The position numbers and the translations under genes were made by a program. The notes below the pieces were generated by a model that did not search any database, had not been told where the DNA came from, and saw only the letters and a program-made list of their open reading frames with translations. From a virus, in IMG/VR virus record IMGVR_UViG_3300013126_000079, positions 1 through 40,924 of that record: a stretch of 40,924 bases of DNA; one strand, 5' to 3'. Shown here piece by piece: positions 1 through 40,924 of this stretch; position 1 is the first letter of the stretch, and each line of letters begins with the position of its first letter.

Positions 1-24
1 AATTCCCTCGAATTCGGGGGAATT
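1..24. repeat. Near-perfect 24-bp palindrome at window edge
   Basis: The 12-base arms aattccctcgaa and ttcgggggaatt pair with one mismatched pair (position 8 with 17). The centre contains an EcoRI-type GAATTC at 10-15. Lying exactly on the window edge, it may be a real hairpin or a by-product of assembly. Confidence 0.5.
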
Positions 25-82
25 AGATTAGTTACATTGTTTTTACTTTCTTTATAGAGGATTTATTGATTTAGTTTAAACC

Positions 83-129
83 CTATAGTTAGCTATAGAG
101 TTTTAACCTTATAGTGGACTATAGAGTTT
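83..129 (+). repeat. Iteron-like TATAG repeats
   Basis: TATAG occurs at 84, 94, 110 and 120, so the spacing is 10, 16 and 10 bases. Within this, the 11-mer CTATAGAGTTT occurs twice, at 93-103 and 119-129. Two pairs one helical turn apart resemble binding sites for an initiator or regulator. AT-rich sequence raises the chance background. Confidence 0.4.
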
Positions 130-402
130 GCATCTTTGGTTGTAATTACAATTGCTAATACTTGCATTAGTTTTTCTTATGCTTTGCTTATTGAGAATGA
201 GAGTCATTTGCAATAAGACTTGATACTTAGTGGATTGTTGGTGCTGAGTGTTTCTCAGTTCTACACCTGATTTCACCAATTTTCAGAAATATTCTCAACG
301 AATAGAATCAGCTCATATGCCCCTATCTCATAATTACCCCCTTTACTTTCTGTATGTTATCTTTATCTATACTACACAATGGCTCTAGAATCAGCTTTCT
401 TA

Positions 403-427
403 TCAAGATAATATAATATTATCTTGA
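403..427. repeat. Perfect inverted repeat, 10-bp arms
   Basis: TCAAGATAAT (403-412) and ATTATCTTGA (418-427) are exact reverse complements around the 5-base centre ataat. It lies in gene-free DNA with no T-tract after it, so it looks more like a protein-binding or origin hairpin than a terminator. Confidence 0.6.
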
Positions 428-686
428 ACAAGGCACTGTATAAGGCTTTTTCTGAGTTAATTTTCTTAAAATGTATATACTGGTAACATCCTTTACCCCA
501 TGACCCCCTATTAAATTTCCACACGTTAGCCCCTCGTTACTCATAAAAAAAACAAAAAACAAAATGTAATATCAAGTAGCAAGTAAAAGCTCAACAAAAC
601 AATAAACAAAATACATTTCTATAGCGATTAAACAAAAGAAAACAACTATTCAGCTATAACTTTCCCTAAAAACAAATCAAATCAAT

Positions 687-923
687 CTAAAGACCTTCTG
701 ACAATGTTCCAGAAAATTTGTTTAAACCAATGCAATTAGTAAAGTCTTCCCAAGAGATGCAGGAGAATTTATTTGATTCATTGATTTCTTGTTTATTTAG
801 TATTACTGCTGCGTATTTGAAGGATTTATCTGGGGCAAAGAGGATTATGTTGTTGCGATTAGAGAGGAATTGGATCATACCCATACCTAAAAGGATTTTT
901 TTAGTTGCAGTAAATTTGTCCAT
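687..923 (-). CDS. Small unknown protein, 78 aa
   Basis: I do not recognise the family. The protein starts basic (MDKFTATKK), has a hydrophobic strand-like stretch around residues 25-42 (NNIILFAPD, YAAVILN) and a polar C-terminus, as in a small alpha/beta fold. It is preferred over the rightward frame at 718-927 because its composition is more protein-like and a TATAAT box sits 9 nt before the ATG. It has no Shine-Dalgarno, so it may be read from a leaderless mRNA. It is the only candidate gene in the first 1.4 kb and points away from the replication gene. Confidence 0.5.
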   Translation of the reverse strand: MDKFTATKKILLGMGMIQFLSNRNNIILFAPDKSFKYAAVILNKQEINESNKFSCISWEDFTNCIGLNKFSGTLSEGL

Positions 924-932
924 GTAAGTGAA

Positions 933-938
933 ATTATA
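933..938 (-). promoter_or_regulatory. -10 box (TATAAT) of the 78-aa gene
   Basis: TATAAT on the minus strand ends 9 nt before the ATG at 923, so transcription would begin 2-3 nt before the start codon. No clear -35. An 11-bp perfect palindrome, TTAACAGTTAA (963-973), lies just upstream and could be an operator. Confidence 0.45.
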
Positions 939-1001
939 ACTGTTTGAATGGTCGAGAATTACTTAACAGTTAAAAAGCTGATTAGAGAGCCATTTTTTAG
1001 G

Positions 1002-1240
1002 TTTTCTGTAATTTCTTGCAATTCCTTCAGGCACTTGCAGGGTCTATAATGTAGACTAGAAGCCATTATTGAGACATTCTCTGCATTTCTGCAACTTTCT
1101 CTTAGTATATATATATATATATATATTATTATTATTTATAAGGAATTTTGCAGAAATGCAGAGAATATCCGAATAAGTAAAGTAGGTAAGGATTATAGAC
1201 TCTGCAAGTCGTTAAAGGAATTGTAAGAAACCGCAGAGAA
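1002..1240. repeat. 239-bp dyad around a (TA)n core, candidate origin or MITE
   Basis: One dyad centred on 1121. Inner arms 1076-1094 and 1148-1166 are perfect 19-bp inverted repeats. Outer arms 1002-1050 and 1192-1240 are 49-bp imperfect inverted repeats sharing the same centre. Between them the two sides are weakly symmetric. The centre, 1105-1126, is an alternating TA tract. The word GCAGAGAAT recurs at 1158 and 1233. There is no coding potential. Its place before the helicase-primase gene favours an origin or a transcription switch. A miniature inverted-repeat transposon remnant is the alternative. Confidence 0.7.
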
Positions 1241-1384
1241 TAGAAAATATTTACACTAAACAGAAAAAACTTAAGAGCTAACTAGCAGGATAAAAAATCG
1301 TTTGAGCTAGAAAGGGGTAATTGCGGTTTTTTAAGATAAAAACAAATTAGATTAGTAGTTTAGTTATTAATTAGTTTATTGTGA

Positions 1385-1390
1385 TATACT
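1385..1390 (+). promoter_or_regulatory. Candidate -10 box of the rightward early operon
   Basis: TATACT lies 20 nt before the ATG at 1411, with TTAGTT-like words 18-19 nt upstream as a poor -35. An ordinary GGAGG ribosome site follows at 1401. Low-stringency call. Confidence 0.3.
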
Positions 1391-1410
1391 ACTAAGTATT
1401 GGAGGATTGA

Positions 1411-1539
1411 ATGAAAAAATCAGGATTAAATCTTCACTTAGAAACCATAGCTAAACTTAAAGAGCATAAGCCTAAAGGTGTTAGTTGGGATTATTTTTTA
1501 TTACAGTTACTTGAAGCTTGGTTGAAGGGAGAAGAGTAA
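1411..1539 (+). CDS. 42-aa ribbon-helix-helix-like protein
   Basis: This short gene begins 6 nt after a strong GGAGG site (1401-1405). The peptide begins MKKSGLNLHLETIAKLKEHK, which fits a beta strand followed by a helix. The second half (SWDYFLLQLLEAWLKGEE) is a second amphipathic helix. This strand-helix-helix order and length fit a small ribbon-helix-helix DNA-binding protein such as a phage repressor or initiator accessory. That is an inference from pattern only. It is the first gene of the rightward unit, between the large dyad and the helicase-primase gene, a fitting place for a regulator. Confidence 0.6.
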   Translation: MKKSGLNLHLETIAKLKEHKPKGVSWDYFLLQLLEAWLKGEE

Positions 1540-1610
1540 ATGGAAGATCAATGCTAGATTTCGCAACATTGAAGAAGCTTTAACAGGTGTGGAAAGCTAA
1601 AGGAAAATAG

Positions 1611-3407
1611 ATGCAAAATGTAACAAATGACCAAGCAGTATTAGGGGCTATACTGCGTGATGGGTCTTACTTTGATGTTATTTATGAGATTTTAAGCAAA
1701 GATTCTTTCTTTGAGTTAGAAAAACATCAAGTTATTTACAGGGCAATGATAAGCCTAGCTTTAGATGAAAAACCAATAGATTTAACTACAGTAGCCGATA
1801 AACTTAAAGAAAAAGATAAAGTAAATTTTATTGGGGGATATTCGTATTTAATTGATTTAATTAATTCAGCTCCAGTATCAGCAAATGGAGCATATTATGC
1901 AGAGCTAGTACAAGAGGATTACGCTAAAAGAAAGGCAAAACTTGCAGCTACAGAAATAACTAAATCCAATGACCTAGAAGCCATAACATCTAAAGCAGAA
2001 GAGATACTTGAATTATCAGAGCTAAACAACGAGAAATTCCGCCCCGATTTTAAAAAAATATTTGAATCATACGAAGCGAAAAAGTTAAATGTTTCTGATG
2101 TTACTCCACGTACCTTATTTCGCTTTTTAAAAGCCGTAGCAACAAGCACGTATAGCAATTTTCCCATTGAAGCTACATTTACCCATTTTCTTTCCATCGT
2201 AGCAGGATTAGCTGGCTCGCATTTTCATTTATTACATAACGGTAAAAAAGTTAAAGTTATACTTTCCTCTATCGTTAATATGGATTCTTCCGTGGGAAAA
2301 TCTGAAAACCTAACAGCACTAAGGCAACCCTTAACCGATAAACAAGAAGAATATAATATTCGCTTTAAAGAGCAAATGAAAGCCTATCAAAAAAAACTTT
2401 CTCTGTGTAAAAAAACAAATATAGAGATAGACGAGGACGAGCCTAAACAACAAACCCTAATTCTTACCGATGGGAAGCCAGAAGTTTTAATTAAATTGCT
2501 TTCTGCTAATCCAGATGGCTTACTTTGGGTTAGAGATGAAATTAGTGCAGTCTTTTCAGGATTAGGAGAACATAAAAGAGGGCAAGGCTCAGATAAAGAC
2601 AGTTTACTTGAATTGCTATCAGGAGAAAGCGTATCTAAATACACTATAGCTAGAGGGAACGAATATGCACACAATCCCCGTTTATCTCTAACTGGAACAA
2701 TTCAACCTGCCAAAATGGATGAATGGCTTAAAAAATTATCAGTTGATGATGGATTTTGGGGAAGATTTATATATTTTACTGAGAAAAATAATTACACTGT
2801 TTTAACTAATCCATCTGAAAAGGTGTTTATTGATTATGACATTGTTAAAGGCTTTTATGATGCGATTATCGAAGAAAAACAAAATCAAACACCAGTAGAT
2901 TTTTATTTTGAAGATACAGAACAGATTTGGGATATATCTATGTTCCTAAATGAAGAAAAGAACGAAGCACCAGCTCAAATTAAAAGCTATATTGGGAAAT
3001 GCTTTAACTTCTTTCAGCGTATTGCGGTAGTTTTACATTTGGTTAATTGCTATTATTCAGGCAAATCATTGCAAACTAAAATGATTTCTAGTAATACAGT
3101 ATCAGATGCTTTTTTAGTTACTGCTTTTTATATCGCTCAAGCTAAAAATCTTTTTATTAGTGCAGAGGAAACCCCAAAAGAAAAGCTAATTAAAGCTATC
3201 CTTGCTGTTCCGTTAGAAGCAAGAAATATAGACAAGCTAAACACTACCATTTGGCGAAAACATGATGAAGGACTAATCTTTAAAGACCAAAAGAAAAAAG
3301 CCGAAAAGTTACGCAAATTATTTATTGAAATGGAAGAAGCAGGACTCGGCACAATTAAAAAACTTTCAGAAAAAAATTGGCAATTTGTTTTAAAAGGAGA
3401 AGAATAA
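1611..3407 (+). CDS. DnaB-N / DUF3987 replicative helicase-primase
   Basis: The likely replication ATPase of the phage. Residues 1-105 look like a DnaB helicase N-terminal domain (opening NDQAVLGAILRDGSYFDVI). The rest fits DUF3987, a P-loop ATPase family of primase-helicase-like proteins common on phages and mobile elements. The P-loop is at residues 222-231 (VNMDSSVGKS). An acidic Walker-B-like segment, LLWVRDEIS, is at 304-312, a sensor-like LTGTIQPAKM near 356, and the family's DDGFWGRF segment shortly after. A zinc-ribbon primase domain is not visible. The start has AAAGGAAA 5-10 nt upstream. The stop overlaps the next ATG by one base. It sits directly after the candidate origin. Confidence 0.75.
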   Translation: MQNVTNDQAVLGAILRDGSYFDVIYEILSKDSFFELEKHQVIYRAMISLALDEKPIDLTTVADKLKEKDKVNFIGGYSYLIDLINSAPVSANGAYYAELVQEDYAKRKAKLAATEITKSNDLEAITSKAEEILELSELNNEKFRPDFKKIFESYEAKKLNVSDVTPRTLFRFLKAVATSTYSNFPIEATFTHFLSIVAGLAGSHFHLLHNGKKVKVILSSIVNMDSSVGKSENLTALRQPLTDKQEEYNIRFKEQMKAYQKKLSLCKKTNIEIDEDEPKQQTLILTDGKPEVLIKLLSANPDGLLWVRDEISAVFSGLGEHKRGQGSDKDSLLELLSGESVSKYTIARGNEYAHNPRLSLTGTIQPAKMDEWLKKLSVDDGFWGRFIYFTEKNNYTVLTNPSEKVFIDYDIVKGFYDAIIEEKQNQTPVDFYFEDTEQIWDISMFLNEEKNEAPAQIKSYIGKCFNFFQRIAVVLHLVNCYYSGKSLQTKMISSNTVSDAFLVTAFYIAQAKNLFISAEETPKEKLIKAILAVPLEARNIDKLNTTIWRKHDEGLIFKDQKKKAEKLRKLFIEMEEAGLGTIKKLSEKNWQFVLKGEE

Positions 3408-3550
3408 TGGAATGGGATCACGAAAAAATACAGTTATTTTTAAAAACATTCATAGTATCAATGGCAGTGTATTTTCTGCTTAATGAAACTTATGCTTTTG
3501 CTTGCTCAACAATGAGTTTAGCTTGGTATATCTTAACAGAAGAGGAATAA
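3407..3550 (+). CDS. 47-aa single-span membrane protein
   Basis: The ATG shares its A with the preceding stop codon and has AGGAGA 7-12 nt upstream; the next gene starts right after its stop, so it is embedded in the operon. The peptide has a charged N-terminus (MEWDHEKIQ), one hydrophobic stretch at about residues 11-25 (LFLKTFIVSMAVYFLL) and a second mildly hydrophobic part ending in LTEEE. Function unknown. A superinfection-exclusion or membrane-anchoring role would be guesswork. Confidence 0.6.
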   Translation: MEWDHEKIQLFLKTFIVSMAVYFLLNETYAFACSTMSLAWYILTEEE

Positions 3551-3901
3551 ATGGAAGAAACAATACTTGAAAAAATGGAAAAACTGGAAGCTCAACAAAA
3601 AGCAAAACAAGAAAAAGAATTTATCGAAATGTGGAAAGGCTACAATATCGAAGATGCTTTATTGACGTTTGCTAAATTAGCATTTTTTGAAATGAAACAT
3701 GCAAGAGTAGACGGAGATAGCGAAAGACATCACACATTATTAGTCGGCTATATTGAATTACTAGAAAGCTTATTAGAAAAAGATATAAACGGGGTAAGAT
3801 CGATTTCCCAAGATCCTACAAAAATGAGTGAGATATGGAGTAAGTTTACAAAGAAAGGATTAACTCTTGAGAAAATAAAGGAACTTAAGGAACTTTTTTA
3901 A
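3551..3901 (+). CDS. Unknown helical early protein, 116 aa
   Basis: Not a family I recognise. The first 30 residues are a charged amphipathic helix rich in Glu and Lys (MEETILEKMEKLEAQQKAKQ). The centre holds an ALLTFAKLAFFEMKHARVDGD segment and the C-terminus is basic-acidic helical. It starts directly after the preceding stop and is followed without a gap by the next gene, so it is translationally coupled within the early operon. No membrane span or catalytic motif is visible. Confidence 0.65.
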   Translation: MEETILEKMEKLEAQQKAKQEKEFIEMWKGYNIEDALLTFAKLAFFEMKHARVDGDSERHHTLLVGYIELLESLLEKDINGVRSISQDPTKMSEIWSKFTKKGLTLEKIKELKELF

Positions 3902-4132
3902 ATGTCAAAACTACAACAAATTAAACAAAGGCTTAAAGACTGGAAAGCACGCTTTGACCAAGAGCGACAAGAATTAGTATTAATCTCTATGGATTTGACT
4001 CGAGTCTTAACACAAGAGAATATTGATAATTTTATGCTTAAAACCCAAGCTAAACATTACTGGCTTGACTCCGTAGATAGAAAGTTTAAGATATTGGATG
4101 AAGAGATTGAGAAGGAGCTGAAAGATGAGTGA
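3902..4132 (+). CDS. Unknown helical early protein, 76 aa
   Basis: A small, highly charged, probably all-helical protein (MSKLQQIKQRLKDWKARFDQ at the start, EEIEKELKDE at the end). The ATG follows the previous stop immediately and its own end overlaps the next gene by 8 bases. No known domain is evident. Its place among short early genes suggests an accessory of replication or host takeover, but the sequence does not show which. Confidence 0.6.
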   Translation: MSKLQQIKQRLKDWKARFDQERQELVLISMDLTRVLTQENIDNFMLKTQAKHYWLDSVDRKFKILDEEIEKELKDE

Positions 4133-4406
4133 AAAAATTACAGTTGCAGAATTTAAAAGTGATACAAAACATATACAGTTATTGCAAGAAATCAAAGAAT
4201 TGGACGAAATTTTCTTTATGCAAATTCATGAAGTAGAAGTTAAATATCCAGAAACTTATGCAGATGAAACTAAAAGAGGAGTAATTATTGAAAGCCGAGC
4301 ATTTGGCTGTAAGCACCCACACGTTAGTGTTGATGGGTATGATGGCAGTGCCGAACTTACTGCTAAAAGACATTTTGTTGAATGGGTTAAAAAATCATTA
4401 GATTAG
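4125..4406 (+). CDS. Unknown early protein, 93 aa
   Basis: An acidic small protein with a helical first half (residues 5-40) and a second half that looks beta-rich (GVIIESRAFGCKHPHVSVDG). One Cys and several His lie close together (CKHPH), but there is no complete metal site. The start is preceded by GGAGCTGA 5-12 nt upstream and overlaps the preceding gene. Family unknown. Confidence 0.6.
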   Translation: MSEKITVAEFKSDTKHIQLLQEIKELDEIFFMQIHEVEVKYPETYADETKRGVIIESRAFGCKHPHVSVDGYDGSAELTAKRHFVEWVKKSLD

Positions 4407-4428
4407 GAGATCGGAAAGGAGCTGAAAA

Positions 4429-4656
4429 ATGACAAATGAACAAGACGAAAAATGGATAATCCCATTCTGCATTAAAGAACTTGAAAAACTTAATAAAGCG
4501 CTAGAAGAAGAGTATGCACCTAGTGAGATACAAGGAATACCCTATCAAGAGGTTATTTATAGACTTACGATAGAAATGCGGAAACAAAATCAAGTTTTAA
4601 TGATGGCTTTAAAAGCATTGGAGCTTAAAAATGAAAGTAAGAATAACGAGAGTTAG
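4429..4656 (+). CDS. Unknown early protein, 75 aa
   Basis: A helical, acidic protein without a recognisable domain. The start follows a good AAAGGAGCTGA site, almost the same leader as that of the gene at 4125. The 3' end overlaps the next gene by 26 bases in another frame. Part of the closely packed early operon. Function unknown. Confidence 0.6.
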   Translation: MTNEQDEKWIIPFCIKELEKLNKALEEEYAPSEIQGIPYQEVIYRLTIEMRKQNQVLMMALKALELKNESKNNES

Positions 4657-4900
4657 TGGATTACAACAATTTTGCGAAATTAAAGAACGCCACTTTGCTA
4701 GATATGTTACTGCACTTTTTGAGCAGCAAATTGAGGCTGATACAGAAAATATATTTCACGGTGGTAATTTTGATTTGATTAAAAGGCTTGAGTTAATTGA
4801 TTGCTGTGGGGTAGTGGTAGACATGGTTAGTTGGTGGTGGAGTGATTACAAAATGAAACCTCCTATTCCTAAATACGAAAGAATAATACAGTTAATATGA
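4631..4900 (+). CDS. Unknown early protein, 89 aa
   Basis: Begins inside the preceding gene with GGAG 8 nt before the ATG. The protein has a basic start (MKVRITRVSG), an aromatic-rich centre (VSWWWSDY near residues 66-73) and two adjacent Cys (DCCGVV). No family recognised. The stop overlaps the next ATG (ATGA). Confidence 0.6.
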   Translation: MKVRITRVSGLQQFCEIKERHFARYVTALFEQQIEADTENIFHGGNFDLIKRLELIDCCGVVVDMVSWWWSDYKMKPPIPKYERIIQLI

Positions 4901-5007
4901 ACAAAGAAATTAAAGAGTTTTTAGAGATTCTACTAACGCAAAACAATGCAATAATATCTAAATTAGGGGAATTAGTAAAGCTATTGAAGGAGAAAGGTAA
5001 TGTTTGA
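4897..5007 (+). CDS. 36-aa helical miniprotein
   Basis: Starts in an ATGA overlap with the gene before and ends inside the next gene, so it is bracketed by coupled genes on both sides. The peptide, from MNKEIKEFLEILL to KLLKEKGNV, is one amphipathic helix with Leu/Ile heptad spacing. It may be a small coiled-coil partner. Otherwise nothing can be said about its job. Confidence 0.5.
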   Translation: MNKEIKEFLEILLTQNNAIISKLGELVKLLKEKGNV

Positions 5008-5434
5008 ATTTTTTACAAAAAGATGGGTAAGCAGAAAAGAGTACGATGATCGAGTCCAAAAGTTCCATGATTTTATTAAGCAACAAGAAAAATCTTTTGA
5101 GCAACAAATATCTATACTAGAGGGTGACCATGACAGGCGAATGAATGAGTATATTAACTTTCATGAACAGGAAATGAATAACGAGTACGAGAACGGGGAT
5201 CGGCTTAAAGGAGAGTTGGATGAAGCACTAGCAAACCTTAAAATAGTGGTAAAAAAAGAATTAGAAGCAAATCTAGCGCTTAAAGAATTAATAGAAACAA
5301 ATCTTCATCTTGACAAAGTGCAAAAGATATTATTTGAAGAAATAGAAGATTTAGGGAAAAAATTAACAGCAGAAAAAGGGAAAAATACTAAATTAAGAAA
5401 CAAATTAAAAAAGGAGAAAGAGAATGCCATTTAA
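5000..5434 (+). CDS. Coiled-coil protein, 144 aa
   Basis: Almost the entire length is predicted coiled coil with dense Glu/Lys heptads (about residues 20-140). A short hydrophobic/aromatic N-terminus (MFEFFTKRW) precedes it. It has an AAGGAGAAAGG ribosome site and overlaps both neighbours. It could be a structural adaptor or a scaffold-like factor. No specific family recognised. Confidence 0.6.
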   Translation: MFEFFTKRWVSRKEYDDRVQKFHDFIKQQEKSFEQQISILEGDHDRRMNEYINFHEQEMNNEYENGDRLKGELDEALANLKIVVKKELEANLALKELIETNLHLDKVQKILFEEIEDLGKKLTAEKGKNTKLRNKLKKEKENAI

Positions 5435-5792
5435 TAATTTCTACGATTTAGATAAAGGTGATCTTAATAAAGCTTCTGAAAAAAATACAGAGCATAGATT
5501 AGGACGTTTTATTTATAGAAGAATCGATAATACTAATGGTACGATTATTGCTAACCAAGATCATTTTATCGAATTTCACAATCTTTCAGGAAGTAGAACT
5601 TTAAATTTACCTGACTTAGCAACAGTGCCAGTAGGGCAAACATATATAGTAATGAAAGATGGCTCAGGAAACACAATTACACTTGACCCATTTAGCAGTC
5701 AAACTATTAATGGCAGTGCAACATATTCACTTACTGGCTCTTACGCTTCAATTAGTGTAATAGCAACCCCAACGGAATGGCATACATGGTAG
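5424..5792 (+). CDS. Beta-rich virion-type protein, 122 aa
   Basis: Residues 45-120 (LNLPDLATVPVGQTYIVMKD, then GNTITLDP, then SVIATPTEWHTW) resemble the small beta domains found at the ends of phage tail fibres and decoration proteins. The C-terminal domain of the tail protein at 24376 has the same layout (ILPATPTVGMRVGIVD, then GTNAITV). Its location is odd, in the early operon directly before the small terminase gene and far from the other fibre genes. It has an AAAGGAGAAAGAG site and overlaps both neighbours. A role as head fibre, decoration protein or adhesin is plausible but unproven. Confidence 0.6.
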   Translation: MPFNNFYDLDKGDLNKASEKNTEHRLGRFIYRRIDNTNGTIIANQDHFIEFHNLSGSRTLNLPDLATVPVGQTYIVMKDGSGNTITLDPFSSQTINGSATYSLTGSYASISVIATPTEWHTW

Positions 5793-6667
5793 CACCTAAA
5801 CGACCGATTCCTGAAACAATCCCTCTTTATGACACAGAGTACATACCAGCTCAATTAATTCAAGATTTTTGGAAGGTTTTTGTAGACTTTAAATTTGACC
5901 CAAATCGAAATACACAAATGAGACCATCAGGAGATGATGCAGTTGCACTTTATAAAAGAAGATTAAAAGATTTAAAACACGATAAACTAACCGCAGAAGT
6001 CTTAAGAAATATAATGACAAGGTATGGATTTCTTGAAAGAATAAGAGTTGGAGAACAAACCTATCTTAAGAAATTTAAAAAACTTAACGAAATAAGAGAA
6101 GCACAGCGAAAAAGCGTAGCCGAATACAAGCGAGATGTTGGAGATGATATTTATTCACAAGCAGTAAAAGCTATGTGTCAAGGTTACGGTTATCAATCTA
6201 TTGCTAAAAGATTAAATATCTCAGAGAATACAATTAAAGCTATATACTACTCTAAACCCGTTCAAGATTTAATGAAGGGTATAAAAGAAAAGGCAATTAA
6301 GAAAACAGAAGCAGAGATAATAGAGGAACTTATGGAAGAAAACAAACAAATTAAAGAACAATACACAAAGCTAATTCCTAAACTTACTCAAACAGTGGAA
6401 GACCTGCAAAACAAAGTGCAAAAATACATAGATGACCCAGAGGCTTACGATATCCCACACGAAACAATATTTAAAGAAAGCTTAAAAATACTAAAAATGT
6501 ATGGTGAAATGACCGATCAATTAACTCCAAAGAAAGAAGAGAAGAAAGGCGGGCAAGAAGAAGCGTACAAGCTTATTATTGAAATGTCTCAGACGAATCA
6601 ATTTCCTAATGCTCAAGCTGAAAAGCTATTAGAAGATAAATACCAACCACCGAAACTACTCGAATGA
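5777..6667 (+). CDS. Terminase small subunit
   Basis: Called from its position directly before the large terminase (4-base overlap) and from a helix-turn-helix at about residues 135-155 (YGYQSIAKRLNISENTIKAI), the DNA-recognition element of small terminases. Residues 170-225 are a coiled-coil oligomerisation segment. The Glu/Lys-rich tail (KKEEKKGGQEEAY) resembles the region that contacts the large subunit. At 296 residues it is longer than most small terminases. Starts at 5777 and 5786 (MVAPKRP) are both possible; neither has a good ribosome site, perhaps because translation is coupled to the preceding gene. Confidence 0.7.
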   Translation: MAYMVAPKRPIPETIPLYDTEYIPAQLIQDFWKVFVDFKFDPNRNTQMRPSGDDAVALYKRRLKDLKHDKLTAEVLRNIMTRYGFLERIRVGEQTYLKKFKKLNEIREAQRKSVAEYKRDVGDDIYSQAVKAMCQGYGYQSIAKRLNISENTIKAIYYSKPVQDLMKGIKEKAIKKTEAEIIEELMEENKQIKEQYTKLIPKLTQTVEDLQNKVQKYIDDPEAYDIPHETIFKESLKILKMYGEMTDQLTPKKEEKKGGQEEAYKLIIEMSQTNQFPNAQAEKLLEDKYQPPKLLE

Positions 6668-8253
6668 AACTAGATAGACTATACCAAAACGAAGATTTCA
6701 CTCCAGAGTTCATAGCTTTAAAAATGAACCAATGGGCACATGATCCTTTTCTTTGGATGGTCGAGCAAGTATTTACTATAGATGAATCAGATAGGAGCAG
6801 TCCATTAAAAAGATTTCCTCCTTATGCCTATATTAAATATCTAATAGATGAGTATTTTAAGAATAAAGTCATAGTAGTTAATAAAACTAGGCGTATGATG
6901 GCAACGCATATTTTTAGCACATTAATGGTACATCAACTATTATTTGTACCCTATTCTGAAAATGTTATCGTTTCAATCAATGAAGATCGAGCTAAAAAAG
7001 TAATATCTACTCGCTGTAAAGCTGTATATGATAAGTTAGATTTTCGCTTCCCTTACCCAAAATTAATAGAAGGGAAAGAGATTAGAGTATCAGAAATGCG
7101 TAATCCTTTAATTGGTTCAACTATTACAGCATTGCCATCAGGTTCAGATAAATGCAGGGGTCTTACAATTACCAATGCGTTTTATGATGAATTAGCTTTT
7201 CAGCAAAATGTCGATCAAAACTTAAAAGCTTTAAAGCCAGCTTTAGAAGGGGGCGGCAGAGCAGCTTTAGTTTCTACTCCACGCTTTGGTACTAAATTTC
7301 AAGAATTAGTAACTAAAATTGCTAAAAATGCACAAATTGATAAACTAATGACAGGACTAGCTAAATACCGAAATGAATATAATCAAACTGTATTACAACT
7401 TCACTATACAGCTAATCCATTTAAGCGTAGTGATGAGTGGTATCATTCTGAACGCTTTGGTGCTTATCCAAATGGTGAGCCTATTCCTGGTGCATCAGGT
7501 GTCGATACTTACACTTGGGATCAAGAATATGAACTTAAATTTACCGTACCAGTAGGGAAACCTGTAATCCCCGAATTTTCGAGAGAAGTTCATTGTGAGC
7601 CATACAAGGAATATCCGTTTGATGAAGACATGCCTTTGCATGTCGGTATAGATTTTGGTTCTCACTATCCTGCCGTTGTATTTTTCCAAAAAGATTCTTT
7701 AAATCGTTGTATTCTCCATGATGGCGTTTTAGCCGAAGATATGGAGTTAGAAAATTTCATGGCTTTAATTTCCGAATATATAGCTAAACATTTCCCTAAT
7801 GCAGATTTTGTACTTCATGCAGACCCAGCAGGGAAATCAGCAAATAGTCAGGGATCTGCACCGCCAGCTTTTAAAATTTTAGAAAAGTTTTTTCAGAAAA
7901 AAGTACATGGCATTAAATCTACTCCATCCGATAGAGCAATAGCGATTCGCAATAAAATGTCTCGAAGAGTAGGGGATGCAATGGGGGTTATCGTAAACCC
8001 AGCAGGTGGGGTTTTTATTTCTAAAAATGGTGATCAACGCAATGGAATGTTTGTTGAGACATTTGAAACAGGCTGGGTTTATGATATGCCAAAAGAAGGA
8101 GCATATCATATCAAGGAAGAACCGAAAAAAGATGGGTTTTATGATCACTTAATGGATGCTTTTGGCTATGCTTTTATCAATGTATTCCCTCTATTAAAAG
8201 GCAATGCTTTGACTCGTAAGCCTAAACCTAAACGAAAACTTTTACATTATTAA
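6664..8253 (+). CDS. Terminase large subunit
   Basis: DNA-packaging motor and headful or end-cutting nuclease. A diverged P-loop is at residues 71-81 (VVNKTRRMMAT), Walker B at 172-178 (AFYDELA, D175 and E176) and a coupling motif at 203-210 (VSTPRFGT). The RNase-H-like nuclease domain follows, with likely metal ligands D330 (HVGIDFGS), D387 (LHADPAG) and D494 or D498 (YDHLMDAF). The 529-residue length is typical. The P-loop lacks the usual GKS/T glycine pattern, as in a subset of phage terminases. It ends the early block. The next 47 bases hold the first copy of the conserved late-promoter-like element. Confidence 0.9.
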   Translation: MKLDRLYQNEDFTPEFIALKMNQWAHDPFLWMVEQVFTIDESDRSSPLKRFPPYAYIKYLIDEYFKNKVIVVNKTRRMMATHIFSTLMVHQLLFVPYSENVIVSINEDRAKKVISTRCKAVYDKLDFRFPYPKLIEGKEIRVSEMRNPLIGSTITALPSGSDKCRGLTITNAFYDELAFQQNVDQNLKALKPALEGGGRAALVSTPRFGTKFQELVTKIAKNAQIDKLMTGLAKYRNEYNQTVLQLHYTANPFKRSDEWYHSERFGAYPNGEPIPGASGVDTYTWDQEYELKFTVPVGKPVIPEFSREVHCEPYKEYPFDEDMPLHVGIDFGSHYPAVVFFQKDSLNRCILHDGVLAEDMELENFMALISEYIAKHFPNADFVLHADPAGKSANSQGSAPPAFKILEKFFQKKVHGIKSTPSDRAIAIRNKMSRRVGDAMGVIVNPAGGVFISKNGDQRNGMFVETFETGWVYDMPKEGAYHIKEEPKKDGFYDHLMDAFGYAFINVFPLLKGNALTRKPKPKRKLLHY

Positions 8254-8270
8254 AATAGAAATATACTTTA
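8241..8270 (+). promoter_or_regulatory. Candidate late promoter, copy 1
   Basis: The 19-mer AAAATAGAAATATACTTTA (8252-8270) is repeated exactly at 12631-12649. It contains a -10-like TATACT (8262-8267) with TTTACA (8241-8246) 15 bp upstream. Both copies have the same 15-bp spacing and a TACCCT word a few bases downstream (8280-8285 here). It stands before the first head-protein gene. The spacing is shorter than the 16-18 bp preferred by housekeeping sigma-70. Confidence 0.65.
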
Positions 8271-8300
8271 CTTGTAACTTACCCTATAGGAGATTTTAAA

Positions 8301-8900
8301 ATGGCAAGAACGAACTTAAACATTGTTGGCGTTAGAGCAGCAAACGCAACAGATTTAGTTGATACTAGCGGAGTTGATACAAAAGATACGATTGCACCAA
8401 TTACGACTGGTAGAACAGATATATTAGCCGTAGGCGCTAATGCTGCAAATGGTACTCCAGTAACATCTTACAACGGTATAACTGCAACTCTTAAACAAAG
8501 TTTAGCGGTACATTATGATTTTGCAACAGATGGCGGAGCGGTTGGAACTATTACCTTGAGAGGTGCAGTGCTTCCAGCAAACGCAATTATTACAAATGCT
8601 TGGCTTGAAGTATTAACTGGTTTCCTTCCAATTACCGTTTCGACTATTTCTCTTGGTTTAACTGGTGCGGCAACAGCACTTAGAGCAGCAGGGGTAGCGA
8701 CTGCGGCTCCAGCTCTCGATGCAATAGCAAGAGTATCGGTAATTGCTCCACAAACCCCTTCAGCATTTGTAGCAAAAGCAGCAACTAACAGAAACTTTAT
8801 CGCAACAATAGCGGCAGGTGCATTTACGGCAGGACAATTTGTTCTTCACGTTGATTACGTTGTTTCTCGGCTAGATACTACAACTGCGGCAACTAACTAA
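8301..8900 (+). CDS. Head decoration-type protein, 199 aa
   Basis: Ala/Thr/Gly-rich, beta-strand-rich and almost free of Cys and Trp, as in phage capsid decoration or head-fibre proteins. The middle (about 90-125) carries a segment seen in phage structural proteins (GTITLRGAVLPANAIITNAW). A good AGGAG site lies before the ATG, and the conserved promoter-like element lies upstream, implying strong late expression. It lies between terminase and portal, as accessory head genes often do. Exact role not provable. Confidence 0.6.
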   Translation: MARTNLNIVGVRAANATDLVDTSGVDTKDTIAPITTGRTDILAVGANAANGTPVTSYNGITATLKQSLAVHYDFATDGGAVGTITLRGAVLPANAIITNAWLEVLTGFLPITVSTISLGLTGAATALRAAGVATAAPALDAIARVSVIAPQTPSAFVAKAATNRNFIATIAAGAFTAGQFVLHVDYVVSRLDTTTAATN

Positions 8901-8902
8901 AA

Positions 8903-9340
8903 ATGGCTGACGTAACTACAGCTTTGCTTAACAATGTAAACCCTACTACAACAGGGACGTTTTATTCTCGTGGGTTCTCGACAAGAGACCTGCGAGATAT
9001 TTCGTTTTTTCTTTTAATGCCATCAACAACTGGCACGGTTAGTACGCTTGATGTTTCAGTAGAAGAATACGACACAATAGATGCAAATGGTGATCCTGCT
9101 GATGCACATAGAGTTAGAACTTTAACTTTATTTACTCCAGCTAATCCAACAAGCTCTTCTGTTACAGCGTTTACTCAAGTAGTAGCAGGTACATCTTCCC
9201 CTAATGCGACACTACAACAAAAATTAAACGTTAGAGATAACAACCTTAATAAATTTATTCGTGTAAAATATGTAATAGCAGGCACGGCAACGCACTTTAC
9301 TAACATTAGCGTAGTCATGGCGGCAAACCAGAAAGTGTGA
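8903..9340 (+). CDS. Putative head accessory protein, 145 aa
   Basis: A beta-rich, Thr/Ser/Val-rich protein of structural-protein composition (many SVTAFTQV- and GTVSTLDV-type strands). It starts 2 bases after the preceding gene and overlaps the portal start by 4 bases, so all three are coupled. Likely a decoration or head-stabilising protein; no named family recognised. Confidence 0.55.
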   Translation: MADVTTALLNNVNPTTTGTFYSRGFSTRDLRDISFFLLMPSTTGTVSTLDVSVEEYDTIDANGDPADAHRVRTLTLFTPANPTSSSVTAFTQVVAGTSSPNATLQQKLNVRDNNLNKFIRVKYVIAGTATHFTNISVVMAANQKV

Positions 9341-11607
9341 AGAAACTAGATATAAACGAAATATCAGATACACAATTAGAGGCTTTTTCTAGTCATATTA
9401 ATATCTTAATTAATTCGGTTAAAAACAATAACGATTTTTATACCTCAAGAGCAGTAATAGATAAAGTCATATTACAAGACGAAGATGTAGACTTATCAGA
9501 TCGCAACAGTGTAGCGTATCAAAGAATTAACAATGATAATTTAATTGAAAGGGTAGTTGAAGAAGATGATGTTGATGAGTTTTCCACATTAAAAGACCCT
9601 ATCCTCTATAGAATTTACCGGACTTGGGTAAACAATATTAAAAATGCTTGCTTCCCAACAAGTGGTGATTATGTAGATATTAATAGAAATTTCAGCTCCG
9701 AGTTTTATAAAATGGGATTAAAGAAATTTTTACCTCAAGTTAATCAAGCTTGGATTAACGTAATCAAAACAGAAAACCAGAGGTTTAATTTTAAAAAGAA
9801 ATATTCAGCAGCAATAGCCGAATTAGTAGCTTATGGGAATACTGGTATTGTTCATTATTTTGACCCGATAGATAATATTGTTAATATTAAAACTCCAGGT
9901 ATTGGCAGATTTAGTATTTATCCGATGACTGATAATTGGAGAGAATCCAATTTAATTCTTGAATATGATATAAATTATAGTGATTTATTAAACAGACAGG
10001 ATTTAAACCCAGAGCTGGTCGAAGCAATCAAGCCAGTATTAAATTATGACGATTTAGGGGATAATGAGTTTATAGGGTCTACTTCTCGTTTAGCTGATGT
10101 GGCAAATCGAGCACCTTACGGACAAGTTCGCTGTTATGATTTATTTTTACCGAGTGTTTATCTAGAAGATAGAGAAGATCGTAAAAATCCAATAACGGCA
10201 AAAGGCGTTTATATCACGGCAATTCAAGCACCTGAAACGGTAGAGGGTACTGATTTAGAGGCTTTTGGATTTAAAGATAATTTAGTTATTTTAGCGGCAT
10301 ACCAAGATGCAAGCCCTTATGACCACGGGATATGTTTAGCAGCAGCAGGGACTACTTTACCTGGTGTGTTTTATCATCAAGGTTTTATTAGACCTTTTTT
10401 ATCACACCAATTACTTTTAAATCAGTTAATTTCGGGAACATCAAGAGTAGTAGGTTTACTTTGTGATCCACCTTTAAATTTGATTCGTAATCAAGATTAT
10501 GATTTTGACAATAGAACAGAAATCCCAGAATTTGAACCAGGTGCAATGTATGAAGGATTTGATGTTAAGGCTTTAGTACCTCCAGAATATAATCAAGTTG
10601 TATCTCAATATGGTGCATTAACTCAAATAATCACAAATACAGTAGAACAAAGCTCAGGCTTAAGCAAGGCTCAAATGTCAGGAGTTACTTCTTCAAGAAC
10701 CTCGGCAAGTGAAATTAAGGAAGTAGTATCAAGTGGACAACTGAACATAGTTGATGCCTCTAATCAATTTGATGAAGAAATTTTACAACCATCTATTAGC
10801 AATAGGATTATATTAACCCAACAGTTTTTAAGGGAAATAGTCAAAGATTTAAAAGAGCCTGCTATGCGTGAAGCAATGCTTTTAGATAGTCCATTGTTTG
10901 AGCGTTTATTGAATTACTCAGGAATTGAGGAAATGTATGAGCAGTTTTATCAAGAAAATCAAAACGAATTAGATCAAAACGCTGAAATCTTAGATACGAT
11001 AGAAGGGCTGTTTGCAGAGATCGGACAACTTCAAGAATATGCGGCATCTCCAATTAAAGATTTTGTGCCACCAGATGTAACTATTAATCCAGAGACTTTA
11101 GAGGAAACTCCTAATGCAGCAGAGATAGAGCAACTTAAAATGCAGCATGAGCAAAACGAGAAAGCTCAAAGAGACCAAGCACTTAAAGATGTAAAGTTAA
11201 AGCAAAAAGAGATAGAACGCAAGCAGAAAGAAATTAGCAGAAATGTTCAAGAGATCCCTGAACCGTCACTTGATTTATATTATCAATTACTTTCTTATCC
11301 AATTAAAGAATCTGATGTTCAAATCACAGGCTCTAAAACAACATTAAGTAAAGAATATGCAAGACAAAACTTAAAAGAATTTGTAGGATTTTTACAGGCA
11401 GCACCAGAGGTTTTAGCTGAATATGACATGGGTGCAGTCGTGGAATATTTTTCAAGAACTTTATCTATCCCACTAAGTAAGCTCAAGAAAGACGAAGCAG
11501 AAAAAAGGCGAGACGAGGCGGCTAGACAGCAACAGGCAGAATTTGAACAGCAATTGCAATTACAGTATGCTAAAAATCCTGGAGCTCAACCACCTAAATT
11601 TAATTAG
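9337..11607 (+). CDS. Portal (head-tail connector) protein
   Basis: The 12-mer ring at the DNA-entry vertex. Called from size (756 aa, in the range of podovirus portals), position between terminase and scaffold/capsid, and composition. There is a mixed alpha/beta core with YNDVV-like clip and stem segments around residues 380-470 (PPLNLIRNQD, LSKAQMSGVTSSRTSASE). A long Gln/Glu/Lys-rich helical C-terminus from about 590 to 756 probably forms the barrel. Translation begins at GTG (9337) inside the preceding gene. The stretch at 430-460, with an EQSSGLSKAQMSG segment, resembles the portal wing/stem of related phages. Confidence 0.8.
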   Translation: MKKLDINEISDTQLEAFSSHINILINSVKNNNDFYTSRAVIDKVILQDEDVDLSDRNSVAYQRINNDNLIERVVEEDDVDEFSTLKDPILYRIYRTWVNNIKNACFPTSGDYVDINRNFSSEFYKMGLKKFLPQVNQAWINVIKTENQRFNFKKKYSAAIAELVAYGNTGIVHYFDPIDNIVNIKTPGIGRFSIYPMTDNWRESNLILEYDINYSDLLNRQDLNPELVEAIKPVLNYDDLGDNEFIGSTSRLADVANRAPYGQVRCYDLFLPSVYLEDREDRKNPITAKGVYITAIQAPETVEGTDLEAFGFKDNLVILAAYQDASPYDHGICLAAAGTTLPGVFYHQGFIRPFLSHQLLLNQLISGTSRVVGLLCDPPLNLIRNQDYDFDNRTEIPEFEPGAMYEGFDVKALVPPEYNQVVSQYGALTQIITNTVEQSSGLSKAQMSGVTSSRTSASEIKEVVSSGQLNIVDASNQFDEEILQPSISNRIILTQQFLREIVKDLKEPAMREAMLLDSPLFERLLNYSGIEEMYEQFYQENQNELDQNAEILDTIEGLFAEIGQLQEYAASPIKDFVPPDVTINPETLEETPNAAEIEQLKMQHEQNEKAQRDQALKDVKLKQKEIERKQKEISRNVQEIPEPSLDLYYQLLSYPIKESDVQITGSKTTLSKEYARQNLKEFVGFLQAAPEVLAEYDMGAVVEYFSRTLSIPLSKLKKDEAEKRRDEAARQQQAEFEQQLQLQYAKNPGAQPPKFN

Positions 11608-11610
11608 GTT

Positions 11611-11868
11611 ATGAAAGCTAAAGTACAAAAGTTTATAAAGAGTGAAGCCAATCAATTCGATGCTTTATTGGATAAAGCAATAGACAAGATTAGAACAACT
11701 TATCCGAATGAATGGCAAATCATTTTGGATTATATCGATTCTCAAGCAACAATAAAGCCCACTATCTTATCTGGCTCTTACTCTATAGAAGAGGCAGGGA
11801 AAGAAGCTTGTAGAGCAGCAGGAGTAGCAAGATTAGTTTATAAATTGACTAATTTTAAAGACGAATAG
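11611..11868 (+). CDS. Unknown small protein between portal and scaffold, 85 aa
   Basis: A basic, helical protein (MKAKVQKFIKSEANQFD at the start) with no known domain. It starts 4 bases after the portal stop and ends 13 bases before the scaffold gene. Genes at this place in podoviruses are often minor head factors, but I cannot name it. Confidence 0.55.
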   Translation: MKAKVQKFIKSEANQFDALLDKAIDKIRTTYPNEWQIILDYIDSQATIKPTILSGSYSIEEAGKEACRAAGVARLVYKLTNFKDE

Positions 11869-11881
11869 TGGAGTAAATACA

Positions 11882-12628
11882 ATGACTGATGAATTAAATG
11901 TAGTTGAAGAAGAAATCGTAGAAACAGAAGAAGTAGCACAAGAGCCTGAAACAGAAGAACCGAAAGGTTTAGAAGATTGGCTTGTAGACGATGAACCAGA
12001 AGCAAAGCAAGAAAATAATGTTTTACCAAGTGCTGTAAAAGATTTATACGCTGAAATTGAAGCACTAAAAGCACAAAAGCAAAAACCAACAGAAGAAGAG
12101 AAGCCAGCAGAAAAGGCAGCTACGCTTGCTGAAATGCAAAAGCTTTTAGATGAAAGGGATAGAGCAGCTAAACAAGAAAAACTTTTAGAAGCCAATTATA
12201 GAGCTTGTGAAACAGTTATAGATTCTTATTTAGATGGCGTTGATGTTTCAATTAAAAAGGTCTGCGGTGATGACCAAGCTAATAAAGAACTTTTAACAAA
12301 TTATGCGGAAGAGTCTTTGCAGCTTGCAATTATTAAGGCTCGCATGGCAGCAGAAGCATCAGGAAGAGTTTTAATCCCTAAAGATATAGAAAAGATAGGT
12401 AAAGAACACGCTAAGAAGTTTGTATTTGTTCTTAAGAAGTTTGATAAAACTGGTACTCCTACTCCTGAAATTAAGGGTGGTGCCATCGGTGCAGCAGTTA
12501 AACCTTCAAGTATCAATGCAGCAGAAAGAATAAACTTCCAAAAAGAATACCTTAAAGCCAAGCAAGAAGGCAGATTAACGTATCAAATGGCAGCTAAAGC
12601 TAGGGATATGGGGCTAACTTTGAAATAA
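11882..12628 (+). CDS. Scaffolding protein
   Basis: Directs capsid assembly and then leaves the head. Evidence: it lies directly before the major capsid gene, and residues 1-45 are extremely acidic (NVVEEEIVETEEVAQEPETE). A coiled coil spans about 55-110 with alternating Lys/Glu, and the C-terminus is basic (KEYLKAKQEGRLTYQMAAKA), the typical coat-binding tail. The 248-residue length is within the usual range. The sequence itself is not conserved between scaffolds, so the call rests on composition and context. Confidence 0.75.
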   Translation: MTDELNVVEEEIVETEEVAQEPETEEPKGLEDWLVDDEPEAKQENNVLPSAVKDLYAEIEALKAQKQKPTEEEKPAEKAATLAEMQKLLDERDRAAKQEKLLEANYRACETVIDSYLDGVDVSIKKVCGDDQANKELLTNYAEESLQLAIIKARMAAEASGRVLIPKDIEKIGKEHAKKFVFVLKKFDKTGTPTPEIKGGAIGAAVKPSSINAAERINFQKEYLKAKQEGRLTYQMAAKARDMGLTLK

Positions 12629-12649
12629 AAAAAATAGAAATATACTTTA
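12620..12649 (+). promoter_or_regulatory. Candidate late promoter, copy 2, before the capsid gene
   Basis: Exact copy of AAAATAGAAATATACTTTA at 12631-12649, with TATACT at 12641-12646 and TTGAAA (12620-12625) 15 bp before it, partly inside the end of the scaffold gene. TACCCT follows at 12654-12659 (TACCCTT). A 46-base leader runs to the capsid ATG and ends with a strong AAGGAGAT ribosome site. Two identical elements before head genes argue for a phage-specific or shared strong promoter. Confidence 0.65.
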
Positions 12650-12695
12650 GACGTACCCTTCAGGAAAGGGGCAAGTCTAAGGAGATATTTTACAA

Positions 12696-13931
12696 ATGGT
12701 AAACCCAATCAATAGTGTTCTTTCAATTAATGATGCAAGAACGTACATGGAAGATGTCCAATCGGACATTATTAAAACCTCTGGGGTTAGAGCACCTTTC
12801 TTGATGACTCACATGAGAACTGTAAGCAAGATGGGTTCAAAAGTTCAATGGTTTCAACAAGCAATTTCAAGAGGTGTTTTAACTCTAGCTGGTTCTTACT
12901 CGGCAGGTAATACTACACTTACGGTATCAGCTCCAACAAGAGCTAACCCATTTGATACAGAAATTAAACCAGGTGTAACTAGATTAGTTAATCAATCTGG
13001 TTCTGCAAAGTGGTTAGTAACTGGTGTTAATGGTGCTTTCACAAGTTTAAATATCCAATTATTGAGCGGATATTCAGACCCTAGCACTTTGGCTATTGGT
13101 ACTCAATTGTTTACCGATAGATCAGGTGAAATTGGTGATGGTTTTGGAGCTAACAATGATACTGCTCTTGCAGGTTCAGATTTTAATTTCTATTCAAACT
13201 TTTTCCATGACATTCAGATTGCAGGGCCAGTAGCGAATGGTAAATTTAATTTCGCTGGTATTAATGAATTAGATTTTGGCAACCAAGAAGAAAATTTACT
13301 TCCGACGATAATTCGTATGCTTGAAAGAAAAGCATTGAAAGATATTCGTTTAGAAGGTTCTAATCCATTAACAGCAGATGGCTTTACTAGGACTTCTGGT
13401 ATTGGTGCTCAAGCTGGTGGCGTTAAGTTTTACATTGAGAATGGTGGTGGATATGTCGTTACTGGTGGTAGTGCAAGTTTAACGGAAGCAACTGTTGAGG
13501 CAGATGTAATTGCTTTAAGAGATCGTGGAGCTTTACAAGGTCCTAAAGTTTTTACGAGACCTACTGATTTAACTAATATTGATATGTATGTTTCAGAAAA
13601 TGGTTTATCCGCTCTTCAATCACAAATTAGATTCCAAAGAGAAAACGCACAAAATGCAGATGGTGGCTTAGGTTCATCTCAAGCGTACCATATGCTTGTT
13701 AATGGCTGTAAGCTCAATGCGATAGTTTCTGATGGCGTTGGTGATAATGAAGTATTCTATTTACCACAAGTACACGAAAACATAATCGTTAATGTAATGA
13801 GAATGTTTGAAAAAGTTGGTAGTCCATTTGAGGATGGTGACGGAATTAAACAGAAATACGGTACTACATTTACTGCTTGCGTAAAAGCTCCGTGGACTTT
13901 AGGTTACAGAAATAACTTAATAGTTATCTAA
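12696..13931 (+). CDS. Major capsid protein
   Basis: The shell-forming protein, assigned from its position (scaffold before, hairpin after), its strong leader and its 411-residue length. The sequence fits an HK97-fold coat of the SU10-like (DUF5309) type: an N-terminal arm (SINDARTYMEDVQSDIIKTS), a Gly/Thr-rich insertion at about 65-140, a helix-rich P-domain near 195-230 (EENLLPTIIRMLERKALKDI) and an A-domain with GGG loops at about 245-330. The family assignment is tentative; the capsid call is not. It ends one base before a strong RNA hairpin. Confidence 0.85.
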   Translation: MVNPINSVLSINDARTYMEDVQSDIIKTSGVRAPFLMTHMRTVSKMGSKVQWFQQAISRGVLTLAGSYSAGNTTLTVSAPTRANPFDTEIKPGVTRLVNQSGSAKWLVTGVNGAFTSLNIQLLSGYSDPSTLAIGTQLFTDRSGEIGDGFGANNDTALAGSDFNFYSNFFHDIQIAGPVANGKFNFAGINELDFGNQEENLLPTIIRMLERKALKDIRLEGSNPLTADGFTRTSGIGAQAGGVKFYIENGGGYVVTGGSASLTEATVEADVIALRDRGALQGPKVFTRPTDLTNIDMYVSENGLSALQSQIRFQRENAQNADGGLGSSQAYHMLVNGCKLNAIVSDGVGDNEVFYLPQVHENIIVNVMRMFEKVGSPFEDGDGIKQKYGTTFTACVKAPWTLGYRNNLIVI

Positions 13932-13963
13932 TAAGAAAGCGAGGGTTTCCCCTCGCTCTCTTA
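13932..13963 (+). terminator. Strong hairpin after the capsid gene, no T-tract
   Basis: Stem TAAGAAAGCGAGGG (13932-13945) pairs with CCCTCGCTCTCTTA (13950-13963), with one A-C mismatch and loop TTTC. It begins the base after the capsid stop codon. The missing U-run suggests partial termination or 3' protection of the capsid message instead of full termination, which would keep downstream tail genes at lower levels. Confidence 0.7.
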
Positions 13964-14008
13964 GCCCACTAATACAACAATAGCATTAAAGCAGAGTAAG
14001 GAGAAGAT

Positions 14009-14815
14009 ATGCCATTTTTAGTTTTAGCGGGTGCATTACAGTACGATGGAGATATAAAGCGTTATTACAATAAACCCCATCCAGCAACAGGTTTATTGGA
14101 GAAAGTTTTAGTCCAAGAAGGGGAATATACAAGCCCATTGCGTTTAGGTTTTGGAGATGAATGCAATTTTATTGCAAGTTCCTCTGAATTTAAAGAAATT
14201 GTTTACAGGGGTGTACCCAATCTTAAAGATAAAAACTGGATGACCAATCCAGTATGGAGAGTCCCAACAAATCGCTATTTTAATTTTGTAGAAAAAAATG
14301 GTGATGAGATAGATTATGCTCCAATGCACCAAGCATTTTTAAGGCTTTTAACATTCTACAAAAAGAATTTAACACAGTCAGATCAGGTTATCTGGTATGA
14401 GCCTGATATTGCAGACATAATGATTCAAAACTGGGGATCGCAGAAAAATTGGCATTTCCCGTTATGGTTAATCAAAGAATTGGTGAAGATGGGTGAATTT
14501 GAGAATGCCTTGAAACGCAGAAAGCTACTTTCTGATGACGGGCAGTACGTTGTTACTCAGCAAGAGTATGAGCAGTTAATGGGAGCTATTAAAGAGCGAG
14601 AAGATATCGAAACAGAGACAATGCAAGAAGCCGAGGACTTAGGACTTAAAGCCCTTTTAATCACTTATTATAATCAAAAAAAATCTCAAAGTGCTAAGGA
14701 TTCAGTTGTACCAAATCGCAAATCTAGCAAGTTAAACAAAGATCGTGCAAGTTTACAACATATAATTTCTACGCAATTAGAAGAGGAAAAAGACATTGCC
14801 AATAACGTATCTTAA
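14009..14815 (+). CDS. Putative head-completion or neck protein, 268 aa
   Basis: Not recognised by family. N-terminal half (1-95) beta-rich (PFLVLAGALQYDGDIKRYYN) with Trp-Pro turns; middle helical; C-terminus (about 175-268) charged and probably coiled, ending in EEEKDIANNVS. Position between capsid and the tail-tube genes suggests a head-tail joining role. It has a TAAGGAGAAGAT site and overlaps the next gene by 20 bases. Confidence 0.55.
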   Translation: MPFLVLAGALQYDGDIKRYYNKPHPATGLLEKVLVQEGEYTSPLRLGFGDECNFIASSSEFKEIVYRGVPNLKDKNWMTNPVWRVPTNRYFNFVEKNGDEIDYAPMHQAFLRLLTFYKKNLTQSDQVIWYEPDIADIMIQNWGSQKNWHFPLWLIKELVKMGEFENALKRRKLLSDDGQYVVTQQEYEQLMGAIKEREDIETETMQEAEDLGLKALLITYYNQKKSQSAKDSVVPNRKSSKLNKDRASLQHIISTQLEEEKDIANNVS

Positions 14816-15488
14816 TTTACTCAATGATGCAAGGGGATTGGAGGCTGATTCTCCAATCCCTTTAATTGAAGCAACTACCTCAACAAGTGGTAATGCTATC
14901 AAAGGTATTCAGGCAGTAAATCAAGCGGTACAATGGGTTTTAGAATCTTCATCTGATTATGATTTTTACAATCCTATAGAAAATTTAGTAACAGTCGCAG
15001 GGAATGGCGTATTAGCTGCTCCTGTAAGTGGCTGGGATCCGCAGTTAATTACTAAATTAGTTTTAGTTGAGGCAGGTGAGAATTATTCTGAAATCCTGCC
15101 TCGTTCTAAAACTGAGGCTAAAGAATTAGAGTTTATCAATACAGATCAAGGCAGACCTTTACATTATTATGTAGATGAAGGAATAGTCAATTTAGTTCCT
15201 GTTCCTGATGCGGTTTATACAGTACAAGCATTTTACAACTATGAAATGCTTAGGATTACAGCAAGTAATATATCAAGCAATATAGTATTCCCAACTAGCT
15301 TTCAAAGAGCTTTAGTTTTAGCTACTCACGCATGGCTAAGAAAAACTAAAGGCGATGCAGAATGGAGACAGCTTTTAGATATAGATGCAAAAGAAGCTTT
15401 AAACAAAGCGATTATAAAAAATAAATTCAATCTAAAAGTTAAAGGTCGGAGAAAGTTTAGAGTTAGATCAAGGGATAGGAATTGGTAG
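14796..15488 (+). CDS. Tail tubular protein A-like (adaptor) protein
   Basis: Probable T7 gp11 equivalent, the ring joining portal and nozzle. Evidence: the 230-residue length, the place directly before the nozzle-like gene, and the motif order of this family: a helical N-terminus with conserved YLNLLNDARGLEAD, a central beta part (WDPQLITKLVLVEAG, GEN.SEILPRSKTEAKEL) and a basic C-terminus (FNLKVKGRRKFRVRSRD). The start is TTG at 14796, with GAGGAAAA 5-12 nt upstream; it overlaps the preceding gene. No ATG is in frame near by. Confidence 0.75.
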   Translation: MPITYLNLLNDARGLEADSPIPLIEATTSTSGNAIKGIQAVNQAVQWVLESSSDYDFYNPIENLVTVAGNGVLAAPVSGWDPQLITKLVLVEAGENYSEILPRSKTEAKELEFINTDQGRPLHYYVDEGIVNLVPVPDAVYTVQAFYNYEMLRITASNISSNIVFPTSFQRALVLATHAWLRKTKGDAEWRQLLDIDAKEALNKAIIKNKFNLKVKGRRKFRVRSRDRNW

Positions 15489-17131
15489 AAGCCACACAAA
15501 CCCTATTAATAAATGATTTTAGCGGTGGTTTAAATCTTCGTGATGCTGAAATTGCTTTACCTTTAAATGAAACACCAAGAGCATATAACTTTGAAATCGT
15601 TACTCAAACAGGATTACAAAAGATTAACGGCTTTAAAAATCTTTTTGAGTTTTCTTTCCCTAGTCATATTAGTTGGGATTATGTTGATGTATATACTGAT
15701 GATGAATTAAATTACTCTATTATCGGAGTAAGTTATCCAAATATATATTTAATCGATCCTGTATCTGGAGCTTATGAAATTGTTGGAACGGGGTTACATA
15801 GCATTGGTGAGCCGATTGGGGTAGAAGCAAATGGTGGATATTTTTTAGTCGATGGAGCTAATGCACCTAGATATATTTATAAAAAGACTGTAACTACTGT
15901 TACATGGCCTCCTGTTTATACCAATAACAATAATGCTTCTGGTAATTTAGACGAAAGTCCTTATGCTGTCGCAGCAAATCCAAGTGCAAGTACAGTAGGC
16001 TTCCCTTCCGTGGTGGCTTTCCACGCAAACAGAATATGGTTAGGTGGAGATGAAAGATATCCACGCAGATTATATATATCTCGTATTGGGGATATTACAA
16101 ATTTCTCTTCTAATGATCCTTTGGATTTTGATATTGCGTTTTTTGTTGATATGCCTGTTGTTCGACCAATAGTCGCTTTAAAAATCTTGTCCAATAAGAA
16201 CTTGATTATATATTGTGATAATCAAATTGTTGTAGTGCAAGGGATTAATCCACCTGGTACAGCATATCCTCAACCTCATTTTTCTTTTGAAGTTTTAAAT
16301 AGTGAACTAGGTTGTTTAAGCAAATATCTTGTAGCAGCAAAAGGGGATAACGACCATTATTTTGTAAGCAATCAAGGGCGAATATTTCAGTTATCAAGCA
16401 CCGATAATTTTCAGGATGCTAAACCTTTTGGTTTAACGCATAAGATATTCCCATTGTTACAACAATACGATAATGAAGTTTTCAAAAGAGGAAGGCTAAT
16501 TAACTTCCCATTAAAAGGTGAATTGCAGTTTTGGTTTCCTTCTTCATCAACTAAAAGATACCCAGATCAAGCCTTGATCTTAAGTTATGGGGATCAACCT
16601 AGTAGCGAAGCATGGAGTTTAATTAAAGAGTTTGATGACGAAGATAATATCCTAAAGTTAAGATCGTTTTATTTAGATAGAGTCACCAACGAATTAGTGA
16701 TAGTAACAGATAAAGCTTTCTTGCAGCTTAATCAGGGATTTAGTTTTAATGGCAATCCGATTAAGTCTATTTATCAAATGGCTACTTTAGATTTTGGGCA
16801 ACCAAATAATACAAAACAAATTACCAATATTACAGTTAATGCACGTTCAACAAGCGGCACAACTGTAAAGATTAAACATACATGGGAGAATGGAGCATCA
16901 GGAACGCAGGATATTGTTATTCCTGCTTTACCTAATAGCTTCTGGGGTGAAGCTGAATGGGGTCTTGATATCTGGCTATCAAGTGCAGGCTTGCCAATTA
17001 TTTCACAAAGATTTACCCCAACAAACCCAACTGGTAAGTATTTAAAATTATTCATTGAGCATACTTCTGACACGGAAGATGTAGTAATTGATTCTATCGT
17101 TATAGACTTTCAAACGATGGGGAAAGAGTAG
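15482..17131 (+). CDS. Tail tubular protein B-like (nozzle) protein
   Basis: Probable T7 gp12 equivalent, forming the tail nozzle. The opening, LLINDFSGGLNLRDAEIALP, is a signature of these phage proteins (a FxGGLN start with Asn-Arg turns). The remainder is a long series of beta blades (for example ERYPRRLYISRIGDITNF and DMPVVRPIVAL) and it ends with a jelly-roll-like domain from about 440 (YLKLFIEHTSDTEDVVIDSI). Start TTG at 15482 with AGGGATAGGA before it. T7 gp12 is about 794 aa, so this 549-aa version is short. It overlaps the adaptor gene by 7 bases. Confidence 0.75.
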   Translation: MVEATQTLLINDFSGGLNLRDAEIALPLNETPRAYNFEIVTQTGLQKINGFKNLFEFSFPSHISWDYVDVYTDDELNYSIIGVSYPNIYLIDPVSGAYEIVGTGLHSIGEPIGVEANGGYFLVDGANAPRYIYKKTVTTVTWPPVYTNNNNASGNLDESPYAVAANPSASTVGFPSVVAFHANRIWLGGDERYPRRLYISRIGDITNFSSNDPLDFDIAFFVDMPVVRPIVALKILSNKNLIIYCDNQIVVVQGINPPGTAYPQPHFSFEVLNSELGCLSKYLVAAKGDNDHYFVSNQGRIFQLSSTDNFQDAKPFGLTHKIFPLLQQYDNEVFKRGRLINFPLKGELQFWFPSSSTKRYPDQALILSYGDQPSSEAWSLIKEFDDEDNILKLRSFYLDRVTNELVIVTDKAFLQLNQGFSFNGNPIKSIYQMATLDFGQPNNTKQITNITVNARSTSGTTVKIKHTWENGASGTQDIVIPALPNSFWGEAEWGLDIWLSSAGLPIISQRFTPTNPTGKYLKLFIEHTSDTEDVVIDSIVIDFQTMGKE

Positions 17132-17148
17132 GATTATACTTAATATAT

Positions 17149-18351
17149 ATGGCTAAAAAAGGTGGTTCTAGTGGTATTGTGGCTAATTCTTCGGGGAATG
17201 TTAAGACTTCGGGTATTAGTTCGGCTATCGGCACTGGGATTGGTACTGCGGTAGGTGGCCCTGTTGGTGGTGCAATTGGCGACATGTTGGGCGGTGCAGC
17301 AGAGGGTGCTATTGATGCCACAACTCCAACATTCTCATCAGGGATCACAGAAGCAGATATCAATAAAGCACGTGGCGATATTAAATCTGGTTTTGGAAAA
17401 GGGAGCGGTATTCTTAAAGGTACTGGAACTTCGGGTACTGGTGTTAGCGTTGGTACATTTACTCCACAAACCAAAAAAGAAATACGGAATGAAAAGATTA
17501 GAGCTATTTATAATTCGGAGGCTTTAGCGGGAAAAACAGAAGCAGAAAAAAAACAATTTATTGAAAGATTTAGAAAAGGTGAATTAAAAGACAAAGGAAG
17601 AGGACTCGTCAAGGAAGCCTTAACTGGTGCTGGTTATGAATATGACCCTGCAACTGGCAAATATGTAAACACCGCTGAAGAGCCTTTTTTAACAACCCCA
17701 AGCGATGAATTAAGAGGGCAAGATATTGCAAACACAAGTGGAATACTTGGAGAGATGGGAGATTTAACTTCTTTAATTGGAGAAGATGTTAAGGGTGCAT
17801 TAGGCTATAAGCAGAATTTAAGAGATTATTTTTCTAAGCTTACTGGTTCAATGGATCAAGAAGGTTTAACTGCTCAAGATGAAGCAGATTTATCTTCACA
17901 ATACACAGCAGGCAGACGCAGAGTACAAGAGAGTTTAAGAGATGACCTTCAAAGAACAATGGGCGATTTAACGCAACGTGGTTTTAGCTCTTCTAATTTA
18001 ACTAACCAAGCTTTACAGCGTGGGGCATTTGATCCGTTAAGTAGAAATTTAGTAGATTTAGAGGCAAGCCAAGCAGGAATGAGACAAGATATTTTAAATG
18101 CACGTGCTTCACGTAGAGGGCAAGCATTTAGAAATTTACTTGGTGCTGGCTCTCAATTAGGTTCAGGTGGATTTAGTAGTTTAATTTCTGGGATTATCTC
18201 TCCTAATGCTTATGGTGGATTTACTGACCCTGCTGCGGCTGAATTTATATATCGTGGCAAGACTGGGGAAGCTGGCAGATTTGACCAACGTGGTAGAGAT
18301 TTAGCTTCAATTCAAACTAAAGATAGATTTATTCAAACAGGTGGGTTATAA
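17149..18351 (+). CDS. Internal virion / ejection protein, Gly-rich N-terminus, 400 aa
   Basis: Residues 20-55 alternate Gly/Ala/Ile (SAIGTGIGTAVGGPVGGAIG), a membrane-active GxxxG-rich stretch typical of ejected podovirus core proteins. The centre is helical (about 195-330) with Gln/Arg-rich segments (RRRVQESLRDDLQRTMGDL). It precedes two more putative internal proteins, matching the T7 gp14-gp15-gp16 order. No sequence family is certain. Confidence 0.6.
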   Translation: MAKKGGSSGIVANSSGNVKTSGISSAIGTGIGTAVGGPVGGAIGDMLGGAAEGAIDATTPTFSSGITEADINKARGDIKSGFGKGSGILKGTGTSGTGVSVGTFTPQTKKEIRNEKIRAIYNSEALAGKTEAEKKQFIERFRKGELKDKGRGLVKEALTGAGYEYDPATGKYVNTAEEPFLTTPSDELRGQDIANTSGILGEMGDLTSLIGEDVKGALGYKQNLRDYFSKLTGSMDQEGLTAQDEADLSSQYTAGRRRVQESLRDDLQRTMGDLTQRGFSSSNLTNQALQRGAFDPLSRNLVDLEASQAGMRQDILNARASRRGQAFRNLLGAGSQLGSGGFSSLISGIISPNAYGGFTDPAAAEFIYRGKTGEAGRFDQRGRDLASIQTKDRFIQTGGL

Positions 18352-18354
18352 ATT

Positions 18355-19212
18355 ATGCAAAAGTTAGGCGGTAGAGGCTGGAAGATATTATCAGGAGCGA
18401 TTGGCGGAGCTAATAAAGCTTATGACGAATATCAAGAAAAAGAAATTAAAAAAGATAGAGCTACAGCACTGAAAGAAGCTTTAACTGGCATGGGCTATGA
18501 GAAGTATGGTGGATTTGTTGATCCTACAACTGGTGAATTAAATGAGTTAGGCACTACTTTCTTAAAGAGTGATTTAGATGCACAGCAAATGGCTCAGAAA
18601 TATGCAGCACTTGGTGATTTAGAGGCAGTTAAAAGAGCAGGGCGTTTAGCTAATGATAAAGAATTAGCTAATTACAGACATGAGCTAGAATATGGTGGAG
18701 ACATGGATTTGCAAAGATTAAAATTTGAGCAACAAAAGGAATTAAAAAGATTATTTCCTAGTGTTGGTCGCAGTGGTGGTTATGGTGGTAAACCTGATTT
18801 ACCTTTTGATGTTAAATTAAATCAAGATCGTGCTAAAAAACTTGGTAATGAAAAAAACTGGGAAGCTTATACTCTTGAGACTGGTGTAAATATGCCAATA
18901 CTAAATCAAGCTGGTATAGACAGGGGAGCTATTCAAAGCATGATTGGTGCTGGTACTGCTCCTACTAAGTGGACGAATACAGTAAATCAAGGAGTTTTCA
19001 AAGGTAGAACTGCTTTAACTCCAGAGGCTTATGCAGCAGCAAAGGCACAAGGTTACAATTTCCCTAAAGGTACAAAGATTGGAGTACCTCCAGAAGAAGC
19101 AGCGAGAATAAGAGCAGCAAGACAAGGGATTATTCCATCAGCACAACAAACTTCATCTAAAGCAGCACAAGATGCTGCGGCATTAGAGGCAGCATTTAGA
19201 AACCTGAAATGA
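18355..19212 (+). CDS. Internal virion protein, 285 aa
   Basis: A helical protein, basic at the N-terminus (GGRGWKILSGAIGGANKAYD) and Ala/Arg-rich at the C-terminus. Position between two putative internal core proteins and the shared Gly/Ala/Lys-rich composition suggest it too is ejected with the DNA. It ends in an ATGA overlap with the giant gene. No enzymatic motif is visible. Confidence 0.55.
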   Translation: MQKLGGRGWKILSGAIGGANKAYDEYQEKEIKKDRATALKEALTGMGYEKYGGFVDPTTGELNELGTTFLKSDLDAQQMAQKYAALGDLEAVKRAGRLANDKELANYRHELEYGGDMDLQRLKFEQQKELKRLFPSVGRSGGYGGKPDLPFDVKLNQDRAKKLGNEKNWEAYTLETGVNMPILNQAGIDRGAIQSMIGAGTAPTKWTNTVNQGVFKGRTALTPEAYAAAKAQGYNFPKGTKIGVPPEEAARIRAARQGIIPSAQQTSSKAAQDAAALEAAFRNLK

Positions 19213-22200
19213 CAATAGAAGGCATAGTGAATGATATAAAGTCTAAAACGATTGATCCCTTATTGGTAGATCAGGCAAAGAATCATGTAATAAATCAGGT
19301 TAGGGAAGGCAAAGTAACAATAGAAGAGGTATTGCCTAAAATCAATGCAGACTATATTAAATCAGGTGGTTTTGCTAAAGAAGCAATTAGAGATGCCATA
19401 AGAAGCGTTCCTGTAGCTGGTAAAACTATAGCTGGTGCATTAAAGGGAGCAGCAGAGTTACCTGCATTAATATTAGAGACTCCAGAAGCTTTAAAAAACA
19501 TATCTTCATTCGGTGCAAGAAAAGATGTTAAACAAGCACTGGGAAAAGCTGATTTAGCTGGTGGATTAGCACAAGGTGGTAAATTCATCCGAGATTTAGC
19601 TAGTGATGTAACTGGCATACAGGAAGGAGAAGGATTTAAAGATTTACCTACTGGGCTTGGTACAGTGGCAGGTTCTTTAGCTGGTGGTGGAGTCTTTTAT
19701 AAAGGTATTGGACTTGCAGCAGCAGAAGGACAAGTCGCACAAAATATTTTTAAATCATTAACAGCTAAAGGATTAACAGATACAGCAGCAAAAGCAGCAG
19801 TTGGAAGATTTGTGGCAGGTACTACAGGAAATGTTGTAGCTGGTTCACCGCTTGCTTTAGCTGCTTCAACTGATGATGAGGGGAATATTAATCCTACGGA
19901 CTTAGCTTTAAATTTAGGGCTAGATGCTTTAATTGGTGGTGCGGTTGAAGGGGCTGGAGCTTTAACTAAAAGCTACGGTAGGCAAGCGGCAAGAGAAGCA
20001 ACAAGAATAAGCGAAGGCAAAGAAGGTTTTATTTATAGGGGGAATAGTAAAGAAGCCATACAAGGCATTGCTGAAGCAAATAGAGCAATTAATAAGCGTA
20101 ATGTCGCAGCTTATAAAGCTAAAGTAGCCAATGAAGAAGCGGCAGCACAAGCGGCAAAAGAAGCGGCAGCGTTAAAATATGAAAAACTAGAATCTGACTT
20201 AATGCAAAAGAGAGCATTAACAAAAGAAAGACAAACTAAATTAACAGAAGAACAAACACGCTTAGGTTTAAAGCAGGAAACTAAAGAAAATGTTTCTTTG
20301 CTAGATGAAATGTATGAGTCTGAAAAGCAAAAAGCATTTAAGCAAATAGACGCAGATCAAGGGAAATTAATTGCTGAGACAAAAAAAGCAACTGAACAGC
20401 AAACTAAAACTTTAGTTAAACAGAAAACAGAAATAGATAAGCAGGAACGCACTCTCACTAAGCCATTTGATTTAGAAGAAAAGAATTTAACAAAACAACA
20501 AAAGCAGGTTAATGATTCATACCAACGTGCAAAAAAGCAGGCTGAATCTGAGCCTATTCAAATTCCAGAAGAGACTCCGCCTGTTACAGCAGAAACACCT
20601 TTAGTAAATCCAAAAAATTACGAAGAGGAATTTAATCTTTTTAAAGAAAAGACTAAAACTGAAAACGAAAAAAATAAAATTCAAATTGAAAAAAATAAAA
20701 TAAAAAAAATAAACAATCTTGATAATAAGATTAAACAACAACGAGAATCTTATACACAAGAGCTTGAGCGTATTCAAAAAGATTATTCTAATTCCATTGA
20801 ACAACTTAACAAGTTATCGGATTCGACAAGTAAACAAAAGAAAACAGATCAAGTACAGAAAAAGTTTGATCGTGCAGTAGCAGCTTTAAATAAAAAGATT
20901 CAAGGACTAGACGGAGTACGTTTAGAAAAAATTAAGCAAATAGAAGAACAGGCGGCAAACAAATTTAGTACCACAAGTGCAAATGCAGAAAAAGCTTTAG
21001 AATCAGAAAGATTAAGGCTTACGGCTCAACAAGAACCACCAATAAAACCAACGGGATTAGATCAAAAAACAAATATTGAATTTAATAAGTTCCAAAAAGA
21101 CTTAAGCTCTCAAGCTAAAGTCAAGATCACAAACATTAAGCAGGCAGCTAAAGATAACGCCATTAAACTTCAAGAACAGTTAGATCAAGCAAAGCAATCA
21201 TACGAAGATTTTTTAGCACAACAAGCTTCTCTTATAAGTTTTAAATATGAACCTGCTCGCAGAGCGGCAGAAGCAAGGGAGGCTAGAGCTAAAACTAAAT
21301 TTGATAATTATAAAAAACGTCATGCCGAAAAAGTAGCAAAACTAAAAGAAAGAGTTAATCAGCAGATAGAGACTGTTAAGACAAAACAACAACAGGCACT
21401 AGAAGCGAAGCAAGCCGAAATAAATAAATTAAGAGCAGATGCAGAAGCGAAACGCTTGCAAGATATAGAAGCACAAAAACAACAAATCAAAGAACAAAAA
21501 TTAAAAGCGATAGACGATGAGTACAACGCAGTTAGATCAGATATAGACAATAGATTATCTGTAACAAATGCAAACAGGAATCAAGCTATATCTGATTACC
21601 AAGCAAGAAAACAATCTTTATTAGAGCAACAGCAAAAGCTAGAACAAGACATTAAAGATAAAATAGATTATCTAAATAGGCGTACAGAAACATTAAAGAA
21701 GAAAAAAGAAAAACAATTAAGCCGTCAATTTAAGAAAGATGCTCTTAAAGAATACAGGGAAAAGATGGGTCTTGAGACCCCTGTTTTACGCAATGCTGAT
21801 GATATCGAAGTAGATCGAATGATAGCAGCAGAGGAGCTAAATGAGATTGATTCTCAATTAGCAAAATTAAGACTTGAAGCTAACCCACCTACTTCATCTG
21901 ATTTAGCAGAAAGTCCAACAGGAACAACATTAAAAACGGCAGAAACATTCTTTAGTGATATGCAGAGGGTATATGACCAAGCTGCATCAAAGAGTAACCC
22001 TGAAGCTTATCAAGGTAAAAACATTAAGCTTGTTAAAACAGGAACAGAAGTACCAAGTAAAGAAAAAATCAGAGAAATACCAGTCGATGAAAATATTAGT
22101 GTTCAATCTGATTATCAAGGTGATAATCCTGTAATGAAAGCTTTAGTCGGTGCTAAAGATTACCTAAATGATTTTATTAAACCTACAATTGACAAAATTA

Positions 22201-24353
22201 AAGAAGTTGACATGCGAATCGCTGGAGAAATAAGAAAGCTTTTCTACATAGCTTCAAAAAGAGTCAATGACAAAATGTCTCCTATTGCTAATTTTCAAGC
22301 GAAATTTAATCAGTTTACTCGTAATGATAAGGCAACTAAACAGTTATTTGATTATTATTTTCTAACTCAAGATAGAAATGCGTTAAGGGAATTGTCCGCA
22401 AAAATAGATAAAGAAGCAAGCGACAAAGGGATTACATATAAAGAGTTACCACCTTTATTTAACATTCCTATCAAGTTTTTTGATGCAGAAGATACCGCAC
22501 GTGATTTCCATTCAGAAATGAATAAGCCATTAGTAGAGATGATCGAGGAAGTTTTCAAGGTATTTGATGATCTCCACGAAGAGATAGCGGCGGCAGGTAG
22601 GGAAATTGGTTTCCGTCAAGATTATCTGCCAACGGCTGTTAAGAAAAATAAACTTGAAGAATGGAGATCCATATTAAATATAACGCCTATAGAACGTGGA
22701 GAGTTTGATAAAGCATTAGCCCAAGAGAAGCAAAGACTAGGGCATGAATTAAGTGAGATGGAAAAAACAGAGCTACTAGATAAGTTTTTAAGTGGTTATC
22801 GTGGAGCTAAGGGCGGTATTCCTGTTTCTGGTAATTACAAAGAAAGAACAGGAGCAATGCAAGGACTTTTAGGTAAATTACAAGAAGAGACTGGTAGAGA
22901 TCCACTTACTTATAAAAACACTAAAACAAACAAAGATAGATATTATACAGATTTATACGAAGATCCATTTGCTGTAATGAAAAATTATGTTGAGCGTTCA
23001 GTTCAAGATATTGAAGTTAGAAAATTCTTTGGCAAGGGAGAGACCAACAATTTACAAGACAATATAGGCACTTACGTTAATGAAATGTTAGCTAATAGTC
23101 AAATTACCAATGCCGATGTAGTGAAACTAAAAAATGCACTTGGAGCGTTATTTATTGAAGGGACTAGAAAACCAGTAGAGCTTGGAAGGTTCGCAAAAGA
23201 TTTTAGTGTTTTAGGTGCGTTGAATGATATTAGATCGTCAGTACAGCAATTAACTGAAATAGGAATGGCAGCTTACAGAAATGGAGTTCTGAATACTATT
23301 AAAGGTTTAGGGCAAGCATTAACCCCAGAAGGAATTAAAACTTTAGATGTAGCCGTGGAAAGAATCGGCGTAGATTATAAACAAGATGTTTCTGTGATCC
23401 GTGGTCTTACGGAAATGTATTTAAAAGTTTCTAGCTTTAAAGCGATGAATAAGTTTATGCAAGAAGTTAATCTTAATTCAAGTTTTAATCATTTTAAAAA
23501 AGTATTTAAAAAAGGTAAAGGCGAAGCATTTGAAAGAGAGTACACTAACTTGCAGGCTTTATTTGGTACTGATGAAGCCAACAGGATGGTGCAAGCTTTT
23601 AGGACTAAAAGTGTTAAAGACTCATACGATGATATGAATATTGGTTTAGCTTTATTTGAAAGACTAGCAGGAACGCAAGTTACATCTTTAGCTGACTTAC
23701 CTAAAGCATATTTGAATAATCCGAATATGCGTTTCTTCTATACTTTAAAAAGTTTTGGTTTAAAGCAATTTCAATTAGTTAAGAACGATGTATATAGTAA
23801 ATTCCTCAAATCTGTAAACTCAATGGCAAAAGAAGGAGTAAATGCGAAAAATACAAAAGAAGCAAGTTTAGCTATTCGCAATGCTATATCTCTAGGTGTT
23901 TTAGTTGGTGGGGCGAATTACGGCACGAATTACTTAATAGATATGCTTACTGGTAAAACAAGCGAAGAATATCAATCTATGGAAGAAAGAATCACAGAAG
24001 CAGCATTACAAACATATCTTCCTTTTATTACTCCTTATACGCTTTACAAGTTTAAAAAAGAAGGCCCTATAACGGCAGCAAGTAGTATGATAACTCCAGC
24101 TTTCAGGATATTTTCTGATTTTGAAAAAGATTACAACGAGGCGGCTAAAGCAGGCAGGAAGGGGGAAGAATATGATCCATTCACTTCTAGAACTCTTTTC
24201 AATGCAATCCCTATCGCTGGTAAAACTCTATATGCTCATACTCCTGCTGGGCAAAAGGAATACGAAAGAACAATTAAAGCGATAGAAAAAGAAAAAAAAG
24301 CCAAAGAAAAAAACGAAAGAGAAGAGGAATTGCGAAGGCTTAGAGGTTATTGA
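19209..24353 (+). CDS. Giant internal virion / polyvalent protein, 1714 aa
   Basis: The largest gene here. Residues 55-260 are Ala/Gly-rich and partly hydrophobic (VPVAGKTIAGALKGAAELPA). About 280-890 is a very long Lys/Glu/Gln coiled coil with few breaks. About 960-1714 is a globular region (from DYLNDFIKPTIDKIKEVDMR, with GREIGFRQDYLPTAVKK and DPFAVMKNYVERSVQDIEV), which resembles the large phage-polyvalent domains (LPD38 type) seen in internal virion proteins. A hydrophobic helix lies near 1545-1580. Size and location fit T7 gp16 (1318 aa), which spans the envelope during DNA entry. A lytic transglycosylase motif was not seen. Confidence 0.7.
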   Translation: MTIEGIVNDIKSKTIDPLLVDQAKNHVINQVREGKVTIEEVLPKINADYIKSGGFAKEAIRDAIRSVPVAGKTIAGALKGAAELPALILETPEALKNISSFGARKDVKQALGKADLAGGLAQGGKFIRDLASDVTGIQEGEGFKDLPTGLGTVAGSLAGGGVFYKGIGLAAAEGQVAQNIFKSLTAKGLTDTAAKAAVGRFVAGTTGNVVAGSPLALAASTDDEGNINPTDLALNLGLDALIGGAVEGAGALTKSYGRQAAREATRISEGKEGFIYRGNSKEAIQGIAEANRAINKRNVAAYKAKVANEEAAAQAAKEAAALKYEKLESDLMQKRALTKERQTKLTEEQTRLGLKQETKENVSLLDEMYESEKQKAFKQIDADQGKLIAETKKATEQQTKTLVKQKTEIDKQERTLTKPFDLEEKNLTKQQKQVNDSYQRAKKQAESEPIQIPEETPPVTAETPLVNPKNYEEEFNLFKEKTKTENEKNKIQIEKNKIKKINNLDNKIKQQRESYTQELERIQKDYSNSIEQLNKLSDSTSKQKKTDQVQKKFDRAVAALNKKIQGLDGVRLEKIKQIEEQAANKFSTTSANAEKALESERLRLTAQQEPPIKPTGLDQKTNIEFNKFQKDLSSQAKVKITNIKQAAKDNAIKLQEQLDQAKQSYEDFLAQQASLISFKYEPARRAAEAREARAKTKFDNYKKRHAEKVAKLKERVNQQIETVKTKQQQALEAKQAEINKLRADAEAKRLQDIEAQKQQIKEQKLKAIDDEYNAVRSDIDNRLSVTNANRNQAISDYQARKQSLLEQQQKLEQDIKDKIDYLNRRTETLKKKKEKQLSRQFKKDALKEYREKMGLETPVLRNADDIEVDRMIAAEELNEIDSQLAKLRLEANPPTSSDLAESPTGTTLKTAETFFSDMQRVYDQAASKSNPEAYQGKNIKLVKTGTEVPSKEKIREIPVDENISVQSDYQGDNPVMKALVGAKDYLNDFIKPTIDKIKEVDMRIAGEIRKLFYIASKRVNDKMSPIANFQAKFNQFTRNDKATKQLFDYYFLTQDRNALRELSAKIDKEASDKGITYKELPPLFNIPIKFFDAEDTARDFHSEMNKPLVEMIEEVFKVFDDLHEEIAAAGREIGFRQDYLPTAVKKNKLEEWRSILNITPIERGEFDKALAQEKQRLGHELSEMEKTELLDKFLSGYRGAKGGIPVSGNYKERTGAMQGLLGKLQEETGRDPLTYKNTKTNKDRYYTDLYEDPFAVMKNYVERSVQDIEVRKFFGKGETNNLQDNIGTYVNEMLANSQITNADVVKLKNALGALFIEGTRKPVELGRFAKDFSVLGALNDIRSSVQQLTEIGMAAYRNGVLNTIKGLGQALTPEGIKTLDVAVERIGVDYKQDVSVIRGLTEMYLKVSSFKAMNKFMQEVNLNSSFNHFKKVFKKGKGEAFEREYTNLQALFGTDEANRMVQAFRTKSVKDSYDDMNIGLALFERLAGTQVTSLADLPKAYLNNPNMRFFYTLKSFGLKQFQLVKNDVYSKFLKSVNSMAKEGVNAKNTKEASLAIRNAISLGVLVGGANYGTNYLIDMLTGKTSEEYQSMEERITEAALQTYLPFITPYTLYKFKKEGPITAASSMITPAFRIFSDFEKDYNEAAKAGRKGEEYDPFTSRTLFNAIPIAGKTLYAHTPAGQKEYERTIKAIEKEKKAKEKNEREEELRRLRGY

Positions 24354-24357
24354 AATC

Positions 24358-24373
24358 GAGTAAACTTAAAATA
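24358..24373 (+). repeat. 16-bp repeat GAGTAAACTTAAAATA, copy 1
   Basis: Identical at 27949-27964; a close variant, GAGATAAACTTAAA, is at 26838-26851. Each lies a few bases before a start codon (GTG 24376, ATG 27965, ATG 26854). Shared position suggests a translation-initiation or mRNA-processing element, not chance. Function unknown. Confidence 0.5.
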
Positions 24374-24375
24374 GA

Positions 24376-25089
24376 GTGGCAGATAAAAGCAATCTTTCAA
24401 TACCATCTTCTAGCTCATTAACTACTTTTAGTAATGGTGCTGGTAATTTTATTGATGCTGTAGATGCTAATGCTAACTATAGTTATTTACTTGGTCAATT
24501 AATTACGATTATCAATGTTTTAACAGATCAAATGCCTCAACTTAATGTGGCTAGTATATATAGTGCATTACAAAGTTTTACAACAATTAAAACTAATACA
24601 ATTAACGAAACAGCTTTAAATGGGGATATAACTTTAGATTGTACTGGTACAGGAAAGGTGCGTTATGCAGATGGTTCTACTGATACTGAGATAGCTTCTA
24701 AAGGTTATGTTAATGGTGTAGCTTTTGCGGCTGGAAATGTTCCTGCTGGCGGCACTTCATCAACTTATTTACGTGGTGATGGGACTTGGCAAAGAATCAG
24801 TTTCGTTACAGATTCAACGACTAGAACTTCTGGATTTACGGCTGTCGATGGGACTAGATATAAGTGTGATTCAAGCAGTGCTGCTTTTACTGTAATTTTA
24901 CCTGCAACTCCAACCGTAGGAATGAGAGTAGGGATAGTTGATATTACGGGTGGATGTGGAACTAATGCAATAACAGTTAATCGGAATGGTTCATTGATAA
25001 TGAATTTAGCGGAAGATATGACGATTAGCACTGCATACGCAACTGCATATTTAGTATATGATTCAACAAGAGGCTGGGTTTTAGCATGA
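24376..25089 (+). CDS. Tail fibre-type protein, 237 aa
   Basis: Contains the fibre signature GNVPAGGTSSTYLRGDGTWQ (about residues 115-135), found in many phage tail-fibre and tail-spike proteins just before a C-terminal head domain. After it comes a beta-rich domain (ILPATPTVGMRVGIVD, GTNAITVNRNGS, VYDSTRGWVLA) with the same layout as the 122-aa protein at 5424. The N-terminal 50 residues may be the virion-attachment part. The start is GTG. It ends in an ATGA overlap with the next fibre gene. Confidence 0.7.
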   Translation: MADKSNLSIPSSSSLTTFSNGAGNFIDAVDANANYSYLLGQLITIINVLTDQMPQLNVASIYSALQSFTTIKTNTINETALNGDITLDCTGTGKVRYADGSTDTEIASKGYVNGVAFAAGNVPAGGTSSTYLRGDGTWQRISFVTDSTTRTSGFTAVDGTRYKCDSSSAAFTVILPATPTVGMRVGIVDITGGCGTNAITVNRNGSLIMNLAEDMTISTAYATAYLVYDSTRGWVLA

Positions 25090-26096
25090 GTGATTGGAAT
25101 GATTTTCGTAGTTTAGGTGGTGGAAATTTTTTAATTCTTCCTCCAGTACAAGGTGTAGGATATTCTAATTTTGGTTCTTCTACTGATTTACAGACGGAGT
25201 GGGATAATAAACTAATCCCGTTACAGTTACCTAAGATAAGCAATGCAGCTAGAGATTTTTCTTCAACAGGTAATTTTTCTTTTGGTTCTGCTCCAAGAAG
25301 CAGAATTAAACTTTATGAAGTAGCGGTAAGAAATTTTACTATTAATGCTGCTCACCAAATGACGGTTAGACCGAATACGATTAATGTAATTCGTGCAGCA
25401 AATACTATTACCATAGGTGGCAATGGCATTATATCAGCGAATGATACAGGTGCTGCTTATGCTGATACGAATGTTGGCGGAGTTTTCCTAGGTTATCCAT
25501 ATAATCACGCTCAAAGAACTAATGCAGGCGTAACCCCAACTCAAAACTCTAATGGTGGTCCTACTGCAGCTACAGCTTCATCAGGAGAGCCGCAAATGGA
25601 TAGCAATGAGCCATCTAGTGGGACGGCTGATGCTGGTGCTCCAGGTGGTTATTTATCTGGTGGTGCTGGGGGTACAAGAGGAAATACGATAAGATCAGCC
25701 GTTATTTTAATAGCTAAGAACATAATTATTAATGGAAATATTACTTTAAATGGAACTAACGCTACAGTGAGTGCTAACGGTGGTCATGGTGGCGGTCATG
25801 GCGGTTATCTATATTGCATAGCTAATAATATTACTTATCCAGGCGGAACAATTAACGTATCTGGCGGTAATGGTGCTGCTGGTGGTGGTGCTAATAGTGG
25901 TTCTGGCGGTGGTGGTCATTGCGGTTTATTTGTCGCTTATGCTAAAGCTTTTAGTGGATCAGGGACTACGATTACAGCTAATGTAGGAACGGCTGGGGCG
26001 AAAACTGGAACTGGTATTAATGGAACAAATGGGGGATTCCCTTTCCCATTACTTGGAGCAGGTTATTTACAATATATAGGAGATCCATTTGCATAA
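25086..26096 (+). CDS. Polyglycine-rich tail adhesin, 336 aa
   Basis: Residues 150-330 are rich in Gly with glycine runs (GGAGGTRGN, GGHGGGHGG, GGNGAAGGGANSGSGGGG). Such runs form polyglycine-II sandwiches in phage adhesins such as Salmonella phage S16 gp38 (established for that family; similarity here is of composition). The N-terminal 140 residues are beta-rich and probably bind the shaft. The centre has a parallel-beta-like part (AVILIAKNIIINGNITLNGT). It overlaps the fibre gene before it and likely binds the host receptor. Confidence 0.65.
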   Translation: MSDWNDFRSLGGGNFLILPPVQGVGYSNFGSSTDLQTEWDNKLIPLQLPKISNAARDFSSTGNFSFGSAPRSRIKLYEVAVRNFTINAAHQMTVRPNTINVIRAANTITIGGNGIISANDTGAAYADTNVGGVFLGYPYNHAQRTNAGVTPTQNSNGGPTAATASSGEPQMDSNEPSSGTADAGAPGGYLSGGAGGTRGNTIRSAVILIAKNIIINGNITLNGTNATVSANGGHGGGHGGYLYCIANNITYPGGTINVSGGNGAAGGGANSGSGGGGHCGLFVAYAKAFSGSGTTITANVGTAGAKTGTGINGTNGGFPFPLLGAGYLQYIGDPFA

Positions 26097-26123
26097 AAAA
26101 ATAAAAATGTTAGGGTTTTAAAT

Positions 26124-26282
26124 ATGAATGAGTTACCTTTTTTCACAGTAAATAACCCAGAACTAAAACTAAGCCCTTACGAAGCATTAGAAGAAGTACA
26201 GAATTTTTGGAAAAGCACTGACCCAATAAATTTAGAACTTAAAAAAATGTTTACAGAACTAGAAGAAGAGTTAGGATATTAG
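26124..26282 (+). CDS. 52-aa acidic protein
   Basis: Short protein with NNPELKLSPYEALEEVQNFW in the centre and an acidic helix at the end (FTELEEELGY). Follows the adhesin gene by 27 bases, with a weak TTAGGG site. It is followed by two more short genes at 3-base spacing. Unknown function; the helix pattern suggests a small partner of a larger virion protein. Confidence 0.5.
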   Translation: MNELPFFTVNNPELKLSPYEALEEVQNFWKSTDPINLELKKMFTELEEELGY

Positions 26283-26285
26283 ATT

Positions 26286-26450
26286 ATGCACGAAATTTTT
26301 GTTAATTGGGAAAAGCAACTTCTTTCTGAGCCTAGAATGGAAATTGAACTTTCTCCTCTTCATTCTAAGGTAACTAAATTAGACAAACTAAAATGGAAAA
26401 TAAAAGAGATGTATTGGGATTTTGCAGACTGGTTAAAAGATAGGTTTTAA
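26286..26450 (+). CDS. 54-aa Trp-rich small protein
   Basis: Peptide with three Trp in the second half (KWKIKEMYWDFADWLKDRF), an amphipathic helix with membrane-interface character. Starts 3 bases after the preceding stop and is followed 2 bases later by the next gene. Not recognised. Could be a small virion or lysis accessory protein. Confidence 0.45.
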   Translation: MHEIFVNWEKQLLSEPRMEIELSPLHSKVTKLDKLKWKIKEMYWDFADWLKDRF

Positions 26451-26452
26451 AT

Positions 26453-26587
26453 ATGAAAAAGAATAGTTTGTACGGGAATATTAACAAAAGAAAAAAAGCA
26501 GGGATTTCTAGACCCAAAAGTAAATCTACGATAGACCCGAAAACATATAAGAAAATGAAAGATAAAAAGGGCGGCTTCAAAGATTAA
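26453..26587 (+). CDS. Podovirus-type small basic protein, 44 aa
   Basis: The layout NINKRKKAGISRPKSKSTID followed by a KMKDKKGGFKD tail matches a short conserved protein found in structural modules of T7-like phages (KAGTSR.K..STIS..Y..M..GF pattern). I recognise the pattern from such phages, not from a named family with known role. It sits directly before an HNH-like protein, the usual neighbour. Confidence 0.65.
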   Translation: MKKNSLYGNINKRKKAGISRPKSKSTIDPKTYKKMKDKKGGFKD

Positions 26588-26589
26588 TC

Positions 26590-26844
26590 ATGGCTGATAA
26601 AAAAAGAGATTACAAGAGAGAGTACCAAAATTATCAGGGCAAACCCGATCAAATTAAAAAACGTGCTTCACGCAACGCTGCTAGAAGAAAGATGCAGGCA
26701 GAAGGCAAGGTTAGTAAAGGAGATGGAAAGGACATAGACCACAAGAACGGTAATCCTCACGATAATTCCAAATCAAACTTAAGAGTTCAATCTAAATCAC
26801 AAAACAGATCATTCCCAAGAAATAAAAACGGCGGAAAGAGATAA
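26590..26844 (+). CDS. HNH-like small protein, 84 aa
   Basis: Residues 44-78 carry DGKDIDHKNGNPHDNSKSNL followed by RVQSKSQNRSF, the DH-N-N pattern of HNH nucleases and of a conserved podovirus protein. The first zinc-binding Cys pairs of true HNH enzymes are absent. The N-terminus is very basic (YQGKPDQIKKRASRNAARRK), suiting nucleic-acid binding. In related phages this protein lies next to the small basic protein before it. Nuclease activity, for example in packaging, is possible but unproven. Confidence 0.65.
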   Translation: MADKKRDYKREYQNYQGKPDQIKKRASRNAARRKMQAEGKVSKGDGKDIDHKNGNPHDNSKSNLRVQSKSQNRSFPRNKNGGKR

Positions 26845-26853
26845 ACTTAAACC

Positions 26854-27174
26854 ATGAGCGGCATTAATCCTAGAGGAACAACAGGAACACCAGTAGCGAT
26901 ACTTGGGGGAACGGCACATTCGATAAACTTTACTGGTACAAGTGCAATAAATTCAATAGCATTTAACGCAAATACAAGAATTTTAGCAGGGATGGTAGCA
27001 ACTCAACCATGTTTTATTAGGGCAGGTGATAGTACCGTAGTAGCTACTACAGCAGATACTTATTTAGCAGCAGGTACGGTTTATAGTTTTGGCATAAATT
27101 CCAATGTCACAAACATAGCTGTAATTCAAGAAACCACTGGTGGTACATTGAGATTTTTTGAATCAACACCTTAA
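26854..27174 (+). CDS. Small beta-rich virion-type protein, 106 aa
   Basis: Gly/Thr/Ile/Ala-rich with strands such as HSINFTGTSAINSIAFNANT and VTNIAVIQETTGGTLRFFES. Composition and length match small decoration or fibre-associated proteins of phage structural regions. It ends tail-to-tail with the sigma factor gene, overlapping by 12 bases, and no terminator lies between them. Confidence 0.55.
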   Translation: MSGINPRGTTGTPVAILGGTAHSINFTGTSAINSIAFNANTRILAGMVATQPCFIRAGDSTVVATTADTYLAAGTVYSFGINSNVTNIAVIQETTGGTLRFFESTP

Positions 27175-27927
27175 CGCCTCATAATCTCCACGCAGTGACT
27201 CTTTCAAAAAATCTAAATTGCGATTAATGATTTTACTCAACTCAAAATAGGTTAAGTTGTAAAGTTTAGATAATTCAGTTTTATTCATTTCTTGGTTTAA
27301 AAAACTTAACATTATTGCTTGTTCATTAGCAGGAATTTGTGATAAAAAATAATTTACATTATCAGCAAGATCATCATAATCTCTATGAAGATCAGGGATA
27401 CTTTCCTTCAAGGGTTCAGATTCCCCTATGGGTACATCAATAGATTCTATAAGTTGGCTAGAGTAAGCTTGATATAATTTATCAAATTGTTTTTTAGAAA
27501 GCTTAAGTTTCTCTCTAATGATTTCTAATGGTTCTATGTTTAAAAGACTATGCAATTCTTGAATAGCATAATATTTTAAAACAGGAATTTTAATAGTAGA
27601 TGATGATTGCATGAATTTTTGGATGCGTTGATTAATCCACTGCCCAGCGTAAGTGCTAAATCGATACCCTAAACTTGCATCAAACTTTTCAGCAGCACGC
27701 CTTAAACCTGTTACCGCTTCTGAAATTAAATCTTCTAGTTCATAACCTCTATCTACAAAACGATTCGCAATATGCCTAGCCAATCTAAGGTTATGATAAA
27801 TTAAAATTTTTTCGTAATCAATTCTTGATAATTCGGAACGAGCGAGCCATAAATTTAATTCTTTTTCTTCTGCTTCTTTAAGTACAGGAATTTTTTTTAT
27901 CTTATTTAAAAGATCAGATAAGCTCAT
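27163..27927 (-). CDS. Phage-encoded sigma-70-family factor
   Basis: Directs host RNA polymerase to particular promoters. Region 2 is clear at residues 43-110: LRLARHIANRFVDRGYELED and LISEAVTGLRRAAEKFDASL, then a region-2.4-like segment, GYRFSTYAGQWINQRIQKF. Region 3 is short (110-170). Region 4 at 195-245 (ANEQAIMLSFLNQEMNKTEL, then a helix-turn-helix ending in KESLRG) is more diverged. It lacks region 1.1, so it resembles group 3/4 or phage sigma. It lies on the opposite strand to the late genes it may control. A TATAAT box 6 nt before the ATG suggests a leaderless mRNA made by the housekeeping polymerase. Confidence 0.8.
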   Translation of the reverse strand: MSLSDLLNKIKKIPVLKEAEEKELNLWLARSELSRIDYEKILIYHNLRLARHIANRFVDRGYELEDLISEAVTGLRRAAEKFDASLGYRFSTYAGQWINQRIQKFMQSSSTIKIPVLKYYAIQELHSLLNIEPLEIIREKLKLSKKQFDKLYQAYSSQLIESIDVPIGESEPLKESIPDLHRDYDDLADNVNYFLSQIPANEQAIMLSFLNQEMNKTELSKLYNLTYFELSKIINRNLDFLKESLRGDYEALRC

Positions 27928-27933
27928 ACTTTT

Positions 27934-27939
27934 ATTATA
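27934..27939 (-). promoter_or_regulatory. -10 box (TATAAT) of the sigma gene
   Basis: Perfect TATAAT with a 6-nt gap to the ATG at 27927; no Shine-Dalgarno between them. A TTTTAA-like -35 can be placed 17 bp upstream, inside the 16-bp repeat at 27949-27964. Confidence 0.5.
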
Positions 27940-27948
27940 AAATACATG

Positions 27949-27964
27949 GAGTAAACTTAAAATA
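27949..27964 (+). repeat. 16-bp repeat GAGTAAACTTAAAATA, copy 2
   Basis: Exact second copy of the element at 24358-24373, ending directly before ATG 27965 on the plus strand. On the other strand it overlaps the -35 area of the sigma gene promoter. Confidence 0.5.
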
Positions 27965-28024
27965 ATGGCTATGGATTTATCTGGCGATTATATTAGGAAG
28001 GATAATGCCTCAAAAAATAAGTAA
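27965..28024 (+). CDS. 19-aa possible leader peptide
   Basis: Short reading frame (MAMDLSGDYIRKDNASKNK) right after the 16-bp repeat, ending inside the next small gene. It may be a leader peptide, a decayed gene start or nothing. A single-base insertion or deletion would fuse it to the following frame, so a sequencing error is possible. Confidence 0.25.
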   Translation: MAMDLSGDYIRKDNASKNK

Positions 28025-28121
28025 TTTAACTGCTTTAAAGGCTATTTTAGGATTGTTGACGATTGATGCGGTTGCGAGAAATTGCCAATTTGGGGGTTTA
28101 ATTGTTGAAACAATATTATGA
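28005..28121 (+). CDS. 38-aa small hydrophobic protein
   Basis: Has a good AGGAAGG site 4 nt before its ATG and overlaps the next gene by 4 bases (ATGA), both typical of a translated gene. The peptide (ISNLTALKAILGLLTIDAVA near the start) is hydrophobic and could lie in the membrane. With the next gene it may form a small membrane pair, for instance lysis-related. Function unknown. Confidence 0.5.
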   Translation: MPQKISNLTALKAILGLLTIDAVARNCQFGGLIVETIL

Positions 28122-28474
28122 ATGGTTTTGAAATTGTTTTTAGCGATGTTAATTTTTATGCCGCTCTAGTCGGTATTTTAACTTTTGGCTGGATGGTTTT
28201 TAAATTTATTTTAAATGCAAGAATCGCTCCACTAGAAAAACAAGCTGAACTAAATAAATACGATATTTCGACTTTAAAGACTTCCTGCGAAAAACTCAAA
28301 GAAGAACACCAAGAAAGTAAAATCACACTTGGAATTATGAATGAAAGAATGACAACTAATTTTATTCAAATAGCTAAAGATTTAAGCGAAATAAAAAATC
28401 TACTTACTCCAATGCAAGCAGATATTAAGCACAATGCCAAATCTATTATCAGTTTAGAAGCTAAAAAAAGTTAG
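28118..28474 (+). CDS. Membrane-anchored coiled-coil protein, holin/hemolysin-like, 118 aa
   Basis: One membrane span at about residues 13-33 (NFYAALVGILTFGWMVFKFI) is followed by a charged linker and a coiled coil from 38 to 115 ending in EAKKS. This build, short N-terminal span plus soluble coiled coil, resembles phage XhlA-type lysis accessories and pore proteins. It could instead be a virion or membrane-anchoring protein. It is the last gene of the rightward unit and overlaps the preceding small hydrophobic gene. Confidence 0.5.
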   Translation: MNGFEIVFSDVNFYAALVGILTFGWMVFKFILNARIAPLEKQAELNKYDISTLKTSCEKLKEEHQESKITLGIMNERMTTNFIQIAKDLSEIKNLLTPMQADIKHNAKSIISLEAKKS

Positions 28475-28569
28475 CAACCTTTAGTTCTAATCTTAACTCC
28501 ACCTTTTTTGGGTGCAGGTTTATCAGTCTTTTTTGGTAATCCTTTAGTATAACCGTTTGATTTTTTCAT
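28471..28569 (-). CDS. 32-aa basic peptide
   Basis: Minus-strand reading frame, MKKSNGYTKGLPKKTDKPAP then KKGGVKIRTKGC, strongly basic. It overlaps the preceding gene's end and the promoter region of the following gene. GGAAG lies about 12 nt upstream. Small Lys/Gly/Arg peptides of this type are often seen in phage structural blocks, but this one is only weakly supported. Confidence 0.35.
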   Translation of the reverse strand: MKKSNGYTKGLPKKTDKPAPKKGGVKIRTKGC

Positions 28570-28589
28570 GATTTTAATTATCTTCCATC

Positions 28590-28617
28590 TTGCTTTTCAA
28601 GTCAATAAGCATATAAT
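28590..28617 (+). promoter_or_regulatory. Sigma-70-type promoter of the 143-aa gene
   Basis: TTGCTT (28590-28595), a 16-bp spacer and TATAAT (28612-28617). The best housekeeping-type promoter in the window. The ATG at 28625 is 7 nt after the -10 box, so the message would start at or within a base or two of the start codon. Confidence 0.65.
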
Positions 28618-28624
28618 AGTTTAC

Positions 28625-29056
28625 ATGAATTTACCTTTGCAGGATTTGGGAACGAAAAGAAAAAAGAAATATTCAGAAGAATTTTATTACGCTTTAATCG
28701 AGGAAACCAAAAAACGATACGGAGATTCGATCTTCAGGGAATTACCTGATTTGTTCTTGAGCATGTGTGAAGCTCTAAATGATGATTCTATCCCTCGAAA
28801 TTGGGATCATTTGGTCTCTAATAAACGAAATTCAAGACAAGCTCAAACTAAGGCTTTAACTGAAATTTATCAGGCTAGAGGCAATGAGCCTATAGCAATG
28901 CAAGAAATTCAAAGATTAATGAAAGAAAAATTCCCTGAAATTACGGCTGCCTCTATCGTGGGGATTAATCAAATTTTAAAAGGTTACGGGCTTTGTGAAT
29001 TAGTTAAGAAAGGTGGTACTGTTACGATTTGGCGTGGAAAATTTGGAAATAGATAA
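28625..29056 (+). CDS. Unknown solitary protein, 143 aa
   Basis: The start is placed at ATG 28625 and not at the upstream ATG 28568, because the earlier start would put a perfect promoter inside the gene. The protein begins MNLPLQDLGTKRKKKYSEEF and is helical in its first 70 residues. The second part (about 80-140: KALTEIYQARGNEPIAMQEI, then TVTIWRGKFG) looks like a winged-helix DNA-binding domain. It could be a transcription regulator. It has its own promoter and a strong terminator at 29148, as expected of a moron gene. No Shine-Dalgarno. Confidence 0.6.
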   Translation: MNLPLQDLGTKRKKKYSEEFYYALIEETKKRYGDSIFRELPDLFLSMCEALNDDSIPRNWDHLVSNKRNSRQAQTKALTEIYQARGNEPIAMQEIQRLMKEKFPEITAASIVGINQILKGYGLCELVKKGGTVTIWRGKFGNR

Positions 29057-29147
29057 CTTGTTTTTAACTTTTTAGGTTATAATAATTTATGTATATTTAT
29101 AGGTTACCTTTTATAAGTGACTTATTTTTTTCATTCCGAATCCTTCT

Positions 29148-29187
29148 GCCCTCAAGTTTTTAATTTTTCTCTTGAGGGCTTTTTTTT
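29148..29187 (+). terminator. Rho-independent terminator
   Basis: Stem GCCCTCAAG (29148-29156) pairs with CTTGAGGGC (29171-29179), and eight T follow. It ends the rightward transcription of the 143-aa gene. The transposon inserted two bases after its T-run (target copy at 29189-29196), so the terminator itself is intact. Confidence 0.9.
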
Positions 29188-29188
29188 A

Positions 29189-29196
29189 ATCTTTTT
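29189..29196. repeat. Left target-site duplication ATCTTTTT
   Basis: Identical to 32583-32590, directly outside the two terminal inverted repeats. An 8-bp duplication is the established hallmark of the IS1595 family. Confidence 0.9.
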
Positions 29197-29220
29197 CGGA
29201 ATCATCCCTTGGCGTAGGAA
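29197..29220. repeat. Left terminal inverted repeat, 24 bp
   Basis: Starts CGGAATCATCCCTTG and ends CGTAGGAA. It differs from the right repeat by one base at position 16 (G here, A there). Confidence 0.9.
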
Positions 29221-29248
29221 TTTATAGTATTATGAAATTATGGTGCTC

Positions 29249-31600
29249 TTATTTATCTACCCAAAGACGATTGAGACTTTTATTTACATTTTCTTTAATA
29301 TTAATAATTTCTTGTTCTTTTTCAATAATTTCTTTATCTTTTTCCCCTAATTCTTCTATTAATTTAATTTGTTCTTTAACAGGGGGAACTGGTATTTTTA
29401 AAAATAGATAATTGTCCAAATCCAAATGCTTTACATTCGTTCCAGTAGAAAAACGCCTTGCTTCTTTTAAAAATGATTCTGCGTGAAATATTATATGTAG
29501 ATATTGTTTAAGTACGGAATTGCTAATAACATTAATTTTTGCTAAATCCATAGAAAATGCACCTTCTTCTTTTACTATTATACTTCTAGCAATAATCTCA
29601 GACGTTGGCGTTAAATCTGTTATGGCTACAAGTAAATCTCCTTCTTTTACCATGTAGCGATCTTTTATTTCTGTATCTTTTTTAATGTATTTAAAACTTG
29701 GCACGTACTTATATCCTTTTTGTATAGATTTTAGGTTGTACATTGGAATACCAAAATCAATAGGGCTTAAATAAACACTTTTGTATGAAAAGCCACGAGT
29801 TAATTTAATTAAGTCTCCAAGTTCTACAAAATTAAGATCACACTCAGAATCCCTGTTTTGATAAAAAGAGTTAATCAATGTAAACCCTTTACGTTTTATT
29901 TCGGCTCTAGGGATAATATCAAAACCACCAATTAAATTAACGTGTTCTTCGTTTGTAATTGAGCATTTAGATTCAAAATCCTTAATATCGCTTTTAATTT
30001 CTGTTAATTTAATTCTTTTACTATCTAAGGAATAGCCATCATTAATTACTTCAAAGAAAAATACATTATTGGGTTTAACTGGTTTATGAACATTTTTACA
30101 ATACATAATGTTAGTTTTAACTCCTGTGTACGGTAAAAATACACCATGTGGCAGTGATACAATTGTTTGAACATCGCAATTATCAAAAAGCCATTCTCTA
30201 GTTTTTTTCAAATCTTTTCTAAACATAAAACCTTCTGGAACAACTAAAGCCATTCTTCCACCTTTTTTTAAAGCATTAATGCAATGTTGAACACAAATAC
30301 TATCACCATTATTATTAGGGATTGGGTATCTTTGCCCATATTCAGTTTGTTGGGAATATGGAATATTACTTATAATTGCATCATATTCGCCATGTTTTTT
30401 TGATACTTTGTCTGGGTTTAGACTGTCGGTCTGCGTAATATTACTATGACCATCACCCGATAAGATCATGTTCATTTTTGCTATTCTGGCTGTATTTGTT
30501 ATTTCACTGCCATAAATACTATACTTTTTAAGCCTCTTTAAATGTTCTGGGTCATTCAGCTCAGATTTAGACATATTATCGTAAATATGCTTAAACGCTT
30601 GTATTAACATTCCACCAGTACCACAAAAAGGATCATATACAGTTTCACCAAATTGAGGGTTAATTAAGCACGTCATAGTCTTGACAATATGTCTAGGTGT
30701 GAAATACTCACCTAAATCATTTTTAGTTGAGGTTGTAGCTTTTAAAAAATGTTCAAAAGAATCACCTTTTACATCCATGTTAATTGCAGTGAGAATTAAT
30801 GGGTCTAATTTATCTACAATACTTCTAACAATTTTTCCATTGTTAATTCCTAGCTCTTTAGGTAAAACGCTATTTTCTCCATATAATTTATTTAGTTTGG
30901 GCAATACAACCTTATTGAGGTTTTCTAACAATTCATCATTATCTTTAATTTCTCTAAAATTACTCCATCTAGCAAACTTTGGTATTTCTGATTTAAAACC
31001 TTGTTCGTCTTTCAAAGCTTCAATGTCTGACAATAATTTCAAAAACAATAGATTGGAAAATTCGTTAAATCTTTCTATGCCTGCCCTCAAGCCAACTTTC
31101 CTTAAATCATCATTTGCTTCAGTAAAAATATTAATTAAATCTACTCTAGATATTTGAACTTCTCTTGGAACAGTAGAGACTTCATGCTTGTCTAAATATT
31201 GAAGAGCTAAGGACTCTCTGATAAGTTCGTCTAACTCTTCACCATTAAGTAATAATGCTTGATTAGTTTTTTGATGGATTGTTTTGTAAAATACTCCATC
31301 TGTTGCAAAAACAATAGGGCTATTAAGTTTTTTTGCGTAACCAAGTCCTTGTTCTAAAGCTTCGTTTAAATCCCTACCTGGTCTTTTAGCTTCTATTATT
31401 GCTATTGGGTGGTTTAAATCCCTCTCGCTTGAATACAGTATGTAATCTGGATGCTTGCCTTGTAGCTTCTTGTTCTCTGTTTCACTTCTAGGATTTTCAA
31501 AGTAAACATTCCTACCCCCCCCATGTAAATACCAGTTAAGAGATTCAAGCTTTTTATCAATTATGTATCGTGTATCTGCTTCTACTGGTGCTTTAGCCAT
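29249..31600 (-). CDS. Single-chain restriction-modification protein (R-M-S fusion)
   Basis: One polypeptide with three parts. Residues 1-130 are an HsdR-N nuclease domain with a PD-(D/E)xK site (D52, then E70 and K72 in AIIEAK). Residues 150-540 are an HsdM-type N6-adenine methylase with motif I DPFCGTGGM (323-331) and motif IV NIPY (412-415). About 600-783 is one HsdS-type recognition domain plus one connecting helix. There is no SF2 helicase/translocase, unlike type I enzymes; the plan is nearer type IIG. The start MAKAPVEAD (31600) is preferred over the longer frame at 31648 because a TACAAT box lies 6 nt before it. Confidence 0.85.
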   Translation of the reverse strand: MAKAPVEADTRYIIDKKLESLNWYLHGGGRNVYFENPRSETENKKLQGKHPDYILYSSERDLNHPIAIIEAKRPGRDLNEALEQGLGYAKKLNSPIVFATDGVFYKTIHQKTNQALLLNGEELDELIRESLALQYLDKHEVSTVPREVQISRVDLINIFTEANDDLRKVGLRAGIERFNEFSNLLFLKLLSDIEALKDEQGFKSEIPKFARWSNFREIKDNDELLENLNKVVLPKLNKLYGENSVLPKELGINNGKIVRSIVDKLDPLILTAINMDVKGDSFEHFLKATTSTKNDLGEYFTPRHIVKTMTCLINPQFGETVYDPFCGTGGMLIQAFKHIYDNMSKSELNDPEHLKRLKKYSIYGSEITNTARIAKMNMILSGDGHSNITQTDSLNPDKVSKKHGEYDAIISNIPYSQQTEYGQRYPIPNNNGDSICVQHCINALKKGGRMALVVPEGFMFRKDLKKTREWLFDNCDVQTIVSLPHGVFLPYTGVKTNIMYCKNVHKPVKPNNVFFFEVINDGYSLDSKRIKLTEIKSDIKDFESKCSITNEEHVNLIGGFDIIPRAEIKRKGFTLINSFYQNRDSECDLNFVELGDLIKLTRGFSYKSVYLSPIDFGIPMYNLKSIQKGYKYVPSFKYIKKDTEIKDRYMVKEGDLLVAITDLTPTSEIIARSIIVKEEGAFSMDLAKINVISNSVLKQYLHIIFHAESFLKEARRFSTGTNVKHLDLDNYLFLKIPVPPVKEQIKLIEELGEKDKEIIEKEQEIINIKENVNKSLNRLWVDK

Positions 31601-31606
31601 AAACAA

Positions 31607-31612
31607 ATTGTA
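31607..31612 (-). promoter_or_regulatory. -10 box (TACAAT) of the R-M-S gene
   Basis: TACAAT, one base off the consensus, ends 6 nt before the ATG at 31600, with no Shine-Dalgarno in between and no good -35. It supports the shorter start and a leaderless message. The lysis operon upstream on the same strand may also read into the gene. Confidence 0.35.
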
Positions 31613-31622
31613 CTTTATTACT

Positions 31623-32534
31623 TCAAGGAATGATACTTTGCTTAGCAACTAATCCAAACATATCCTTAGACTCTCTATTGTTCCATCTAAAAGCAAACTC
31701 ATTTACGTAAAGCTGTAAATATTTTGTACTTACATGATGATATATACCTATTATACCTCTCTTTAATACGCTCCAGAAGGATTCTATAGAATTTGTGTGG
31801 ATACTACCTACCGCATATTCTTTGCTGTGATCTACTCTTTCATGGTTGTAACCATTTTTAGATACTTGACTGTAACCAGTAAACTCATCAGAGTAAATAG
31901 TGCTTTCAGCTTCTACAGTCTCTTTAATGAAAGCTATAAGCTGTTTACCTGAAAGCTTTTTACCCTCTTCATTCATAGTAGCTACTTTAGCAACTACCTT
32001 GTTTAAAGCTCTATTAACAATACCTATAACTGGAGTTTTATTAGTTCCTCTGCCTCTTAATCCACCTTGTGGCTTATCATTGTCATCATCTTTCTTGGAT
32101 TGCTTTCTAGGCTTACCACCTACATAAGTCTCATCTATTTCCGATATTTCTCTGAAAAGCTCTAAGTCTTCATTGCTCATAGCTTCCCTGATCTTCTTAA
32201 GCATTCTCCATGCTGTTTTATAAGTTACTTTAATTTCTCTCTGTAACTGGTATCCAGATATTCCTTTCTTTGAGTTAAGCATTAAATGGATAGCGTAAAA
32301 CCATTTTCTTAAGTCTGTATCAGACTTTTCAAAGATTGTGTCTTTGAATATTGAAAACGTATTAAAACAGTTCTTACAGTTAAATATCTTAGGATATTTA
32401 GGCTCTCTGTAAATCTTGTATTTAACAGCTCCACAATGAGGGCAAGTAACTCCATCTGGATACCTAACTCCAATAAAGTATTCAATTACTGAAAGCTCTG
32501 TAGGGAATTTTTCAAAAAAGCTAAATACGTCCAT
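31623..32534 (-). CDS. IS1595-family transposase
   Basis: A 303-residue enzyme with a zinc ribbon at the N-terminus (C31, C34, C53, C56 in CPHCG and CKNC). A helix-turn-helix follows (about 90-120), then an ISXO2-like DDE-type RNase-H domain. The acidic residues are D134 (EIDETYVGGK), D216 (YSDEFTGY) and N248 or E251 (NSIESFW), as is usual for this family. It cuts and joins at the 24-bp ends. It appears intact. It starts at the ATG 24 nt inside the right repeat, and its stop lies 22 bases before the start of the passenger gene. Confidence 0.9.
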   Translation of the reverse strand: MDVFSFFEKFPTELSVIEYFIGVRYPDGVTCPHCGAVKYKIYREPKYPKIFNCKNCFNTFSIFKDTIFEKSDTDLRKWFYAIHLMLNSKKGISGYQLQREIKVTYKTAWRMLKKIREAMSNEDLELFREISEIDETYVGGKPRKQSKKDDDNDKPQGGLRGRGTNKTPVIGIVNRALNKVVAKVATMNEEGKKLSGKQLIAFIKETVEAESTIYSDEFTGYSQVSKNGYNHERVDHSKEYAVGSIHTNSIESFWSVLKRGIIGIYHHVSTKYLQLYVNEFAFRWNNRESKDMFGLVAKQSIIP

Positions 32535-32558
32535 GTATTTAATATTAGCTAATATTTT

Positions 32559-32582
32559 TTCCTACGTCAAGGGATGATTCCG
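32559..32582. repeat. Right terminal inverted repeat, 24 bp
   Basis: Inverse of the left repeat with one mismatch. It contains the TAG (32562-32564) now ending the small membrane gene that was hit. Confidence 0.9.
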
Positions 32583-32717
32583 ATCTTTTTTAAGCCAAGA
32601 TCCTAATAGCCCTAATAGCGTAACCGCAAGAGCGGTAAAGAAGGATGGTACAAAAAAACCATGAAGTCCAAAAAAACAAAAAGAAAAACTAAGAATATAA
32701 AAGAAAAGGTATTTCAT
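32562..32717 (-). CDS. Small holin-like membrane protein with transposon-derived tail
   Basis: The 51-residue protein has a signal-like hydrophobic N-terminus (MKYLFFYILSFSFCFFGLHG), a second hydrophobic helix (PSFFTALAVTLLGLLGSW) and a positive end (LKKD). This is a typical two-span small holin or lysis membrane protein, directly after an endolysin gene (ATGA overlap). The last six residues (RNHPLT) and the stop come from the transposon's inverted repeat. Without the insertion the next codon was TAA. The gene thus probably still works. Holin role is inferred from build and neighbour, not shown. Confidence 0.65.
   Translation of the reverse strand: MKYLFFYILSFSFCFFGLHGFFVPSFFTALAVTLLGLLGSWLKKDRNHPLT
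32583..32590. repeat. Right target-site duplication ATCTTTTT
   Basis: Second copy of the 8-bp target. It lies in the 3' end of the holin-like gene, covering codons for KKD. Confidence 0.9.
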
Positions 32718-33184
32718 TTTTTAAAAACCAATGGAGTATATTTCTTTCCATCAAAAATCAATGGCTGCTTTCTATTCAGCTTCAAATCTTTTTTACAAGA
32801 AACATGCACCCATCCTGAGCGTGGGTCTTTCGGGTTATAAAATTCTAAGATCAACTGGTCATAACTAGGGCATATCTCGTTAATGATCTCAGCTAGTCTG
32901 TAATTTGATACAGAATGATGTTCCATATCCACTGCTTCACCTTTTATGTGTTGAGAGTCCTTGGAGCCACCTACTGCAAAGTTAAGTGCAGGTGATCTGT
33001 ACCAGCTTTGCGGCTCAAGAGCAGAGCCTAGAAATTCTCTTACGGGGTCAAGAATGTTTAAGGCTAGAGCTTTTGCGTTATCGACTACCTCTTTAGGTGG
33101 AGTGTTAGGAATTTTATTTCTGATAGCAAAAGCTGATTTCCCAATTTCTGAATACCAAAAATATTTAGAGATTCTATATTGCAT
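32714..33184 (-). CDS. M15-family endolysin (peptidase)
   Basis: Zinc peptidase of 156 residues that cuts peptide cross-bridges in peptidoglycan. Ligands fit H79 and D86 in SQHIKGEAVDM and H127 in WVHVSC, the order of the M15A/M15_3 group. The central SWYRSPALNFAVGG segment is also typical. No signal peptide, so it would need a holin, and a small membrane gene follows in an ATGA overlap. It probably works together with the GH24 lysozyme at 35931. A TAAAAT box 6 nt before the ATG is its likely -10. Confidence 0.85.
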   Translation of the reverse strand: MQYRISKYFWYSEIGKSAFAIRNKIPNTPPKEVVDNAKALALNILDPVREFLGSALEPQSWYRSPALNFAVGGSKDSQHIKGEAVDMEHHSVSNYRLAEIINEICPSYDQLILEFYNPKDPRSGWVHVSCKKDLKLNRKQPLIFDGKKYTPLVFKK

Positions 33185-33190
33185 GTTTAT

Positions 33191-33196
33191 ATTTTA
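33191..33196 (-). promoter_or_regulatory. -10 box (TAAAAT) of the M15 gene
   Basis: TAAAAT on the minus strand ends 6 nt before the ATG at 33184, with no ribosome site in between. -35 not clear. Confidence 0.4.
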
Positions 33197-33476
33197 CCCC
33201 TTAAAGCAGATTCACACCATCAGCACTAGCAAGAGTGTCTGTCGTATAGCTAATTTTTGTATCCCAACCATTTCACCGCCCCATCTCAATAAAATTCTTG
33301 CTTGCAAGTTCCCTCATGTACTTATGAGAATTTGCGGTATTGATTTTAAGAGATTTAATAATTTTAAATATTCTCGAGTAGAAACATATTTCGATATGAA
33401 GTCTTTAGAGTTTTACTTTAAAAATTCCAACGACACGCAATAGCACAACCTAATCATAGACTATGTTCCGATCATA

Positions 33477-33492
33477 TTCCCGATGTCGGGAA
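33477..33492. promoter_or_regulatory. Operator-like palindrome TTCCCGATGTCGGGAA
   Basis: Seven-bp arms TTCCCGA/TCGGGAA with a 2-bp centre, 31 bp upstream of the -10 box of the acb2-type gene. The direct repeat CGATCA flanks it at 33469-33474 and 33495-33500. High GC for this genome and perfect symmetry suggest a repressor or activator site. Confidence 0.55.
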
Positions 33493-33522
33493 AACGATCA
33501 AGCAATCCAGTGACATAGCGTG

Positions 33523-33528
33523 TATAAT
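33523..33528 (+). promoter_or_regulatory. -10 box (TATAAT) of the acb2-type gene
   Basis: Perfect TATAAT 6 nt before the ATG at 33535. No good -35 is seen 16-18 bp upstream, so an activator bound at the nearby palindrome could be needed. Confidence 0.5.
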
Positions 33529-33534
33529 TGAAGA

Positions 33535-33741
33535 ATGTTTGAAACACACAAATTAACAGAAGAAGGTTTTTCAGAAGTAGCGATATTTAAAGACACGCTA
33601 AAAGAAGCCGTTGATAAAGTAGAAAGTTTAATGGCAGAAGGACGCGAAAAAAGTTTATTTAAAACTAACTTGGAGACTGCCTTATTTTGGGGTAAAAAAG
33701 CTATAGCTGGCAAAGAAGGTAACTATAGCGAAATAGTTTAA
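33535..33741 (+). CDS. acb2: Acb2/Tad1-hairpin family protein, likely anti-CBASS
   Basis: The 68-residue protein carries the family block at residues 37-58 (REKSLFKTNLETALFWGKKA), matching the R(E)KSLALTKLEEA..WA..AI pattern of Acb2-type proteins. It is preceded by a helix that would form the hairpin. Acb2 hexamers sequester the cyclic nucleotides made by CBASS and Thoeris-type immune systems, blocking the effectors (established for the family). Here it is the only plus-strand gene between leftward units, with its own -10 box, an operator-like palindrome and a terminator: a classic moron. The nucleotide-binding residues were not checked individually. Confidence 0.7.
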   Translation: MFETHKLTEEGFSEVAIFKDTLKEAVDKVESLMAEGREKSLFKTNLETALFWGKKAIAGKEGNYSEIV

Positions 33742-33752
33742 CAAAATAAAAA

Positions 33753-33773
33753 GAGGGGTCGGCTAGACTCCTC
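33753..33773. terminator. Hairpin after the acb2-type gene, first stem
   Basis: GAGGGGTC (33753-33760) pairs with GACTCCTC (33766-33773) with one G-U pair and loop GGCTA. No T-run follows, so it may be a weak terminator or stabiliser. Confidence 0.5.
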
Positions 33774-33830
33774 GCTTGTGGTAAAAACCAAGTAACATTA
33801 GAATTTTACCATTAATAGACTTTCAAAAAT

Positions 33831-33869
33831 AAAAAACCCTGCAAGGCTGGGGGCAGTGCAGGGTTTTTT
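33831..33869. terminator. Bidirectional rho-independent terminator
   Basis: AAAAAACCCTGCA (33831-33843) pairs with TGCAGGGTTTTTT (33857-33869) around a 13-base loop. Six T on one side and six A on the other give a U-run in both directions. It ends the acb2-type gene rightwards and the long leftward operon, whose last gene ends at 33906. Confidence 0.88.
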
Positions 33870-33905
33870 CATGATCTCTTTAGTTATACCTGATGATAGT
33901 TAAGA

Positions 33906-34025
33906 TTAAGCTAAGTAATCAGGTAAATTATTGATTAGTTCTTCATCCCACGCAGGATTATAGTCGATATTGCCTTCTAGCAAATCAATTAAATCATCAA
34001 TTAACTCTTTAAAGTTTTCATCCAT
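33906..34025 (-). CDS. 39-aa acidic protein, last of the leftward operon
   Basis: A very acidic peptide (MDENFKELIDDLIDLLEGNI, then DYNPAWDEELINNLPDYLA), resembling DNA-mimic or toxin-inhibiting phage proteins in charge only. It has no ribosome site, and the preceding frame (34076) does not reach it. A terminator lies just downstream. Whether it is translated is uncertain. Confidence 0.45.
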   Translation of the reverse strand: MDENFKELIDDLIDLLEGNIDYNPAWDEELINNLPDYLA

Positions 34026-34075
34026 ACCAATAAATAAAATGTTGAATCCAGTTTAAAACATAACACTGTCTTAGG

Positions 34076-34275
34076 TCAGTTGCTATTTCCATTTTTTTCT
34101 TCTAATTTTTTTTCAAGCTTTTTAATTTCTCTTCTTTGTTCCATCATGCCCCATGAACTCTGTACAATCGAATGTTCCATGCGATCACGAAGATACCAAT
34201 AGTTGCGATTTTCGATTTCGAGAGCATCTAAAGCACGGAATATTTTCTTTGCTTAATTTCTTCTTCTATTTCCAT
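34076..34275 (-). pseudogene. Frameshifted small coiled-coil gene
   Basis: The ATG at 34275 lies in an overlap with the end of the DUF1353 gene and reads MEIEEEIKQRK, but stops soon (YSVL*). The next frame continues the sense: IFRALDALEIENRNYWYLRD, then a basic coiled coil to a TGA at 34076. One extra base at the AAAA run near 34240 joins the two into a 66-residue protein. Either a true mutation or a sequencing error. An internal ATG could still give a 34-residue C-terminal piece. Confidence 0.55.
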
Positions 34276-34667
34276 TCAGGATTCCTTTTCTTATTCCAAG
34301 CTAACACAGCGATAAACATAGCTTGACGTTTCCAAAACGGCACGCCTTCAATCTTAAGTAATTCCCTAAAAAGAGAATGTGTAAACATTTGAGATTTATT
34401 TTTCATTACGCACAGGTAATCGTGAACTATAGCAGGAATCATAAAATCCTTAGTAACTGCCTCACCAATTAAAGGCTGGAACCATTTAGGGACAGAAGCT
34501 CCATCAGAAGACCAACCACGAGGAATATATATTTCTTCCTCAAATGAATCAAAATTTTCTTTAACTGAAACGATTAAGCCTTTTTTTAATTTGACTCTTA
34601 AAGGGTCATAGCCAGCAATCTCAAGATCATTAATGACATCAAATGGAGTAATTCTAGCGACTTTCAT
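34266..34667 (-). CDS. DUF1353 family protein, 133 aa
   Basis: Contains the DUF1353 core: IPRGWSSDGASVPKWFQPLI (about 48-67), followed by AIVHDYLC (about 80-87) and a helical end with AMFIAVLAWNKK. The family is widespread in phages, often near lysis or late genes, but its function is unknown. Start overlaps the preceding stop by 4 bases. The rich-in-Pro loop and HD pair are as in the family. Confidence 0.75.
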   Translation of the reverse strand: MKVARITPFDVINDLEIAGYDPLRVKLKKGLIVSVKENFDSFEEEIYIPRGWSSDGASVPKWFQPLIGEAVTKDFMIPAIVHDYLCVMKNKSQMFTHSLFRELLKIEGVPFWKRQAMFIAVLAWNKKRNPEWK

Positions 34668-34852
34668 GATTTAATAATAACCCAATAATTCCTTCTCCAC
34701 CTGCGAGGAGTGATGGAGACCTCTTTACCTTGTCTCCTAGCAAGACAAGCAAACATTTGAGCATCCAACTTATCTTTAAATCCATAAGCTTCTTCTGTTT
34801 CTGATTTTTTTAGTTGAGTGAAAGAAGGGAATTTTTGTTCAAAATCAGTCAT
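34664..34852 (-). CDS. Unknown small protein, 62 aa
   Basis: Basic C-terminal half (ARRQGKEVSITPRRWRRNYW), suggesting nucleic-acid binding. It overlaps its neighbours by 4 and 8 bases in the leftward operon. Family not recognised. Confidence 0.55.
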   Translation of the reverse strand: MTDFEQKFPSFTQLKKSETEEAYGFKDKLDAQMFACLARRQGKEVSITPRRWRRNYWVIIKS

Positions 34853-35102
34853 TTAACCATTCTCCAGTACGAGCTTTATGTAAATAATTTTCAGCTTTTT
34901 TAAGCTCTAAATTTACATCGTCCTTTAATCCTAGCCTCCCTAAATGCTTTAAAGCGAAGCTGACCCACATAGATTTTCTAAAATCGTTGGTAACTTTAAA
35001 ACAATTCTCAGCTATAGTCTCTTGTACTTCGTCCAATTTAAAAGGCAGTGAAGTATAATGATCAGGTCTGAAATTAGGTACTTCTTTTTTTTCTGGGTTC
35101 AT
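34845..35102 (-). CDS. DUF3310-like protein, 85 aa
   Basis: The order PDHYTSLPFKLDEVQETIAE, then SFALKHLGRLGLKDD and NLELKKAENYLHKA fits DUF3310, in which an HY near the start is followed by a KYL.R.G.K....L.KA..Y motif. The family is sometimes called nucleotide kinase, but its role is not firmly shown. Start overlaps the stop of the 28-aa gene (ATGA). Confidence 0.65.
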   Translation of the reverse strand: MNPEKKEVPNFRPDHYTSLPFKLDEVQETIAENCFKVTNDFRKSMWVSFALKHLGRLGLKDDVNLELKKAENYLHKARTGEWLND

Positions 35103-35185
35103 CTCTCTAAAATCCTTTTTAAATTTCCTTGAGCTATTTTTTTAACTAACTTTCTTAAAAGTTCTTTTTGTTTTGATAGGGTCAT
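35099..35185 (-). CDS. 28-aa basic peptide
   Basis: Encodes MTLSKQKELLRKLVKKIAQG and eight more residues, a basic amphipathic helix. A strong GGAGGAAAGGA site lies before the ATG, and both ends overlap the neighbours in ATGA form. This is good evidence for translation despite the tiny size. Function unknown; a nucleic-acid- or membrane-binding helix is possible. Confidence 0.55.
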   Translation of the reverse strand: MTLSKQKELLRKLVKKIAQGNLKRILER

Positions 35186-35442
35186 TTCCTTTCCTCCTCA
35201 AGCCACGCCTGCAAACCTTTGATGATTAACTCAGCACCTTCCTTATTTACATGAATACAATCTGCCAAAGGGAATTCTTCCCCTCTGTAGTTTTTGACTA
35301 TTCTCCCGTTTGGGTTATCGGCGTAAATCCTTACTGCGGATTCGCTTGCTAAACTCGACTGTTTTACGCTTAGCTCGTTTCCATAAACATCTTTACCGGT
35401 AACATAAACTCCAAACCCTCTTTCAGTAGTTCTTTCTCTCAT
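35182..35442 (-). CDS. Unknown small protein, 86 aa
   Basis: N-terminal half likely beta (GFGVYVTGKDVYGNELSVKQ) and C-terminal half a helix (HVNKEGAELIIKGLQAWLEE). The latter resembles the ends of short phage proteins whose role is not known. Overlaps both neighbours by 4 bases. Not named. Confidence 0.55.
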   Translation of the reverse strand: MRERTTERGFGVYVTGKDVYGNELSVKQSSLASESAVRIYADNPNGRIVKNYRGEEFPLADCIHVNKEGAELIIKGLQAWLEEERK

Positions 35443-35918
35443 TTCAGCACCTCATCAAATTTTTCTTTAAGCTCTTCTGGGTAGTTTTCGTGGCACCACA
35501 GGAAAGCTTCATATGCTGATTTAAAATTCTTGTATTCCACAAAACAATCATAATATTCTTCAAAATAAGTAGTTAAACTAGTCTTTTCCTCATTTGATTT
35601 TGTGGTGAAATTATATTCATGGTATGGATATATACCTGGACACACGGATAAAACTAAAGTTGGTAAACACTCTTCTAATGCAGCTTTGGGGATTATTGGG
35701 ATAATTTCTATCGGTTCTTCTCGTGTTAATGCTGCTTGAAAATCATAGACTTTATTATTTAGCAAAAAATACTGAATCGATGAATTATTAAAGCAAGCCA
35801 ATTTAGGTTCGCTGACGGCATCTAGAACAACCCATGCAAAATCACAAATCTCGCTAAAGTCATACCCCAGTTCTAATATTTTTTTAGATTGTTCATAGCT
35901 TAAATTTAATTCGATCAT
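35439..35918 (-). CDS. Phage paralogue A, 159 aa, variable centre
   Basis: Shares with the gene at 38183 the N-terminus (YEQSKKILELGYDF), the middle block EIIPIIPKAAL and the C-terminus (EAFLWCHENYPEEL); the stretches between differ strongly. The opening fits a type of phage protein in which Q..LLELG(F/Y) is followed by a region of unknown use. The pair came from duplication within this operon. Function unknown. Overlap with the gene downstream is 4 bases. Confidence 0.6.
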   Translation of the reverse strand: MIELNLSYEQSKKILELGYDFSEICDFAWVVLDAVSEPKLACFNNSSIQYFLLNNKVYDFQAALTREEPIEIIPIIPKAALEECLPTLVLSVCPGIYPYHEYNFTTKSNEEKTSLTTYFEEYYDCFVEYKNFKSAYEAFLWCHENYPEELKEKFDEVLK

Positions 35919-35930
35919 TTTCCTTTCCTC

Positions 35931-36380
35931 CTATTTATTAAAAGCTGTAAAATACCACTCTGAGTAGGTTACAGGCTTCATTAATAAACCTACCTCTATA
36001 TTACGCCTATTTCTTAAGCCCTGCTCCGACCTCAAGCCCTTATTAATCTTCTGTCTCATTACCCATGAAGCAGCTCTTTTATTTCCTTTAGCAGCTAACT
36101 CTAGAGCCTTTCTACATCCTGCTTTACCTGAGTTGTAACAATAAGAAACTAGAGCATCATGCTCCGATTGACTGGCTTTAGGGTGAATGGAAAGAACATA
36201 GGTGGAATCTTCTTTTACCCTACTGATCAATCTTTGCTTTGCTTCTGGCTCTGAGATACATTCCCATTTGTTAGTAGCTTTAGTGCCGTAGCCGTTAGTC
36301 CACTGAGAAACATCATGGAAAGCACAATGCGAGAAACCTTCCAATTGAATGATTAAGGCTAGTGCTGATTCTAAAATCAT
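35931..36380 (-). CDS. GH24 lysozyme (endolysin)
   Basis: A T4-type muramidase of 149 residues cutting the NAG-NAM bond. Catalytic E14 (LEGFSH), D23 (AFHDVS) and T28 (WTNGYGT) give the E-8-D-4-T layout; the family often has 5 residues in the last gap. QSEHDALVSYCYNSGKAG and the end (GLRNRRNIEVGLLM) are also typical. The N-terminus has no clear signal or SAR segment, so release probably depends on a holin. It lies in an ATGA overlap with the secreted coiled-coil gene. Second cell-wall enzyme besides M15. Confidence 0.85.
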   Translation of the reverse strand: MILESALALIIQLEGFSHCAFHDVSQWTNGYGTKATNKWECISEPEAKQRLISRVKEDSTYVLSIHPKASQSEHDALVSYCYNSGKAGCRKALELAAKGNKRAASWVMRQKINKGLRSEQGLRNRRNIEVGLLMKPVTYSEWYFTAFNK

Positions 36381-36706
36381 TTAGACCTCCCGTAATAAGT
36401 AATTCCTCCAGTAGCAGCACCTTTATCTTGCTCATAAGCAGGGCTTTCATATAAATGGAATTCTTTAGAAGACCCTTCTGCTAGTCGCTGTGTTCTGTCT
36501 GCAAGAGCTAATTTACTAATAGCCTGCTCTTGTATCCTTCTTGCTTTTTTCACTCGCTCATAAGCGATTTTCGCACGAGTGAATTCGGCTTTATGTTCAA
36601 TTTCGGATCTCTGCAAAGATGATAGTTCTCTTTGAGCCTCTCTTATCTGTAATATATTTGCTTGAACTGGTAGCGTCAAGCACGCTAGTAATATTAATTT
36701 TTTCAT
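36377..36706 (-). CDS. Secreted coiled-coil protein, 109 aa, spanin-like candidate
   Basis: The start is placed at ATG 36706 because GGAG directly touches the upstream ATG (36715), and is well spaced (9 nt) from this one. It opens MKKLILLACLTLPVQA, a signal peptide with a V-Q-A cleavage site. The middle (about 20-75) is a charged coiled coil with many Arg/Lys/Glu, and the end is Gly/Ser-rich. Directly before a lysozyme gene this build suggests a periplasmic lysis factor such as a spanin component. No clear lipobox: LLAC is too close to the N-terminus. Role is inference. Confidence 0.5.
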   Translation of the reverse strand: MKKLILLACLTLPVQANILQIREAQRELSSLQRSEIEHKAEFTRAKIAYERVKKARRIQEQAISKLALADRTQRLAEGSSKEFHLYESPAYEQDKGAATGGITYYGRSK

Positions 36707-36746
36707 TTCCGTCATCTCCTACTATTACCATTCCCTTGATCGCCAT

Positions 36747-37007
36747 TTAGATTCTAAAGAAATTATTTAATTCTTTTAGCCTGCCCCTGATTATCGCTAT
36801 CGCTTCCAAAGCCGCCTCCTCTTTAGTGGTAGCTTTTAATTTTTTGTGTTCGATGTCCAAGCCGCTATAATTAAGTATCCATGTATTTGAATAACTTAGG
36901 TGGTTCAATATCAGATTAACCCAGTCGCAGAACGGTGCCTCAAGACTTAAACTATCATCTTTTTGAACATCCCACTCAAAGCCTGCCGCACTAAATATTT
37001 CACTCAT
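36747..37007 (-). CDS. Unknown small protein, 86 aa
   Basis: Trp- and Leu-rich with FDCDWVNLI-like parts (DWVNLILNHLSYSNTWILNY). An acidic start and a helical end. It has a good AAAGGAGAAAAAG site. A spacer of about 40 bases separates it from the secreted gene. Family not recognised. Confidence 0.55.
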   Translation of the reverse strand: MSEIFSAAGFEWDVQKDDSLSLEAPFCDWVNLILNHLSYSNTWILNYSGLDIEHKKLKATTKEEAALEAIAIIRGRLKELNNFFRI

Positions 37008-37021
37008 TCTTTTTCTCCTTT

Positions 37022-37180
37022 TTATTTAAAAAAATACCTAGCCAATAAAAGACTCCAGCCGATAACGCTTAACAAACTGTAAGCTTCTGAATACGTCCAG
37101 CTTACATTAACTATTTCGCAAATATTTACAGCAATTACTAAAATACCAGCAATGATAAAAACCCAATCCCACACTCCCAT
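37022..37180 (-). CDS. 52-aa two-span membrane protein
   Basis: Hydrophobic stretches at about residues 4-20 (WDWVFIIAGILVIAVNI) and 32-50 (AYSLLSVIGWSLLLARYFF), with a basic end (FFK). Could be a holin or antiholin for the leftward lysis genes, or just a membrane protein. GGAGGATTAAAGA precedes the ATG. Stop lies 14 bases before the next gene's ATG. Confidence 0.6.
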   Translation of the reverse strand: MGVWDWVFIIAGILVIAVNICEIVNVSWTYSEAYSLLSVIGWSLLLARYFFK

Positions 37181-37192
37181 TCTTTAATCCTC

Positions 37193-37762
37193 CTAATTTG
37201 ACCTATTCCCATAAACCGCTAGCAATATAGCTTCTGCCATTCCATCAGATTTAACCCTTCCTCTAGGTGAAATTAAATTAACTTCTGGGTAAAGCTCTTG
37301 AGCTTTATTTATAGCTTCTTCTTTATCAGCTCCGATATCAAAATATTTTTTCCATGTTTGAGAGCTTACGATCTCTAGTTTATATTTTTGAGATTCAACA
37401 ATCCCATAAATCCTGCCAATATTCTCAGCAATAGTAGCAGTGGACTGCCTAGACTCAATAGCTAAATAAAAAGGTTTTTCTATGACCACTAAGTCGGGTT
37501 CAAAATCAGTAATTAAATCATAGATAGCTTTAGAATCAACTTTAGTTTTAGTTTTATAAACCGCATGTTTAGACTTATGCAGCTTTTTTTCTTTAGCGGT
37601 CATCTGTTTAACTTTTTTCTTTGTCTTGGTCTCTAACTGAGTTGTGGGCATTTTAACCGCTTGGATTAAATGGTTATCTTCTAAGAAAGCGATGCCGCCT
37701 TTTAATCCTGGATCAATTCCAATTACTTTAAAAGATTTGTCAAAATCAATATGTGTTTTCAT
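37193..37762 (-). CDS. RuvC-like Holliday-junction resolvase
   Basis: An RNase-H-fold nuclease of 189 residues. Metal ligands: D17 in VIGIDPGLKGG, E95 in DLVVIEKPF, and D173 (with E177) in KSDGMAEAIL. The order and spacing are those of RuvC and of phage resolvases that clear branched DNA before packaging. A Lys-rich loop at about 45-75 (KTKKKVKQM) is an insertion. It fits a phage that recombines its DNA during replication. It overlaps the gene before by 4 bases. Confidence 0.85.
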   Translation of the reverse strand: MKTHIDFDKSFKVIGIDPGLKGGIAFLEDNHLIQAVKMPTTQLETKTKKKVKQMTAKEKKLHKSKHAVYKTKTKVDSKAIYDLITDFEPDLVVIEKPFYLAIESRQSTATIAENIGRIYGIVESQKYKLEIVSSQTWKKYFDIGADKEEAINKAQELYPEVNLISPRGRVKSDGMAEAILLAVYGNRSN

Positions 37763-37965
37763 GTCATTACCCTGATTGTGTTATAGCCTTTGTCGTTGAT
37801 AAAAAAAATATGTTCATATTTCAAATGCCGATACTCTTTAAAAGTTCTAGGCTTGCCTTGCATCACTTCGACATCATTTAGAATATCGCAGTGATCTATT
37901 TTAAACAATTTCACGAATCGTTTAAACTCTGTCATGTTTTCGCAGATGTATGGTTTTATCTTCAT
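37759..37965 (-). CDS. Unknown small protein, 68 aa
   Basis: Alpha/beta mixture (KPYICENMTEFKRFVKLFK, then EHIFFINDKGYNTIRVM). No family recognised. ATGA-type overlaps with both neighbours. Confidence 0.55.
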   Translation of the reverse strand: MKIKPYICENMTEFKRFVKLFKIDHCDILNDVEVMQGKPRTFKEYRHLKYEHIFFINDKGYNTIRVMT

Positions 37966-38186
37966 TCCATCACCTTCTCGATTAAATCGTTTACTTTGTT
38001 GATATTTTCTTGTTTCCTCATGTCAAGAATGGGGTCTATGTCTGATACTTCATCGAAGACAACACACATACCATCTCCAATATCTTCTATAGATAAATAT
38101 TTCCCTTTATTTTCAAAAACAAGCTGCCTTCCAATGATATTGCCTTCATCATCCATTAAAGGGTCAAAGTATATTTTTAGGGTCAT
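37962..38186 (-). CDS. Unknown acidic protein, 74 aa
   Basis: Beta-rich first half (TLKIYFDPLMDDEGNIIGRQ), acidic, then a helical end. Not recognised. Overlaps neighbours by 4 bases and lies between two other early-type genes. Confidence 0.55.
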   Translation of the reverse strand: MTLKIYFDPLMDDEGNIIGRQLVFENKGKYLSIEDIGDGMCVVFDEVSDIDPILDMRKQENINKVNDLIEKVME

Positions 38187-38662
38187 CCCATCACCTCCTC
38201 GAATTTCTTTTTAAGTTCCTCTGGGTAGTTTTCGTGACACCATAAGAAAGCTTCAAGAATAGCCTCTCTAAGCTCATCGGTTTCAAAAGTTTTAAATACA
38301 TTCCCTGAGTGAATCTCCTCTAAGTGAACAAATTTAAAGTCGCTATCTGTGCGGAATATTAAACCCTCCAATTTATCGGATATCACCAGTCTACTGAAAA
38401 TCGGCAAAGATTGAAGAAGTGCAGCTTTGGGGATTATTGGGATAATTTCATAAGTTGCTAAATGATAAACATAATCCATTACATCATCTGGATAACGTCT
38501 TAGCGTTTTTTCTGTGATAGTTATATTAATCGCAAAACTTTGATTAATTCTCTTTAACAACTTATCATTATGAAACTGAAAATCATTACACACTTTACCA
38601 AAGTCATAACCAAGCTCTAGTATTTTTTTAGATTGTTCATAATCTAAGTTTAAATTAATCAT
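38183..38662 (-). CDS. Phage paralogue B, 159 aa, variable centre
   Basis: Same length as the gene at 35439, with the same N-terminal, IIPIIPKAAL and C-terminal blocks, but unlike in between. A 29-base stretch, from tgcagctttggg to ataatttc on the plus strand, is identical near 35682 and 38417. Differences are concentrated between blocks, as expected if one copy has been remodelled by recombination. Function unknown. Confidence 0.6.
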   Translation of the reverse strand: MINLNLDYEQSKKILELGYDFGKVCNDFQFHNDKLLKRINQSFAINITITEKTLRRYPDDVMDYVYHLATYEIIPIIPKAALLQSLPIFSRLVISDKLEGLIFRTDSDFKFVHLEEIHSGNVFKTFETDELREAILEAFLWCHENYPEELKKKFEEVMG

Positions 38663-38673
38663 TTCTTTCCTCC

Positions 38674-39573
38674 TTAAAATTCTAAGTTTAAAACCCTATC
38701 CTGTCTCAAATCCACTATTCGCTTGCCTTTCCAGTATTTAATTGTTTTGTAAGTCGGCGCGTCGTAGACATTAATTACCGCAGCAGAAAGACCTATAGGA
38801 CTTAATGTAATGTAGTATCTACCTTTTTTAAGATTAGGGATACTGTAAGTAGTCTTATTTGTAAAAGCGTAATTAACCACTACCTGAGATGAATCCCCAA
38901 CATTATCAACATTGACAAAATTTAAGAACATGCTTTTAATCGGCTCACCTGCAATGTTTCCCGTGATAGTGATAGTATTACTTAAATATTTTTCCCTGAA
39001 AGTCTCCGATAAAGCACGTTTATCATCATGTTGTATTTTAAAAGCTGGTTTAGATGAAGTCATTAGAGGTCTTGGATAAATTATTCCTTCTGCTATTTTC
39101 CACGGTAAACCGTGATCTAAGCCGACTGAGTGAAATAGCTCGTGAATCATCGTCCACACTAACCGCTCATCAGTAGAAGCTCTACCAGCATGACATAAGC
39201 CACGAGTAAGCCCACCATTTGCATTTCTGTAGGCAGGGTCTACACTTGACCCACCAGTGTTAAAATGCAAATCTAAATACGCTAAAGCTACTTCATTAGC
39301 AGCAGGTTCATAGCTTAAATCAATATTTTTTCTTTCTTTTAAAACAAATGGGTAAGGTTCTAATATCTCAAAAACTCTATTAATAACTTCATTTGAAAAT
39401 TCAGTATCAATGACTAGCTGTACTGGTTTAGTGCCTGCCCAATAAGCTCGCTGTGTGCTGTTCCACTGGTAGACCTCGGCTTGAGAGCTTAAAGCTAGTA
39501 AGATTAAAGCCATTAACATAAGCCATAGCAGAATTACAGTACATATTATCTTTGTAAAATTAAAGTGTTTCAT
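38674..39573 (-). CDS. Secreted metzincin-like zinc metalloprotease
   Basis: 299 residues. Hydrophobic segment at 9-31 ending in SSQA before E33, so a signal peptide or membrane anchor. The complete zinc motif HExxHxxGxxH is at 144-154 (HELFHSVGLDH), with a candidate Met-turn at M171 (RPLMTSS). The C-terminal 110 residues are a beta-rich domain. It would act outside the cytoplasm. In a phage this may cut envelope proteins during lysis or entry, or act on the host. Target unknown. No propeptide Cys switch was seen. Confidence 0.7.
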   Translation of the reverse strand: MKHFNFTKIICTVILLWLMLMALILLALSSQAEVYQWNSTQRAYWAGTKPVQLVIDTEFSNEVINRVFEILEPYPFVLKERKNIDLSYEPAANEVALAYLDLHFNTGGSSVDPAYRNANGGLTRGLCHAGRASTDERLVWTMIHELFHSVGLDHGLPWKIAEGIIYPRPLMTSSKPAFKIQHDDKRALSETFREKYLSNTITITGNIAGEPIKSMFLNFVNVDNVGDSSQVVVNYAFTNKTTYSIPNLKKGRYYITLSPIGLSAAVINVYDAPTYKTIKYWKGKRIVDLRQDRVLNLEF

Positions 39574-39731
39574 ATATCATTTGCTCCGATTTTTCCTTCT
39601 ATTTGCTTTATGAGCTGTTCTGTGAGCTTGATTTGTTTAAGTCTGCATTGAGCTAATTCTATCTTTAAATCAAGAATTTTCGCCGCTAAAACTAAATCTT
39701 CAATCTCTTTCTGAAGTTCTTCTTCTGTCAT
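39570..39731 (-). CDS. 53-aa coiled-coil protein
   Basis: A single amphipathic helix from MTEEELQKEIEDL to the end, with heptads of Leu/Ile. Overlaps the metalloprotease start (ATGA) and the gene before it by 4 bases. Its job is unknown. Confidence 0.5.
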   Translation of the reverse strand: MTEEELQKEIEDLVLAAKILDLKIELAQCRLKQIKLTEQLIKQIEGKIGANDI

Positions 39732-40036
39732 TTAATCCCTCTTTTAATGTCATCTTCCAAATCTTTTAGATGTTCGTTATCATCTTTAATTAATCCGTAC
39801 TTTCTAATCAAAAATTCTTTACGACGTGCCGATATTTTGTCATCAATCCATTTTTTAGCAGCTTTTAATTCTTCTTTGTCAATCAGAGAAGCAGAACAAC
39901 CAAATAGATCATCATGGGTAGTGATTTTGATTTTTCCATAACCGAGCTTAAACATCATTCCCCTATCTTCTTTGTCATGGTAATTAACGGCTTTGTTGAT
40001 GATGTCATCAAGCAACAGCCTTAAATCAATTTTCAT
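39728..40036 (-). CDS. Unknown protein, 102 aa
   Basis: The start is chosen at ATG 40036 and not at GTG 40048: it forms the ATGA overlap typical of this operon and has GGAGGAG 11 nt upstream, whereas the GTG lies right at that site. Acidic/basic helical protein with central FKLGYGKIKITTHDDLFG. Not recognised. Confidence 0.5.
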   Translation of the reverse strand: MKIDLRLLLDDIINKAVNYHDKEDRGMMFKLGYGKIKITTHDDLFGCSASLIDKEELKAAKKWIDDKISARRKEFLIRKYGLIKDDNEHLKDLEDDIKRGIK

Positions 40037-40200
40037 AAACTTAAACACTCCTCCAAATGAATTAAGGTTTCTATTTTTTGTAACTTTATTAACCTGTTTT
40101 TTATTAGTTCCAAGTGAGCGACTAATCTAGAATTTCCTTCTAGTGCCGCCTTTAAGCTTAAAAGTTTAACTGTTTCTAGTGATTCTTCTGTTTCTGTCAT
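40033..40200 (-). CDS. 55-aa helical protein
   Basis: All-helical, Leu/Lys-rich (LETVKLLSLKAALEGNSRLV). ATGA overlaps with both neighbours support translation. Together with the 53-residue gene at 39570 it resembles a small coiled-coil pair in size and composition. Function unknown. Confidence 0.5.
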   Translation of the reverse strand: MTETEESLETVKLLSLKAALEGNSRLVAHLELIKNRLIKLQKIETLIHLEECLSL

Positions 40201-40493
40201 TCTTTAACCCCATTCAATCCATTAATCAAAGCCCTAATCAAGCCATTTCTACCACCACGGCTAATTTTTAAACCGTGTTTATTTGCTTGAATCCCAAGCC
40301 ACATCCAGTCATCATCTGAGCAATCTAGGTGATGAATTTTAGTGTCTCCAGCAGGTTTGTACACAGGTTTTAATTCATGGTTTTTAAGCTTCTGGACTAA
40401 AACGCTTAAAAACCCTCTTGGTAATTTACCATTGGTTTGAATTAAACTGTTTAATGAGCCTATTTCTAAACTTAAACTTCTTCTTCTAATCAT
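40197..40493 (-). CDS. Unknown basic protein, 98 aa
   Basis: Starts basic (MIRRRSLSLEIGSLNSLIQT). The second half holds HHLDCSDDDWMWLGIQANKH and GGRNGLIRALI. The latter ends like a helix-turn-helix. Could be a DNA-binding protein; not recognised. It starts in a TAATG overlap with the truncated gene upstream. Confidence 0.5.
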   Translation of the reverse strand: MIRRRSLSLEIGSLNSLIQTNGKLPRGFLSVLVQKLKNHELKPVYKPAGDTKIHHLDCSDDDWMWLGIQANKHGLKISRGGRNGLIRALINGLNGVKE

Positions 40494-40924
40494 TAAAACG
40501 GTCTCTCCTGTAAATCTAACTGCCCTTGAACAACTTTTGTTTTCTTAAGTGTTTCAGGTTTAGTTGTATTTTTGGCAGCACTTGGCATTAACCTAGGTGC
40601 TTTTTCGTTAATGAAATCAGCAACTGGTTTACTTTCTGAGCTTGCGTACTGTTCATAAAAAGCAGGTGCATCAGGGAATAGCTCAATAGACCTAGCTAAA
40701 TCCTCATTAGAAAATTCAATTTCTGGGATGTCAGTGATAATCTCAGCATATTTTTCGATAAAATCAGCTTGAGCTTTATCATCGTAGCTGTTCCCTTCTT
40801 TGTATTTTCTAGGTCTTAAAGTGAAGCTTCCTTTGCTTGCAGAATAGAAGCTCTCTACCTGATAGAATAAGCCAAAATCAGAGATGAAATCTCCGTTTAC
40901 TTTTACCGACCCAGCTTCAAAAAT
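40493..40924 (-). CDS. Partial gene at right edge, C-terminal 143 aa
   Basis: Open to the window edge, so the N-terminus is missing. The visible part has FGLFYQVESFYSASKGSFTL, an acidic stretch around the middle (EIEFSNEDLARSIELFPDAP) and a basic linker (KNTTKPETLKKTKVVQ). It ends in QGQLDLQERPF. An acidic middle with a flexible tail is compatible with a single-stranded DNA-binding or replication-associated protein, but nothing is diagnostic. It overlaps the next gene (TAATG). Confidence 0.5.
   Translation of the reverse strand: MFEAGSVKVNGDFISDFGLFYQVESFYSASKGSFTLRPRKYKEGNSYDDKAQADFIEKYAEIITDIPEIEFSNEDLARSIELFPDAPAFYEQYASSESKPVADFINEKAPRLMPSAAKNTTKPETLKKTKVVQGQLDLQERPF

Follow-up and report, generated by a model that had tools for sequence, protein, structure and literature searches.

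The window, i.e., the whole stretch of 40,924 nucleotides that was analyzed, is a phage record in IMG/VR with terminase, tail, and lysis genes. Between its endolysin gene and a second phage gene (orf162) lies a DNA element with two minus-strand genes, which encode a transposase and a one-chain nuclease–methylase–specificity protein (hereafter RMS), and both reading frames are intact (Table 1). The 24-bp ends of the element are complementary at 23 of 24 positions, the sole mismatch being TTGGC in the distal end versus TTGAC in the transposase-proximal end, and when the 10-kb region was simulated 20 times with a Markov model, no inverted 24-bp pair matched at ≥ 22/24 positions. A record-wide scan found a single copy of the element in the phage, and an exact-end scan of IMG/VR gave no match to its end elsewhere. 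The results indicated that 29197–32582 is an intact IS1595-family unit of the passenger-carrying (tIS) type, i.e., a passenger gene and one transposase are enclosed by a single pair of ends. A composite transposon was rejected, because there is one transposase with one pair of short ends and there are no two flanking IS copies.

Table 1. Features of the element and of its phage surroundings (window coordinates).
Feature	Position	Strand	Basis
Second flanking phage gene, orf162, function not assigned	28568..29056	+	homologues in relatives
Terminator-like hairpin and T tract, GCCCTCAAG...CTTGAGGGC TTTTTTTT, just left of the insertion	29148..29187	+	sequence; loop exceeded the scanner's range
Target-site duplication, left, ATCTTTTT	29189..29196	.	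sequence; 8/8 score
Whole IS1595-family element with cargo (3386 bp)	29197..32582	.	23/24 ends and exact 8-bp duplication
Terminal inverted repeat, distal, CGGAATCATCCCTTGGCGTAGGAA	29197..29220	+	sequence
One-chain R-M-S enzyme, 783 aa from ATG	29249..31600	-	profile matches, alignments, structure model
Single TRD and C-terminal helix (specificity part), about residues 585–783	29252..29848	-	PF01420, structure model
Gamma-class adenine methylase domain, about residues 160–560	29921..31123	-	PF02384, alignments, Foldseek
R domain, about residues 1–125, PD-ExK P51 D52 ... E70 x K72	31226..31600	-	alignments
IS1595 transposase, 303 aa, zinc ribbon and DDE domain	31623..32534	-	profile matches
Promoter-like site TTGACG-17-TAATAT, -35 hexamer inside the inverted repeat	32542..32570	-	9/12, consensus match only
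Terminal inverted repeat, transposase-proximal, CGGAATCATCCCTTGACGTAGGAA	32559..32582	-	sequence
Target-site duplication, right, ATCTTTTT	32583..32590	.	sequence; 8/8 score
Flanking phage endolysin (Peptidase_M15_3)	32714..33184	-	PF08291; phrog_894 endolysin 7e-30

The transposase matches the IS1595 model NF033547 at 2.3e-65 (220 bits against a cut-off of 75) as well as PF12762 and PF12760, each above its cut-off, and residues D134, D216, E251, and K258 occupy conserved columns of the alignment. A DDE transposase with a zinc ribbon, inverted repeats, and an 8-bp duplication are thus all present, and on these sequence features the element is assigned to the IS1595 family.

The RMS open reading frame has two candidate starts. 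The ATG at 31600, 22 bp past the transposase stop, is more likely than the upstream TTG at 31648, which overlaps the end of the transposase gene and would yield a 799-aa version. The N terminus resembles HSDR_N with a match of 3.5e-5, just under the Pfam gathering score, which several homologues exceed; the central part matches N6_Mtase (PF02384) at 3.2e-52; and a single Methylase_S stretch (PF01420) spans 606–782 of the 799 residues. The PD-ExK residues P51, D52, E70, and K72 and the key residues of the methylase are invariant in 16 aligned sequences. Methylase motif I reads DPFCGTGG, and motif IV reads NIPY; NPPY is more usual, but the alignment shows N-x-P-Y/F to be the rule for this family. 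The AlphaFold model (mean pLDDT 80.5) has a long helix at 741–782, and Foldseek matched it to type I M subunits (EcoKI M and its kin), the IIG enzyme BpuSI, and BsaXI. Pfam detected no helicase or translocase domain in RMS, and the element holds no other gene. Judged by its nuclease, methylase, and single-TRD domains, RMS is a one-chain Type IIG-like R-M enzyme with the layout of HaeIV, namely an N-terminal nuclease, a gamma methylase, and one TRD in a single chain without a translocase (PMC3874165, Table 4); the likeness to HaeIV and other single-chain Type IIG enzymes is one of domain layout, not of the HaeIV sequence. Enzymes of the HaeIV type are thought to dimerize when acting on a symmetric split target (PMC3874165), and by analogy RMS, with its single TRD, would act in the same way. 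Three other assignments were rejected: a Type I R-M system, which would need an SF2 helicase translocase and a separate HsdR, neither of which the element has; a Type IIG enzyme of the AloI type, which has two TRDs and about 1250 aa compared with one TRD and 783 aa here; and a MADS defense system, for which the MAD2 score was 116.5 bits against an NCBIfam cut-off of 720. An AloI-like layout was seen elsewhere, in a gut fragment (L092, 3871–6801) that encodes a 976-aa one-chain relative of RMS with what seems to be a second specificity domain.

The earlier note on this DNA had described a complete IS1595 element with 24-bp ends and an 8-bp duplication, which the end matches, the duplication, and the transposase family match confirm to the base, and a fused nuclease–methylase–specificity gene carried as cargo beside phage lysis genes, which the domain matches and the neighboring endolysin bear out. 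It had also regarded a translocase-less fusion of this kind, as cargo in a lytic-gene region of a phage, as uncommon; that the fusion is in itself unusual was not supported, since the layout is that of the HaeIV-type Type IIG enzymes. IS-free homologues of RMS are common in Acinetobacter prophages, where they reside in the lysogeny region; for instance, the N-6 DNA methylase of B1251-type phages (QKN84163.1 and its kin; about 760 aa) is homologous to RMS along the chain with 36–40% identity and, unlike RMS, is a resident prophage gene that adjoins the repressor without any transposon. Because such homologues are common and occur without an IS, the enzyme by itself is ordinary and does not depend on the transposon. 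Single-sequence scans of IMG/VR and GTDB contigs with RMS gave no matches, so that an alignment-based search was required, and a search at 1e-90 in 398 genomes of one phylum, in which just the best two candidates per genome were scored, yielded none and carries little weight.

The element was inserted between the terminator-like hairpin and the endolysin gene in the same orientation as the latter, and no gene was disrupted. In a related phage found via its endolysin (L288), the homologues of the endolysin and of orf162 are 367 bp apart with no element between them, which supports the insertion; by eye, this 367-bp gap contains terminator-like and tRNA-like stretches. Eleven structural relatives were recruited via the 411-aa product at 12696–13931; they share about 80% DNA identity with the window over the structural genes, and neither the transposase nor RMS was found in them, several of them being fragments. 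The earlier note would have been refuted by an R-M-S gene at the same locus in relatives that lack the transposase, and this was not the case: L288 has neither gene, and no structural relative has RMS. The existence of IS-free, resident R-M-S homologues in Acinetobacter prophages might suggest that RMS is likewise a resident phage gene, around or beside which the IS1595 ends and transposase landed. We consider this very unlikely, because a single pair of ends, with one exact target duplication, encloses both genes, because L288 has both flanking genes without RMS, and because 12 further IS1595 units carry R-M genes in a comparable place. As for the other contents of the window, no tRNA genes were found in it, the large connector-region protein at 9337–11607 had no match among named phages, and 27163–27927 encodes a phage sigma-70 region 2 protein that is 76–77% identical in the relatives.

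The further R-M-bearing units came to light in a survey in which IS1595 relatives were recruited from viral and bacterial contigs by their transposase and not by their cargo. Ends were called automatically; 78 elements passed the filter, and 70 were left after the removal of near-copies. The automated calling produced false pairs at some loci; counts were restricted to elements with motif-bearing ends. Most of the 70 elements carry cargo, and among 110 passenger ORFs the commonest cargo recognized by Pfam was DNA methylases. A nuclease together with a DNA methylase was found in 6 of the 70: a C5-MTase with NgoFVII (L005), an MTase-like protein counted as an N6-MTase (NPPF motif, no Pfam match) with a Type II REase detected by PADLOC (L006), an N4/N6-MTase with CfrBI (L120), and one-chain homologues of the window RMS (L021, L024, and L043). 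Outside the filter, three more elements carry R-M cargo, namely a C5-MTase with NgoBV and an 8/8 target duplication (L099), a 1050-aa one-chain IIG-like protein with ends but no duplication (L114), and a Type IIG-like protein larger than the window RMS in an element cut by the contig edge (L101). An enzyme-first search based on the alignment added L198, L200, and L275, giving 12 in total. A matching target duplication is absent in six of these (L024, L114, L120, L198, L200, and L275), so some of the related R-M elements may be immobile or rearranged, and that of L006 is an A8 run. Annotated plasmid elements near five hits (H91, H92, H93, H96, and H99) contained hypothetical genes and no R-M genes.

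Three IS1595 elements (L025, L029, and L122) carry a methylase with no recognized nuclease, and self-protective methylases are common among phages. Both facts would suit a reading in which the RMS nuclease is dead and the methylase alone is active, an orphan modification enzyme that shields the phage from a host nuclease; this seems improbable to us, since the nuclease-motif residues P, D, E, and K are intact in the window as well as invariant in the aligned sequences. A different question is whether the element is a transient hitchhiker that arrived by a chance jump, brings no benefit, and will be lost by the phage lineage. We regard this as possible, though we lean somewhat against it. The element is absent from all relatives examined, its intergenic position is harmless, its nearly identical ends and exact duplication point to recent insertion, and its GC content is 31.6%, compared with 35.1% in the rest; however, two R-M elements of the same clade (L005 and L006) adjoin terminase genes in other phage contigs. 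R-M elements of the window clade have thus entered at least three phage genomes, and their carriage by phages is not a single accident.

We also analyzed how the cargo is related to the elements that carry it. The tree of RMS enzymes has at least five changes in linkage to IS1595, and the transposase tree has at least nine changes of the R-M label. R-M systems are carried by 7 of the 18 members of the supported group to which the window transposase belongs. Within this clade, L005, L099, and L120 share with the window ends of the form CGGAACTATCCCTTG and cargo directly behind the transposase, but unlike the one-chain enzyme of the window they carry two-gene Type II systems (NgoFVII type in L005, CfrBI type in L120, and NgoBV type in L099). 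L005 and L120 are 88% identical over the end and transposase, show no similarity behind the transposase, and are again 92% identical over the last 59 bp, and their R-M systems are unrelated; L099 (83%) holds a third. Similarly, the transposase parts of the window and of L098, from a Cyanobacteriota MAG, share 80% identity, and the cargo of the two is unrelated; few close transposases were found in the phylum and class of the L098 genome. Because similar frames enclose unrelated R-M systems in L005 and L120, we infer that the cargo is swapped as a block and that the slot is exchangeable. At the level of sequence comparison, this shows that IS1595 elements have repeatedly acquired differing R-M systems in the same cargo position.

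The sole mismatch between the two ends of the window element falls in the −35-like box of the promoter-like site. TTGAC occurs in 43 of 58 proximal ends of related elements compared with 15 of 58 distal ends, and discordant pairs number 29 to 1, which supports selection for a putative promoter in the transposase-proximal end. With a little under even odds, we tentatively propose that minimal, self-mobile R-M transposons form a widespread class, in which a constant frame (a promoter-bearing end, a transposase, and a far end of about 60 bp) would surround a slot that exchanges whole, unrelated R-M systems, with phages as vehicles.

For the window itself, we put the probability at about 0.85 that the locus holds a tIS with a one-chain Type IIG-like enzyme of HaeIV layout, inserted between the phage endolysin and the downstream gene, whose slot is refilled by unrelated R-M systems. 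The observed basis of this explanation comprises the ends, the target duplication, the intact frames, the catalytic motifs, and the empty locus in L288. The transposase would move the whole unit, and both genes would be transcribed from the promoter with its −35 box in the proximal end, or else lysis-gene transcription would read through into them. The RMS dimer would methylate both halves of its split target and would cut unmethylated copies of that target. The module may in this way mark its carrier, whether phage or host, and penalize DNA lacking the mark or the loss of the element, and the cargo may serve in defense or self-marking. The cargo could instead be chiefly a selfish stabilizer, in that loss of the element exposes unmethylated DNA to the nuclease, with little to do with defense of the phage or host. 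This is conceivable, although we find it rather doubtful. In its favor, R-M systems are documented to kill post-segregationally, and IS-linked R-M inserts to be retained in an R-dependent manner (PMC3031569); the filling of one slot by unrelated R-M types also fits selection for the R-M principle as such and not for a single specificity. Against this, the nuclease and methylase of a one-chain enzyme would be diluted together, and killing should be weaker than with two-protein systems.

Cargo-carrying IS1595 elements (tIS) are known, as the earlier note had pointed out, e.g., the lincomycin-resistance element tISCpe8 (PMC5704250). Like the window element, tISCpe8 and MTnSag1/tISSag10 have a single IS1595 transposase and cargo in one pair of ends, but the described elements confer lincomycin resistance, are conjugatively mobilizable, and carry no R-M enzyme (PMC5704250 and general knowledge). 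IS-linked movement of R-M genes is likewise known, by composite transposons and by IS1/IS5 (PMC3031569); in contrast to the R-M genes of composite transposons, that of the window is enclosed by one transposase and one pair of ends without flanking IS copies. In the open literature, a scope that leaves out the subscription-only 2009 paper defining IS1595 and two further key papers, no report of recurrent R-M cargo in IS1595 was found. The enzyme layout and the tIS type being already known, what looks new is the recurrence of R-M systems as IS1595 cargo.

The horizontal spread of R-M genes is well known, and the vehicle is frequently obscure. A compact transposon whose slot takes up R-M systems again and again would be such a vehicle, and would explain the entry of R-M systems into phages and plasmids. 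The same transposase with different R-M cargo provides a natural series for testing whether such systems persist through defense or as selfish stabilizers, and, given their predicted activity, the IS1595 R-M elements would be small movable units that mark and cut DNA.

Other cargo was also observed in the survey. Three elements (L012, L015, and L023) encode a protein that by eye resembles PAPS reductase, and three (L017, L038, and L176) carry a trypsin-like protease, assigned by eye and by mutual similarity, with 3 of the 110 passenger ORFs matching Trypsin_2. A C-terminal tail, tDFxxxLxKAsqP, which has no Pfam match and is absent from the window RMS, is common to unrelated cargo proteins whose genes converge with the transposase gene, i.e., those of L021, L024, L043, L017, L038, and L176. 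In L061, L011, L014, and L062 this peptide is encoded by a free-standing 70-aa ORF, which in every case lies at the 3′ end of the transposase gene on the other strand.
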